Source: a virus. From it: a stretch of 49,848 nt of DNA. The DNA lies in IMG/VR virus record IMGVR_UViG_3300030104_001410, positions 1 to 49,848 of that record; one strand, given 5' to 3'. Both the position numbers and the translations under genes were made by a program. Shown here piece by piece: positions 1-49,848 of this stretch (its first letter is position 1; each line of letters starts with the position of its first letter). The notes beneath the pieces were generated by a model, which was not told the DNA's origin, searched no databases, and saw only the letters and a program-made list of their open reading frames with translations.

Positions 1-100
1 TATGTTGAGCCTTCAGACTATAATAAAACATTTGTTGGTCATGATGGTTTAACTAGAAAGTTTATTCCAGCAAGATTACAGGATAATCCTTTTCTTGCGG
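1..100. repeat. Terminal direct repeat, left copy
   Basis: Bases 1-100 match 49749-49848 at 99 of 100 positions; only base 99 (G) versus 49847 (A) differs. Both give an Ala codon (GCG/GCA) in terL. The repeat most simply marks a circular or circularly permuted molecule cut open by assembly, not a biological long terminal repeat. Confidence 0.9.
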
Positions 101-828
101 AAGATGGCGAGTATGAGAGAATGTTACTCTCGTTACCAGCAGTACAGCGAAAGCAACTACTAGAAGGTAACTGGGATATTAGTGAAGGTGCAGCCTTTGC
201 TGAGTTTGACCCTGACATCCATGTCATACCACCTTTTGATATTCCTACATGGTGGGAACGTACAAAAGGAATTGATTATGGATATGCTTCGGAAAGCTGT
301 TGTCTTTGGGCAGCAGTAGACCCAGAAGACAAAACTATTATAGTTTATCGAGAACTATATCAGAAAGGTCTTACTGGTGAAGTCTTAGGTGATAGAATAA
401 CTGATTTAGAAATGAATGAAGTTAAATCTATTACTGGAGTTTTAGATACTTCAGCATGGTCAAGAACAGGATATACAGGTCCTACGATTGGTGAAATACT
501 AATTAAGAAAGGACACAAACTCAGAAGAGCTGATAAAAATAGAATAGCTGGTAAAATACAAATACACGAACATTTGCGACAAAATAACGAAACAGGTAGA
601 CCAAGATTGCAAATAACAAGTAGTTGTGTTAACCTTATAAAAGAATTACAAAGTCTACCATTAGCGAGTTCTAATCCAGAGGATGTAGATACTCATTCGG
701 CTGACCATGCTTATGATGCTTTGCGTTATATGATTATGGGTAGACCTAAATTAGACCATCCTTATGATAGGATGTTAAGAATAAAAACATCTGGATATGT
801 ACCTTCAGATGATAAATTTGGATATTAA
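1..828 (+). CDS. terL: Terminase large subunit, C-terminal part (nuclease domain)
   Basis: Second half of the large terminase, the motor that packages DNA into the prohead. The frame is open from base 1 and joins in frame with the partial gene at 48930-49848, giving about 548 residues in total. This part holds the RNase-H-like nuclease: GIDYGYAS carries the first acidic residue, GVLDTSAW the second, and HSADHAYDALRYM is the usual C-terminal motif. The ATPase half is at the other end of the window. The stop overlaps the portal start (TAATG). An ATG at 121 exists but is internal, because the sequence before it is clearly terminase. Family assignment is firm; the packaging mode (headful or defined ends) cannot be read from it. 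Confidence 0.93.
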   Translation, partial: YVEPSDYNKTFVGHDGLTRKFIPARLQDNPFLAEDGEYERMLLSLPAVQRKQLLEGNWDISEGAAFAEFDPDIHVIPPFDIPTWWERTKGIDYGYASESCCLWAAVDPEDKTIIVYRELYQKGLTGEVLGDRITDLEMNEVKSITGVLDTSAWSRTGYTGPTIGEILIKKGHKLRRADKNRIAGKIQIHEHLRQNNETGRPRLQITSSCVNLIKELQSLPLASSNPEDVDTHSADHAYDALRYMIMGRPKLDHPYDRMLRIKTSGYVPSDDKFGY

Positions 829-3056
829 TGGCAGACAACAATAATACATTTTTAAATGCAGATAATATCTACGAAGAAGTAGAGGGCGAAGCTGGTAAAA
901 CTTTAAATCTAGAAGAAGACCAACGTATGAATTTAGTTGGTACTATTATAGATAGATTTGCTAAAGCAGAAGATGCTCGTAGGTCTGATGAAAATCGTTG
1001 GCTAAAAGCTTATGAAAATTATCGTGGACTTTATGGTAAAAGTATAAAGTTTAGAGAATCTGAAAAATCTAGAGTATTTGTTAAAATAACTAAAACAAAA
1101 GTATTAGCTGCTTTTGGACAATTAGTAGATGTTATTTTTGGTACAGGTAAATTTCCTATAGGTATTGCAGAAACTAAATTACCAGAAGGCGATAAAGAAG
1201 ATGCTTTTTTAGATGTTAATAATCCTAATCCATCTATAGAGTCTGGTAACATGCCCGATAATATAGGTAATAGATTAGAAGATGAACCTGTTGAAAGTAT
1301 TTATTCTTATGGTTATGAAGGAGACGGTAAGACTTTAAAACCCGGTGCTACTCTTGGTACTGGTATGTTTGAAAAAAGTATAGAAGAATTAGCAGATGAA
1401 GCTGGTATTTTAAAAGAAGGTTTAACACCTGACCCATCTATTATGGAAATATCTCCAGCACAAAGAGCTGCGAGAAGAATGGAAAAGTTAATCCATGACC
1501 AAATAGAAGAATCTAATGGTTCTTCAGAAATAAGAAATGCACTATTAGAATCTGCATTACTTGGTACAGGAATTGTTAAAGGTCCATTTAATTTTAATAA
1601 AACTTTAAATAGATGGACTTATGGTGAAGAAGGAGAAAGAAAATTTAATCCTCTTGAAGTTAGAGTACCAAGAATAGAATTTGTAAGCTGTTGGGATTTT
1701 TATCCAGACCCTGCAGCAACTAATATAGAAGAATGTGAATATGTAATACATAGACATAAAATGAATCGTAGTCAATTAAGGCAGTTAAGAAATATGCCTT
1801 TCTTTGATAAAGAAGCAATTAGAGAATGTTTAAGACTAGGAGCTAACTACGAAGAAAAAAGTTTTGAAGCTCAACTAAAAGATGATGCTACTGTTGATGA
1901 AGAATACTCTTCAAACTTTGAAGTCCTTGAATACTGGGGTATTATGGATGCAGAGTATGCTAGAGAAGTTGGTATTGATTTACCTGACAGTGTAGATGAT
2001 TTAGATGAAATACAAATTAATGCATGGGTATGTGGTAGTAAATTATTACGAGCAGTAATAAATCCATTTACACCTTATCGTATACCTTACAATGCATTTC
2101 CTTATGAAAGAAATCCCTATAACTTTTTTGGTATAGGTGTAGCTGAGAATATGGATGATTCTCAACAAATTATGAATGGTCATGCTCGGATGGCTGTAGA
2201 TAATTTAGCACTTGCTGGTTCGTTAGTATTTGATGTTGATGAATCAGCTCTTGTTGGTGGACAAAACATGGAAGTTTATCCGGGTAAGATATTTAGAAGA
2301 CAAGCAGGAGTACCGGGTCAGTCTATATATGGCTTAAAGTTTCCTAACACTGCACCAGAAAACATGATGATGTTTGATAGGTTTAGACAGTTAGCAGATG
2401 AACAAACAGGTATTCCTAGTTACTCACATGGACAGACAGGAGTACAAAGTATGACTCGAACTGCTTCTGGTATGTCAATGTTACTAGGAGCTGCTAGTTT
2501 AAATATTAAAACAGTTATTAAAAATCTTGATGACTTTTTATTAAAACCACTGGGGGAATCTTACTTTCAATGGAACATGCAGTTCTTTGAAGGGGAAGTA
2601 GATGTGGTAGGTGATTTAGAAGTTAAAGCAACTGGTACAAATAGTTTGATGCAGAAAGAAGTTAGAAGTCAAAGACTTACAATGTTCTTACAAACTGCAC
2701 AAAATCCAACTATTGCACCGTTTGTTAAAATATCTAAATTGGTTAGTGAACTTGCCTATAGCTTAGACTTAGACCCTGATGAAATATTAAATGACCCAGA
2801 AGAAGCAGCTATGATGGCACAAATTATAGGAATGCAAAATGCTGGACAAAACACAGGCGAGGAAGCTCAACCCGGTAGTGAACAACCCACAGGTATGGGA
2901 AGTGCTAGTGGAGTACCTCAAGGAACGCAAAATGTTGGAGTTACAGGCACTGGCGGTGGCAACATCGGAATTGGAAATGTTCCGGTTGCAGGGGAAGATA
3001 GCTTCTCTGGTACACTTAGAGGCTCTGCCCCAACAGGTCAAGGAAGCTCTGAATAG
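828..3056 (+). CDS. Portal protein (head-tail connector)
   Basis: At 742 residues it is of P22-portal size and follows terL directly with a one-base TAATG overlap, the standard place for a portal gene. The portal dodecamer is the channel through which DNA enters and leaves the head. An acidic N-terminus is followed by a large mixed alpha/beta core; the segment around HARMAVDNLALAGSLVFDVD is typical of the portal body. The last ~85 residues are Gly/Ser/Thr/Gln-rich and low in complexity. That tail is exactly where a second gene (2839-3069) overlaps in another frame. Role rests on size, position and general resemblance. Confidence 0.85.
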   Translation: MADNNNTFLNADNIYEEVEGEAGKTLNLEEDQRMNLVGTIIDRFAKAEDARRSDENRWLKAYENYRGLYGKSIKFRESEKSRVFVKITKTKVLAAFGQLVDVIFGTGKFPIGIAETKLPEGDKEDAFLDVNNPNPSIESGNMPDNIGNRLEDEPVESIYSYGYEGDGKTLKPGATLGTGMFEKSIEELADEAGILKEGLTPDPSIMEISPAQRAARRMEKLIHDQIEESNGSSEIRNALLESALLGTGIVKGPFNFNKTLNRWTYGEEGERKFNPLEVRVPRIEFVSCWDFYPDPAATNIEECEYVIHRHKMNRSQLRQLRNMPFFDKEAIRECLRLGANYEEKSFEAQLKDDATVDEEYSSNFEVLEYWGIMDAEYAREVGIDLPDSVDDLDEIQINAWVCGSKLLRAVINPFTPYRIPYNAFPYERNPYNFFGIGVAENMDDSQQIMNGHARMAVDNLALAGSLVFDVDESALVGGQNMEVYPGKIFRRQAGVPGQSIYGLKFPNTAPENMMMFDRFRQLADEQTGIPSYSHGQTGVQSMTRTASGMSMLLGAASLNIKTVIKNLDDFLLKPLGESYFQWNMQFFEGEVDVVGDLEVKATGTNSLMQKEVRSQRLTMFLQTAQNPTIAPFVKISKLVSELAYSLDLDPDEILNDPEEAAMMAQIIGMQNAGQNTGEEAQPGSEQPTGMGSASGVPQGTQNVGVTGTGGGNIGIGNVPVAGEDSFSGTLRGSAPTGQGSSE

Positions 3057-3069
3057 AATAGAGGAATAA
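2839..3069 (+). CDS. Small conserved-type protein overlapping the portal gene out of frame
   Basis: 76 residues, read in the +1 frame relative to the portal, sharing 218 bp with its 3' end and stopping just before the next gene. It does not look like a shadow: it has an ordered amphipathic pattern (NPQVWEVLVEYLKERK, then EMFRLQGKIASLVHLEALP) that resembles small proteins coded after the portal in many phages, with a WxxLxxYL helix and a QGxxxxLxxL helix. AGGA lies about 9 nt before the ATG. The portal's own sequence is low in complexity here, consistent with constraint from the second frame. Function unknown; perhaps a connector accessory. Confidence 0.7.
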   Translation: MLDKTQARKLNPVVNNPQVWEVLVEYLKERKMLELQALAVATSELEMFRLQGKIASLVHLEALPQQVKEALNRIEE

Positions 3070-3071
3070 AT

Positions 3072-4643
3072 ATGGCTAAAAGAAAAATAACAAAACCTGC
3101 ACTTTTACAAAAAGGAAAGAGAAATACTTTTCAAGATAAAATGGACCGTTTAATTGGACAAAGCCCATTTGAAGAAAGAAACGAGTTAAGAAGTCAATTA
3201 CAAGATGAAACTTTTTTAAAAGTTATAGGCAAAGAAAAAGAAAAAGAATTGCAAAATCGTTTAAATAAATTATTAAATCGTGATTTTATAATGTCTGAAA
3301 ATAAAGAATATTTAAGTAAAAGACAAGATTATCTCGATAAATTTAAATTTGAAACAGAAAGAGATGCATTAAGACGACAAGGTGAAACTATTCAAAAGTT
3401 AAATGAATATGACATACATAAATTAAAAAGACAAAATAAACAAGACGGTGGTTTACTTTCAGACGACAGAGAAAAGTTTGTATTTGGTGCGAGTGCATTA
3501 GCTAAAATGATAAATAATTTAATTAGAAAATCTCCTAAAAATAAAGATAAACTTATAGGTATTTCTCCAAAAGATTTAAAAAATCTTTCTTCTGCAGACT
3601 TAGATGCAATACGAAAAGAAACTACTGATATTATTAGAGAATATAAAACTGACCCAAGTCCAAATGCTAGAAGTAACCAGAGATTAGAAGAATTAAATTT
3701 TATAGAAGATTTTTTTGAAGATATAGAAGTAGAACAGTATTTAAGAGAAAACCCTACAGTTAAAAAAGCTGATGCATTAGAACAAATTCGTTTTCGTAAT
3801 GCTGAACAAGAAGCTGAAGATTTAGGCATTGAAGCTGCTGAAATAGCAATGGAAAAAGCAGAAAGAGCTAAAAAACAAGATGGTGGTTTATTAAATCCTG
3901 AAAAAGCTGATTTAGATAATGATGGTGAACTATCGTCTTATGAAGAAGCTAGGGGTAAAGCTATTGAAGAAAACATGCGAGAACAAAAACAAGTAGGTGG
4001 CATGATGCTGGATGACCAAATGGCAGACATGATGGAAGAAGAAGAAAATGAAATGCCTATGGATAATCAAATGGCAGATATGATGCCAGAAGAAAAAACA
4101 GAAGAACAAAAAGCTATTGAAGAAGCACAAGCTTCAGATGAAAAAATGGAAGATAATTATGTAGACTTTTTAATAGATGAAGCATTAAGCGATGATGAAG
4201 AAACAATGCTTATGCAAGAATTACAAGCAAATCCACAACTTAGTATGTTGTTTGATAAAGTTATGGAAGTTGCAATGGAATTTTCAGGCTCAGGACCTGT
4301 TGAAGGTCCGGGGTCAGAAGTCTCCGACAGTATACCCGCAAGGCTATCTGACGGTGAATTTGTCTTTACTGCTAAGTCAGTAGATGTTATCGGAGCAGAC
4401 AATTTAATGTCTATAATGAAACAAGCTGAAGCTCAAGCAGACCAAAGACAAATAGCTCAAGACGGTGGGCTAATGGAAGAAGAAAATACTGTTATGCCGG
4501 TTGAACAACAACCAGTTAGACAGGATATTCGAGTTACTAAAGAAACAGTTGGTTCTCAAGCAAGTATGCAAGAAGAAGACGATTTAGTTGGTGATGAGAT
4601 TAAAAAATCTATGCTTTCCGGCAGACCACATGTTAGAAGCTAG
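3072..4643 (+). CDS. Virion-associated protein with QDGGL repeats and an EF-hand-like loop
   Basis: 523 residues, charged and largely helical, between portal and scaffold. The short motif (K/Q)QDGGL(L/M) recurs (about residues 124, 269 and near the C-terminus, with a variant QVGGMM near 308). Residues 280-291 (DLDNDGELSSYE) fit the calcium-binding EF-hand loop at every ligand position. Near the C-terminus, RLSDGEFVFTAKSVDVIGA is a motif I recognise from marine phage head-region proteins. Function unproven; head assembly, a minor capsid role or a scaffold partner are possible. It begins 3 nt after the previous stop. Confidence 0.75.
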   Translation: MAKRKITKPALLQKGKRNTFQDKMDRLIGQSPFEERNELRSQLQDETFLKVIGKEKEKELQNRLNKLLNRDFIMSENKEYLSKRQDYLDKFKFETERDALRRQGETIQKLNEYDIHKLKRQNKQDGGLLSDDREKFVFGASALAKMINNLIRKSPKNKDKLIGISPKDLKNLSSADLDAIRKETTDIIREYKTDPSPNARSNQRLEELNFIEDFFEDIEVEQYLRENPTVKKADALEQIRFRNAEQEAEDLGIEAAEIAMEKAERAKKQDGGLLNPEKADLDNDGELSSYEEARGKAIEENMREQKQVGGMMLDDQMADMMEEEENEMPMDNQMADMMPEEKTEEQKAIEEAQASDEKMEDNYVDFLIDEALSDDEETMLMQELQANPQLSMLFDKVMEVAMEFSGSGPVEGPGSEVSDSIPARLSDGEFVFTAKSVDVIGADNLMSIMKQAEAQADQRQIAQDGGLMEEENTVMPVEQQPVRQDIRVTKETVGSQASMQEEDDLVGDEIKKSMLSGRPHVRS

Positions 4644-4770
4644 GCGATAAAGCTACCCTGTTTACAGGCACTTTATCTTATTTAAACTGAAAGGCGACCT
4701 TTACAAGACAAGCCCTGCAAGTGCACACGCAGCTACCTTGTTAAACGAAGCCCTGAGTAGGAGTACAAAA
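4644..4770 (+). promoter_or_regulatory. Structured leader before the scaffold gene
   Basis: This 127-nt spacer in an otherwise tightly packed operon holds two hairpins. GATAAAG (4646-4652) pairs with CTTTATC (4671-4677), enclosing CCTGT/ACAGG (4657-4661/4664-4668). AAAGG (4690-4694) pairs with CCTTT (4698-4702). AAGCCCTG and a GCTACC-TGTT block are each present twice. A frame open into the scaffold gene exists from the TTG at 4738, but the ATG at 4771 has a good GGAG. It may set scaffold expression or mRNA stability; no promoter is evident. Confidence 0.4.
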
Positions 4771-5652
4771 ATGACAGAAGAAGTCAAAAATGAGGAACAG
4801 CCAAATCCTTATAATTTAAAAAAATCTTGGCACGAAGGAACTGATAAACCTTTTCAATCAGCAGACCAGCTTTACTTTGAAGAGCCATCTGAAAAAAATA
4901 AATTATTTAAATCAGGTGATGTTAATGAAGCAGAGCAGGTTGGTAATGTTGAAGTAGATAATTTGGAAGCTAAGGATAGTCCTTATAAAAAACCAGACTA
5001 CAAAAAGCGTTACGATGATTTAAAAAAACATTATGATAGTAAACTTAATGAGTTTAAAAACAGAGAGCAAGAGCTTTTAGATGAAGCAGCTAGTAATAGA
5101 CCAGCTTATCAAGCTCCTAAAACTGAAGAAGAACTTGAACAGTTTAAAACAAAATATCCTGATGTTTTTGAGGTTGTGGAAACAGTAGCTCATATGCAAA
5201 GCGAATCTAAGGCAAAAGTTCTAGAAGAACGTCTTAGTCAACTCCAAGAACGTGAAGCTCAAATGTTAAAACAATCTGCAGAAGAAAGGTTAATGGAAAA
5301 ACATCCTGACTTTGATGAAATCAGAAACAGTGATGACTTTCATTCATGGGCAAAAGAGCAGCCCCAGTCTATACAAGATTGGATTTATAGTAACTCTGAT
5401 AACCCTGATTTAGCTAGTCGTGCGTTGGATTTATTTAAAAAAGACTTAGGAATAGAAGCTGGTCCAAGAAAGACAACTTCTAAAAAGACTAAATCTGCTG
5501 CTGATATGGTATCTACTAAAACAACAAGTGTAGAACCTAAAAGCGAAAAGATATGGTCTGAAAAGGAGATTGCTGCAATGAGTATGGCTGAGTTTGATAA
5601 ACACGAAAGTGAAATCAGCGAAGCAATGCAACAAGGCAGAATCACAAAATAA
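4771..5652 (+). CDS. Capsid scaffold protein
   Basis: 293 residues from the ATG at 4771, which follows GGAG by about 7 nt; a longer form from a TTG at 4738 is less likely. The protein is acidic and Lys/Glu/Gln-rich with strong helical propensity and predicted coiled coil over roughly residues 80-190, a typical scaffold composition, and it lies directly upstream of the major capsid gene. The C-terminus (EIAAMSMAEFDKHESEISEA) resembles scaffold tails that contact coat protein. Scaffold would fill the prohead and leave before packaging. Assignment rests on composition and position. Confidence 0.75.
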   Translation: MTEEVKNEEQPNPYNLKKSWHEGTDKPFQSADQLYFEEPSEKNKLFKSGDVNEAEQVGNVEVDNLEAKDSPYKKPDYKKRYDDLKKHYDSKLNEFKNREQELLDEAASNRPAYQAPKTEEELEQFKTKYPDVFEVVETVAHMQSESKAKVLEERLSQLQEREAQMLKQSAEERLMEKHPDFDEIRNSDDFHSWAKEQPQSIQDWIYSNSDNPDLASRALDLFKKDLGIEAGPRKTTSKKTKSAADMVSTKTTSVEPKSEKIWSEKEIAAMSMAEFDKHESEISEAMQQGRITK

Positions 5653-5677
5653 ACTATAAATACACAGGAGTATTATT

Positions 5678-6661
5678 ATGGCTCAATTTTTTGAACCGTC
5701 AACTGATACTAATGCAAACTTTGCAAACTCTGTAAGTGGACAAACTAATAGTTTCTTTTTACCTTCGATTTACTCTAAAAAGGTTTTAAACTTTTTCAGA
5801 AAAGCATCGGTGGTTGAAGCTATTACTAACACCGACTATGCCGGTGAAATATCTGCTTTCGGAGATTCTGTAAAGATTATCAAAGAACCTGTAATCTCTG
5901 TATCGGATTACACTAGGGGTTCTGATACTACTGCTACTAAACTAACTGACCAAGAGTTAACTTTAGTTGTAGATAGTGCAAAGGCTTTCAAATTCATCGT
6001 AGATGATATTGAAACTAATATGTCACACGTTAACTTCAAAGAAGTAGCAACTTCTTCTGCAGCTTACGCATTAAGAGATTCTTATGATGCTGCAGTAATT
6101 GCTAGTATGTTCTCTGGAGTGTCTACATCTTCACCTGACCACGTTTTAGGTGCGGATGCTTCTGCTGCCACTCAAACTATGGCACAGCACCAAGGTGGCT
6201 CTAACTCTATCGACCTTACAGGTTCTGATGGTACTGGAGCTGACCCTCTTGACGTAATGGCATTTATGGCTAAATTGCTAGATGAGCAAAGTGTTCCTGA
6301 AGAAGGAAGATGGTTCGTTGCACCACCTTCGTTCTACAATGAACTTTCTCAATCTGGTTCTAAGTTAATGTCTGTAGACTTTAACGCAGGTCAAGGCTCT
6401 ATAAGAAATGGTCTTGTATCTAGTGGTAAACTAAGAGGATTTGACATGTACAAATCTAATAATGTTGCTGCTGCTAGTACAGCTTCCGGCAAAATTCTTG
6501 CTGGTCACATTTCTTCTACTGCAACTGCTCAAACTATCATCTCAACTGAGGTTCTTAGAGACCCTAGTTCTTTTGGTGATATTGTTAGAGGACTGCACGT
6601 ATACGGAGCTAAGGTCCTTAGACCAGAAGCTTTAGTATCTGCTTTTTACGCAATAGACTAA
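5678..6661 (+). CDS. Major capsid protein
   Basis: 327 residues, preceded by a strong AGGAG and followed at once by a strong terminator, the usual signature of the most highly made virion protein. The N-terminal pattern (SIYSKKVLNFFRKASVVEAI) and the GDSVKI segment fit HK97-fold coat proteins of podoviruses. The later stretch EEGRWFVAPPSFYNEL resembles the central coat domain. Codons are less A+T biased than in neighbours (many C- and G-ending codons), as expected for high expression. The absolute assignment to a coat family would need a structure or profile search. Confidence 0.88.
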   Translation: MAQFFEPSTDTNANFANSVSGQTNSFFLPSIYSKKVLNFFRKASVVEAITNTDYAGEISAFGDSVKIIKEPVISVSDYTRGSDTTATKLTDQELTLVVDSAKAFKFIVDDIETNMSHVNFKEVATSSAAYALRDSYDAAVIASMFSGVSTSSPDHVLGADASAATQTMAQHQGGSNSIDLTGSDGTGADPLDVMAFMAKLLDEQSVPEEGRWFVAPPSFYNELSQSGSKLMSVDFNAGQGSIRNGLVSSGKLRGFDMYKSNNVAAASTASGKILAGHISSTATAQTIISTEVLRDPSSFGDIVRGLHVYGAKVLRPEALVSAFYAID

Positions 6662-6669
6662 ATATAATT

Positions 6670-6696
6670 GGGGGAGTCTTCGGACTCCTCCTTTTT
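6670..6696 (+). terminator. Rho-independent terminator after the capsid gene
   Basis: A 9-bp stem GGGGGAGTC/GACTCCTCC (one G.U pair) closed by a TTCG tetraloop and followed by TTTTT. It probably works as a partial terminator, since the tail genes continue downstream with no obvious new promoter. Confidence 0.93.
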
Positions 6697-6707
6697 AGGA
6701 GAACAAT

Positions 6708-6824
6708 ATGGAAAACAAAATTATGTATTACGAAACTATTCATCAGAAAGAAGAAAAGTGTTCTGAGATGGTAGGACATAACACAATGAAATTTGAATAC
6801 GAAGAAAATAAAGGGGAAAAATAA
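6708..6824 (+). CDS. Small acidic hypothetical protein
   Basis: 38 residues (start MENKIMYYET), beginning 11 nt after the terminator T-run, with AGGAGAAC ahead of the ATG. It ends in a TAATG overlap with the next gene, which supports real translation. No domain recognised. Confidence 0.6.
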   Translation: MENKIMYYETIHQKEEKCSEMVGHNTMKFEYEENKGEK

Positions 6825-6979
6825 TGCCGGGTATGATGAAAAAAAAGAAAGACATGAGAATGTCTTACATGGAAGGTAAAGAAGTTAAAAGAAAAAAAAT
6901 GCGTATGGGAACTAGATATGGCATGTCTGATGGTGGACCTGCTGTAAAAGCATCTATGCAAACTCAAAAACCTAATTAA
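6824..6979 (+). CDS. Small Met/Lys-rich hypothetical protein
   Basis: 51 residues, very basic and rich in methionine (about one in five), with a MSDGGPAVKASMQ tail. It overlaps the preceding stop by one base and GGGGAAAA serves as ribosome binding site. The GG motif recalls short motifs in other structural proteins of this phage. Function unknown. Confidence 0.6.
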   Translation: MPGMMKKKKDMRMSYMEGKEVKRKKMRMGTRYGMSDGGPAVKASMQTQKPN

Positions 6980-6994
6980 TAAACGGAGTAAACT

Positions 6995-7252
6995 ATGCCA
7001 AGTGGACCGGGAACATATGGAAGTAAAAGAGGTAGACCTGCTAAAAAGACTACTAATAAAAAAACTTCTAAGAAAAAAATTATGGTAAAAGGTGCTAATG
7101 TTACAGCTCTTACTAAAAGACAACAAGATGTTATGAAAAAGCACTCTAAACATCATACTGGAAAACATATGAAATCTATGACTGCTATGATGAAAAAAGG
7201 TAAAACTTTTACTCAAGCACATAAAGCAGCACAAAAAAAAGTAGGAACGTAG
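6995..7252 (+). CDS. Small basic head-region protein
   Basis: 85 residues, about one third Lys/Arg/His. The N-terminus MPSGPGTYGSKRGRPAKK is of a kind seen repeatedly in marine phage genomes next to capsid genes. ACGGAG precedes the ATG. It may bind DNA or be a minor head component; no enzymatic motif is visible. Confidence 0.7.
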   Translation: MPSGPGTYGSKRGRPAKKTTNKKTSKKKIMVKGANVTALTKRQQDVMKKHSKHHTGKHMKSMTAMMKKGKTFTQAHKAAQKKVGT

Positions 7253-7253
7253 T

Positions 7254-8021
7254 ATGGCTACAACATATCTTGATTTAACTAATGAAATACTTAGGGAACT
7301 AAATGAAGTTCCACTAACTTCTAGCAACTTTTCAAGTGCTGTAGGTTTTCAACAGTTTGTTAAAGATTCTATAAATAAAGCTATTTTTGATATAGCAAAT
7401 CAAGAACCACAATTACCGTTTTTTTCTGCAGGAGTAAGTGGAGCAACTGACCCGTTTTACGGAAACACAACAGTTGCTACAGTAGCTGGACAAAGATGGT
7501 ACACTTTAAAAGATGGTAGCTCTAGTATAACTACAGATTTTGCATCTATTGATTGGGATGATTTTTATATTACCACAATCAATGTTTCTGGTGAGTCAGC
7601 TCCGTTTGTTTCAGAAGGATTAAAACATATTAATCTTGAAGAATGGCGAAGATTTTTAAGAGACCCAGAAAATTCTGACGATGCCAATACTCAAGCTTAT
7701 GGTGAGCCTAAATATGTATTTAAATCTCCAGACAGTAGAAAGTTTGGATTAAGCCCAATACCAGATAAAGTTTATAATATACACTTTTATGCTTTTAATA
7801 GACCAACAGCATTAAGTGCACATGGAGATGAAATAGTTTTTCCAGAACAATACAGTAATGTAATTACATCTAGAGTTAGATACTATGTTTGGCAGTTTAA
7901 AGAAAGCCCACAACAAGCTGCTTTTGCATTAGAAGATTATAAAAAATCATTAAAATATATGAAATCTAATTTAATTAATCCTACTCCAAGAGCTATGGTA
8001 GACGATAGACTTTATTATTAA
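7254..8021 (+). CDS. Tail tubular protein A / head-tail adaptor
   Basis: 255 residues starting ATTYLDLTNEILRELNEV, a pattern typical of the helical adaptor ring that sits under the portal (T7 gp11-like, P22 gp4-like). Starts 1 nt after the previous stop. The position between capsid and the nozzle-like protein agrees. The central YVFKSPDSRKFGLSPIPDK segment is the beta part seen in T7-type tubular proteins. Assignment by pattern and order. Confidence 0.78.
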   Translation: MATTYLDLTNEILRELNEVPLTSSNFSSAVGFQQFVKDSINKAIFDIANQEPQLPFFSAGVSGATDPFYGNTTVATVAGQRWYTLKDGSSSITTDFASIDWDDFYITTINVSGESAPFVSEGLKHINLEEWRRFLRDPENSDDANTQAYGEPKYVFKSPDSRKFGLSPIPDKVYNIHFYAFNRPTALSAHGDEIVFPEQYSNVITSRVRYYVWQFKESPQQAAFALEDYKKSLKYMKSNLINPTPRAMVDDRLYY

Positions 8022-8024
8022 TTT

Positions 8025-9635
8025 ATGTCTCGTTCACAACCATATACAGTAGCATGTGCCGGAGGTTTAGTTACTTCTTCAAATGCTATTGATTTACTTA
8101 AAACTCCCGGTGTAGCAACTGAGTTAAAAAACTTTGAAGTTTCTACCAAAGGTGGTTATAGACGTATTAATGGCTTTACAAAGTTTGGTGGTGATAGTGC
8201 AGCACAACCTACAGGTAGTTCAACAACTATTTTAGGTGCTATACCTTACGCAGATGGTGTAGTTGTTTGTGCTGGTACAAGTATTTATTTTAGCCAAACT
8301 GGAACAAGTTGGTTAGAAATAAATAGAGCTAGTGTTGCTAGTAGTGGCGATAATCATACAGCTTTTACAGGTCGTAGTGTATCTGCTAGGACTAACCAAG
8401 CACAATGTCAATTTGCTTTATTTGAAAGTGCTACTTCAGATTATGGTAAGTTAATTATTTCTGATGGAGCTAATAAACCTTTCTTTTTTGAAATGACAGG
8501 TACGGGTGCAAACATAAATACTAGAACTTTTTTTGCAGGTGAAATAACAGTAACAAGTACAAAGTCAGTTGAATATGTAACAGTACATGATAAACATTTA
8601 ATAGCTGCTGGAGTTGAAGATAATTTAAATACTATTTTCTATAGTGGTACTTTAGACCCAACAGATTTTACTAGTACAGGTTCTGGTTCGATTTCTTTAG
8701 AAGACCAAGTAAAAGGAATTAAAAGTTTCCGTAACGAATTATTTATATTTTGTGAAAATTCAATATTTAAATTACAGAATATAAATAATTCTAGTACGAT
8801 AGCTATAGTTCCAGTAACTAAAAACGTAGGTTGTTTAAGTGGACACAGTGTTCAAGAAATTGGTGGTGATTTAATATTTTTAGCACCAGATGGATTAAGA
8901 ACAGTAGCTGGTACAGCAAGGATTGGAGATATTGAGTTAGGTACTGTTAGTAGTCCTATACAAAATATTTTAAGTGATTTAGCAGAAAATATAAATATTT
9001 ACACAATTAATAGTGTAGTGCTTAGAGAAAAATCACAGTATAGATTATTTTATACAAATACTTCTGCTGTTGATACTACTCAAAGAGGAATTATCGGCAC
9101 ATTAAGACCTAATGGTTTTCAGTGGTCAGAAACTAGAGGATTAGAAGTTACAGCTATTGGTTCTGGTTTTGATAATAATGGTGTAGAAAAATATTATCAT
9201 GGAGATACTAATGGTAATGTTTATGAACATGACACTGGTAATAATTTTAATGGTGCAGATATTTTAGCTAGATATACTACACCTAATTACGATTACGGTG
9301 ATTTAGGAACTTTAAAAACTTTACACTATCTTAGAGTTTCTATGAAAACAGAAGGAATAGTAGAACCTGATGTACAAGTAAAATTTGATTTTAATAGTAT
9401 AGATATACCACAACCTACAGGTTTGTTTGATTTAGGAGTTATAAATCCACCTTCTTTATTTGGCGAAGCAGTATTTAATACAAATACTTTTGCTGGACAA
9501 AATAATCCAATGATAAGAGTTCCTTTACAAGGTAGTGGAACAAGTAATAATTTTTCAATAATTAGCAATGATTCAAAACCAAGCTACACAGTTAACGGAC
9601 TTTATATAGACTTTATACCTTCAGGTAGGAGATAA
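8025..9635 (+). CDS. Tail nozzle / stabilisation protein (P22 gp10-like)
   Basis: 536 residues with many short beta strands and repeated turn motifs (for example DKHLIAAG, SFRNELFIFCENSIFKL, GGDLIFLAPDGLRTV), suggesting a beta-propeller-like body as in phage stabilisation and nozzle proteins. The N-terminus (ACAGGLVTSSNAIDLL) fits that family. It would plug the adaptor ring after packaging and form the distal tube. Three nt separate it from the upstream gene and two from the fibre gene. Confidence 0.75.
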   Translation: MSRSQPYTVACAGGLVTSSNAIDLLKTPGVATELKNFEVSTKGGYRRINGFTKFGGDSAAQPTGSSTTILGAIPYADGVVVCAGTSIYFSQTGTSWLEINRASVASSGDNHTAFTGRSVSARTNQAQCQFALFESATSDYGKLIISDGANKPFFFEMTGTGANINTRTFFAGEITVTSTKSVEYVTVHDKHLIAAGVEDNLNTIFYSGTLDPTDFTSTGSGSISLEDQVKGIKSFRNELFIFCENSIFKLQNINNSSTIAIVPVTKNVGCLSGHSVQEIGGDLIFLAPDGLRTVAGTARIGDIELGTVSSPIQNILSDLAENINIYTINSVVLREKSQYRLFYTNTSAVDTTQRGIIGTLRPNGFQWSETRGLEVTAIGSGFDNNGVEKYYHGDTNGNVYEHDTGNNFNGADILARYTTPNYDYGDLGTLKTLHYLRVSMKTEGIVEPDVQVKFDFNSIDIPQPTGLFDLGVINPPSLFGEAVFNTNTFAGQNNPMIRVPLQGSGTSNNFSIISNDSKPSYTVNGLYIDFIPSGRR

Positions 9636-9637
9636 TT

Positions 9638-12600
9638 ATGGCACAAACATATACAAGACAAAGCACTTTCGCAGATGGCGATACTATAACTGCTGCTTTG
9701 TTTAATGATGAATATAATCAGTTAGTAAACGCTTTCACTTACTCTTCAAGTAGTGCAAGTTCTACTGGACACCGACACGATGGTACTGCAGGTCAAGGTG
9801 GTAATATTCATACTATTGGTGATTTAGATTTTTTAAATAAAATAGTTGTAGATAGTACAAACAATAGATGGGGATTTTATGTAGAAGTTTCTTCTTCTGC
9901 AGTTGAACAAATTAGAATACAAGATGGTGCTTTACTTCCAGTCACTGATAGTGATGTTGATTTAGGAACAAGTTCATTATATTTTAAAAATGCGTATATT
10001 GATGCTATAACTACTACAGGTAATGTATCTGTTGGTGGTAATTTAGATGTTACAGGAACAATAGATTTTAGTGATTCAGCAATTACTAATGTAGGTAGTA
10101 TTCAATTAGATAGTATTGCTGGAGATGCTGACTCAAATACTTCAATAACTTTCAGTGGTTCAGATGTTATTACTATAGCTGCTGGAGGAGATAATCAAGT
10201 TACCTTTACTAATGGAGCAATAGTACCTTCTACAGATAATGATATAGATTTAGGTACAAGCTCTACTGAATTTAAAGATGCTTACTTTGATGGCACAGTA
10301 ACTACTGATGCTCTTGTTGCAGATACTGCTGATATTAATGGCGGTACTATAGATGGTGCTATTATTGGTGGCTCAAGTGCAGCAGCTATTACAGGTACAG
10401 CAATTACAGGTACAAGTTTTGTTATTGGTTCAGCAGATATTAGTGAAGCTGAATTAGAAACTATTGATGGAGTTACTGCTGGAACAGTAGCAGCTTCTAA
10501 AGCAGTCGTAGTAGACAGTAATAAAGATATTGCAAGTTTTAGAAACATAACTCTTACTGGTGAACTTGATGCAGGTTCATTAGATGTAAGTGGCGATGTA
10601 GATGTTGACGGTACTTTAGAAACTGATGCTCTTTCTATAAATGGTACAGCAGTTACAAGTACTGCAGCAGAGTTAAACATTCTTGATGGTGTTACATCAA
10701 CTGCAGCAGAGTTAAATATTTTAGACGGTGTAACAAGCACCACAGCAGAGCTTAATATTCTTGATGGGGTTACAGCAACTGCTGCAGAAATAAATGCTCT
10801 TGATGGAATTACTTCAACAGTTGCAGAGTTAAATATTTTAGATGGTGTTACAGCAAGTGCTGCAGACATTAATCTTATAGATGGAATTACTAACGGAACA
10901 GTAATAGCAAGTAAAGCTATTATAACAGATGCAAACAAAGATATAACTGGTGGTCGTAATATAACTATTAGTGGCGAATTAGATGCAGCTACACTTGACA
11001 TATCAGGTGATGCAGACATAGACGGAACATTAGAAGCCGATGCAATTACTATTGGTGGAGTTACATTAGCAGAAACTATTTCTGATACTGTAGGAGCTAT
11101 GGTAACAAGTAATACGGAAACTGGTATTGCTGTTACTTATGATGATAGTGACAATACTTTAGACTTTGTAATTGGCACACTTAATCAAGACACTACAGGT
11201 TTAGCAGCTACTGCAACAGCTTTAGCTACTGCAAGAACAATACACGGTGTTTCTTTTGACGGAACTGCAAACATAGATTTATCTGAAGTTGTACAAGATA
11301 CTGTAGGTGCAATGTTTTCTAGTAATACAGAAACAAATATTACAGCTACATATCAAGATGCAGATGGTACAATAGATTTAGTTGTAGGCACACTAAACCA
11401 AGACACTACAGGTAATGCTGCAACTGCTACAGCTTTAGAAACTGCCAGAACTATTCATGGAGTTTCTTTTGATGGTACAGCTAATATAGACCTTTCTGAA
11501 GTTATTCAAGATACTGTAGGTGCTATGGTATCTTCTAACACTGAGTCAGGTATTACAGTAGCTTATGAAGACTCAGACGGTACTTTAGACTTTACAGTTG
11601 GTACATTAAATCAAGATACAACTGGTAATGCTGCTACAGCTACTGCTCTTGAAACTGCCAGAACTATTCATGGTGTAAGTTTTGATGGTACGGCAAATAT
11701 AGATTTAACCGAAGTTGTTCAAGATACAGTAGGAGCTATGTTTAGTTCAAATACTGAAACAGGTATTACTGCAACATATCAAGATAGTGATGGTACTATT
11801 GATTTAACAGTATCGGGTGCATCAGTTACTTCTATTGCTGATGCTGATGCTGATACTAAAATTCAAGTAGAAGAAAGTTCTGACGAAGATACTATTAGAA
11901 TGGATATTGCTGGTACTGAAGTACTAACATTAACTAATAGTGCCATGACCTTAAAAGGTACAACACCTACTTTAACTATTGGTGATGCAGGTGAAGAAGA
12001 TACTAAGATTGTTTTTGATGGTAATGCCCAAGACTATTACATTGGATTAGATGATTCAGCAGATACATTAGTTATTGGTAATGGTTCTACTTTAGGCACA
12101 GAAGCAGCAATAACTATTAATAGTAGTGAACAAGTTGGTATTGGAACTGCAACAATGGATGGTGACTTACATGTTATGGAAGGTTCTGCAGGTTCAGTAA
12201 CTGCTAATGGAGGTGGAAATATAGCAATATTTGAAGGTAGTGGTAATAAAGGAATTTCTATTTTAACTCCTGATGCTAATAATGCTGGTATATTTTTTGG
12301 CTCTCCTAGTGATGCAGTAGGTGCAAGAATAGTTTGGAACTATGATAGCAACCTTATGTCTATTGGACCTGATAAATCTGGTGCATCTTTTAAATTTACT
12401 TCAGGTGATGGTGCAGAAAGAATGCGAATTGATTCTTCTGGTAATGTTGGTATTAATACTTCAAGCCCAGCTTTTAACTTAGAAGTGCAAGAATCTTCAG
12501 CATCAACTTATGCTGCTAGAGTTATGCACACAGGTAATCCAAACTCTGGACCACCACAAATTATGAGATTGGATTTTTGGAACACACCTAACAATGGAAC

Positions 12601-13012
12601 TTCAGAATTTTTAAAGTGTAGAGATACTGTAAGTGGTACGGCTGTTAATAGAGCTGTAATAATGTCAAATGGAGGTATTGGTAATTTCACTACTAATGAC
12701 TTTAATTATTCTGATGAAAGAATGAAGAAAGACATAAACAATGCAACAGCACAGTTAGACAATGTAAAAAAATTACAATTAAAAACTTTTCGCTATAAAG
12801 AACAAGAAGCTAGTGAACCTACAAATTTAGGTGTAGTAGCACAAGATATTCAAACAGATTTTCCAACCCTTGTTACTGAACAAGGAGAAGGAGATGAAGC
12901 AAGGTTAGGAGTTAAAGAGCAACAAATTATGTGGATGGCAGTTAAAGCTATTCAAGAACAACAAGACATTATAGATGATTTAAAATCAAGAATAGAAACA
13001 CTAGAGGGATAA
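9638..13012 (+). CDS. Tail fibre with C-terminal S74-type self-cleaving chaperone
   Basis: 1124 residues. The N-terminal ~120 residues (containing SSTGHRHDGTAGQGGNIHT) resemble fibre attachment regions. The middle has two repeat arrays: six 13-residue units of TAAELNILDGV type, then about 3.5 copies of a 71-residue unit containing GTLNQDTTGNAATATAL. The C-terminus has YSDERMKKDI, then TFRYKE and LGVVAQDIQ, the hallmark of the peptidase S74 intramolecular chaperone, which trimerises the fibre and is cut off, usually at the Ser of SDER(M/L)K. This is the likely receptor-binding protein. Confidence 0.9.
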   Translation: MAQTYTRQSTFADGDTITAALFNDEYNQLVNAFTYSSSSASSTGHRHDGTAGQGGNIHTIGDLDFLNKIVVDSTNNRWGFYVEVSSSAVEQIRIQDGALLPVTDSDVDLGTSSLYFKNAYIDAITTTGNVSVGGNLDVTGTIDFSDSAITNVGSIQLDSIAGDADSNTSITFSGSDVITIAAGGDNQVTFTNGAIVPSTDNDIDLGTSSTEFKDAYFDGTVTTDALVADTADINGGTIDGAIIGGSSAAAITGTAITGTSFVIGSADISEAELETIDGVTAGTVAASKAVVVDSNKDIASFRNITLTGELDAGSLDVSGDVDVDGTLETDALSINGTAVTSTAAELNILDGVTSTAAELNILDGVTSTTAELNILDGVTATAAEINALDGITSTVAELNILDGVTASAADINLIDGITNGTVIASKAIITDANKDITGGRNITISGELDAATLDISGDADIDGTLEADAITIGGVTLAETISDTVGAMVTSNTETGIAVTYDDSDNTLDFVIGTLNQDTTGLAATATALATARTIHGVSFDGTANIDLSEVVQDTVGAMFSSNTETNITATYQDADGTIDLVVGTLNQDTTGNAATATALETARTIHGVSFDGTANIDLSEVIQDTVGAMVSSNTESGITVAYEDSDGTLDFTVGTLNQDTTGNAATATALETARTIHGVSFDGTANIDLTEVVQDTVGAMFSSNTETGITATYQDSDGTIDLTVSGASVTSIADADADTKIQVEESSDEDTIRMDIAGTEVLTLTNSAMTLKGTTPTLTIGDAGEEDTKIVFDGNAQDYYIGLDDSADTLVIGNGSTLGTEAAITINSSEQVGIGTATMDGDLHVMEGSAGSVTANGGGNIAIFEGSGNKGISILTPDANNAGIFFGSPSDAVGARIVWNYDSNLMSIGPDKSGASFKFTSGDGAERMRIDSSGNVGINTSSPAFNLEVQESSASTYAARVMHTGNPNSGPPQIMRLDFWNTPNNGTSEFLKCRDTVSGTAVNRAVIMSNGGIGNFTTNDFNYSDERMKKDINNATAQLDNVKKLQLKTFRYKEQEASEPTNLGVVAQDIQTDFPTLVTEQGEGDEARLGVKEQQIMWMAVKAIQEQQDIIDDLKSRIETLEG
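10650..10890 (+). repeat. Six 39-bp tandem repeats in the fibre gene
   Basis: Six consecutive units code for a 13-residue motif (consensus STAAELNILDGVT). Units differ at synonymous positions, so the protein motif, not the DNA, is conserved. Such repeats occur in long marine phage fibres and can expand or contract by recombination. Confidence 0.85.
11081..11815 (+). repeat. 213-bp tandem repeats in the fibre gene
   Basis: Copies start near 11081, 11294, 11507 and 11720 (the last partial). Each codes a 71-residue unit running from DTVGAM through ARTIHGVSFDGTANIDL. Copies 2 and 3 are the most alike. They probably form successive trimeric shaft segments. Confidence 0.85.
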
Positions 13013-13013
13013 T

Positions 13014-13367
13014 ATGGCAATTAACTACACATGGAATGTAAGCACTGTAGATGTTAAAGAAATAGACAGCAACGCTGATACTGTTTTTAATGTCCACTGG
13101 AGACTTACTGGAACTGACGATACTAATACTGTTAAAGATTCGCAAGACAATGATATTGCTGCTGCTTCTACAGTATATGGCACGCAATCACTAGACACTT
13201 CAGACTTATCAAGCTTTACAGCTTTTGCAGATTTAACTGCAAGTGATGTACAAGGTTGGGTTGAAGCTGCTATGGGTGCAGATAAGATTACAGAAATGAA
13301 AGCTGGTCTTGATGCAAATATAGCTGAGTTAGTTACACCAACAGTTCAAACTAAACAGGTGGGCTAA
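13014..13367 (+). CDS. Conserved-type small structural protein
   Basis: 117 residues with an INYTWNV start, a VHWRLTGTDD strand-turn and SDVQGWVEAAMG near the C-terminus. I recognise this pattern from fibre-adjacent proteins in marine myo- and podoviruses, where the function is unknown. It starts one base after the fibre stop, so it is probably co-made with the fibre and may be an accessory or decoration protein. Confidence 0.7.
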   Translation: MAINYTWNVSTVDVKEIDSNADTVFNVHWRLTGTDDTNTVKDSQDNDIAAASTVYGTQSLDTSDLSSFTAFADLTASDVQGWVEAAMGADKITEMKAGLDANIAELVTPTVQTKQVG

Positions 13368-13368
13368 T

Positions 13369-13611
13369 ATGGAAATATCTTCATACCTGATATGGAATGC
13401 TTTTATAACATTAGTCCTAGCTCCAATACTCTATAACATTCGACAAAACTCTCAAGAAAATAAACGTGTGGATATTTTGTTAAATAAAACTAGAGAAGAA
13501 ATAGCTAGAGACTATGTTACAAAAAATGAGTCCAGAGCAGTTATGAGAGATTTAGTAGATAGGTTAGATAAATTAGATGAAAAGCTTGACAAGCTCTTTG
13601 AATTAAGGTAA
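13369..13611 (+). CDS. Small membrane protein with coiled coil
   Basis: 80 residues: one N-terminal membrane segment (about residues 6-24, YLIWNAFITLVLAPILYNI) followed by a charged coiled coil (VDRLDKLDEKLDKL). Starts 1 nt after the previous stop. The layout suits a membrane-anchored accessory of infection or lysis, but no specific family is certain. Confidence 0.65.
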   Translation: MEISSYLIWNAFITLVLAPILYNIRQNSQENKRVDILLNKTREEIARDYVTKNESRAVMRDLVDRLDKLDEKLDKLFELR

Positions 13612-13619
13612 AATAGATT

Positions 13620-15866
13620 ATGAAGAAAAAGTACAAAAGAGCAGGTACTACTTCTGAACGTCAAGACTATCGCAAAGGTGGGCTTGTTGGTGACGGTAAA
13701 AGAGTAAAAGTTTTTGGTGGTGGTGAGTACGGTGCTGACTTTAGCAAACAACTTTCTAATGTTTACAGTGGTAATTTTAATTTTGGCGGTGCAGATTTGT
13801 CTAATATATCAATACCTACAAATACACCTGCACCTAAGCCAGAAGCAGCACCAGCACCTATATTTACAGCACCGATAACACCAGCACAACAAACACAACA
13901 AACACAACAAACACAACAAACACAACAACAAAACAATACAACCTTTACTCAAGGACAAAGTACTATTGGTAGCGGAGATGTTGGTTCATCTGCAGGTGGA
14001 ACTGTAGGTGGATTTAAGATTTTAGGTACAACAGTAGGAGGAACTACAGTGGACAAAGGAAATTTATCACCAGAAGCTTTAGATAGAAAAAGAAAAGATT
14101 TAGAAGCACAGGCAGCAGGTCGTGGTATTCAAGCTACTCCTATGCAAGTTCAAACTTTAGCAGGTCAAACAACGCAGGGAGAAATACAACCGGGAACTGG
14201 AGATTTAGGTGGATTACAAACTGTAACCGGCACTACTGGGCAAACACAAACTCCAGAACAAGTAAGTACTGCTGCACCTACTCAAGCTGCTCAACCACAA
14301 CAAGTAGCTCCTGCACAAATAGCTGGTGTTGAAACTGTAACTGCACAACCTACTCAAGCTGCTGTAGGAACTATTAGTGATAAATCAGTAGCAGAAAAAG
14401 TAGATGTTAGTACTGTACCTACTATTACTGGTGTTGATGTAGATATTAAAGAAGGAGCATTAACTGATAGAGTAGTTGCTCAAATGTCTCCCGAAGCAGT
14501 TGCTCAAGCTGCTCAAGTAAATGGTTTAGATGTTAGAAGAGTTACTAGAGCAAAAGAAGAATTAAGAAATGCTGGTATAGATGAAATAACTATTGCAGAA
14601 CTTGGTAACGACCCTACAGCTTTAGAAAACAGATTAATGAATTTATCTGATAAAGATAGAGGTTTAGTTGCTGGATTACCTGAAGAAGCTTTAGTTAGTA
14701 CTCAAATGAATACTTTACTATCTGGCATTGAGCAAGGAACTGTACCAGTATGGGCAAGACCTGCTGTAGCACAAGTAGATGCTATTCTTGCTCAAAGAGG
14801 TTTAGAAGCTTCTACAGTTGGTAGAGATGCACTATTAAATACAATTATTCAAAGTGCTTTACCAATGGCACAAGATAATGCTAGAGCTATACAAACATTA
14901 TTAGCTCAAGAAAGAGCTACTGAAGCTCAAGTAGCAATTAAAGATGCTGAGTTTAGACAACAAACTGCTCTGACAAATGCTAATAATGTATTTAAATTAG
15001 ACTTAGCACAATTTAGTGCTGACCAACAAACTGCTTTATCTAATAGTAAATTTTTACAAACTGTAAGTTTAGTAGAAACTAACAATGACCAACAAGCTAC
15101 TATTCAAAATGCTTCATTATTATCTCAAGCTAATTTAGCTCAAGCTACTGTTGACCAACAAAGACAAATAAATAATGCTAAAGCATTTTTACAAATGGAT
15201 ATGGCTAATTTAAGTGCTGAACAGCAAACTAATGTACTTAATGCTCAACAAACACAACAAGCTGCATTGAGTAATGCTGCTGCTCAAAATGCTGCTAAAC
15301 AATTTAATGCTACTAGCGAAAATCAAGTTAATCAATTTATGGCTACTCTTGCAGCCGACACTGAAAAATTTAATACTACACAGATGAACGCTATTCAACA
15401 GTTTAATGCTTCACAAGCAAATGCTGCTGCAGCTAGAGATTCACAAAGAAGTTTTGATTTAGAAAAATTTAATACTGGAATAAAAAATCAAATAGAACAA
15501 TTTAATTCTGCACTAGAAAATAATAGAAGAGAGTTTAATGCTAAAAATAGTTTAGCTATTGCTCAGTCTAATGCTCAATGGCGAAGACAAATAGCAACTG
15601 CTGATACTGCTGCAGTTAATGCTGCTGCTGAACAAGCAGTTAAACAAAACTTTGCTTTAACTTCACAAGCTCAACAAGCTTTGTGGCAAGATTTAAGAGA
15701 CCAAGCACATAATATATTTACAGGTGCTAGAAAAGATAAAGACATTGTAGCTCAAATAGTTGCAGACTTTGCATCTAATCAGTTTGCAAATGATGAAGCT
15801 ATGAATGGTATGCTGCAAGTAGTTAAAAGTACAATAACAAGTCTAACAGACTATTCAATAAGGTAG
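13620..15866 (+). CDS. Internal virion / tail protein, Gln-Asn-Ala rich
   Basis: 748 residues. A basic start with a GGLVGDGKRVKVFGGG segment is followed by a low-complexity Thr/Gln/Pro stretch (about 80-260) and a long helical region in which Q-x-F-N-A/T motifs recur (QFNATS, KFNTTQ, QFNASQ, EFNAKN), suggesting an extended alpha-helical rod. Long Gln/Ala-rich helices are typical of internal core or ejected proteins. It is the first of four genes of this kind before the lysis-type genes. Ejected-protein role is inference. Confidence 0.65.
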   Translation: MKKKYKRAGTTSERQDYRKGGLVGDGKRVKVFGGGEYGADFSKQLSNVYSGNFNFGGADLSNISIPTNTPAPKPEAAPAPIFTAPITPAQQTQQTQQTQQTQQQNNTTFTQGQSTIGSGDVGSSAGGTVGGFKILGTTVGGTTVDKGNLSPEALDRKRKDLEAQAAGRGIQATPMQVQTLAGQTTQGEIQPGTGDLGGLQTVTGTTGQTQTPEQVSTAAPTQAAQPQQVAPAQIAGVETVTAQPTQAAVGTISDKSVAEKVDVSTVPTITGVDVDIKEGALTDRVVAQMSPEAVAQAAQVNGLDVRRVTRAKEELRNAGIDEITIAELGNDPTALENRLMNLSDKDRGLVAGLPEEALVSTQMNTLLSGIEQGTVPVWARPAVAQVDAILAQRGLEASTVGRDALLNTIIQSALPMAQDNARAIQTLLAQERATEAQVAIKDAEFRQQTALTNANNVFKLDLAQFSADQQTALSNSKFLQTVSLVETNNDQQATIQNASLLSQANLAQATVDQQRQINNAKAFLQMDMANLSAEQQTNVLNAQQTQQAALSNAAAQNAAKQFNATSENQVNQFMATLAADTEKFNTTQMNAIQQFNASQANAAAARDSQRSFDLEKFNTGIKNQIEQFNSALENNRREFNAKNSLAIAQSNAQWRRQIATADTAAVNAAAEQAVKQNFALTSQAQQALWQDLRDQAHNIFTGARKDKDIVAQIVADFASNQFANDEAMNGMLQVVKSTITSLTDYSIR
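13886..13930 (+). repeat. 9-bp microsatellite coding Gln-Thr-Gln
   Basis: About five copies of ACACAACAA in a row, coding a Gln/Thr repeat in the internal virion protein. In frame, so length changes would be tolerated. Confidence 0.85.
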
Positions 15867-16122
15867 GAGGTGTGACTTCTTAAAGAAAATATTTAAAGGT
15901 GTAGGAAAAGCAGTTAAGGGTGTTGTCAAAGGTGTTGGCAAGGTCGTTAAGGGTGTTGGTAAACTTGCTAAAAAAGCATGGAAGAATAAATATATTCGAG
16001 CAGGAATAATTATTGCTGCAATCGCTACGGGAGTAGGGGCTTTTGCTGCTGCGGGAGCAACAGGTACAAGTTTTGGTGCTGCATTAAGTGCTGGATTTTC
16101 TAGTCCTAGTGCTTTTGGTGCT

Positions 16123-16926
16123 ATGATGAAAGCAGGATTTGTAGGATTTGCTCCGGGGGCTGCAGGAACATTAGGAGCTGGAAGTTCAGCCGGAGCTTTA
16201 GGTGCAAGTCTTGCTGGTCCTACAGTAAGTGGTGCAGCTCTTGGTACAGCAGGAACTACAGGATTACTTGGCGGTGGTGGAGCATTTTTAAGTGGTGGTA
16301 GTTTATTAACTGGGAGTGCATTAGTTCCGGGAAGCACTGGTACAGTTGCAAGTAGTCTTATACCTGCCTCTGTAAAAGGTAAAGTTGGAGTAGTAAGTGC
16401 ATCAGTCGGAGGAGTATCAGGACCTATGGTACCTATAAGTACTACTACATTTGGTGGAGTTGGTGGATTAATTCCTACAACCACAGCAGTTAAGGCTGGA
16501 GGTGCTGCATTAGGAACACCTGCTGCTTCTGCAGCTATTTCAACTGCTGCAAAATCAGGTGCTGGAAAATCAGGATTCTTAAATGGTCTTAAAAATACTT
16601 TAATAGATGGTGTAAAATCAGGTACAAAAAATCTTGTAGCTACAGGAATGTATAACCTAGTAATGCATGGTGATATTAAAGGACCAGAGTTCGAACAAGA
16701 TTTATATGGCGGTGGTGGTGGTAGAGCAGGTAGTTATACAGGCAGTTATGCTTTACCAGATGCTATAAGATTTACTCAACAAGGTTTAGGTAGTGATACT
16801 ATCGGCAGTACTTATGTTAATATGTTACAAAATTTAAATTACGGTACAGGTTCTCTTGATTATGCAAGACATACTAATATGTCTCTTATGAGAGGAATAC
16901 AAGTACCACAAATACAATATGCTTAA
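16123..16926 (+). CDS. Gly/Ala-rich internal virion protein (start uncertain, probably upstream)
   Basis: 267 residues from the first in-frame ATG, with an Ala/Gly-rich hydrophobic first half and a C-terminus ending RGIQVPQIQYA. The same frame is open and coding-like for another ~84 codons upstream to 15871, with a repetitive basic start (FLKKIFKGVGKAVKGVVKG) and then a hydrophobic stretch, and it has a strong AGGAGG at 15865-15870. No ATG, GTG or TTG lies in frame there. The gene therefore probably begins near 15877-15889 with a non-standard start, or has been damaged. Likely membrane-active on ejection, because of the amphipathic Lys/Val/Gly repeats; this is inference. Confidence 0.65.
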   Translation: MMKAGFVGFAPGAAGTLGAGSSAGALGASLAGPTVSGAALGTAGTTGLLGGGGAFLSGGSLLTGSALVPGSTGTVASSLIPASVKGKVGVVSASVGGVSGPMVPISTTTFGGVGGLIPTTTAVKAGGAALGTPAASAAISTAAKSGAGKSGFLNGLKNTLIDGVKSGTKNLVATGMYNLVMHGDIKGPEFEQDLYGGGGGRAGSYTGSYALPDAIRFTQQGLGSDTIGSTYVNMLQNLNYGTGSLDYARHTNMSLMRGIQVPQIQYA

Positions 16927-16928
16927 TT

Positions 16929-17699
16929 ATGTTAAAGAAAGATAAAAAATTAAAAAAAGTTGTTAATTCTACAGTAAGTGGTGCAGCTTTAGAAATGATA
17001 GATGAACTAGAAAAGAATGATGTTTCTCTTGATGAGTTTAGTGGTGGTGATTTTTTTGAAAGACCAGACAATCGTGGTGAAGAAAGATTACCTTTAACAA
17101 ATACAAAAAATACACAAAACATGTCAGATAATTTAGAGTTTATAACATCTCATTTATCTGAGAAACAAGATGTTCCCGGAGCTTCTTTAACAAACGACCC
17201 AGAAAAACCTTACCCTTGGGAGCAACCACCTCAATTTGCAAATCCTAGAGAAGCACAAGACTACATGTACACTTTACTTTCTACTCCAGAAGTAGCAGCA
17301 GATATTGTTACAGCATTAGGTCAAGGCATATCTGTAATGGACTTAACAAGTTTATTTGTATTTACTGGTTTTGTTAGTGGTAAATTTACTCCAGATGTAG
17401 GATTATTAATTGGTGAGCCTACTGCATATTTTATTATGGGTATTGGAGAGATGGCTAATATTGAATATAAAATTGAAGATGATGATACAGACTTAGATGA
17501 ATTTATTGAAGGTAATATAACTGAAGAAATAATGAAACTAAATAACATGGAAAGAATAAAACAGTTATCAAATAAAAATAAAGTTCAGAAAAAAGATTTA
17601 CCTAAAGAAGTTTTAGCAGAGGTTGAACAAAGAGTTGATACAAGTTTATTAGCTCCAACAGAAACAGAAGATAATAATTTATTAGATAGGACAGAGTAA
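16929..17699 (+). CDS. Virion-associated protein of the internal-protein cluster
   Basis: 256 residues, acidic. The centre, from PYPWEQPPQFANPREAQDY through GISVMDLTSLFVFTGFV, is a pattern I recognise from marine phages between internal proteins. It has two hydrophobic helices that might be membrane segments (about 133-155 and 160-178). The stop and the next start overlap. Function unknown. Confidence 0.65.
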   Translation: MLKKDKKLKKVVNSTVSGAALEMIDELEKNDVSLDEFSGGDFFERPDNRGEERLPLTNTKNTQNMSDNLEFITSHLSEKQDVPGASLTNDPEKPYPWEQPPQFANPREAQDYMYTLLSTPEVAADIVTALGQGISVMDLTSLFVFTGFVSGKFTPDVGLLIGEPTAYFIMGIGEMANIEYKIEDDDTDLDEFIEGNITEEIMKLNNMERIKQLSNKNKVQKKDLPKEVLAEVEQRVDTSLLAPTETEDNNLLDRTE

Positions 17700-19831
17700 T
17701 GGCAAAAGAAATAGATTTAAGTGGCATAGCAGCCGGTGTAGGACAGGCTAATAGAGCAAGACAAAAGTATCTTAAAGATGCTTTTGAAGATGAAAGAAAC
17801 GAAAGATTAGGAGCTGCTTTTGTAAAACCTTTTGTAGAAGAAACTGTTATTGATGGTCCAGAAAGAAGGAGAAAAGAACGTCTTGAAATTCAAATGAGAG
17901 ACCCTAATCTTACAAAAAAAATAAATGATGCTAAAGCAGACTTAATTAAAACCCGTAGTGAAACTTTAAAAAGTACATTTGATAGAATTGAAAATAATCC
18001 AAATGGACTTGAAGCAGGAGCTAGAGTAATAGCAGAAGAGTTAATGGCTGACTCAGAAATAGGTAAAACATTTTTAGGAAGTGGTATATTTACCCCTAAT
18101 CATCCTAAATATACTTTTGTTTCAAACACTCTTATAAATCAAATGAAAAATCTTTATAAAGAAAGAATTGATAAACAAGCTGAACTTGTTTTAAAAACTC
18201 ATAATGAAATAAAAGATTCTGGAATTTTAAAAGACTATGATATAGGTAATGCTTATAAAATGTCTCAAGCTAATTATGATAAATTAAGTGCTGGAGTTAG
18301 TTTAGATGTAGAATCTTCTGACATATTTAGGCAAGGAGTTAATAAACTATTTGGTGATAATGATGCTGCTGACGTAGCAAATCTTTATAATCAAGCCAGT
18401 ATGATTCAAAATAAAATAGACAAATTTTATAATGAGTCTGAAAAGTTTGTTAACTTAAATAAAACTATTGTTAAAATAGATGATAAGTTAGAAACTTATT
18501 TAAGTTCTGTTAATAGTCTTAATGAAGAAGATTTTAATACATTTCGAAATGACGAATTAAATGCAATAAATAGCATTGGCACAGCTAACGAACAAGCAGA
18601 TTACAAACGTAATTTTACTACTCCAGCAGGTGTGTTAGCTCAATGGAATGAGGGTGATTTAATTGATAAAGAAAAAGGACTTTATACTGCTACTCCAACA
18701 AGACTTGAAGGTAGTAGAGAGTCTGTAAATCCTTTTGGTAAGCAAAGAATAGGACTTTTTGGTTTGGATGAGTTAGCTTTTGATATTTCCGCAGTAAGTG
18801 AAGAAAACATTACTTATCGTGAAAGAGCTATTGTTGATGGTAATTTAGTTGAAAAAGAAGTTTTTGGAGAAGCTCAAACTTTTAGAAAATATTTAGGTTT
18901 TATGGTAACTCGTCTTGCTGCTGGTTTAAAATTTGAAGCTGAAAGAAATAGAAACCCTCAAGGAAGCTCAGATTATGTAATTGATGCCTATAGACTTTTA
19001 GCTAAAAATGGTTATATAAGAATGAAAGATGCTACTAATATTGAAAAAGGTTTAATTCTTGTAAAACCTTTAAACAATAGCACTGTTATTTCAGGAAGTG
19101 AACAACTTTCTGCAGATGAAAGAAGTCAACTAGGAATTGATAATTTATATAACATGAGTGTAAATAGAACAATAAAAGATGCTAAAGAATCTGGTGGTGG
19201 AACTGATGAAGATATTGTTCCAAATATAATAGCTAATGCGGAAAAAGATTTAGAAGAAGAAATAGATAATACTCAAGATGTAGAAAAAAGAGAACAACTT
19301 TTTACAAGGTTAGATGATGTTAATAGTGCAAAACTTAGTGATAATGAAGCTCGTAGACTACTTCTTAAAGAACTAATTGCTCCAACTAAAACCAATCGAG
19401 GAAAACCTTATGTATATGATGAATCTGTAGGTTTAATATATAATTTTGGAGAGTTAACTAAAGAAGATGCCGAATCTATTTATAAACAACTTCTTATACA
19501 AAATGGAGTAGACTCAGACCCTGAAATAAGAGGCTTAATAGATGTAGCTAGATTTAAGGGTGATGATAATTCTAATTCAATAGATAGTCAAATGCTTAGA
19601 ATAGGTGATGTAGATAGACAGTCTGTTCCTTTTGCAGAGATTGGAAGTAACATATTAGAATTTAATGAAAGAATGCAAAGAAGTTCTGACTTTAAAAAAT
19701 TACAAGACTATGCTGAAGGAACTCGAACTTTTATTCAACCTAGACAACTTGAAAAATTGTTTACTAAGTACAACTTAGGACAAAATCCTACTCGAGAAAA
19801 AGTTCAAGAATTTTTAAAGGATAATAGCTAA
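17699..19831 (+). CDS. Large internal virion protein
   Basis: 710 residues, soluble and helical, with no clear enzymatic motif. It overlaps the previous stop by one base and precedes the 1529-residue protein by 1 nt, matching the T7-type order of core proteins (gp15 then gp16). By analogy it would be ejected and help form the DNA conduit across the periplasm. The analogy rests on order and size only. Confidence 0.65.
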   Translation: MAKEIDLSGIAAGVGQANRARQKYLKDAFEDERNERLGAAFVKPFVEETVIDGPERRRKERLEIQMRDPNLTKKINDAKADLIKTRSETLKSTFDRIENNPNGLEAGARVIAEELMADSEIGKTFLGSGIFTPNHPKYTFVSNTLINQMKNLYKERIDKQAELVLKTHNEIKDSGILKDYDIGNAYKMSQANYDKLSAGVSLDVESSDIFRQGVNKLFGDNDAADVANLYNQASMIQNKIDKFYNESEKFVNLNKTIVKIDDKLETYLSSVNSLNEEDFNTFRNDELNAINSIGTANEQADYKRNFTTPAGVLAQWNEGDLIDKEKGLYTATPTRLEGSRESVNPFGKQRIGLFGLDELAFDISAVSEENITYRERAIVDGNLVEKEVFGEAQTFRKYLGFMVTRLAAGLKFEAERNRNPQGSSDYVIDAYRLLAKNGYIRMKDATNIEKGLILVKPLNNSTVISGSEQLSADERSQLGIDNLYNMSVNRTIKDAKESGGGTDEDIVPNIIANAEKDLEEEIDNTQDVEKREQLFTRLDDVNSAKLSDNEARRLLLKELIAPTKTNRGKPYVYDESVGLIYNFGELTKEDAESIYKQLLIQNGVDSDPEIRGLIDVARFKGDDNSNSIDSQMLRIGDVDRQSVPFAEIGSNILEFNERMQRSSDFKKLQDYAEGTRTFIQPRQLEKLFTKYNLGQNPTREKVQEFLKDNS

Positions 19832-19832
19832 A

Positions 19833-22800
19833 ATGTCTTTATTCACTACAGAACCTTCTAGTTTAAATAGTAATAAAATTACTGAAGAAAAAGAAAAAGA
19901 ACCTATAAACTTACAAGATGAACCAATTAATCATCGTGGTGAAGGTAATTTTTTATTAACAGATGATAAATATAAAAATTTATTTACGACTGATTCTAAA
20001 ACTGACCCTGTACCTGTTAAGCAACAATCTTTTCAACCATTAGATTACAGAACTTTAAAACCTAATTATGGTGTTACAGACTTTGAAAATAATAAAGAAG
20101 TTATTAGAGATGCCGAAAAAGTTTTAGGTTACTTTGGTAGTAATGATGAGGTTGTTGAGTGGCTAAGAGATGCTGAGATAAGCACTACAAGTTTAGTTGC
20201 TAGAGCATTAAAATCAAGAAACGCACCAGAAGATGTTAAAAGTGCTTATGCTAGATTACAAAATAATTTTCGTAAAGCTAAATTAAAAAATCCTACCGAA
20301 TGGATTGGCTTACTCAAGAATGGTTTTGTTGATGTAATGGCAGACCCATTAACTCTTGTGTCTTTAATGGCTGCTCCTTTTACTGCAGGAGCTTCTACTG
20401 CTGCTACTAAAGCATTAAATTTAGCAATTAAACAAGGTCTTAAAAGATATAGTATGTCAGAAGCTACTAAGTTAGCTGCAAGACCAGCTATATTAACTGG
20501 AGCAGAAGGTGCTGCTTGGTCAGGCTTACATAACTATTATAATCAAGACTTAGATATTAATTTAGGACTAAGAAATAATCTTGATTTAAATGAATTAATA
20601 ACAGCTACTACTGCAGGGGGAGTTATTGGTGGTAGTTTAGGTTTTGTTTCGGGAGCATTAGATGGTCGTAGATATTTTAAAAAACAATACATCATGCATA
20701 ATCCTGATGCACAAATTAAAATTGCCGACTCTAAAACTAGAAAGCAAGTAGTAGAAACAGAACAAGCTTATGATGCAATCTTACCTACACAAAGAAGTCC
20801 TAGAGTACTGGTAGAAAGAGCTATTGGAAAATTTGTTGGTAAAGCTACTACTCCTTTATTAACTACTGCTAAGTCTTCTAAAACTTTAGACTACTTTTTA
20901 AAAATGTTGCGTTACGATTATGGTCGTACAACTTTTGGTTCTGGATTTAAAGAAAAAACAGATGAAGCAGCTTTGTCTTTATCTGAAGGTATAGGTTTAG
21001 GTTTTGGTAAAAGACATTATCCTTTAGAACAAATCTTTAATAAACTAGGCAGAACTTCTAGATTTAAAAACTTTTTTCAAGCAAGAATTACTGAACAAGA
21101 CAATGCAGCTTTACTTAAACTATTACAAACTAGAGGAACAGCTAAACAGTATAAATATAAAGAAGAAGTTTTAGATATTTCTGACGAAGTAAAAGAAGCT
21201 TACAAAGGTGTAAAAAAATTATTAGATGATACTTTTGATGAAGGTGTTGATGCAGGTATTTTTAGAAAACCAAACAAAGTTCAAAATTATTTTCCAAGAA
21301 TATTTTCTTTTGGTTTATTACAAGCAAATAAGGACCAATTTAAAGATTTATTAAAAACGTATGGTTATGCTACTCCTGTAAATACAAAACCTAAAAAATT
21401 TCAAAAATATTATAATAAATTAGAACTAGATAAAAAAGAAGGTGAAAGAACTATTGAGTTAGGTATTCCTGCCGATGCTAAAACTATTGACCAAGAAACT
21501 TTTGGACTGCGAGAAAAATATGGTGTAGATACTTTTGAGGACTTAGCTATATTAAGAGGAGCTGACGAAGCTAATGTAGCTGAAAAAGCTATTGATTTAA
21601 AAGCAGATGCTATTGTCGAAAATATGTTGGCAATGCGACATACTCCATTTGAATTTAGACCTACTGGAAGTGTTGGTGCTGGAAAAGGTTACATGCAACA
21701 TCGAGTGTTTACTAAAATACCTGATGATGAATTAGCAGACTTTTTAGAAACAGATGTTACTGATGTTTTAACAGATTATTTTACCAGCACAACTCAAACT
21801 ATAGAAAGAACTAAAAGATTTGGTTTGACTACTGGCGACTTTGAAGAAAATATTGTTCAAAAAATAAAACAAGAACTAAACGATAATGTACCGACAAACT
21901 TAACAACCGAACAAAAAATACAATACAGTGAAGATATAGAAGCTGTTCTACAAAAAGTTAGAGATTTACATGGTAAAAGCACAGGATTAGATGTTGATAG
22001 ACCTACTACTTTAGGTGGTGGTAAATTACAAGAAATTTCTGAATGGGGTAGATTAAGTCAGCAAATGGCTCACTTACCTTTAGCAGTTATTTCAAGTGTA
22101 ACAGAACCTATTATTATGTTATCAAGAGTAGGTATTACAGATGTTCCTGCAGCTACAGCAGAAATAGGAAAGTCTCTAGTCAAGGGTATACAAAAAACTG
22201 TAGACAGAACTATACAAGGAGCAAGGTCTTTGAGTGGTAAAAAAGTTACCTTTAAAGACTTAGATGACGACTACTGGAAAGAGTTATATGAAGTAGGTTT
22301 AGCATTAGAATCTGCAACACTTGATGGTTTTGATAGACTTGCAAGTGGCGATGCTTTAACTGGTAAAAGAGCTAAAGGTTTTCAGAATATGTTCTTTAAA
22401 ATGAACTTTCTTACTCAATGGACACAATCAGTTCAAGCAGCTTCTTTTGTAACAGGGCAAAAAATTATCAGAAGAAATGCTCAGAAGCTTTATGAAGATT
22501 CTATAGGAGCAACAACTTTATCTACTGGTAATTTTAGAAACGCTGGAGTAAATCAAAAAGACTATTTAACAGGACAGCTAAACGAATTAGGTATTGACGA
22601 ACAAGATGCAATTAATTGGTATCGTCAATCTTTAAATGAAAACAAAGAATTTGATGTAAATTTATCTCAGCAATTAGATTTTTATTCTGAGAAATATTTA
22701 CCCGGAGCAGGAAGATTTGTTAATGAAGTAATTCTTAACCCATCAGTAGCAGCAGCAAATAAACCATTAATGTTTAGTAGCCCTGCAGGTAAGTTATTAT

Positions 22801-24422
22801 TTCAATTTGCTGGTTATCCGACTGCATTTAATAACATTGTAATGAAAAGGTTTGTAAATGAAAGTTTTAAATATCCGATGTCTGCTTCTCCTAAAGTACT
22901 AGGGGCTACTTTAGCTATGACTTCAGTAGCCGTATTAGGTAATTATTTAAGAAGTGAAGGTACTTCTTTTGTGGACTATCAAACTGGTAGACCAAAAACA
23001 GAGGGTGAAATAATAGGAGATGCTTGGGCAAGGTGGGGAGGTTTTGCTTTCTTTGATTATGGTAGAAGAATAAATCAAAATTTTAAATATGGTTCAGGAA
23101 CTATTGGCTCAATAGCTAAAGGAGTAACTGGTCCTTTACCTGCAGATATAGTAGATACAATTTTATATAGAAAGGGTCTTTTTTCTTTAGGTGCTTCTAA
23201 CTTTCCGGGGTATGGAGCTTTAGGTTTAGTTGATAAAGATATACAAAAAAATGCAAGAAAAGCAGGAAGAGATTTAGATAATAAATTAGCAGAATTTATG
23301 TTTGGTGAAAAAAAATCTTCATCCTCTAATAGAAGAGTAAGATATAGAACTGGAGGACCTTCAGTTAATGTTCCTAATGCTCCTGCTAGACCAGAAGAAA
23401 GAGTAAATAAAAATACTGGTGTACCTTATGATTTAGAAGCTGGACCAACTGCACAGCCTGAGAAAGATAGAAAAGGTTTTAGTGAAGAAGGTAAGTTACT
23501 AGCAACACTAGAAAGAAGACAGAAGAAATTTCCGGGAGGAGCAGCTATAGCTAAAGCTCTAACTAGCACAATTAAGGGTAGTAAAGCTGGTAAAAATTTA
23601 AGAAAAAATTATTTAAATCCTGAATATTTAGATACTTTAAAACCTAAAAAATCTAATGTTGACTCAGAGTTTAATGTATCAGCTAGAGATACTTACAATT
23701 TACTAACTGATGGAAAGATAACTATTAAACAAGCAGAAGATTATTTAAAAGATTATGGTTATAGAAAACAAACAATTAAAAAAATAATAAGAAGTTTTAA
23801 AGAAATTGACTTAAATTTAGGAGATGACTTTGTTACTTTTAGTGAGCAACCTAGAATGAAAAAATTTCCGGGTGGAAACGCAAATTCTTTTAACGAAGAA
23901 AGGTTTTTAAAACATTTACAAGATAGAGAAGGAACTTCTGATTACATTTATTTAGATACATTAGATAAACCTACTGGTGGAACTGGGCATTTACTTTTAA
24001 AAGATGAATTAAAAAATTATGATATTGCAGAATATAAAACTTTTAACATACCTAATATCGGAAAAAGAAAAGTAGCTTTTGATAGTTCAGGTAATCCTAT
24101 AAAATTAGATAATACTACAAAGACTAAATGGTTAAAAGAAGATAGTAACAGAGCTATAGAAGCTGCTAGAAAACAAGCTAATGATTTTAATGTATCTAGC
24201 GGTGAATTTATTGAAGCATTAGGTTCTGTAAATTTTCAACTAGGAACTAATTGGACAAGAAAATTTCCTAGTGCTGTACAAGCATTAAAAGATAAAGATT
24301 ATGAAGAAGCTATAAAACAGATTCAATCAGGAAGAAGTCCGGAAAGTGTTTCAGACTGGAAAAAACAAACTCCTGTTAGAGTTGAAGATTTTAGAAAAGC
24401 TATTAAAAAATTAATTAAATGA
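19833..24422 (+). CDS. Giant internal virion protein with C-terminal T4-lysozyme-like domain
   Basis: 1529 residues. The body is long and helical with a hydrophobic Ala/Gly segment around 165-195, as in ejected core proteins. The last ~170 residues align by eye with T4-type lysozyme (GH24): REG (catalytic Glu near 1366), YLDTL (Asp near 1375), TGGTGHLL (Thr near 1381), then SVNFQLG and SDWKKQTPVR in the same order. It would cut peptidoglycan locally during DNA entry. In T7 the muralytic domain is at the N-terminus of gp16 and is a transglycosylase, so both the placement and the fold differ here. Motif MKKFPGG occurs just before the domain. Confidence 0.82.
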   Translation: MSLFTTEPSSLNSNKITEEKEKEPINLQDEPINHRGEGNFLLTDDKYKNLFTTDSKTDPVPVKQQSFQPLDYRTLKPNYGVTDFENNKEVIRDAEKVLGYFGSNDEVVEWLRDAEISTTSLVARALKSRNAPEDVKSAYARLQNNFRKAKLKNPTEWIGLLKNGFVDVMADPLTLVSLMAAPFTAGASTAATKALNLAIKQGLKRYSMSEATKLAARPAILTGAEGAAWSGLHNYYNQDLDINLGLRNNLDLNELITATTAGGVIGGSLGFVSGALDGRRYFKKQYIMHNPDAQIKIADSKTRKQVVETEQAYDAILPTQRSPRVLVERAIGKFVGKATTPLLTTAKSSKTLDYFLKMLRYDYGRTTFGSGFKEKTDEAALSLSEGIGLGFGKRHYPLEQIFNKLGRTSRFKNFFQARITEQDNAALLKLLQTRGTAKQYKYKEEVLDISDEVKEAYKGVKKLLDDTFDEGVDAGIFRKPNKVQNYFPRIFSFGLLQANKDQFKDLLKTYGYATPVNTKPKKFQKYYNKLELDKKEGERTIELGIPADAKTIDQETFGLREKYGVDTFEDLAILRGADEANVAEKAIDLKADAIVENMLAMRHTPFEFRPTGSVGAGKGYMQHRVFTKIPDDELADFLETDVTDVLTDYFTSTTQTIERTKRFGLTTGDFEENIVQKIKQELNDNVPTNLTTEQKIQYSEDIEAVLQKVRDLHGKSTGLDVDRPTTLGGGKLQEISEWGRLSQQMAHLPLAVISSVTEPIIMLSRVGITDVPAATAEIGKSLVKGIQKTVDRTIQGARSLSGKKVTFKDLDDDYWKELYEVGLALESATLDGFDRLASGDALTGKRAKGFQNMFFKMNFLTQWTQSVQAASFVTGQKIIRRNAQKLYEDSIGATTLSTGNFRNAGVNQKDYLTGQLNELGIDEQDAINWYRQSLNENKEFDVNLSQQLDFYSEKYLPGAGRFVNEVILNPSVAAANKPLMFSSPAGKLLFQFAGYPTAFNNIVMKRFVNESFKYPMSASPKVLGATLAMTSVAVLGNYLRSEGTSFVDYQTGRPKTEGEIIGDAWARWGGFAFFDYGRRINQNFKYGSGTIGSIAKGVTGPLPADIVDTILYRKGLFSLGASNFPGYGALGLVDKDIQKNARKAGRDLDNKLAEFMFGEKKSSSSNRRVRYRTGGPSVNVPNAPARPEERVNKNTGVPYDLEAGPTAQPEKDRKGFSEEGKLLATLERRQKKFPGGAAIAKALTSTIKGSKAGKNLRKNYLNPEYLDTLKPKKSNVDSEFNVSARDTYNLLTDGKITIKQAEDYLKDYGYRKQTIKKIIRSFKEIDLNLGDDFVTFSEQPRMKKFPGGNANSFNEERFLKHLQDREGTSDYIYLDTLDKPTGGTGHLLLKDELKNYDIAEYKTFNIPNIGKRKVAFDSSGNPIKLDNTTKTKWLKEDSNRAIEAARKQANDFNVSSGEFIEALGSVNFQLGTNWTRKFPSAVQALKDKDYEEAIKQIQSGRSPESVSDWKKQTPVRVEDFRKAIKKLIK

Positions 24423-24667
24423 TACTATACAGAGAAAAAGACTTAGACGAAGCTTACAAGATAGATTGTAAAGCTCGTACTCGTAATGACATGCCTTGGA
24501 TAAAGCGAGAAGATTTTAGAAAGATATACGAAGACTTAATGGATTTGTATATGATACAACTAAGTCCTAGACAGCTCTTAGAAGTTGAAGAGATTCCTGA
24601 AGTATTACTAGACTCATTAAAAGGAATACTAAATAAAAGCTTACATTTTGACCCAGAGAAAAAATAA
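24419..24667 (+). CDS. Small acidic hypothetical protein
   Basis: 82 residues, overlapping the previous stop by 4 nt (ATGA) and the next start by one base. Helical, with LSPRQLLEVEEIPEVLLDSL near the end. Its place between the internal lysozyme-bearing protein and the membrane genes suggests a lysis or morphogenesis accessory. No family recognised. Confidence 0.6.
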   Translation: MILYREKDLDEAYKIDCKARTRNDMPWIKREDFRKIYEDLMDLYMIQLSPRQLLEVEEIPEVLLDSLKGILNKSLHFDPEKK

Positions 24668-25101
24668 TGGGTTTTCCGTTTGAAATAATTACCATGCTTG
24701 GTTCTACTGTACTTAGTGGAGTTATGAGTATTTGGGCAGAAAGTAGAAAAGCAAAAGCAGAAGAACAAAAGCTACTTATCTCTAGAGGCGAGTTTGAAAT
24801 GAAAGCCGTAGCTGCTGCTCGTAACGTAGACAATGTAGGCTTTCAATGGACTAGAAGAATTATCGCACTAACTGCTATCTTTGCGATTGTAGTGTTGCCA
24901 AAGTTAGTTGCAGTTTTTGCTCCAGATATTTTAGTAACTGTAGGTTACACTCAATTTAAACCCGGATTTTTATTCTTTACTAAAGATGTAGAGATATTTA
25001 AATGGATAACATTTGAGGGCTTAGTAATAACTCAATTAGATACAAACTTAGTATCAGCTATTATCGGTATGTATTTTGGTGGTAGCTTAGTAAAGCGATG
25101 A
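24667..25101 (+). CDS. Probable holin (multi-span membrane protein)
   Basis: 144 residues with an N-terminal hydrophobic stretch (about 5-22), a charged helix (SRKAKAEEQKLL), a strong membrane span (about 64-86, RIIALTAIFAIVVLPKLVAVF) and a weaker C-terminal one ending GMYFGGSLVKR. The three-span layout and late position match phage holin-type proteins common in marine podoviruses. No free endolysin gene was seen nearby. Holin role is inference. Confidence 0.6.
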   Translation: MGFPFEIITMLGSTVLSGVMSIWAESRKAKAEEQKLLISRGEFEMKAVAAARNVDNVGFQWTRRIIALTAIFAIVVLPKLVAVFAPDILVTVGYTQFKPGFLFFTKDVEIFKWITFEGLVITQLDTNLVSAIIGMYFGGSLVKR

Positions 25102-25385
25102 AAGGATTAGACTATATAGGCATAATAGAAACAGTAGGAATACCAATGGTAGGTGCTATCGGCATGGGGTATTTAGTATGGCTAGTAGTAAAGTTTTTGA
25201 TGGCTGATATTCATAAGAAATTAGATACTCAGCATCAAATGATTGTTGCCTTGATAGATAGAATCAGGCAAATGGATAATGATATGATTCGGATTGATGC
25301 CATGTGTAGAGCTGCAATGGGTCTAGACCCTGACGTTAGCCGAATAGCCAGAGCAGACGGTCAGAAGGACCAACGCAAAGACTAA
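25098..25385 (+). CDS. Single-span membrane protein, lysis-cluster type
   Basis: 95 residues with one membrane segment (about 13-33, GIPMVGAIGMGYLVWLVVKFL) followed by a helical charged domain (DTQHQMIVALIDRIRQMDNDM) and a hydrophilic tail. Overlaps the preceding stop by 4 nt. Could be a spanin-like or holin-partner protein. I see no lipobox. Confidence 0.55.
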   Translation: MKGLDYIGIIETVGIPMVGAIGMGYLVWLVVKFLMADIHKKLDTQHQMIVALIDRIRQMDNDMIRIDAMCRAAMGLDPDVSRIARADGQKDQRKD

Positions 25386-25406
25386 CCATAAAAACTTTAT
25401 CAGGTG

Positions 25407-25427
25407 CTGAATAGCTTGTCTATTCGG
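25407..25427 (+). other. Hairpin at the end of the late block
   Basis: CTGAATAG pairs with CTATTCGG (one U.G pair) around a 5-nt loop. No T-run follows, so this is not a classical terminator. It may protect the 3' end of late mRNA or slow transcription ahead of the convergent early genes. Confidence 0.4.
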
Positions 25428-25459
25428 TAGAATTAACTATTTCCTAAAGGAGGAAAAAC

Positions 25460-25543
25460 ATGAGAACAGACGAAACTGTATGCGTATTGTGCATAATGTT
25501 TTGGGTTGGACTAGCTATGTTTTATGCTAGTGTAACTATTTAA
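25460..25543 (+). CDS. Tiny membrane peptide
   Basis: 27 residues (MRTDETVCVLCIMFWVGLAM, then FYASVTI), nearly all one membrane span, with an ideal AAAGGAGG 6 nt before the ATG. It ends overlapping the convergent minus-strand gene by 4 nt. The unusually strong ribosome site argues for real expression; a lysis regulator or superinfection function is possible but unproven. Confidence 0.6.
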   Translation: MRTDETVCVLCIMFWVGLAMFYASVTI

Positions 25544-25773
25544 TCACTATTTTGAACACGGGCATTTAAATATGATTCAATATAACTATGTATTGCATCA
25601 AGTTTAACTGTAGCTTCCCTAATTATAATCCTAAGATTTTCATAGTCTTGTGGAGCTAGGTGTTTTTTAAGTTTCGTTATATCAACTTTAGTTCTTTCTG
25701 TAACTAAGTTGCCACTTTTATCATACAATAATCTATAAGCTAAAAGTTGTGCTTCATTTCGTTTCGTTTTCAT
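25540..25773 (-). CDS. Small hypothetical protein downstream of nrdB
   Basis: 77 residues, last gene of the minus-strand block, overlapping the end of nrdB by 20 nt. Helical, Lys/Leu-rich (VDITKLKKHLAPQDYENLRI). No family recognised. It meets the plus-strand late block tail to tail with no terminator visible between them. Confidence 0.65.
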   Translation of the reverse strand: MKTKRNEAQLLAYRLLYDKSGNLVTERTKVDITKLKKHLAPQDYENLRIIIREATVKLDAIHSYIESYLNARVQNSD

Positions 25774-26746
25774 TGTTAAATCCTGTAAAGGTTAATTGTC
25801 CATAATCACCTCTCAGTCCGGCTTTTTGATATGAGGTAGCTCTACCTTCAAAAAAGTTTTGATGCTCTACTCCCAACACATCATCTAACCAACCTAAAGG
25901 ATTATCTTTCTGGTTAAAGTTAGGTTTAAGTCCTAACTGTAATAACCTTCTATCAGCAATGTATTTGTTGTACGCATACATTTCTTCTTTAGTTAATCCT
26001 TCTATATCTCCCATTTCAAATACTAAGTCCAAGAACTTTTCTTCTAGTTTTACCATCTCTCTACATATCTGATAGATTTCTTTTTTAAAGTCATCTGTCC
26101 AGATTTCTAGATTTTCTTTGATAAATTCTCTAAATAATTTAGTCATTGCTTCTACATGTAAGCTTTCATCTTTAATAGAATAAGCCACAATCTGACACAT
26201 GCCTTTCATCTTTCCAAATCTTTGAAAGTTCATCAGTATAGCGAAGCTACTGAATAGCTGTAAGCCTTCCGTAAAGGCTGAATAAACGGCTAAAGCTTTG
26301 GCGATAGTCTTTTTATCAGACTTAATAGTTTTAAGGTCTGTAATGTACTCATGCTTGTTAGACATTTCTTCGTATTCGGCAAAAGCTTTATACTCCATTT
26401 CAGGCATACCAACAGTATCTAATAGTAAACTGTAGGCATGTTGATGAATTGCTTCCATGTTACCAAAGGACAACATCATCATTCTAGCTTCTGGAAGTTT
26501 GAAAAGTTGCATATACTTTTCTACATATCCTGAAGCAACATCTACATCTGATTGAGTAAACAATCTGAATATCTGAACTAAAAGATTCTTTTCTGAATCA
26601 GTTAATCTTTCATTCCAATCTTTTACATCGGTATGTAGTGGTACTGACATTGGATGCCAGTGCATTCTGTTTTGTAAATCGTAATACTCAAACATCCAAC
26701 CGTAGTCAAAAGGTTTGTAGTAATCTCTAGTTTTTAATAGACTCAT
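25754..26746 (-). CDS. nrdB: Ribonucleotide reductase class Ia beta subunit
   Basis: 330 residues. Diiron ligands and radical tyrosine are visible: an Asp in QSDVDVAS (about 67-69), E98, H101 and Y105 in MEAIHQHAYSLLLD, an Glu in TEGLQLFSSF, and the second ExxH in IKDESLHVEAM. The tyrosine sits four residues after the first His as in E. coli NrdB, so a standard Tyr-radical class Ia enzyme is expected. With NrdA it reduces ribonucleotides to supply dNTPs for phage replication. The C-terminal tail that docks on NrdA ends in NNENETK. Confidence 0.95.
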   Translation of the reverse strand: MSLLKTRDYYKPFDYGWMFEYYDLQNRMHWHPMSVPLHTDVKDWNERLTDSEKNLLVQIFRLFTQSDVDVASGYVEKYMQLFKLPEARMMMLSFGNMEAIHQHAYSLLLDTVGMPEMEYKAFAEYEEMSNKHEYITDLKTIKSDKKTIAKALAVYSAFTEGLQLFSSFAILMNFQRFGKMKGMCQIVAYSIKDESLHVEAMTKLFREFIKENLEIWTDDFKKEIYQICREMVKLEEKFLDLVFEMGDIEGLTKEEMYAYNKYIADRRLLQLGLKPNFNQKDNPLGWLDDVLGVEHQNFFEGRATSYQKAGLRGDYGQLTFTGFNNENETK

Positions 26747-26955
26747 TAAAATTCCTCCTGTATTATTTTTAATTTTTCAGAAGCACTAGCATATTTTTTT
26801 ACAAGTTCATCCATAGATTTAACCACATTAGGATGGTCTGCTACGGCTACTTTATGCTCAAAAAATATTTCGAGATTAGCTTTAGCTTCTGCTTTTTCTG
26901 CTTTGTATTTTGTTTCTAGAGCTTTATACAATAGTGCTCCTGAATATTTAGTCAT
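26746..26955 (-). CDS. Small helical protein between nrdA and nrdB
   Basis: 69 residues, almost all helix (YKALETKYKAEKAEAKANLE). Overlaps the zinc-ribbon gene by 8 nt and the nrdB start by one base, so it is translationally coupled within the nrd cluster. Family not recognised; could be an accessory of dNTP metabolism by position only. Confidence 0.65.
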   Translation of the reverse strand: MTKYSGALLYKALETKYKAEKAEAKANLEIFFEHKVAVADHPNVVKSMDELVKKYASASEKLKIIQEEF

Positions 26956-27109
26956 AATAATTTTCTCCTCTAGGTAAATAAACTAAAACAAAAGTTCTAC
27001 AATTTGGACAACTTAAATTTGTTTCCATAATGTACTCTTCGTTTTCATCTTTTTCAATATCGTGGTCTCCACCCCAAATTAATTCTGTACTACAGTGCCA
27101 ACATTTCAT
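26948..27109 (-). CDS. Zinc-ribbon small protein in the nrd cluster
   Basis: 53 residues from the ATG at 27109, 1 nt after the nrdA stop, with GAGGG upstream. CWHC and CPNC pairs (starting about residues 3 and 36) form a four-cysteine zinc site. An upstream in-frame start would run into nrdA and lacks a better ribosome site. Similar short CxxC-CxxC proteins accompany phage nrd genes; a glutaredoxin is excluded because no thioredoxin-like fold length is present. Confidence 0.7.
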   Translation of the reverse strand: MKCWHCSTELIWGGDHDIEKDENEEYIMETNLSCPNCRTFVLVYLPRGENYYD

Positions 27110-27110
27110 A

Positions 27111-29000
27111 TTAGCCCTCACAAGCAATACATTCCACTTCATCTAACTTAATTCGTGGAACTTTAATGTTAACATTCTCTGCAGCTTTAGCAGCATCAGA
27201 CCTAAAATAGTAAAGTGATTTTAATTTATTAGCACCGTACCAATGAACATCACTGACATACTGTAAGTATTCATTATGTTGTTCTTGATTCTGAGTTGAA
27301 TCAGGTAAGATAAAAAATAGATTAACACTTTGACTTTGACATATAAACTCTTGTCGCTTATACGCATGTTCGACAACCCAGATTTGATTTATCTCATCTG
27401 CGGTTTTAAATATTTCTTTTTCTTCTTTTGTAAATAACTTTAACTCTTGTATTGACCCACGATTATCACTAATATCTTGCCAAACTTTCTTACGTTTTTT
27501 AGGGTCAGTTACTTTTTTGTTGATGAGTTTTTCGAGGTTTTTATTTCTAACTTTGTAGCTTCCAGATAGCGTTTTGTGAGTGAAGACGTTAGCCCTGATA
27601 GGCTCGATGGACGGAGAAGTTCCCCCACAAATAATACTGGAACTAGCATTAGGTGCAACAGCAAGGAGATGGCAATTCCTAAGACCAGAATTAGAAATAT
27701 CAGGAGCTTCCCCCCGTAGTACAGCAAGTCTTCTAGATGCAAGAACAGCAGCTCCTTTGATGAACTTAAATAATTTATAGTTGATTCCAGTCGAGAAGAT
27801 TCCCTCAAAGGAAATGTTTTGATTTTGTAGATAAGAGTGAAAACCCATTGCTCCAAGACCAATAGACCTTTCACGATAGGCTGAATAAGCAGCTTTTGTA
27901 AAGCCTTCTTTACCTTCTTTAATGTGCTTTTTAAATCTTTCATAGTTTGCATTGTAACCTCCAAGTGAATTTAAATCGACTGCATTTTCAATAAAGTGTT
28001 CTAGTACATTGTCAAGCATAGTAACTAAATCATCTATAAATTTATCATCTTTAGACCATTCATCAAAGTGTTCAAGGTTAACACTTGACAAACAACATAC
28101 TGCAGTTCTCTCGTCATTAGTAGGTAAGGTTATCTCTGAACATAAGTTACTTTGTCTTACCTCTAATCCTAAATCTTTTTGTCCTTGTGGTAGAGCATCA
28201 TTACAATTATCTATATTGACAATATAAGGCTCTCCAGTTTCTGCTCGAGCATCTAATAGTTTAGACCAGAGTTCTCTAGCTTTTATAATCTTAACAGCTT
28301 CATTTGTTTTCGGGTCAATCAATCGCCAATCATCATTTTCTTCTACAGCTTTTAAAAACGCATTAGTTATGTTAACTCCATTATGTAAGTTTAAACACTT
28401 TCTATTTACATCACCACCGGATTCTTTTCTCATTACCATGAACTCTTCAATTTCTGGATGTGATATATCCATGTAAGCAGCATAACTACCTCGTCTAGTC
28501 ACTCCTTGATTAAAAGCTAACATCTGCGAGTCTACTACTTTCATAAAGGGTATTGAGCCAGTAGACTTACTACCATTACTCGTAGGTATACCGTCACTTC
28601 TAATATCTCCCCAGTAACCACCGATACCACCACCGGAACTAGCTAACCAAATGTTTTCATCATAGTGACTAGATAAACCTTCACGGTTATCAGGAACATA
28701 ATTAAGAAAACAACTGATAGGTAAACCTCTAGTTGTACCACCATTAGAAAGAATAGGAGTAGAAAACATAAACCAAAGATTAGAAACATAATTATAAATT
28801 CTTTGAGCCATGTCAAAGTCAGTTTCTTCTTTAAATGTAGAAACAAATACTGAAGCTCTAGCAAAAGCTTCTTGTGGCGAAGTTTCGTTCTGCCATAAGT
28901 ATCTATCCTGAAGAGTATCTAAACTAAACTTGTCTAGTTTTTTATCTTTGTCATAGTTTATAATTATTCCTAAATAAGGATGTTCACCCTTTTTTTCCAT
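27111..29000 (-). CDS. nrdA: Ribonucleotide reductase class Ia alpha subunit
   Basis: 629 residues, short for NrdA (E. coli about 761). The N-terminus begins close to the catalytic core, so the ATP-cone that gives dATP feedback is absent. Active-site features: GLPISCFL (first redox Cys), NLCSEI (the Asn-Cys-Glu radical site), and a C-terminal CIACEG with the Cys pair that passes electrons from thioredoxin or glutaredoxin. The glycine-rich ASSGGGIGG loop is also present. Loss of the cone should leave the enzyme free of overall dATP inhibition, useful to a phage. Ends one base before the zinc-ribbon gene. Confidence 0.95.
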   Translation of the reverse strand: MEKKGEHPYLGIIINYDKDKKLDKFSLDTLQDRYLWQNETSPQEAFARASVFVSTFKEETDFDMAQRIYNYVSNLWFMFSTPILSNGGTTRGLPISCFLNYVPDNREGLSSHYDENIWLASSGGGIGGYWGDIRSDGIPTSNGSKSTGSIPFMKVVDSQMLAFNQGVTRRGSYAAYMDISHPEIEEFMVMRKESGGDVNRKCLNLHNGVNITNAFLKAVEENDDWRLIDPKTNEAVKIIKARELWSKLLDARAETGEPYIVNIDNCNDALPQGQKDLGLEVRQSNLCSEITLPTNDERTAVCCLSSVNLEHFDEWSKDDKFIDDLVTMLDNVLEHFIENAVDLNSLGGYNANYERFKKHIKEGKEGFTKAAYSAYRERSIGLGAMGFHSYLQNQNISFEGIFSTGINYKLFKFIKGAAVLASRRLAVLRGEAPDISNSGLRNCHLLAVAPNASSSIICGGTSPSIEPIRANVFTHKTLSGSYKVRNKNLEKLINKKVTDPKKRKKVWQDISDNRGSIQELKLFTKEEKEIFKTADEINQIWVVEHAYKRQEFICQSQSVNLFFILPDSTQNQEQHNEYLQYVSDVHWYGANKLKSLYYFRSDAAKAAENVNIKVPRIKLDEVECIACEG

Positions 29001-29265
29001 TCTTTTCCTCCAATCTTAAAATGTAAATTGCTATCATTGTATAGTGTATAATCTTTAGTAAGTCATCAATATTTTTACCGTCTTTCTTACCAAACCTCAT
29101 GGCATACTTCATAATGTTGCCCATAGCAAACCCTTCGCCATAACCTGCATCAAGTATCATGTCAGTAGCTTGATATTTTCCATGTGAATAGTGCTTATCA
29201 TAAGTACCATCAACATAATGTTCTATCATTTTTAAAATAACTTTTTCATCAAATTTATAATTCAT
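28984..29265 (-). CDS. DUF3310-like protein
   Basis: 93 residues from the ATG at 29265; longer in-frame starts lie inside the endonuclease gene and were rejected. KYQATDMILDAGYGEGFAMG followed by NIMKYAMRFGKK matches the compact DUF3310 pattern (tDxI...G..F..GN.iKYv.R.g.K), found in many phages near nucleotide and replication genes. Function in the family is not established. It overlaps nrdA by 17 nt and the endonuclease stop by 11. Confidence 0.8.
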   Translation of the reverse strand: MNYKFDEKVILKMIEHYVDGTYDKHYSHGKYQATDMILDAGYGEGFAMGNIMKYAMRFGKKDGKNIDDLLKIIHYTMIAIYILRLEEKNGKKG

Positions 29266-29698
29266 TGTCTTTCCATTCATCAGGTAAATTGCCTTCATAA
29301 AACCAACGGAAGTCATTAGTCTCTGCCCATTCAGCATGAGTTCTTTTAGTTCCGTCTCTTCTTTTTTTAGCTTGAGGCATGGGAGCATAAGGTTTTTGAA
29401 AAAAGAAAACCAATTCAACATTGTCAGGTAAAGCATCACGAATGTGAATGTATTTACTGTACTCTGCATAATCCCAAAATCTGCCCTTAGCTTCAATTAA
29501 AATAATCTTTTCGTCATCAAACACTCTGACAAAATCAGGTTCGTATTTTTTAGGAATATTATAACTAACTGTATCGTAATGATGCAGCCATTTATTAAAT
29601 AATCTTTGATGTATTTCGTATTCCCAATGGCTGTCATAGCCTCTAGGAATACCTGCCTCTTTCTTAGGTCTTGGTTTTCTTGGTTTTCTTCTTGCCAT
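29255..29698 (-). CDS. Endonuclease I-like nuclease / junction resolvase
   Basis: 147 residues, PD-(D/E)XK fold. WEYEIHQRL, then KYEPDFVRV and ILIEAKGRFWDYAEYSKY reproduce the T7 endonuclease I (gp3) arrangement: Glu, Asp, then ExK. T7 gp3 cuts branched DNA, resolving replication intermediates and helping host DNA breakdown. A very basic N-terminus (MARRKPRKPRPKK) overlaps the exonuclease C-terminus by 35 nt, both frames coding Lys/Arg-rich tails. Confidence 0.85.
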   Translation of the reverse strand: MARRKPRKPRPKKEAGIPRGYDSHWEYEIHQRLFNKWLHHYDTVSYNIPKKYEPDFVRVFDDEKIILIEAKGRFWDYAEYSKYIHIRDALPDNVELVFFFQKPYAPMPQAKKRRDGTKRTHAEWAETNDFRWFYEGNLPDEWKDNEL

Positions 29699-30518
29699 TT
29701 TTCTTTACGGTAGAGTCGTAGTTCTTAGCAAGTTTCCAATACTCTAAAATATTATTAAACATTCCTAAGTGTTTAGTGTGTGATTCTTTATCCCAAACAT
29801 GATATAAAATAATTTCAGTATCTTTTCTGTCTACAAAAATAGATATTCGTTCTGCTTTTTTAAAACCACAACCCTGAGCATAAGCCGAAAGTTGCATACC
29901 ATGTTCATCATAAACTAATTTAGCAGGGTCTTTACCTTCTAAATTATCTTTAGTTTTAAAGTCAATAAATATTCCTGATTTAGAATACAAATCAACTTTA
30001 CCACCATATCCTTGTGTAGCACAAAAAGAATCTTCTGCTATCCAATCTTCTTTAGGAAAAGTTTCGTCTAACCAATCTTTAATAATTTCATATGGTTTAG
30101 TTTTTTCTTTACCTAAGAAACCTCTTTCAATCATGCCATGTATTTTAGTACCTCGTTCTGCAGCTTCAATACTAATCTTTTTAGAGTCGTGTTTACACCT
30201 AGCAGAAAACTCATCAAGCGATTCGTTTTCGTATCTTTCTAAAGATAGTGCTGAGTTTAGAGCCTGATTTATTTTCCAGTTCTCTAAAGAGGGTTTAGCT
30301 ATCATACCAATAATCGTTGTGACAGAAGGTACTAAGCCTAATGTTTTTGCATCTCTTAATGTGGTATTTCTTTCCCTACCATTAGCACCAATGATAGTGT
30401 ACATCGGCTCTCCTTCTTGAGTGTACCAATGACCTGATTCAGACGTGAACTTATTATAGTTGTCTGGTTTGATTAAGTCAAACTCTTCTTCGTTTTTATT
30501 ACTTTTTGGTATCATCAT
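29664..30518 (-). CDS. RecB/Cas4-type PD-(D/E)XK exonuclease
   Basis: 284 residues. Motifs in order: ERGTKIHGMIERGF (H/E of motif I), YGGKVDLYS (Asp), IFIDFKTKD (DxK) and HGMQLSAYAQG (the Q/Y motif), typical of phage exonucleases in the T7 gp6 position. It would degrade host DNA to nucleotides and trim ends in recombination. Lys-rich C-terminus. It starts overlapping the upstream gene by 20 nt. Confidence 0.82.
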   Translation of the reverse strand: MMIPKSNKNEEEFDLIKPDNYNKFTSESGHWYTQEGEPMYTIIGANGRERNTTLRDAKTLGLVPSVTTIIGMIAKPSLENWKINQALNSALSLERYENESLDEFSARCKHDSKKISIEAAERGTKIHGMIERGFLGKEKTKPYEIIKDWLDETFPKEDWIAEDSFCATQGYGGKVDLYSKSGIFIDFKTKDNLEGKDPAKLVYDEHGMQLSAYAQGCGFKKAERISIFVDRKDTEIILYHVWDKESHTKHLGMFNNILEYWKLAKNYDSTVKKNGKKKTKKTKT

Positions 30519-30921
30519 CTAACTCCTTAAATGCTTTTATTACATCTGTTGAAAATAATTTAGGTAAATTAACTAAGAACATTCTACTAGCATTATGGTC
30601 TCCACCACTTACAGTCTTGAAAGTATCTAATTTATCTACAATCTTTTTAAGTACATCAGTCTTAAAAACTAAAGTACAGTATTCTTCATCTCCGATACAG
30701 AGATTGTGAAACCAATAATCTGATTCAGTAGCACGAATACCCGAGGGTTTACCCCATGATTCATACTCAATACAAATGTTATTAGTTCCTGCCCATATAT
30801 CTCTTTCTGATTTAACCTCAATCTTTTTATTCGTTAACATCTCTGCGATTCTATCTTCTCTGATAGAACCATATTGTAAATCAAGGTCAAACTTTTTTCT
30901 GTCTTTTTTAGTGGGTTTCAT
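30499..30921 (-). CDS. PD-(D/E)XK-like nuclease, second type
   Basis: 140 residues. IEVKSERDIWAG supplies an ExK pair and ICIEYESWGKPSGI, TESDYWFH follow; an Arg-Glu in GSIREDRIAEML may be motif I. I read it as a small restriction-endonuclease-fold protein seen in phage replication clusters, but the cleavage activity is inferred. Start region AAAGGAGATTCTAATGAAA resembles that of the next gene upstream. Confidence 0.65.
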   Translation of the reverse strand: MKPTKKDRKKFDLDLQYGSIREDRIAEMLTNKKIEVKSERDIWAGTNNICIEYESWGKPSGIRATESDYWFHNLCIGDEEYCTLVFKTDVLKKIVDKLDTFKTVSGGDHNASRMFLVNLPKLFSTDVIKAFKELDDDTKK

Positions 30922-31213
30922 TAGAATCTCCTTTATGATTTACAAATTTTATATTTTGTGTTTTTGGATTATACCCTAATATTTTTACTCCTAGTTTTTT
31001 TTGTTTAGATGTTCTTTGTTTAGTAGCATAATTACCAACTAAAGTTTTAACATCTATTAAACTGACATTGTTTTCTTCATCTATTGCTACAATATCTACT
31101 GGTCCATCACAACCACAATTTCTAAAAACTTCATAACCTTTTTCTAATAAAAAAGTAACTGCTTTTAATTCTGCAATATCTCCTTTTCTACTATGTGATT
31201 TAATATTCTTCAT
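30908..31213 (-). CDS. YraN/Holliday-resolvase-like nuclease
   Basis: 101 residues. KGDIAELKAVTFLLEKGYEV, then GPVDIVAIDEE and VSLIDVKTL give Glu, Asp and DxK in the order of YraN/archaeal Hjc-like PD-(D/E)XK proteins. Small size fits a single-domain nuclease acting as a dimer. It overlaps both neighbours by 14 nt. Third or fourth nuclease in a row here. Confidence 0.72.
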   Translation of the reverse strand: MKNIKSHSRKGDIAELKAVTFLLEKGYEVFRNCGCDGPVDIVAIDEENNVSLIDVKTLVGNYATKQRTSKQKKLGVKILGYNPKTQNIKFVNHKGDSNETH

Positions 31214-31514
31214 TAGAATTTCCTTTTAAAAATCTAGTAAAAAAATCTTCAATACTTTTTGAATAATAATGTTTTTTAGGATAACCACTAGGGTTGTAGG
31301 GAGACCATCTTCCCGTAGTATAATAATATGAATACATTTTATTATCAAAATAAATTCTTACCATTTTTGTTTTAGTTTCTTCAAAGTAAATATCTTTTTT
31401 ATTTAAAAACTTTTTTACATCCTCTAAAGATTCTTTAGTACTATGTTTAAAAATTACTTCTCCTTTAGAGTTAACTCTATTAAATTTCCAATTATATTCT
31501 TTAGTGGGTTTCAC
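31200..31514 (-). CDS. Hypothetical protein with MKPTK start
   Basis: 104 residues from a GTG at 31514, with GGAGG about 15 nt and CTGGAG closer upstream. Aromatic and basic (YYYTTGRWSPYNPSGYPKK). The first five codons match those of the gene at 30921, a local duplication. No family recognised. Confidence 0.6.
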   Translation of the reverse strand: MKPTKEYNWKFNRVNSKGEVIFKHSTKESLEDVKKFLNKKDIYFEETKTKMVRIYFDNKMYSYYYTTGRWSPYNPSGYPKKHYYSKSIEDFFTRFLKGNSNEEY

Positions 31515-33231
31515 TCCAGTTTCCTCCTAGCTTGTACTCACCAGTCAAAGCACATCTCATGCCTAACTGCTTTCCTGCTTCTTCAATACATTCAACACCC
31601 ATAAGACCAGTAAATTCTGCTATGTCTTCTTTAACTTGCATCTGCCATTCATCGTGAATGTTAGCAACAAACTTAGCATCAAGTGTATTTAATTTTATTT
31701 TATTATCAAAGATACACATAGCTTTCTTCATGGCTATCGCACCCCCACCTTGTAGTAAAGTATTTAAAGCAGCATGTTCATGCCTTACATAAATCTTTCT
31801 ACCATCTAAACCTTTTAAGAATCCTCTTCTCGAAGCTTCTCGAACTCTGTTCGTAAGAGTTTCAAGTGATGGCAAGTTGGTAAGAAAACGCTTTCTAAGT
31901 CGCTTACCATCTTCTCTTTTTCCTCCAACCACTGTTCCAAGCTTTTCATCTCCAGCTCCGTAGATAAGTGCATAGATGAAAGTTTTTGCTTTATCTCTTG
32001 ATTCAAGTCCTGCAAGTTCCTGATTTGTTTTGTGTATATCGCCATTAATAACCTCGTCAATATATTCTTCGTCATTCATGTAGTGGGCTAACATTCTAAG
32101 TTCTAAGCCACTAGCATCAATACCTAATAATTTATAACCTTCTGGCACAATCCAACAAGCACGACAGTCTTCTCCATACGGACTATAAACTCCCGGAACT
32201 TGAGCCATGTTAGGATTTCTATGAGTCATCCTACCAGTAATTGTACCATTAGGTATTACTTTACCATGCACTCTTTCACCTTTTAGTTCATCTATCCATG
32301 AGGAGATTTGAGCTATACGCTTTTGTAATAATAAAAACTCGGCAATGAGCCGAGCTTCTTGGATGTGTTCTATCTTTTTAAGTGTACCTTCATCAACTAT
32401 AGGTTGACCTGTAGGTGTAAATCTTTCAGGCTTCCACCCAAAGTCTACTAAGTATTCACCAATTTGTTTGCGACTACCAAGATTAAACTCTTGTAATTTT
32501 CTACGCATAAATGGGTCATAGTTTTTAGTGGTCAAACACTTTTCATATTCTTCATCGGTCATGCCACGTTTAGATAATGTGCCATCTTTTTTTATGTAGG
32601 GGGTAACAAGTTTATCATCTACCCACTTAGGTTTAAATGTTCGTTGTACTTCATCTTCTACCTCTACCATTCTAGATTTTAACTGTGCTAAAAGCATAGT
32701 AGCTTTTTCTAAATCAAATAGAAACCCAGTCTTTTCTTGTTGATTCATTATTTCAGCAACTTGAGTTTCTAATTCAATACTTTCCTGACTAAACCCTACT
32801 CCTTCTTTAAGTAAAGTGTAATAAACTTTTTCGTTAAGTAATACATCTTGTTCACAATACTCAAGCATCTGTGGTGTATAACTATCAAAGTCATCAGGTT
32901 GTTCTTGTTTGTGAAAGTTAATTCTGTACCCCCAAGTTTTTAAGCTGTGTCCGTTTTCTCTAACAGGTTGAAATAATCTAGACATAACTAAAGTATCAAC
33001 GACTTTAGCATTTAACTTAACATCCATTATTCTTTCTATGGCAGGAATGTCATAGCCAATAATGTTATGTCCAATTAAAATATCAGCACTTTGTAAATAC
33101 TCAACCCCATCAAGTAATTGATTAGGATTAAAAGTACGGCAAGTACCTTCATCTAAATCTTTAGCAACAATACACCAAATCTTAGTAGGATTTAATCCAT
33201 CTGCTTCAATATCAAAAACCAATTTCTTCAT
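31501..33231 (-). CDS. DNA polymerase, family A (T7-like), with 3'-5' exonuclease
   Basis: 576 residues from the ATG at 33231; a TTG two codons earlier (33237) is the alternative. Exonuclease motifs: FDIEADG, GHNIIGYD and YCEQDV. Polymerase motif A is GIDASGLELRMLAHY, motif B is KTFIYALIYGAG and motif C is NIHDEW. Shorter than T7 Pol (704), with a compact thumb and no DnaJ-like insert of the kind reported in HMO-2011. It replicates the genome with the neighbouring helicase-primase. The gene overlaps that gene's end by 20 nt and the downstream gene's start by 14. Confidence 0.95.
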   Translation of the reverse strand: MKKLVFDIEADGLNPTKIWCIVAKDLDEGTCRTFNPNQLLDGVEYLQSADILIGHNIIGYDIPAIERIMDVKLNAKVVDTLVMSRLFQPVRENGHSLKTWGYRINFHKQEQPDDFDSYTPQMLEYCEQDVLLNEKVYYTLLKEGVGFSQESIELETQVAEIMNQQEKTGFLFDLEKATMLLAQLKSRMVEVEDEVQRTFKPKWVDDKLVTPYIKKDGTLSKRGMTDEEYEKCLTTKNYDPFMRRKLQEFNLGSRKQIGEYLVDFGWKPERFTPTGQPIVDEGTLKKIEHIQEARLIAEFLLLQKRIAQISSWIDELKGERVHGKVIPNGTITGRMTHRNPNMAQVPGVYSPYGEDCRACWIVPEGYKLLGIDASGLELRMLAHYMNDEEYIDEVINGDIHKTNQELAGLESRDKAKTFIYALIYGAGDEKLGTVVGGKREDGKRLRKRFLTNLPSLETLTNRVREASRRGFLKGLDGRKIYVRHEHAALNTLLQGGGAIAMKKAMCIFDNKIKLNTLDAKFVANIHDEWQMQVKEDIAEFTGLMGVECIEEAGKQLGMRCALTGEYKLGGNWSETH

Positions 33232-34876
33232 TGTCAAATGTCTCCTCCGTATCTACTTCAAATAATCTACCAGTTTCAGTATTATACTGTAAGGCACAAG
33301 CTAATCCAGTATCTCCAGTATATCTAGACTTCAATACTCTAACCTTAGTAGTATTAGCTTCTTTAGGGTCAGTAGCTTGTTGATTTCTTTCTAAAGCAAT
33401 AACACAATCAGAAAGCTGTGCTATGCCTTGTGAACCTTTAAGATGACTCAATGATACAGTCACACCTTTTTCGTGTCCTCTGTCGCCTGTAGCTCGTCTT
33501 AAATGCGATACGAGAATCAAGCCGACATTCGTTTCTTCAACTAAACTACGTAGTCTATTCATTAAGTTATCAATACCTCTTCGTTCATCGCCTTCGGTTA
33601 AGACATTGACAAGCATATGCAAGTGGTCAACCACGACCCATTTACATTCGCAACCTACAATCATGTATCGTAGTTTTGCGAATATCTCATCAATGTCTGT
33701 CGCACCCAAATGTGAATGAATGAATACTCTGTTCTTTTGTATTACTTTATCAAACAAAGCATTTAAATCTTCTTCGGAATAACTATCTCGTTTTTCATTG
33801 AGATACAATCTATCGTTTGCTTCAATGGATATTAAACCGTCTGCAGTTCTTACCCAATTTTCTTCAAGAGCAATAATACCTACGTTATCTTTAGTAGTTT
33901 TAATTAGCCAATGTTCAAGCTCTCTAGTGACTGAAGACTTACCGAGTCCAGTTCCACCAGTAAGAGTCACTAACTCACCTCGTCTTAGTCCATATAGTTT
34001 TTTGTTTAATCCTTCCCAAGGATAAGCAATACTTTCTTTTACTTCTCTGTTAAGCCAGTCATCTTTTTTACTAGACAATTCCATAATACCTGATGGTGTA
34101 TAAGTCTTAGCCTCCCACCAAGCTTTAGTAAAGCCTTGAAATTCTTTTTGTTTGAGCATGTCATTAGCATCTTTATAGCCGTTGGGTAAAGTCATTATTT
34201 TTACTTTTCCGGGTTTTAAGATACGAGCAACATTTCGTGATGCTTTTCGACCTGCCTTATCATTATCAAAGCAAAGCACGACATTATCAAAGCTCTCAAC
34301 AAACTCAATGCTTTCTCTAATATCTTTTACTGCCCCTGCAGCACCTCGTTTAAGAGATACGACTGCCCACTTACCTTGAAAAAGTTCGTCTACTGCCATA
34401 GCATCACACTCGCCTTCAGTAATGGTTAGATATTTACCTCCAGTATTTCTGTATAACTGTTCGCCAAATAATCCAGTGCCTTCAAATGTACCCTGAGTTG
34501 CAAAGTTTTTATCTGCAACAAATCTTGTTTTAGTTATGGCTACTTCATTGCCATTAAAGTATGGGTATATATGTTGCGTTATATCTCCATTTCTATTTTT
34601 AATAACACGAACTCCAAACTTCTTAGCCGTCTGTTCAGAGATACCTCTGTCTGTAAGTTCGCCATAGATTCCAGTATAGGATTCTAAAAATGTATTGGTT
34701 GGTTTCTGTGTTGTTTCCACTATTCTGCCCTCACTTGCAGTTTCATAATCGGTAAAAAATGTTGAGCAACTAAAACAATAAGCCGAGTTGTCAGCATTCA
34801 TTGATACAGCATCAGAACTACTGCACTTAGGACATGGCAGTCTATGCTTTATAAATTTACTTTTTTCTTGATTCAA
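33212..34876 (-). CDS. DNA primase-helicase (T7 gp4-like)
   Basis: About 554 residues. N-terminal zinc site: CPKC and CFSC. Toprim primase: TITEGECDAMAVDEL and VVLCFDNDKAGRKASR. RecA-like helicase: Walker A TGGTGLGKSSV, Walker B VVVDHLHML, then LVSHLRR and GSQGIAQLSDCVIALERN. It unwinds the fork and makes primers. No ATG lies before the zinc site; the best start is TTG at 34876 with GGAG 6 nt upstream (TTG at 34888 is an alternative). Confidence 0.94.
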   Translation of the reverse strand: MNQEKSKFIKHRLPCPKCSSSDAVSMNADNSAYCFSCSTFFTDYETASEGRIVETTQKPTNTFLESYTGIYGELTDRGISEQTAKKFGVRVIKNRNGDITQHIYPYFNGNEVAITKTRFVADKNFATQGTFEGTGLFGEQLYRNTGGKYLTITEGECDAMAVDELFQGKWAVVSLKRGAAGAVKDIRESIEFVESFDNVVLCFDNDKAGRKASRNVARILKPGKVKIMTLPNGYKDANDMLKQKEFQGFTKAWWEAKTYTPSGIMELSSKKDDWLNREVKESIAYPWEGLNKKLYGLRRGELVTLTGGTGLGKSSVTRELEHWLIKTTKDNVGIIALEENWVRTADGLISIEANDRLYLNEKRDSYSEEDLNALFDKVIQKNRVFIHSHLGATDIDEIFAKLRYMIVGCECKWVVVDHLHMLVNVLTEGDERRGIDNLMNRLRSLVEETNVGLILVSHLRRATGDRGHEKGVTVSLSHLKGSQGIAQLSDCVIALERNQQATDPKEANTTKVRVLKSRYTGDTGLACALQYNTETGRLFEVDTEETFDNEEIGF

Positions 34877-34949
34877 TTCTATCTCCAAAATAATAGCTAG
34901 ACTAGGAACAAATAGAGGTCTTTAAAAACCTAGCCTAGCTAAATTGTTA

Positions 34950-35222
34950 TTAACTGTCTTGTGTTTCAGTATCTGATGGTACTTCTTTTGTTTCAGATTC
35001 CTCTACTTTAACACCAGACTTATCAGCATTAATTACTTCTACAATTCTAGTAGAGAAATAATTAATAGCTCCTTGAGTTTCTTCAAGGTCTAAAGTCTGT
35101 GCAGCTTTTTTTTGATTTAGCCTTTGTAATCTGCCAAAGATTTGTTGACCTTCTTCAGGTAAATCTTCAACATAAACATTAACATCATCAATGGTAATGT
35201 AAGGTCTTTCTTGTCCTTCCAT
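34950..35222 (-). CDS. Small acidic protein next to SSB
   Basis: 90 residues, acidic, with an N-terminal strand-rich part (YITIDDVNVYVEDLPEE) and a helix (FGRLQRLNQKKAAQTLDLEE) that suggests oligomerisation. Overlaps the SSB stop by one base. A conserved-type phage gene in this position in replisome clusters; role unknown, perhaps a replication accessory. A 73-nt gap follows before the primase-helicase gene. Confidence 0.65.
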   Translation of the reverse strand: MEGQERPYITIDDVNVYVEDLPEEGQQIFGRLQRLNQKKAAQTLDLEETQGAINYFSTRIVEVINADKSGVKVEESETKEVPSDTETQDS

Positions 35223-35638
35223 TAGAACTCCTCGCCATCAGCTAACAGTTCAGCACCATCAGCATTTTTATATTCGATTAAGTCCACAACTTGTACAGCT
35301 TGTAAGTCAAGTCCTATATAAGGACCAAATTTACCCTCACCACTATACTCATTGTATTGAACTCTAACCTTAGAGCCATTACCAACAGCAACATTTATTT
35401 CTTGCTTGTCTTTATCTAAAAGTCTAGGTGCAGGTCTGGTTATTCCATTAGGACCATGTACCTTTCTTTTGATAACTAAAGCAGGACCTTCATCATGCTG
35501 TTTTACTTTATGACCCCTTGAAGCAAAGTCATTTGCAGTATCTTCATCAACAATTAAGTCAACTGTATATACTGGCTCAAACTTTGTGTTTGGAGTCGTT
35601 ATACTTGCCCATTTTACTGAGCCTTCTAATATAGCCAT
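35222..35638 (-). CDS. Single-stranded DNA-binding protein (gp2.5-like)
   Basis: 138 residues, OB-fold-like beta pattern: start LEGSVKWASITTPNTKFEPV, central VIKRKVHGPNGITRPAP, then GSKVRVQYNEYS and GLDLQAVQVVDLIEY, and an acidic C-terminal tail (ADGEEF) typical of SSBs that contact replication partners through it. It would coat single-stranded DNA at the fork. The start lies inside the 3' end of the small gene driven by the 35.8-kb promoter. Confidence 0.82.
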   Translation of the reverse strand: MAILEGSVKWASITTPNTKFEPVYTVDLIVDEDTANDFASRGHKVKQHDEGPALVIKRKVHGPNGITRPAPRLLDKDKQEINVAVGNGSKVRVQYNEYSGEGKFGPYIGLDLQAVQVVDLIEYKNADGAELLADGEEF

Positions 35639-35787
35639 AGTGTATTACCTCCGTTTAGCTTATTAAAAATCTGTGAGAGTTTTGAGCCAACCACTCTCTC
35701 GGTTGTGGCATGAGCCAAATCAAGTAACTTAAATGGAGATAGAGAGGGCTTCCTGATTACTCGTTCTAATCTATCCATTAATTCCAT
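35626..35787 (-). CDS. Small leaderless gene upstream of SSB
   Basis: 53 residues (MELMDRLERVIRKPSLSPFK, then LLDLAHATTERVVG). No ribosome site precedes the ATG; instead it sits 6 nt after the -10 box of a sigma70-type promoter (35794-35822), so the transcript is expected to begin at the ATG itself. Overlaps the SSB start by 13 nt. A second ATG at 35778 is possible. Composition and coupling favour a real gene; function unknown. Confidence 0.55.
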   Translation of the reverse strand: MELMDRLERVIRKPSLSPFKLLDLAHATTERVVGSKLSQIFNKLNGGNTLWLY

Positions 35788-35793
35788 AGTTGT

Positions 35794-35822
35794 ACTTTAG
35801 AGAATAACATTCTTGTTGTCAA
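35794..35822 (-). promoter_or_regulatory. sigma70-type promoter for the SSB/replication genes
   Basis: On the minus strand TTGACA (35822-35817), 17-nt spacer, TAAAGT (35799-35794). Perfect -35, correct spacing. Predicted start at about 35787, the first base of an ATG. Confidence 0.75.
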
Positions 35823-35825
35823 GAG

Positions 35826-35984
35826 TTATCTTCCTTGTCCTCGATATTTAATTTTTTGTTGTCTACGTTTATGTTTATTTAAATGCTTAGTAGACTGTTT
35901 AACTTTTCTACCTCGCCCTGCCATGCCCTGAGAAGTTGCCTTCTTGACATGTTTAATTAAGACTGTTTCTCTTCTCTGTGCCAT
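35826..35984 (-). CDS. Small very basic protein
   Basis: 52 residues (MAQRRETVLIKHVKKATSQG start), one third Lys/Arg, ending YRGQGR. Overlaps the upstream gene by 32 nt and stops just before the 35.8-kb promoter. The ribosome site is weak. May bind nucleic acid; no family recognised. Confidence 0.55.
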   Translation of the reverse strand: MAQRRETVLIKHVKKATSQGMAGRGRKVKQSTKHLNKHKRRQQKIKYRGQGR

Positions 35985-36228
35985 CTAATCTGTATAGTTC
36001 CTCAATGATTAAGTGTTCGTCTTTGATATTACCTCTAGCTTCTTTAAGAGCCATTAAGTCTCCATCAAAAGTAAATGATTCGTCTGTCTCTTTATTAACA
36101 ACAGAAATAATATCTGTCACTCCTGACATAGAAACAAGATTATCAAATGCTTCTAGCGTAGAGTAAGCAAAAGTTTTTATTTCATCTTCTTGATTGTCTA
36201 TGACAACCTTACATATATATTCATACAT
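35953..36228 (-). CDS. Small hypothetical early protein
   Basis: 91 residues with a strand-rich start (YEYICKVVIDNQEDEIKTFA) and an acidic middle. Overlaps its upstream neighbour by 8 nt. Of the early small-gene type, function unknown. Confidence 0.65.
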   Translation of the reverse strand: MYEYICKVVIDNQEDEIKTFAYSTLEAFDNLVSMSGVTDIISVVNKETDESFTFDGDLMALKEARGNIKDEHLIIEELYRLDGTEKRNSLN

Positions 36229-36481
36229 TTAGTACCTCTTTTAGTTTTGTATAAGTTTTAATTTCGGGATATTTTTTTAATTGTTTTAATAGCCATCTAT
36301 CTGACATAAAGACTAAGGTAATCCCTTTAATACCTTTCATATAATTATCTTCGGGTAATAAACCCTCAACATTATCAACAGTAATCTTGTCTGCTTCCTC
36401 TTGGGGTAGCAAACTCTTTAGCCATTCAACCTGAATGGGTCTAATTCTTTTCTTTAGTTCTTTAAGTTTTTTCTTGTTCAA
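36221..36481 (-). CDS. Small basic hypothetical early protein
   Basis: 86 residues, Lys/Leu-rich N-terminus (MNKKKLKELKKRIRPIQVEW), then ITVDNVEGLLPEDNY. It overlaps the gene before it by 20 nt. A ribosome site lies within that gene's end. No family recognised. Confidence 0.62.
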   Translation of the reverse strand: MNKKKLKELKKRIRPIQVEWLKSLLPQEEADKITVDNVEGLLPEDNYMKGIKGITLVFMSDRWLLKQLKKYPEIKTYTKLKEVLNV

Positions 36482-36617
36482 TTTCTATTACTCCATCATC
36501 AAATAAGTCTTCAAGAAAAACTCTTGAGTTATCAAGTATAACTGCTCTAACATAATCTTTATCTTCTGCCTCAACAGTCACAGTCTTTAACTTACCAATA
36601 TAAATTACAAACTTCAT
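36462..36617 (-). CDS. Small acidic early protein
   Basis: 51 residues (MKFVIYIGKLKTVTVEAEDK start), beginning in an ATGA overlap with the previous stop. Its length, acidic tail and tight coupling support translation. Function unknown. Confidence 0.58.
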   Translation of the reverse strand: MKFVIYIGKLKTVTVEAEDKDYVRAVILDNSRVFLEDLFDDGVIEIEQEKT

Positions 36618-36778
36618 ATTCTTTCTTCTGGATAATAAACTTCCATGTAGATTTTTTCTACTGCATCTTTATATTCTTGTTCAGATAAATTAGAAATGCT
36701 TAATTGTTTTAATTTAAATTTAAAACTATAAAGTTTTTCTTTTTGTTTCCTTTCTACTTCCCAACTAGCAGGACTCAT
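36614..36778 (-). CDS. Small hypothetical early protein
   Basis: 54 residues (MSPASWEVERKQKEKLYSFK start) with a helical middle (ISNLSEQEYKDAVEKIYMEV). TAATG overlap with the membrane protein gene upstream. Function unknown. Confidence 0.58.
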   Translation of the reverse strand: MSPASWEVERKQKEKLYSFKFKLKQLSISNLSEQEYKDAVEKIYMEVYYPEERI

Positions 36779-37092
36779 TATTTTTCTCCTTTATTTTCTG
36801 CAATGCTTTCATAACTTTTTAAATTATTCGGCAAGTCTAATTCTTGTTTTATTTTTTCTAGTTCTGTTTCATTAATAAATAATTGAAAAGCAAAGTTATC
36901 TAATAAGTCAGTTAAGTCTAATAAAGAATCAGTAATAACTTTTTGATTTTCCATCAAACCATATATCTCAGTTCTATTTGAATTTATTTCTTCATTAACT
37001 TTACTAAATGATTTTTGTAAAGCAAACATAGTTACAACTATAAAACCTACTGTAATCAGTATGGCTATCCAAGTTAATATTTTATTATACAT
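36778..37092 (-). CDS. Membrane-anchored coiled-coil protein
   Basis: 104 residues: one N-terminal membrane span (about 6-26, LTWIAILITVGFIVVTMFAL) and a long charged coiled coil. It lies in the early block, so envelope modification or superinfection exclusion is as likely as lysis. No lipobox seen. Confidence 0.65.
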   Translation of the reverse strand: MYNKILTWIAILITVGFIVVTMFALQKSFSKVNEEINSNRTEIYGLMENQKVITDSLLDLTDLLDNFAFQLFINETELEKIKQELDLPNNLKSYESIAENKGEK

Positions 37093-37093
37093 G

Positions 37094-37333
37094 TTAAGTG
37101 TCTCCGTTATTATTTTCTGTAAAGTATTTATTATACTCTAAACAAACAAAAGTTTCAGCTTTTATTTTTTCTTCTTGTTTAATATATCTTTCTAGTTTGA
37201 CTATATTGGATTTTAAAAAACTAGAACAATCTTTTAAAGTATTAAATTTAAAATCAAATATATAAGCATCTATAGTAAAGCCATTAAAATTACTTAGTTC
37301 TAGTATAGCTACTATTACCCATGAAGCATTCAC
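37094..37333 (-). CDS. Hypothetical early protein
   Basis: 79 residues, with a hydrophobic start (MNASWVIVAILELSNFNGFT) that is more likely a buried strand pair than a membrane span, then a Lys-rich helix. Overlaps the upstream gene by 4 nt. Function unknown. Confidence 0.6.
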   Translation of the reverse strand: MNASWVIVAILELSNFNGFTIDAYIFDFKFNTLKDCSSFLKSNIVKLERYIKQEEKIKAETFVCLEYNKYFTENNNGDT

Positions 37334-37659
37334 AATGCTACCTCCAGTTCTTCTTGTAGTTCCTCAATAGTCTTAGGAATATTTTTATTATACCTTTTTT
37401 TGTAGAAAGATAAACCCTTATCAAGAGCTTTTCTTTTTATTTTACTTTCTGCAACATGACCTTCCCATGTTCTAAAATCTTTTTGTCGGCAAATATCTTG
37501 CCACTTTTTGATTGAAAGTTTTCTAAAGTTTCCTTCTTTAGCAAACCTAATATAAACCCACTTACGACCAACAGAACGAACAGTAGCTTTACGATAGCCA
37601 CAACCTTCTCCTCTTAGTCCAGTCTTTATATCATCATGATAAAAATAATAGTGTTCCAT
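37330..37659 (-). CDS. Basic hypothetical early protein
   Basis: 109 residues. The N-terminal half is beta-rich (GYRKATVRSVGRKWVYIRFA), suggesting a small SH3-like or RNA/DNA-binding barrel; a helical C-terminus follows. Net basic. Possible nucleic-acid binder by composition only. Confidence 0.62.
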   Translation of the reverse strand: MEHYYFYHDDIKTGLRGEGCGYRKATVRSVGRKWVYIRFAKEGNFRKLSIKKWQDICRQKDFRTWEGHVAESKIKRKALDKGLSFYKKRYNKNIPKTIEELQEELEVAL

Positions 37660-37661
37660 AA

Positions 37662-37916
37662 TTACATTCTATAAAAATATACATCCCATTTTACTGCATG
37701 TTTTAATGGGCAAAATGTAATTATCCTACGATTATAGTTAGGATTTTTTTTACCCCACCTACCTTGACACTTAACATAATGGTTAGTAAGTCCTAACTTA
37801 TTAGTGTAAGCTATTGTTTTTCTTAGCTTTTTTAATTCATCTAACCCTTCTGATTTATCTTTATCATTAGGATTAAATACAGTAAAAGCATAATTGCTTG
37901 TGCGATATTTACTCAT
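37662..37916 (-). CDS. Hypothetical early protein
   Basis: 84 residues, basic, rich in Tyr/Asn/Lys (NYAFTVFNPNDKDKSEGL, then KCQGRWGKKNPNY). Overlaps the upstream stop by 4 nt. Function unknown. Confidence 0.6.
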   Translation of the reverse strand: MSKYRTSNYAFTVFNPNDKDKSEGLDELKKLRKTIAYTNKLGLTNHYVKCQGRWGKKNPNYNRRIITFCPLKHAVKWDVYFYRM

Positions 37917-38164
37917 GCTTCCTCCTCTAAATGTCCAATTAGTTCGCCATATCTATTGAAAAAATAATTATTTACTTCACACAAATCTATTTGTTCCTCC
38001 AAATCCATATCAGCAAAGTAGCTATACTTAACTACTGTATTACCATTTTCATCTTCGTCTTCAAAGTCAAAAGGACTGTCATACATATAATTTATAAATC
38101 TAGCTTTTGCTTCATTATCTAGCTCTTGATATTCATAAGCTCTTACAGTTATTAATTTACTCAT
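37913..38164 (-). CDS. Acidic hypothetical early protein
   Basis: 83 residues with a YEYQELDNEAKARFINYMYD helix and a very acidic turn (DFEDEDENGN). The ELDxEAKxRxI pattern is one I have seen in small phage proteins of unknown function. Overlaps its neighbour by 8 nt. Confidence 0.65.
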   Translation of the reverse strand: MSKLITVRAYEYQELDNEAKARFINYMYDSPFDFEDEDENGNTVVKYSYFADMDLEEQIDLCEVNNYFFNRYGELIGHLEEEA

Positions 38165-38432
38165 CTTTCTCCTTCAAATGTCTTGTAATTAAATTATACA
38201 TAGACTTCTCAACCTTCATAATTTTTTGTTCATCAATCCACTTGTGTCTATCTTTAATCTCATAGATTTTAACACCTTCAAAGCTACTATCATCAGCTCT
38301 TCGCCACCAATCTATGACTCTCTTTTTAAAAGGGAATAACTTCACATCAGTATTATCATACTCCACATGAACTGTACCTGCGACATAATCTTCAGCTACA
38401 GTTATCCCTTTATCTATTAGTTTAACTTCCAC
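38157..38432 (-). CDS. Hypothetical early protein (GTG start)
   Basis: 91 residues from a GTG at 38432 with AAAGGAGG 7 nt upstream, a clear case of a non-ATG start. Beta-rich first half (VAEDYVAGTVHVEYDNTDVK), basic helical end. Function unknown. Confidence 0.62.
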   Translation of the reverse strand: MEVKLIDKGITVAEDYVAGTVHVEYDNTDVKLFPFKKRVIDWWRRADDSSFEGVKIYEIKDRHKWIDEQKIMKVEKSMYNLITRHLKEKDE

Positions 38433-38551
38433 TCTTTACCTCCTTTAGTTGTGAAAAATTCTTCGAGTTCTTTTTGTTCTTCCTCAGTTGGTTTGAAGTG
38501 AGGATTTAAAAAATACTCTTGCAACAATGTACCTTTTTTATAGCCCTTCAT
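38417..38551 (-). CDS. Small hypothetical early protein
   Basis: 44 residues (MKGYKKGTLLQEYFLNPHFK start) and an acidic TEEEQKELEEFF helix. Ends within the next gene's start region, supplying that gene's ribosome site. Function unknown. Confidence 0.55.
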   Translation of the reverse strand: MKGYKKGTLLQEYFLNPHFKPTEEEQKELEEFFTTKGGKEWKLN

Positions 38552-38813
38552 TTATTTTCTCCTCGTCTATTGAAAGCCAATCTTTATCATAAAAGCTTTG
38601 ATGTTCTGCCCACTTCCAATCAGTAGTATCTGACGCATTACCATCTTCCCAAAATTGTACACCATCTTTTAAAGTAATAAACAGTCTTGTCCACTTACCT
38701 ACTTTTATGTCTTCAATCTCTTCCATTTTAAAATTGTTTTTTTCAGCAATGGCTTCAATATCCCATGAAAGGGTAGTGTCATACCTTGCTTCTACATATC
38801 TAACTTTAGTCAT
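38538..38813 (-). CDS. Hypothetical early protein
   Basis: 91 residues from the ATG at 38813, which follows GGAGGG by 6 nt and overlaps the upstream stop (ATGA); an ATG four codons earlier carries that ribosome site and is less likely. Alternating strands (VGKWTRLFITLKDGVQFWED) suggest a small beta sheet. Function unknown. Confidence 0.63.
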   Translation of the reverse strand: MTKVRYVEARYDTTLSWDIEAIAEKNNFKMEEIEDIKVGKWTRLFITLKDGVQFWEDGNASDTTDWKWAEHQSFYDKDWLSIDEEKINEGL

Positions 38814-39013
38814 GTTGCCCTCCAAAATGAGTATCGGTTATCTAATTCATTTTCTATTATGGTTATCTGGTCTTGTAGATGCTCAATGTCTTTTTGCAGT
38901 TGATTCAAATCTAATTCACAATTTAGAATATCATCTTCACTAACTGCAACATCATCAAGCAAACAAGCAACAGATATACTTGCTTCTTTAACTGCTTTTA
39001 ATAATTTATTCAT
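38810..39013 (-). CDS. Small coiled-coil early protein
   Basis: 67 residues; the second half is a heptad-like helix (LQKDIEHLQDQITIIENEL). Acidic. Overlaps the downstream start by 4 nt. Function unknown. Confidence 0.6.
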   Translation of the reverse strand: MNKLLKAVKEASISVACLLDDVAVSEDDILNCELDLNQLQKDIEHLQDQITIIENELDNRYSFWRAT

Positions 39014-39017
39014 ATTT

Positions 39018-39185
39018 TTACCTCGTATTATTTTTAACTATATGCCAACAAGCATGAATAAATTCTGCTACTTCTGTATCAGCTTCTCCTTCATATTGGT
39101 CTGTGTAAAGAAATACAATTTCTTCAATGTACTTCATAGCTTCTGCTACCGAAGTAGGTTTTTCATATATCTGATAATCTGCCAT
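39018..39185 (-). CDS. Small acidic early protein
   Basis: 55 residues (MADYQIYEKPTSVAEAMKYI start), helical, ending ACWHIVKNNTR. AGAGGTAAA precedes the ATG inside the previous gene, with a 23-nt overlap. Function unknown. Confidence 0.58.
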   Translation of the reverse strand: MADYQIYEKPTSVAEAMKYIEEIVFLYTDQYEGEADTEVAEFIHACWHIVKNNTR

Positions 39186-39279
39186 ATTTATTTACCTCTA
39201 TTTTGTTTTTTCTAATTAAACTAGCTCTGATATTATCAAGAGTCTTTTCAGTTACCTTGCCATTGTGTTTGACTTTCAT
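39163..39279 (-). CDS. Small basic early protein
   Basis: 38 residues (MKVKHNGKVTEKTLDNIRAS start). AGAGGTATAA lies before the ATG, and TAAATG links it to the previous stop. The TLDNIRASLIRK helix could be part of a minimal DNA-binding peptide; unproven. Confidence 0.52.
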   Translation of the reverse strand: MKVKHNGKVTEKTLDNIRASLIRKNKIEVNKYGRLSDI

Positions 39280-39471
39280 TTATACCTCTGAAAATTCTTC
39301 AAATCTTTTCTCAATGACAAGATTAATTAACTCATCATAAGATACTTTATCTTCGTAAGCATCTTGATATTTCATACCAAGTTCAGCTAGTAAATCTTCT
39401 GCTGAGAAGTTAGCGTTTACTACTTTGCTTTCTATATGGTCTTTGATTATGTCGTTGTATTCGTTAGACAT
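39280..39471 (-). CDS. Acidic hypothetical early protein
   Basis: 63 residues, helical (FSAEDLLAELGMKYQDAYED). The LLAELGMKYQDAYED pattern recalls small phage proteins of unknown function. Starts directly after the upstream stop. Confidence 0.6.
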   Translation of the reverse strand: MSNEYNDIIKDHIESKVVNANFSAEDLLAELGMKYQDAYEDKVSYDELINLVIEKRFEEFSEV

Positions 39472-39729
39472 TTATTTATCCTCCAATTTTTTTAAGCGTT
39501 CAATTACATCTGTTAAGCCGTCATTAACTGTATGTTCAACATGGCTTTCCATATCGTAGAATGTTGGTTTGTCATTTAACTCGGACTCATTTGAGTTAGC
39601 TAAATCATTAACAACTTTTATTTCTGCTTCGAGTCTTTCGACTTCAGTAAAGACTCTATCGGCTATGTAGTCATCAAGTTTAATTAGCTTTCTTAAAAAG
39701 TCAGCTATCATTTGTTTTACATATTTCAT
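39472..39729 (-). CDS. Hypothetical early protein
   Basis: 85 residues, all helix with charged repeats (ADRVFTEVERLEAEIKVVND), probably a coiled coil. Function unknown. Confidence 0.6.
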   Translation of the reverse strand: MKYVKQMIADFLRKLIKLDDYIADRVFTEVERLEAEIKVVNDLANSNESELNDKPTFYDMESHVEHTVNDGLTDVIERLKKLEDK

Positions 39730-39743
39730 AATTACCTCTTTAT

Positions 39744-39902
39744 TTATTCTTCAGTATAGCCGTCAAACCAAACACCTTTTAAATGGGTATCTTCTCTCTG
39801 GCAATGCTCTTGTGCTTCCTCTTCAGTAAGCCCTATTTTAATAACCTTCTGATTATCAGGGTGGTCATTATCTCTATAAAATCTAATTATTTTATAAGTC
39901 AT
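39744..39902 (-). CDS. Small conserved-type early protein
   Basis: 52 residues (MTYKIIRFYRDNDHPDNQKV start), then LTEEEAQEHCQREDTH and a C-terminal WFDGYTEE. This layout (YKIIRFY, L(T)xEEAQxHCxRxDT, WFDGY) is familiar from many marine phages and cyanophages and is unlikely to be chance. AGAGGTAAAA precedes the ATG. Function unknown. Confidence 0.75.
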   Translation of the reverse strand: MTYKIIRFYRDNDHPDNQKVIKIGLTEEEAQEHCQREDTHLKGVWFDGYTEE

Positions 39903-39912
39903 TTTTACCTCT

Positions 39913-40182
39913 CTAGTTATTTAAGTTAGTTAATATATATTCGCCACTATCTATTTTTATTTGAGTAACACCTTTGTTCTCGCCTAAAAACATATTTCTG
40001 TAGCGACCTGTAGTAACTGAATAATCCCAATAGTATTCATCAAGATATATTACACCACTATCCATTCTCTTAGCTATGATTGAGTTGTAGCTTTGCAAAT
40101 AAGTTGCATCATCTGTTTCTATTTCAAACTGATTAGCAACTGCATTACCATTACTACTTATCATGTTTCTTACTTTTACCAT
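39913..40182 (-). CDS. Hypothetical early protein
   Basis: 89 residues from the ATG at 40182, which has GGAGG 7 nt upstream (the ATG four codons earlier carries that site and is rejected). Beta-rich (DDATYLQSYNSIIAKRMDSG). Function unknown. Confidence 0.6.
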   Translation of the reverse strand: MVKVRNMISSNGNAVANQFEIETDDATYLQSYNSIIAKRMDSGVIYLDEYYWDYSVTTGRYRNMFLGENKGVTQIKIDSGEYILTNLNN

Positions 40183-40288
40183 TAATACCTCCATTAATTT
40201 TAACAGTTTTTATTTTACTAAGTTCGGCATTTTTGCCTTGCCTAATTCTATCCATCATTTCCATGTGTTCTTTCATTGTCATAGTCAT
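40154..40288 (-). CDS. Small basic early protein
   Basis: 44 residues beginning MTMTMKEHMEMMDRIRQGKN, six Met in twelve. Overlaps the next gene by 29 nt and supplies its ribosome site. The ATG overlaps the previous stop. Function unknown. Confidence 0.52.
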   Translation of the reverse strand: MTMTMKEHMEMMDRIRQGKNAELSKIKTVKINGGINGKSKKHDK

Positions 40289-40419
40289 TTAGTTTCCTCG
40301 TCTTGTTTTTTATTTAAGTCTTCTAAAAAATTTAATGTCTCAACTACCTCATTTAATAAGTCTGTGTGTTGAGAATATTGTCTTAAAAACAAGACTGCTT
40401 TTGCTTCATTAGGTTTCAT
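40285..40419 (-). CDS. Small acidic early protein
   Basis: 44 residues (MKPNEAKAVLFLRQYSQHTD start), ending DEETK. The last codons double as a ribosome site for the next gene (GAGGAAACTAAATGA), a cassette repeated at two neighbouring junctions. Confidence 0.55.
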   Translation of the reverse strand: MKPNEAKAVLFLRQYSQHTDLLNEVVETLNFLEDLNKKQDEETK

Positions 40420-40595
40420 TTAGTTTCCTCGTCTGGTTTTAATTCATCTATCAACTCCCACATTTCTGCCGAAAGCTGTACTAAACTAGGGGCTTCTGGC
40501 TCTATTCTAATTCCCATAGGTACTACATTAACAGTTTCATCTAAGAATGCCATAGCTTCATCTAGTTTTTTCCATTGTTCATAGGGTAATTTCAT
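40416..40595 (-). CDS. Hypothetical early protein
   Basis: 59 residues (MKLPYEQWKKLDEAMAFLDE start), acidic, also ending in DEETK from the same repeated junction DNA. ATGA overlap with the next gene. Function unknown. Confidence 0.6.
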   Translation of the reverse strand: MKLPYEQWKKLDEAMAFLDETVNVVPMGIRIEPEAPSLVQLSAEMWELIDELKPDEETK

Positions 40596-40816
40596 TTGGT
40601 TTCCTCCTCGTCTTTTACTAATCTAAGTTTTGGTTTTCGTCTTTTAAGTTTCTCTTCTGCTAGTTTACTAACTTCATCTATCTTACGCATAGTCCTTGAA
40701 CAACTGGCAAGATATTTAATTTCATCTAAAACAAAATCTAACATATCATCTTCTAAGTCTTTAAATATCTGAGCTACAGCTAGTGCTTCTTCTTCTGTTA
40801 ATACTCTAAACTTCAT
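40592..40816 (-). CDS. Hypothetical early protein
   Basis: 74 residues; an acidic helical start (LTEEEALAVAQIFKDLEDDM) and a basic tail (EKLKRRKPKLRLVK), ending EEETK. Possible DNA mimic or binder by charge split; unproven. Coupled by overlap to both neighbours. Confidence 0.6.
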   Translation of the reverse strand: MKFRVLTEEEALAVAQIFKDLEDDMLDFVLDEIKYLASCSRTMRKIDEVSKLAEEKLKRRKPKLRLVKDEEETK

Positions 40817-41013
40817 GCTTCCTCCTTCATTTCAATAAATTCGTTAGGAACGTGCCATTCCTCTATTGTTTCTATGCAAGTTTCTTCATCCCATTGAGGC
40901 ACTTCTACTCTGCTTTCTTTTTTTCCAACCTCTCGAACATTACCTATTGTCCAAGTGACTTCTTCATCTTCTAAATAATGTACTTTACACCAACCTATAT
41001 TTACTTTATTCAT
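40813..41013 (-). CDS. Hypothetical early protein
   Basis: 66 residues, acidic and Trp-rich (IGWCKVHYLEDEEVTWTIGN, then IEEWHVPNEF), likely a small beta sheet. Overlaps both neighbours by 4 nt. Function unknown. Confidence 0.6.
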   Translation of the reverse strand: MNKVNIGWCKVHYLEDEEVTWTIGNVREVGKKESRVEVPQWDEETCIETIEEWHVPNEFIEMKEEA

Positions 41014-41159
41014 GCTTTACCTCTAAGTTCTTTCATTTCTTGTTTAAACTTTTGCGTAGCTTCTCGTTTAGTATAAAAGTAATAGACTCTTGTTTCCAAG
41101 TAGCCATTAACACTATCACATATTCGCCAAGCACCTTCTCTGTTTTTATCTATGTTCAT
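41010..41159 (-). CDS. Small basic early protein
   Basis: 49 residues (MNIDKNREGAWRICDSVNGY start), then YYFYTKREATQKFKQEM. AGGAGAAGAAG lies upstream of the ATG. The layout suggests strand-strand-helix. Function unknown. Confidence 0.58.
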   Translation of the reverse strand: MNIDKNREGAWRICDSVNGYLETRVYYFYTKREATQKFKQEMKELRGKA

Positions 41160-41201
41160 TATACTTCTTCTCCTGTTGCTGACCTCATTTGTTTTCTCCT
41201 A

Positions 41202-41408
41202 TTATAATTGGTTCCAATTTTCATCATAAAACTCATACTCTACTTCTGTGCCATCTGGTAAATACATGCAGCGAGTCCTTAAATCAACTTTTAGTGGTGT
41301 TGATTGTGGAACCTCTCCATTTATAATCTTTTCAACTCCTTCTTCGTAAGTATCACACTCAACTTTGTAAGTGTGATACACCTTTTCAATCATTGTTATT
41401 TGTTTCAT
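41202..41408 (-). CDS. Hypothetical early protein, paralogue of the next gene
   Basis: 68 residues. YKVECDTYEEGVEKIINGE parallels FEVEAETYEDAIEETND in the protein coded at 41386-41538, so the two may be tandem paralogues of a small beta-beta-alpha family. A perfect 10-bp hairpin lies inside this gene (41350-41379). A 42-nt gap follows before the next gene downstream. Confidence 0.62.
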   Translation of the reverse strand: MKQITMIEKVYHTYKVECDTYEEGVEKIINGEVPQSTPLKVDLRTRCMYLPDGTEVEYEFYDENWNQL

Positions 41409-41538
41409 TTTCTTCCTCCTCTACTTCAAATTCAATGTTAGATAGATTTAGCTTGTCATTAGTTTCTTCTATTGCATCTTCATAAGTTTCAGCTTCTACT
41501 TCAAACTCAAACTCTCCTTTAACTATATATCTTTTCAT
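41386..41538 (-). CDS. Small acidic early protein
   Basis: 50 residues (MKRYIVKGEFEFEVEAETYE start), acidic tail ending TNNND. Preceded by AGGAGGTCGC, the same 18-bp start cassette as the next gene upstream. Overlaps 41202-41408 by 23 nt. Confidence 0.6.
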   Translation of the reverse strand: MKRYIVKGEFEFEVEAETYEDAIEETNDKLNLSNIEFEVEEEENETNNND

Positions 41539-41702
41539 GCGACCTCCTCACATTCTATCTCTGATATTTCATTATCAGTTAATTTAATACCATGTTCTTC
41601 CCAGAACGATTGTTTAACCCATTCTATATATTCTTCTTTTGTTTCACATTCTCTGCCCATGTCAAATACAGAATAAGTTATTGTGCTTGTCCAACTTTTC
41701 AT
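41535..41702 (-). CDS. Small early protein
   Basis: 55 residues (MKSWTSTITYSVFDMGRECE start), ending IECEEVA. AAAGGAGGTCGC precedes the ATG, an ideal ribosome site. Two strands then a helix, as in its neighbours. Function unknown. Confidence 0.6.
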   Translation of the reverse strand: MKSWTSTITYSVFDMGRECETKEEYIEWVKQSFWEEHGIKLTDNEISEIECEEVA

Positions 41703-41715
41703 GCGACCTCCTTTG

Positions 41716-42135
41716 TTAGCTGTTATACCATAAGTCGAACGCTTCTACAGTTCCGACAATATCTTCATTACCTTCTGAAAGAGATTGAAAGATACTCTTT
41801 AAAAGATTACCATGATAAAGATTATATTTAGTCTGCTCTTTATCACTCCATTCAATAAAAGGTTTCATTACATCATCAATGTAATAACCATTGGTCTGTA
41901 AGATACCATTCCCCATGTAAGTAATCCCATAACCATTTACATATCTACGAAAATCATAAACATCTTTATCGTCTTTATGTAAATCGATTATTGTTTTCAT
42001 GTGGATTGCTACCTTAATTAAATCATCAATCAAACTACACATATCTATGTGTCCTTGATTATCAGGATTTTCTTTGTTGAAGTCTTTCCTTTGGTTATAA
42101 AGGTCAGTCTTTTTTATAGTCGCAAGTGTTTGCAT
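41716..42135 (-). CDS. Hypothetical early protein
   Basis: 139 residues from the ATG at 42135, which has GGAG about 7 nt upstream; an ATG at 42147 contains that site and is rejected. Helical first half (DMCSLIDDLIKVAIHMKTII), then strands (YGITYMGNGILQTNGYYIDD). First gene after the promoter-like repeat at 42187-42215. Function unknown. Confidence 0.65.
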   Translation of the reverse strand: MQTLATIKKTDLYNQRKDFNKENPDNQGHIDMCSLIDDLIKVAIHMKTIIDLHKDDKDVYDFRRYVNGYGITYMGNGILQTNGYYIDDVMKPFIEWSDKEQTKYNLYHGNLLKSIFQSLSEGNEDIVGTVEAFDLWYNS

Positions 42136-42175
42136 TTCTATCTCCATTAAAATTGTTAGTTAATATTTCTCTTTC

Positions 42176-42205
42176 GAGGTGGCACTACCTTAGCCGAGCC
42201 ACCTC
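42176..42205. repeat. 8-bp inverted repeat over the putative -10 region
   Basis: GAGGTGGC (42176-42183) and GCCACCTC (42198-42205) are perfect complements around 14 nt that include the proposed -10 box (42187-42192). It could be an operator or an RNA hairpin at the 5' end. Confidence 0.5.
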
Positions 42206-42215
42206 CAAAAAGCAA
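42187..42215 (-). promoter_or_regulatory. Candidate early promoter A
   Basis: Minus strand TTGCTT (42215-42210), 17 nt, TAAGGT (42192-42187). The -35 side lies in a ~25-bp block (42205-42229) repeated at 44311-44336 and 44695-44720, ending in TAAGACTA. Start would be near 42180, about 45 nt before the gene at 42135. Confidence 0.45.
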
Positions 42216-42234
42216 TATGTGTAAGACTACTATA

Positions 42235-42635
42235 AGCGATAGCTAATAAGGGTTGGAGAGTTATATGAAAAAAATGCCCTCACTAGCTATCTAATATAAA
42301 TAATTTATGACCACTTCCTGTCGGTAAATCCTAAGTCGGTGAGGCTGTTTCAAGAACTCATTAATTACTGTCACTCTGAAATTATTTATAAATTCTGTGG
42401 TAGTTTTTAGAAGGTCTACCAACTTCTCCTAACTCGGTATTAAAGTCTTTCTATAGGAACTAAAGACTGTCGGTGGCAGTAGTAGTGTAGGTGGATATTT
42501 CTCCTACAATTCTCTGCAGTACCATTCTCTACTACTACCACCTATGGTTAATATCCCCGAATTTAATCTAGGTTTTATAACTAACCACTTCACTCACTCA
42601 CTCAGCTTGACAAAACAATGCCGACACAAGTGGTG
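42235..42635 (-). ncRNA. Candidate structured noncoding RNA (400 nt, no gene)
   Basis: No credible coding frame, but many helices: GATAGCTA/TAGCTATC (42238-42245/42284-42291), a perfect 12-bp TATAAATAATTT/AAATTATTTATA (42295-42306/42379-42390), TGGTAG/CTACCA, AGTCTTT/AAAGACT, a 14-bp GGTGGCAGTAGTAG with CTACTACTACCACC (42472-42485/42529-42542) enclosing TGTAGG/CCTACA, and ACCACTT/AAGTGGT. The single imperfect pair of the 14-bp helix is U.G only in minus-strand RNA, which fits transcription with the flanking early genes. No match to a known class made. Confidence 0.5.
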
Positions 42636-43061
42636 TTAGACATTCAATATGTTTAGTTCTTCCTCGAACTCCTTTGTAACTTTATCTATAATCTCCGATA
42701 ATGGTTTATCATTTCTATCAAGATAATCATAAAGTTTTTCAATTCCAGTATTACATTCTGTCCACCTCAAAGCACCGATATGAACAAGATACTCTTGCTT
42801 TACCCAGTCATCATGTTCTTCGCTGTAATACACATTCCATTCTTCTTCGGTAGAGTCTTTATCTACTTCCAAGATATGAATATCAGAGAAGTCAAGATTA
42901 TTAACTCCGATATATTTATCATCAAGTTTTAAATTACAACACTTAGTTAAATCCCTAGTGGGTTTAACCTCGACATGCCCTTCAATCTCTATCATGTAGC
43001 AATAGTTTTTATTGGACTTCAAGATAGCTTCAAGCAATCTGTATATATATGGTTTTATCAT
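42636..43061 (-). CDS. Hypothetical early protein
   Basis: 141 residues, acidic, with DKDSTEEEWNVYYSEEHDDW and LRWTECNTGIEKLYDYLD. A GGAGG precedes the ATG inside the end of the upstream gene. Globular composition, no family recognised. The structured 42.2-42.6-kb segment follows its stop. Confidence 0.65.
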   Translation of the reverse strand: MIKPYIYRLLEAILKSNKNYCYMIEIEGHVEVKPTRDLTKCCNLKLDDKYIGVNNLDFSDIHILEVDKDSTEEEWNVYYSEEHDDWVKQEYLVHIGALRWTECNTGIEKLYDYLDRNDKPLSEIIDKVTKEFEEELNILNV

Positions 43062-43376
43062 TTATCTTCCTCCATTAATATCCCAGTAATCATACTGTTC
43101 GTCTAGTATTTTATATAAGTCATTATAGAATTCGTTAGCTTCTTTTCTATCAGAACTACAAAAACCTTCAAAGGTATCTATAGTATCATACCTATCTTCA
43201 TCAATAGCTAAAGTATCTTTTAACTTTTTGCTAACCCATTCATCTAGTCTGTTAGTAATATCCCATTCGACAAAGTATCTAATTTCTCCGTCATCACAGT
43301 ATTCTTCTTTAAGACTACCTGAAGTTTCAGCACCTTTCCTAGTATAAAGAAAAGCTCTTTCAGCTTGTACACTCAT
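43062..43376 (-). CDS. Hypothetical early protein
   Basis: 104 residues, acidic (KEEYCDDGEIRYFVEWDITN). GGAG lies before the start, within the tiny upstream gene. Mixed alpha/beta. Function unknown. Confidence 0.63.
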   Translation of the reverse strand: MSVQAERAFLYTRKGAETSGSLKEEYCDDGEIRYFVEWDITNRLDEWVSKKLKDTLAIDEDRYDTIDTFEGFCSSDRKEANEFYNDLYKILDEQYDYWDINGGR

Positions 43377-43432
43377 TTATTTTCTCCATTTAAAAATCTT
43401 TTTCTTCTTGCGTAATAATTTAAAGGTAGCAT
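43373..43432 (-). CDS. 19-residue basic peptide
   Basis: MLPLNYYARRKRFLNGENK, with a strong GGAGG 8 nt before the ATG and overlaps to both neighbours. Its C-terminal FLNG and the DNA behind it repeat the end of the upstream gene (FLNGGK), a duplicated junction. Could be a real peptide or a coupling leader. Confidence 0.45.
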   Translation of the reverse strand: MLPLNYYARRKRFLNGENK

Positions 43433-43433
43433 A

Positions 43434-43718
43434 TTATTTTCCTCCATTTAAAAATTGTTCAAAGTAAAAACCTTCCTCGCCATAAATATCTATGTAGAGT
43501 TTTGCCATTTTAAATAGCTCAGGCATTAGGTCAAACACTAATCTACTGTTATTACCATCTAAAGCAACAACACTTTTGAATGCTTGATTAACTGTCTTTG
43601 CTATTACTTCTGCCCTTGTACTAGCAACTCCCTTGTCGATTAAATACATAGCTACTAAGCTATAAGTTGTATTTAAATCAACATGATAATCACTATGATT
43701 TTGTTTAGTTTGATACAT
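43434..43718 (-). CDS. Hypothetical early protein
   Basis: 94 residues, helical (AMYLIDKGVASTRAEVIAKT). The HVDLNTTYSLVAMYLIDKG pattern resembles small phage proteins of unknown function. TGGAG precedes the ATG. Everything upstream to 44345 lacks an intact gene. Confidence 0.65.
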   Translation of the reverse strand: MYQTKQNHSDYHVDLNTTYSLVAMYLIDKGVASTRAEVIAKTVNQAFKSVVALDGNNSRLVFDLMPELFKMAKLYIDIYGEEGFYFEQFLNGGK

Positions 43719-43734
43719 ATTTTACTCCATTTAA

Positions 43735-44290
43735 GATTTAAAGGTGTTAGATTTTAAGTCCTCAGTAAAACCTAACAAAACTGCCACTAAGTACTTAGCG
43801 ACTACCTAACTATCCACAATAAGAGAAGGTAGCGTAAGCTCTTAAAGGGTGAGTAGTTTTAAATCATACTCAGGATTAGTAATTTTCTAGCGTTTATAAA
43901 GTCCTGAAATTACAACGAACTTGCCCTATTCCTCTTTACAAATCTTATCCTTTAGCAAATAATAGTTAGGGATAACTATTTACTAAACATTGATAATCTT
44001 TATAGAGCAGTCTTATCATGCTCAGGATTTGTTATAATCTATTAACTCACTCCACTATTCAGCGAGTTTCTCTCTGTGTTTTTTTATCTTTAAAGGAATG
44101 ATTATAACCCTCCAAGCTACCTTTAAAAATATCAGAGCAGTTTTAAATCATACTCAGGATTATATAGGTGGTTTGCCTTTATTTTTTTAAGTGCTTCTCG
44201 GATATATACTTGCACTATGAACGATTGATACTTTTAGTTTCCAAGCAATTTGTATCATGCTTTTTTAATTCTTTGTTCCCCGACTGCCCC
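43735..44290 (-). other. Structured non-genic segment with three related stem-loops
   Basis: No intact gene. Three copies of a GAGyA...TryTC hairpin with a CAGGATT flank occur at 43852-43879, 44005-44029 and 44135-44162. The stems change together (GAGTA/TACTC in the first, GAGCA/TGCTC in the second; the third pairs only via U.G in minus-strand RNA). Further helices: TCAGGA/TCCTGA and GTAATTT/AAATTAC after copy 1, and AATAGTTA-GGGA-TAACTATT (43961-43980). It would be the leader of the 43718 gene if promoter B is used. Confidence 0.45.
44132..44258 (-). pseudogene. Possible frameshifted LuxR/GerE-type helix-turn-helix remnant
   Basis: From an ATG at 44258 the frame gives KSMIQIAWKLKVSIVH (counting two codons upstream) and stops at 44187. 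One base later the next frame gives VQVYIREALKKIKANHLYNP. Joined by dropping one A near 44216, the two read IAWKLKVSIVHVQVYIREAL, spaced exactly like a GerE recognition helix (IAxKLxIS..TVKxHxxxAL). Upstream frames are stopped. Either a decayed regulator or a sequencing/assembly indel. Confidence 0.35.
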
Positions 44291-44293
44291 AAT

Positions 44294-44322
44294 ATAGTAC
44301 CCCAAGTCGCCCAAAAACGCAA
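44294..44322 (-). promoter_or_regulatory. Candidate early promoter B
   Basis: Minus strand TTGCGT (44322-44317), 17 nt, TACTAT (44299-44294), with the shared block 44311-44336 over the -35. It would start transcription near 44286 into the structured segment and the 43718 gene. Confidence 0.45.
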
Positions 44323-44345
44323 TAGGTGTAAGACTAATATGGACT

Positions 44346-44624
44346 CTATAACATGGTGACTTCATATTTATACCCCATATCCATTGAATTAGGGCTATCA
44401 AATTTATAAACAGTCTTTAACATAGCAAATTTATTTCTGTTGCCATATATAACATGCTTCTCATATTTAAAATTTTGAGCCGATTTAAAACTAAATCCCA
44501 AGCTATCTAAATACTCTTTAGCCTTTTCAATACTGCCAAAAGTTTTAACAGATAACTCTAAACTTTTTCTATAATCTGCTGCTAGTTTTTTATTAGCCTT
44601 TTTTTGTTCTGCTGATATTTTCAT
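44346..44624 (-). CDS. Hypothetical early protein, first gene of the minus block
   Basis: 92 residues from the ATG at 44624 with GGAG 5-6 nt upstream; an ATG at 44678 falls inside promoter C and is rejected. Basic helical N-terminus (MKISAEQKKANKKLAADYRK). Being nearest to the control region, it should be made first. Function unknown; a regulator is possible. Confidence 0.65.
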   Translation of the reverse strand: MKISAEQKKANKKLAADYRKSLELSVKTFGSIEKAKEYLDSLGFSFKSAQNFKYEKHVIYGNRNKFAMLKTVYKFDSPNSMDMGYKYEVTML

Positions 44625-44676
44625 AACACTCCATAATTTATATTGTTTTATAAAGATTGACCCGAAAGTCGCCAAC

Positions 44677-44706
44677 ACTTTAGCCCGATTTTGCCCAAAA
44701 AGTCAA
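44677..44706 (-). promoter_or_regulatory. Candidate early promoter C
   Basis: Minus strand TTGACT (44706-44701), 18 nt, TAAAGT (44682-44677), with the shared block 44695-44720. Start near 44670, about 45 nt before the gene at 44624. On the plus strand the same block ends TAAGACTATAAT, so direction is not certain. Confidence 0.5.
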
Positions 44707-44814
44707 GAGGTGTAAGACTATAATAGCCCCCTCAACATTTCGCACGTGCGATAAGGCTGAAAGATTTAAGTATTAGACTATAATTTTTCTAAAAAGTTCT
44801 GGGATTTATTAAGA

Positions 44815-44869
44815 TTTCACATAAAGTTCACAAAGATTTCACATAATATTTGCAAAGATTTAACAAAAG
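44815..44869. repeat. 11-bp phased repeats, cluster 1 (putative iterons)
   Basis: Five consecutive 11-bp units: TTTCACATAAA, GTTCACAAAGA, TTTCACATAAT, ATTTGCAAAGA, TTTAACAAAAG. Alternate units are closest, giving a 22-bp period. One turn of the helix per unit puts each site on the same DNA face, as for initiator or regulator arrays. Confidence 0.6.
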
Positions 44870-44933
44870 GTACAGTAATTTTAGTATGTACCTTTATAAT
44901 TTATGTACCTTTTAAGACTATTATGTGTACCTT
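44866..44933. repeat. TGTACCTT boxes with inverted repeat
   Basis: AAAGGTACA (44866-44874) is a perfect inverse of TGTACCTTT (44887-44895). TGTACCTT recurs at 44904-44911 and 44926-44933. Four copies in 68 bp of very A+T-rich DNA look like binding sites next to an unwinding region. Confidence 0.55.
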
Positions 44934-45040
44934 CTACACTCTTTGCCCTCAACTTTACGCACACAGGGGGCGTTCTAGTATAGTAATAAGTAGATTTATA
45001 TATCATCTTTGTGAGTAGAAAACAGACAAACTAAACAAGG

Positions 45041-45195
45041 CTTTTTAAAAAACCCTATCGGGTTGTGTGCTTTGTATGCTTTGCTAGGGGCAAAGGTAAT
45101 AAAAGCTTTAAAAAAGCTTTACCAAAGTGAGGGGTGCTAAAGCACACTTTAAAGATTTTGCTACACACAAGGTTTCGCAGCCCCCGATGGGGGGT
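45041..45195 (-). ncRNA. Candidate small structured RNA ending in a minus-strand terminator
   Basis: From right to left on the minus strand: CCCCC-ATC-GGGGG type hairpin (45181-45193), GTGTGCTTT/AAAGCACAC (45065-45073/45139-45147) enclosing an AAGCTTT hairpin, then AACCC-GATA-GGGTT (45064-45051) followed by six T. The last is a plausible Rho-independent terminator on the minus strand. No coding frame fits. No clear promoter of its own. Confidence 0.4.
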
Positions 45196-45224
45196 TAACA
45201 AGAAGAGGAATGTTTTTTAAAAAA

Positions 45225-45279
45225 TTTCACATGTTTGTCACATAAATGTCACAAAGATGTTACAAAATAGACACAAAAA
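45225..45279. repeat. 11-bp phased repeats, cluster 2 (putative iterons)
   Basis: Five units: TTTCACATGTT, TGTCACATAAA, TGTCACAAAGA, TGTTACAAAAT, AGACACAAAAA, with the same TCACA core as cluster 1, 410 bp away. TGTGA/TCACA is also the CRP half-site, but here all are in one direction. The array overlaps a possible ATG at 45246, which argues that the gene starts further down. Confidence 0.6.
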
Positions 45280-45317
45280 TAATTGAACTAATTATGAACT
45301 TATTTTGTCTAACTAAC

Positions 45318-45524
45318 ATGAACGAAATACATATTCATTATTCAGACCAAATTCTAGGCGAGTCTTTTGCCCTAGTAGCCGAGTCTGTAACAGAAGCAAA
45401 AGACTTAATTAAAATCCATTTTGAAGAATTTGGGCAAAAGCCATTTTTGGTTAAAGCCCCAAAAATTTCAATGGAAAAATCTATCAGCAATTATGCTATC
45501 CAATTATTTAGAGGTGTTAAATAA
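45318..45524 (+). CDS. Small hypothetical protein of the rightward early operon
   Basis: 68 residues from the ATG at 45318 (MNEIHIHYSDQILGESFALV start), then VTEAKDLIKIHFEEFG. No ribosome site is visible. Strand-helix-strand layout; the C-terminus is basic. A longer form from 45246 would be coded by the repeat array and is rejected. Function unknown; control of replication or early switching fits its position. Confidence 0.6.
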   Translation: MNEIHIHYSDQILGESFALVAESVTEAKDLIKIHFEEFGQKPFLVKAPKISMEKSISNYAIQLFRGVK

Positions 45525-45850
45525 TGGCTTTTAAACCAACAAAAGAATGGCTTGAGGGTGCCAAATTAAAACCTGTTTCTTATAATACTGTATTATTCAT
45601 CTGTGGTATGATGAGTGAAGAACTTCCTAAGTCTTCAAAATACAAGTATTTTAATCAACTTAGGGCAACCATTCTAAGTGTTTCCAAAGGTACAATCTGT
45701 AAACACACAGGGAAAAAAGGTACTTTCTCGCAACGCATGGCTCATGATTGGATTGAGAAAAATAAATCCTTGCCTTTTGCAAAAAGAAAATTGCCTAAGT
45801 TGATTGCCGATAAACACGCAAGATTTCAGGAGACCCACGCAGAGGAATAA
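45524..45850 (+). CDS. Small basic protein of the rightward early operon
   Basis: 108 residues, basic, overlapping the previous stop by one base (TAATG), with GAGGTG about 10 nt before the ATG. Helical with CKHTGKKGTFSQRMAHDWIE in the middle. A DNA-binding role is possible by charge and by being beside the putative origin. Followed by a strong terminator. Confidence 0.65.
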   Translation: MAFKPTKEWLEGAKLKPVSYNTVLFICGMMSEELPKSSKYKYFNQLRATILSVSKGTICKHTGKKGTFSQRMAHDWIEKNKSLPFAKRKLPKLIADKHARFQETHAEE

Positions 45851-45865
45851 TCCTTAAATCTTCTA

Positions 45866-45894
45866 AGCCCTCTGAGAAATCAGGGGGCTTTTTT
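45866..45894 (+). terminator. Rho-independent terminator of the rightward early operon
   Basis: AGCCCTCTGA (45866-45875), GAAA tetraloop, TCAGGGGGCT (45880-45889; one U.G pair), then a run of T to 45894. Isolates the 45.3-45.85-kb operon from the structured region to its right. Confidence 0.92.
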
Positions 45895-45899
45895 GTCAG

Positions 45900-46621
45900 C
45901 CCAGCTAAGGACTTCTAAAGCAACAAGTTGCTAAGAAGTACTAAGCTCCCCTGAAACCCACCCAGAAGGCAAGTGAGGACCTGCTAACGCAGACTTTAAT
46001 TGCCTGATGAAGCTACGCTAACGCTAACTTAATTTGGCTGGACTTCTTGCTGCCAAGAAGCAACCACAACCTTTTTGAAAAAAGCTTGAGCAAAAACTGG
46101 GTGAAGGGGATAGATAAACTTATTCAAGTCCTGATAGCTCTACCAAGTCTGAGGAGTTTATAGGCATACATCAAAGCCCATCAAAACTCTTAAACTTTGT
46201 AAACTTGATAAGGACTTGTTTAGTTTGTCTGTTTAGGGATGACAAAGAGAAGATTTAAGTAGACATGGGTGGACTCTTTTAGCACTTCAAAGTTATTAAA
46301 ATGTGAGTAGGAACTTTGAAGTGCTAAAATGGGGTGGTCACGTTTGTTTTAGAACTTGTTAGTTTGTATAGTGTTGGGAAGGACTCCCAAGTTCTAGGGG
46401 GAGGCAGGAGACCACCCCAGTCCACCCATGTATCTATAGCATATTCATACAAAATCTAGCAATCTCTCCGTCAACCAGATTTGCCGGTAAGTAGTTTACA
46501 TCCACTCTAAAAAGCTAGAATAATTTAATCAGGTTGGGTAGTTTTTGCAGGGGTTGTTTTTATGTTGGATAGAACTACTTAGGTGGTCCAATAGTAGCTA
46601 TATGCACCCGGTGGGAGCACT
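45900..46621 (-). ncRNA. Candidate giant structured noncoding RNA (~720 nt)
   Basis: No coding frame fits, yet helices cover the region: an 18-bp perfect hairpin (46277-46294/46312-46329); a 13-bp helix (46263-46275/46419-46431) next to a 9-bp GGGGTGGTC/GACCACCCC (46331-46339/46410-46418), together a three-way junction; AGAACTTG/CAAGTTCT; CAAGTCCT/AGGACTTG extended by GATAAACT/AGTTTGTC; CTTCTTG-CTGC-CAAGAAG; AGGCAA/TTGCCT around CTGC-TAAC-GCAG; TAAGTAGTT/AACTACTTA crossing TCTAGC/GCTAGA like a pseudoknot. A perfect minus-strand promoter sits at its edge, giving a start near 46621. Strand is inferred from that promoter; one U.G pair fits plus-strand RNA better. Size and ornateness recall GOLLD/ROOL RNAs, not shown. 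Confidence 0.6.
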
Positions 46622-46627
46622 AAAGTT

Positions 46628-46656
46628 ATTATAGCTATCAGATTAAGTTTTGTCAA
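46628..46656 (-). promoter_or_regulatory. Perfect consensus sigma70 promoter, leftward
   Basis: Minus strand TTGACA (46656-46651), 17 nt, TATAAT (46633-46628): full consensus at both boxes. Predicted start A at about 46621, followed by a TGC-CCC hairpin and no ribosome site or gene. Confidence 0.88.
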
Positions 46657-46677
46657 GACCCTACTATAAACTTGACA
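46651..46677. repeat. Inverted repeat joining the two divergent -35 boxes
   Basis: TGTCAAG (46651-46657) and CTTGACA (46671-46677) are perfect inverses spaced by 13 nt. They contain both -35 boxes, so they may simply reflect the promoters or may also be an operator controlling both. Confidence 0.6.
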
Positions 46678-46700
46678 AATTTATTTCCGAAGTATATACT
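46672..46700 (+). promoter_or_regulatory. sigma70-type promoter for the late block
   Basis: TTGACA (46672-46677), 17 nt, TATACT (46695-46700). The predicted start at about 46707 is the A of the terminase small subunit ATG, so the mRNA would be leaderless. This is the only good promoter seen for the rightward late block. Confidence 0.82.
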
Positions 46701-46706
46701 AAGACA

Positions 46707-47141
46707 ATGGCAATACTACCCAGTACTACAAGTAAAAGTGAAAGAAAGCTTACTGAGAAGCAGCAATCCTTTTTGGAACAGCTAGTTGAAACGCAAGGCG
46801 ATGCTAAAAAGGCTGCTGAGTTAGCAGGGTATAGTAGTCATTATCATCATGTGGTAAAAAGCCTCAAGAATGAAATACTTGAACTAACTCAGGAAATCTT
46901 AGCAAACTCTGCACCTAAAGCAGCTTTTAAGCTTGTTGAGATTATGGAGTCTAAAAGACCTATAGTACAAGCTAACAATAAACTATCAGCAGCTCAAACC
47001 TTGCTCGACAGGGTTGGTGTTAGTAAAATAGACAAATTAGACGTTAATCATAACTTAAACAGTGGTATCTTTGTCATGCCTGATAAAGCCCCACTGGATT
47101 TACCAGAGGAAGATTATGAAGATATTTCTGACAGAGATTGA
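46707..47141 (+). CDS. terS: Terminase small subunit (probable)
   Basis: 144 residues from the ATG at 46707; a longer frame from 46650 runs through the promoter and is rejected. N-terminal helix-turn-helix (LTEKQQSFLEQLVETQGDAK, then KAAELAGYSSH) and a central helical part (AAFKLVEIMESKRPIVQANN, then AAQTLLDRVGV) match small terminases, which recognise DNA and load the motor. No ribosome site precedes the start. First gene of the late block. Confident in family resemblance; the other candidate is the gene at 48686. Confidence 0.8.
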   Translation: MAILPSTTSKSERKLTEKQQSFLEQLVETQGDAKKAAELAGYSSHYHHVVKSLKNEILELTQEILANSAPKAAFKLVEIMESKRPIVQANNKLSAAQTLLDRVGVSKIDKLDVNHNLNSGIFVMPDKAPLDLPEEDYEDISDRD

Positions 47142-47322
47142 AGAAAAAGGCGAAAAGTATGCAGGACCTAATATAGTTGCAGAAAACTTAGCAGAAGCTG
47201 AAGAAGCAGCTAAAGCAAATAACTTAGTAGTGGTAGGAGAGTTTGTTGAGTTGGTTGTTGGTAGTGGGTTAATGCATTATTTAGAAGAAGAAATACACAA
47301 CAAGGATAGGGTGTTACACTAA
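47116..47322 (+). CDS. Small acidic hypothetical protein
   Basis: 68 residues from the ATG at 47116 with GAGGAAG upstream inside terS (26-nt overlap). Strand, helix (IVAENLAEAEEAAKANNLVV), strand: of the small beta-alpha-beta kind common in phages (similar to proteins that carry xAExxxEAxxxA helices). Function unknown. Confidence 0.65.
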   Translation: MKIFLTEIEEKGEKYAGPNIVAENLAEAEEAAKANNLVVVGEFVELVVGSGLMHYLEEEIHNKDRVLH

Positions 47323-47513
47323 TGGCAGCAAAGAAAAAAAGTAAAAGCACAGTAAATAAAGCTGGTAACTATACCAAGCCTACTATGCGTAAGAATTTAT
47401 TTAATAAAATTAAAGCAGGTAGTAAAGGTGGAAAGCCGGGTCAATGGTCTGCTCGTAAAGCTCAGATGTTGGCTAAACAATACAAAGCTAAAGGTGGTGG
47501 GTATAAATCCTAA
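47322..47513 (+). CDS. Small basic marine-phage-type protein
   Basis: 63 residues. NKAGNYTKPTMRKNLFNKIK and GKPGQWSARKAQMLAKQYKA are a pattern found nearly unchanged in many cyanophage and marine phage genomes; function unknown. Overlaps the previous stop by one base. Strongly basic, so nucleic-acid contact is likely. Confidence 0.78.
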   Translation: MAAKKKSKSTVNKAGNYTKPTMRKNLFNKIKAGSKGGKPGQWSARKAQMLAKQYKAKGGGYKS

Positions 47514-47524
47514 TCGCCCTCAAC

Positions 47525-47836
47525 ATGGCTAGAAAGAAAAAAGACCCTAAAGTAGGCACAGGTAAAAAGCCAAAAGGCTCTGGCAGACGTTTATATACTG
47601 ACGAAAATCCTAAAGATACCGTTAGTATTAAGTTTGCTACTCCAGCAGATGCAAGGGCAACAGTAGCTAAAGTAAAAAGAATTAAAAAACCTTTTGCTCG
47701 TAAAATACAGATATTAACTGTTTTAGAACAACGAGCTAAAGTATCTGGTAAAACTCAACAAGCAGCTATAGCTAAACGAGGCAAAGCAGCAATCAGGAAA
47801 AAACATGGCACTAAAAAAGTCACAAAGAAGTCTTAG
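47525..47836 (+). CDS. Small basic marine-phage-type protein
   Basis: 103 residues: GTGKKPKGSGRRLYTDENPK, then TVSIKFATPADARATVAKVK, and a basic tail. A recurring type in marine phages near terminase genes. Function unknown. Confidence 0.75.
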   Translation: MARKKKDPKVGTGKKPKGSGRRLYTDENPKDTVSIKFATPADARATVAKVKRIKKPFARKIQILTVLEQRAKVSGKTQQAAIAKRGKAAIRKKHGTKKVTKKS

Positions 47837-48053
47837 AAGCTGGACTAAACAGAAATGGCGAACTAAGTCAGGTAAGAAGTCTTCAGAGACTGGTGAACGC
47901 TATTTACCTGAAAAGGCTATTAAAAGCCTTACTCCACAGGAGTATGCTGCGACTTCTCGAAAAAAACGCAAAGATACTAAAAAAGGTAAACAACATTCTA
48001 AACAACCTAAACGAGTTGCTAAAAAAGTACGTAAATATAGGAAAGTGTCATGA
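47805..48053 (+). CDS. DUF5872-like small basic protein
   Basis: 82 residues. SLRSWTKQKWRTKSGKKSSE, then TGERYLPEKAIKSL and EYAATSRKKRK match the DUF5872 pattern as I remember it. Overlaps the upstream gene by 32 nt. Family function unknown. Confidence 0.78.
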   Translation: MALKKSQRSLRSWTKQKWRTKSGKKSSETGERYLPEKAIKSLTPQEYAATSRKKRKDTKKGKQHSKQPKRVAKKVRKYRKVS

Positions 48054-48337
48054 GTAAAAAAGATTCAAGACTTGAAAAAGCTGGAGTATCTGGGTATAAT
48101 AAACCTAAAAGAACTCCGGGTCACAAAACTAAATCACATATAGTTGTTGCTAAAGAAGGTGATAAAATAAAAACAATTCGTTTTGGACAAAAAGGAGCTG
48201 AGACTGCAGGTAAACCTAAAGCTGGTGAATCTGCTAGAATGAAAGCTAAACGTAAATCTTTTAAAGCTCGTCATGCAAAAAACATTAAAAAAGGAAAGAT
48301 GTCAGCAGCATATTGGGCTGACAAGGTTAAATGGTAA
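48050..48337 (+). CDS. DUF6321-like small basic protein
   Basis: 95 residues. GVSGYNKPKRTPGHKTKSHI, IKTIRFGQKG and FKARHAKNIKKGKMSAAYWA (followed by DKVKW) match a protein found across marine phages, which I believe is DUF6321. ATGA overlap with the previous stop. Function unknown; the strict conservation of the GKMSAAYWADxVKW end suggests a structural or nucleic-acid role. Confidence 0.78.
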   Translation: MSKKDSRLEKAGVSGYNKPKRTPGHKTKSHIVVAKEGDKIKTIRFGQKGAETAGKPKAGESARMKAKRKSFKARHAKNIKKGKMSAAYWADKVKW

Positions 48338-48390
48338 AACTAACAGAAAAAGAAATACAACTTATAAACAACATATTAACTGAAAATTAA
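48331..48390 (+). CDS. Possible 19-residue peptide
   Basis: MVKLTEKEIQLINNILTEN, starting inside the previous gene's last codons (AAATGGTAA) with AAGG a few bases ahead. It fills an otherwise odd gap before the next gene. Weak evidence. Confidence 0.4.
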   Translation: MVKLTEKEIQLINNILTEN

Positions 48391-48391
48391 A

Positions 48392-48535
48392 ATGCCACAC
48401 GCAGGAACATTTAAAGTAAAATCAGCAGCTAAACGTAATCGTATGGCTCGTAATAAAGCACGAGGTCAAATGGTTAGTGATGAGCAAATTGCTGATAACT
48501 GGGATAAAATATTTAAATCTAAACAGGAGAAGTAA
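48392..48535 (+). CDS. Small basic protein
   Basis: 47 residues (MPHAGTFKVKSAAKRNRMAR start), then QMVSDEQIADNWDKIF. No strong ribosome site, but it is followed by a TAATG overlap with the next gene. The SDEQIADNWDKIF end looks conserved-type. Function unknown. Confidence 0.58.
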   Translation: MPHAGTFKVKSAAKRNRMARNKARGQMVSDEQIADNWDKIFKSKQEK

Positions 48536-48678
48536 TGGATATTGACATAGTAATTATAGGTATTATTGTAGCAGCTATTGGTATTTTAGCTATTAGAATT
48601 AAAAACCCACAGAAGTTTGAAGAATTTAAAGAAGCTATAGAAGATTTTTGGTATCATCTTAAAAATTATTTTAAATAA
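48535..48678 (+). CDS. Small membrane protein
   Basis: 47 residues: a membrane span (about 4-22, DIVIIGIIVAAIGILAIRI) and a charged helical tail. CAGGAGAAG precedes the ATG. Function unknown; of the size of small phage membrane proteins of unknown role. Confidence 0.62.
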   Translation: MDIDIVIIGIIVAAIGILAIRIKNPQKFEEFKEAIEDFWYHLKNYFK

Positions 48679-48685
48679 AAGTGTA

Positions 48686-48955
48686 ATGGATATACTACCT
48701 GAAGGCTATATACGCAAAAAATCCTCAACCATACCTTTTGGGTATGAGGTAGATGCTATGGTCGAAGGTTACTTAAAACCTATCCCAGAACATTTATCAG
48801 TGCTCAAAGAAGTATCTGAAGCTGTTTTTCATGGTGAAATTAGTTTAGGTATTGGGGTTGATTGGTTAGAAGCTGAGACAGGTAGAAAACTTTCTCGTAT
48901 GGGCTTAAAAAAATATGTAGATAGGAAGTATGGAAGATTGGGAAAAAAATCCTGA
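48686..48955 (+). CDS. Small protein directly upstream of terL
   Basis: 89 residues. FGYEVDAMVEGYLKPIPEHL is followed by a helix-turn-helix-like end (SLGIGVDWLEAETGRKLSRM, GLKKYVDRKYG). Overlaps the terL start by 26 nt. The position, size and possible DNA-binding motif make it a second candidate for small terminase or a terminase accessory. Confidence 0.68.
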   Translation: MDILPEGYIRKKSSTIPFGYEVDAMVEGYLKPIPEHLSVLKEVSEAVFHGEISLGIGVDWLEAETGRKLSRMGLKKYVDRKYGRLGKKS

Positions 48956-49848
48956 AAAGTACTTGACAAACCCTGATGGGAGCTATATACTTAATAAAGA
49001 CGGTACACCTCGTAAAAAAGGTGGTAGACCTAAGAACTCAGAACTATCTGATATTCAACTAGCTTTAAAAGCTAAAAAGAAATTAGATAGGAAAAGTACT
49101 AAAGTAAAAAAGCTAACTAGAAGTTTAGCAAAAGTAAAAAAAGAAGTAGAAGCAGAAACTAAAGCTTTAACTTCTAATGTTCTTACTAAAGAAGAAACAA
49201 AAGTTCTTCCAGATGAATTACAAGAACATTTAGATACTACTGGGTCTCATGTGGCATTTATGCCGAATAATGGACCGCAAACAGATTTTTTGGCTGCAGC
49301 AGAAAAAGACGTATTATACGGTGGTGCAGCAGGTGGTGGGAAAAGTTTTGCAATGCTTATTGACCCACTAAGGTATTGTCATATTACAGCTCATAGAGCT
49401 TTAATACTAAGAAGGTCAATGCCAGAGCTTAGAGAACTTATAGATAAATCTAGGGAATTGTACCCAAAAGCTTTTCCCGGAGCTAAGTTCAAAGAAGTAG
49501 AAAAGCTATGGAGCTTTCCTTCAGGAGCTAAAATAGAATTTGGATTTTTGGAACGAGATGCAGATGTGTATCGTTATCAAGGACAAGCCTATAGTTGGAT
49601 TGGTTTTGATGAAATAACACATTTACCAACAGAGTTTGGTTGGAACTATCTAGCATCTAGGTTAAGAACAACTGACCCAGCACTGCCAACGTATTTACGT
49701 TGCACGGCTAACCCCGGAGGAGTTGGTGCACATTGGGTTAAAAAAAGGTATGTTGAGCCTTCAGACTATAATAAAACATTTGTTGGTCATGATGGTTTAA
49801 CTAGAAAGTTTATTCCAGCAAGATTACAGGATAATCCTTTTCTTGCAG
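48930..49848 (+). CDS. terL: Terminase large subunit, N-terminal part (ATPase)
   Basis: First 306 codons of terL, running off the window and continuing at base 1 (the duplicated 100 bp is counted once). The basic, Lys-rich first ~90 residues (KKLTRSLAKVKKEV) precede the ATPase: Walker A GGAAGGGKSF near residue 131, Walker B WIGFDEIT near 225, then the coupling motif CTANPGG. It hydrolyses ATP to drive DNA into the head. The ATG has AGGAAG upstream, inside the previous gene. Confidence 0.94.
   Translation, partial: MEDWEKNPEKYLTNPDGSYILNKDGTPRKKGGRPKNSELSDIQLALKAKKKLDRKSTKVKKLTRSLAKVKKEVEAETKALTSNVLTKEETKVLPDELQEHLDTTGSHVAFMPNNGPQTDFLAAAEKDVLYGGAAGGGKSFAMLIDPLRYCHITAHRALILRRSMPELRELIDKSRELYPKAFPGAKFKEVEKLWSFPSGAKIEFGFLERDADVYRYQGQAYSWIGFDEITHLPTEFGWNYLASRLRTTDPALPTYLRCTANPGGVGAHWVKKRYVEPSDYNKTFVGHDGLTRKFIPARLQDNPFLA
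49749..49848. repeat. Terminal direct repeat, right copy
   Basis: Repeats bases 1-100 apart from A at 49847 where the left copy has G. Marks the circular join of the genome. Confidence 0.9.

Follow-up and report, generated by a model that had tools for sequence, protein, structure and literature searches.

Which kind of element occupies the 856 non-coding bases (45851-46706) that separate gene B, ending at 45850, from the terminase small subunit gene (terS) in this phage genome, and what could it regulate? The window, i.e., the whole stretch of 49,848 nucleotides that was analyzed, is a complete circular-map genome with a terminal overlap of 98 bp. Judged by the terminase, its nearest relatives are the pelagiphages HTVC115P, HTVC103P and HTVC104P, followed by HTVC033P and the HMO-2011 group. 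The isolates closest to the window that carry the locus infect SAR11, which is among the commonest marine bacteria, and SAR11 bacteria are probably also the host of this phage. The structural genes run rightward from terS (46707) and the replication genes run leftward. An earlier note had described the gap as a gene-free region with a candidate large ornate RNA and its own promoter, and had named a conserved protein frame across it as an observation that would speak against this view. No open reading frame of at least 60 amino acids was present between 45850 and terS, neither across the region nor within it. The start at 46650 in the list of open reading frames is a TTG upstream of terS.

The promoter of the proposed RNA, P_L, was indeed found to be an exact match to the full consensus, pointing into the gap on the minus strand. 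It is aligned and conserved in the relatives, with a score of 11-12 in all 26 families scanned. The fold energy of the minus strand was -246.3 kcal/mol, compared with -184.5 kcal/mol for dinucleotide-shuffled controls (z about -10.0, 20 shuffles). The plus strand of the gap gave a z of about -8.8 against such controls, and the stretch 46101-46625 folded by itself a z of -7.2 (100 shuffles). Judging from P_L, a large folded non-coding RNA would be made beside the packaging gene. In our judgement there is about an even chance that the gap encodes the structured 5' part, about one half, of a P_L transcript that runs leftward and controls the two small genes A and B by antisense pairing. The features of the locus are listed in Table 1.

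Table 1. Features of the terS-proximal locus in the window (helices are given with both arms in the first column).
Feature	Position	Strand	Basis
terS, constant neighbour	46707-47141	+	PHROG terminase small subunit, E 4e-7
Divergent promoter for terS, TTGACA-17-TATACT	46672-46700	+	11/12 consensus
P_L promoter, TTGACA-17-TATAAT, facing into the RNA, transcription start about 46621	46628-46656	-	12/12 consensus
5'-terminal hairpin GUGC-CCC/GGG-GCAU, RNA start	46602-46620	-	100% paired in 10 window-clade sequences
5' stem 46573-46581/46488-46496 (9 bp) plus extension	46488-46581	-	two doubly compensated pairs
Conserved core domain	46397-46499	-	core HMM match in 77/77 terS relatives with enough upstream sequence
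13-bp closing helix 46263-46275/46419-46431, core-body junction	46263-46431	-	perfect; 96% paired in clade
10-bp helix 46330-46339/46410-46419, stacked on the 13-bp helix	46330-46419	-	inverted repeat, pairing in clade
18-bp perfect hairpin 46277-46294/46312-46329	46277-46329	-	four doubly compensated base pairs
3' motif AAGUUUACAAA...	46187-46211	-	corresponds to CUAGUUUACAA... in relatives
Structured, fast-evolving 3' body in the window clade	45891-46262	-	aligned in clade; hairpins exchanged for other hairpins
Intrinsic terminator of the A-B cassette	45865-45890	+	same A-B-terminator layout in relatives, leftward there
Gene B, 108 aa, flipped versus most relatives	45524-45850	+	class-B gene B family profile, E 4e-4
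Gene A, 68 aa, flipped versus most relatives	45318-45524	+	weak family profile match, E 0.006; same position and order
Candidate terminator AACCCGATAGGGTT-TTTT, could end the P_L transcript antisense to A-B	45047-45064	-	sequence

Homologues of the locus were found in large number. A terS search of IMG/VR yielded 80 loci, and the core profile matched 77 of them; the contigs of the other three end 110-253 nt upstream of terS and are too short. In all 77 relatives that are long enough, the core and P_L are divergent from terS. A scan with a DNA pattern yielded 74 stretches, mostly new loci. P_L, the RNA start (CUUUAGUG-CCCCCC-GGG) and the core could be aligned across 45 distinct sequences. The 57-nt centre of the core (46395-46451) contains the conserved UCUCCUGCC, which could pair with Shine-Dalgarno sequences; the core might also serve RNA stability or make contact with a protein or the ribosome. 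Neither the region nor the core had a relevant BLAST match among annotated phages. The isolate HTVC115P has a diverged core (profile E 6.6e-7), and core-like sequence was seen, by eye only, in HTVC103P. The HTVC115P leader (L084/L085) also carries, before the core, an intrinsic-terminator-like hairpin (CCCTGCCTAAACCGGTGGGGTTTTTTT) about 170 nt past the terS start on the minus strand.

The core of the class-B relatives contains a helix, P2 (ACCAUGC/GUAUGGU). Across 41 distinct sequences 94% of its cells were paired, versus at most 46% when the helix was slid, and 10 further pair types occurred (0 of 500 shuffles). Read on the minus strand, the variation comprised about 59 G-U cells versus one A-C cell; on the plus strand this wobble variation would be mismatches, which supports a minus-strand RNA. 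The window's class is devoid of P2, and the core bases concerned are paired with remote segments instead, forming the 13-bp and 10-bp helices. In L010, L023, L026, L028 and L043 these bases have other, equally complementary distant partners, i.e., the 13-bp helix is swapped for different but complementary long helices. Covariation among homologues, the absence of which the earlier note had regarded as critical, was seen as compensated pairs and as the P2 wobble pattern, but stricter tree-based tests, one of the core and one of a class-B leader alignment, gave no significant pair, and therefore the covariation claim is moderate. The helix-scan control permutes columns and proves little. Pair counts gave no support for a core helix P3 (CTAT/ATAG) or for a P4 pseudoknot, and the idea that the core has the same distal partner everywhere was rejected, as only 10 of 55 families possess it. 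Taken together, the homologues, the compensatory changes and the strand-specific wobble pairs of the core support a real, selected and structured RNA locus with its own promoter.

Every inverted repeat that had been reported was present in the window, including 46125-46135/46208-46218 and 46350-46363/46383-46396 (86%); the helix stacked on the 13-bp helix has 10 bp, where 9 bp had been given. In the window clade (10 sequences) 92% of the cells were paired, versus at most 49% after sliding, and 30 cells were doubly changed, versus 12.3 in shuffled alignments. The compensated pairs of the 18-bp hairpin occur in L005, L006, L011 and L145 and possibly represent one ancestral event. The 5'-terminal hairpin changes its sequence across 46 distinct 5' ends, with 46 G-U versus 8 A-C cells on the minus strand, a count for which the loop was chosen so as to maximise pairing. 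The wobble count of the window clade (23 G-U versus 60 A-C, many in weak helices) is ambiguous with respect to the strand. The 3' motif lies 100-625 nt past the core in most of the 55 distinct families. The crossing pairs proposed as pseudoknots were not supported, the sole candidate that involves the core (46410-46421/46577-46588) being absent in most close relatives.

The relatives showed what follows the core. In most of those with enough sequence, the first leftward gene past the RNA is gene A (56-75 aa); each of the five whole contigs in which it was detected has one copy of it. Downstream of it are gene B (88-141 aa) and an intrinsic terminator. The arm between the core and gene A, 300-650 nt long, is an inverted copy of the region of A, B and the terminator, and the mirror is centred about 90 nt before gene A. 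The match of the arm with A-B of its own genome ranked first of all families in 29 of 32 cases. The scores were typically 400-700, versus about 100-200 with other families, and the same mirror test elsewhere in the window gave at most 98. In most folds two-thirds or more of the A-B bases were paired with the arm. The arms diverge by 10-20% at aligned positions and occur in many independent contigs, and thus an assembly artefact is unlikely.

The antisense sequence of the leader covers the Shine-Dalgarno region, the start codon and the first codons of gene A. The pairing with this translation start had a mean z of -4.9, and 33 of 42 values were below -3. It was also family-specific, with -21.2 versus -13.2 kcal/mol, while the lowest of 5000 permutations was -16.2 kcal/mol. 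P_L is located about 730-1070 nt before gene A and the terminator about 470-590 nt past the gene A start. A minus-strand terminator directly after B was found by scan in 19 of 26 families and by eye in most of the rest, and new leftward promoters are present beyond it. From P_L to the terminator, the locus of the relatives forms a self-contained unit about 1.1-1.6 kb long. The order in the proposed transcript would be P_L, 5' hairpin, core, inverted A-B arm, A-B and terminator. Folding back of this RNA would leave the start sites and the bodies of A and B base-paired and poorly translated, and A-B might be released by RNA processing, by melting, or by bypass transcription that starts nearer to A.

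The earlier note had compared the RNA with GOLLD and ROOL and suggested one of the known large families or a new class. A comparison of both strands with Rfam, at the gathering score as well as at a permissive E<=10, gave nothing beyond chance hairpin matches, and an identity with GOLLD, ROOL, OLE or HEARO is not supported. According to the literature GOLLD is often located near tRNAs, and the 49.8-kb genome contains no tRNA, which is supportive only. An extensive fold conserved between members, as in ROOL, is not seen: only the 5' hairpin and the core are shared between families, and the body differs. The window RNA resembles GOLLD and ROOL in size and setting only, as a large structured phage non-coding RNA (PMC12286853). 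A stand-alone RNA of this kind, which would form an RNA particle or bind a host factor or the ribosome and to which A-B would be incidental, could explain the strong fold, the perfect promoter and the RNA core. Abundant non-coding RNAs of similar size do exist in phages; the RNA of about 800 nt of the lytic phage ICP1 likewise stems from an ORF-less gap of about 1 kb (PMC7567579). It is nevertheless rather unlikely, as the body is unconserved between families and mostly a copy of A-B, and both an Rfam match and a tRNA island are missing. A new class is plausible, but not as an RNA machine built on a single invariant ornate fold: a small conserved core with a body that is mostly a copy of the downstream genes points to an antisense leader.

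The locus could also act as DNA, i.e., as a cos or pac packaging site or as a replication origin, with the core as protein-binding DNA. In cos phages the cos site has a fixed place just upstream of terS, and the position directly upstream of terS is fixed here too. Repeated GTTAAC/GTTTAC motifs, the strongly conserved core sequence and the large palindromes would also be in line with such an element. However, the wobble pattern of P2 is strand-specific, the promoter is directed into the region, and the mirror arm covers two genes and stops at their terminator, which makes a DNA element clearly unlikely.

One property of the arms does not fit antisense pairing within the P_L transcript. On the minus-strand RNA the mismatches between the arms comprised 702 A-C versus 230 G-U, the A-C excess was seen at each of the three codon positions in gene A, and in 24 of 26 families the plus strand had the more stable fold. 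Selection for a minus-strand hairpin would predict the opposite. The transition asymmetry between arm and genes was strong in L136, L097, L106, L082, L119, L115 and L045 (about 45-58 A-C versus 5-11 G-U on the minus RNA), and the transitions were balanced in L116, L036, L058 and L090. The spacing of the interruptions between the arms was only mildly more regular than random. The asymmetry could stem from an RNA of the plus strand, from a mutation bias between the strands, or from selection that breaks up the duplex.

The asymmetry, which does not look like minus-RNA pairing, would also be in line with an arm that is a silent inverted cassette and diversifies A-B by gene conversion, with pairing as a by-product. 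Genes A and B vary strongly from family to family, and the arms are homogenised within each genome. Yet the mirror extends beyond the coding sequence to the start sites, the upstream region and the terminator, and it is missing in the window clade, so that we regard this explanation as improbable. Alternatively, the functional hairpin might be a plus-strand RNA, antisense to A-B and continuing into the mirror arm. The 702 versus 230 mismatches would be G-U-compatible on that strand, which is also the more stable one, but a conserved plus-strand promoter or terminator was not found around the hairpin, and the genes, P_L, the terminator and P2 all indicate the minus strand; we therefore consider this version quite improbable. 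A put-like leader, which would let RNA polymerase pass over the terminators of the leftward operon, would agree with a structured 5' leader right behind a strong promoter and with the terminator-like hairpin of HTVC115P, but it is very improbable, as the unit has a terminator of its own behind B, with new promoters beyond it.

Antisense control of A-B by the P_L transcript would be realized differently in the window. The A-B-terminator cassette is flipped (45318-45890, plus strand), and a mirror arm was not found in the window clade. As no minus-strand terminator was predicted between P_L and 45064, a P_L transcript would be expected to read on through B and A as a direct antisense RNA. It would retain the 5' hairpin, the core and the long helices. 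The candidate terminator at 45047-45064 is similar in L012 and L021 and lacks the T run in L005 and L138. A perfect 20-bp inverted repeat, AAACAGACAAACTAAACAAG, flanks the flipped cassette (45020-45039 on the plus and 46215-46234 on the minus strand). It is kept in L005, L006, L012 and L021 and has one mismatch in L138, and it is a possible footprint of the inversion. L010-type relatives have a TerS 92% identical to that of the window, a leftward A-B and a retained mirror arm, so that the window clade seems to have acquired the flip recently.

The AlphaFold2 model of gene A is a compact beta-beta-alpha-beta-alpha domain (pLDDT 92), and gene B is predicted to be helical. Neither gene had a PADLOC match or a confident Pfam match. 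For the gene A model, weak fold matches were obtained with two small inhibitors from phages, T7 Gp2 and phi29-type p56 (E about 0.3-0.4); these and the PDB fold matches of B were too weak for use. A type I toxin-antitoxin system is not supported, as A is a compact domain and B is helical according to the predictions, and no small hydrophobic toxin was recognised.

In hok-type mRNAs the start region is sequestered by base pairing to a different segment of the transcript. The proposed fold-back is similar in that the start region would be locked by intramolecular pairing, but unlike hok, no hydrophobic toxin was recognised, a full-length inverted copy pairs, and no sok-like RNA was found. Gene leaders are the presumed targets of the P4 CI, P1 C4 and PLE IIR RNAs (PMC7567579). 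They are likewise non-coding RNAs of phages or satellites that are complementary to leader or start regions of their own genes, and inverted repeats accompany the PLE IIR transcript (PMC7567579), as they do the locus described here. Complementarity to the start regions of the own genes was found in the relatives; in the window clade, which has no mirror arm, it is given by the opposite orientation only. The P_L RNA might keep A-B silent or delayed like these RNAs, with a much larger complement. Unlike them, it contains a conserved core domain, a cis mirror of two whole genes that spans several hundred nucleotides lies beside terS, and a role in lysogeny is not evident. The staphylococcal cabRNA is likewise a structured phage RNA at the terminase locus, but it arises within the terS-terL genes (PMC10686824), whereas the RNA here is transcribed away from terS. 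A limited literature search found no account of the locus in HMO-2011-type or pelagiphage genomes.

We tentatively propose, at a probability somewhat below even, that the locus is a new regulatory element: a self-complementary transcript of about 1.4 kb with a conserved core beside terS, the leader of which contains a full-length inverted copy of its two genes and co-evolves with them in each genome. The lineage of the window would have replaced the mirror by flipping the genes, with the same promoter still making the antisense RNA. If true, the combination of a core present in every terS relative examined with a leader mirroring entire genes would represent an unusual way of controlling genes, and the locus would be a ready test case for the survival of long self-complementary RNAs in bacteria. 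The RNA family is defined by anchors and alignments and can be searched for in marine metatranscriptomes.

A second stretch of about 640 nt that is almost free of open reading frames is located at 44679-45317. Its hairpins differ in sequence between clade members and keep their pairing (AACCC-GGGTT versus GTGC-GCAC).
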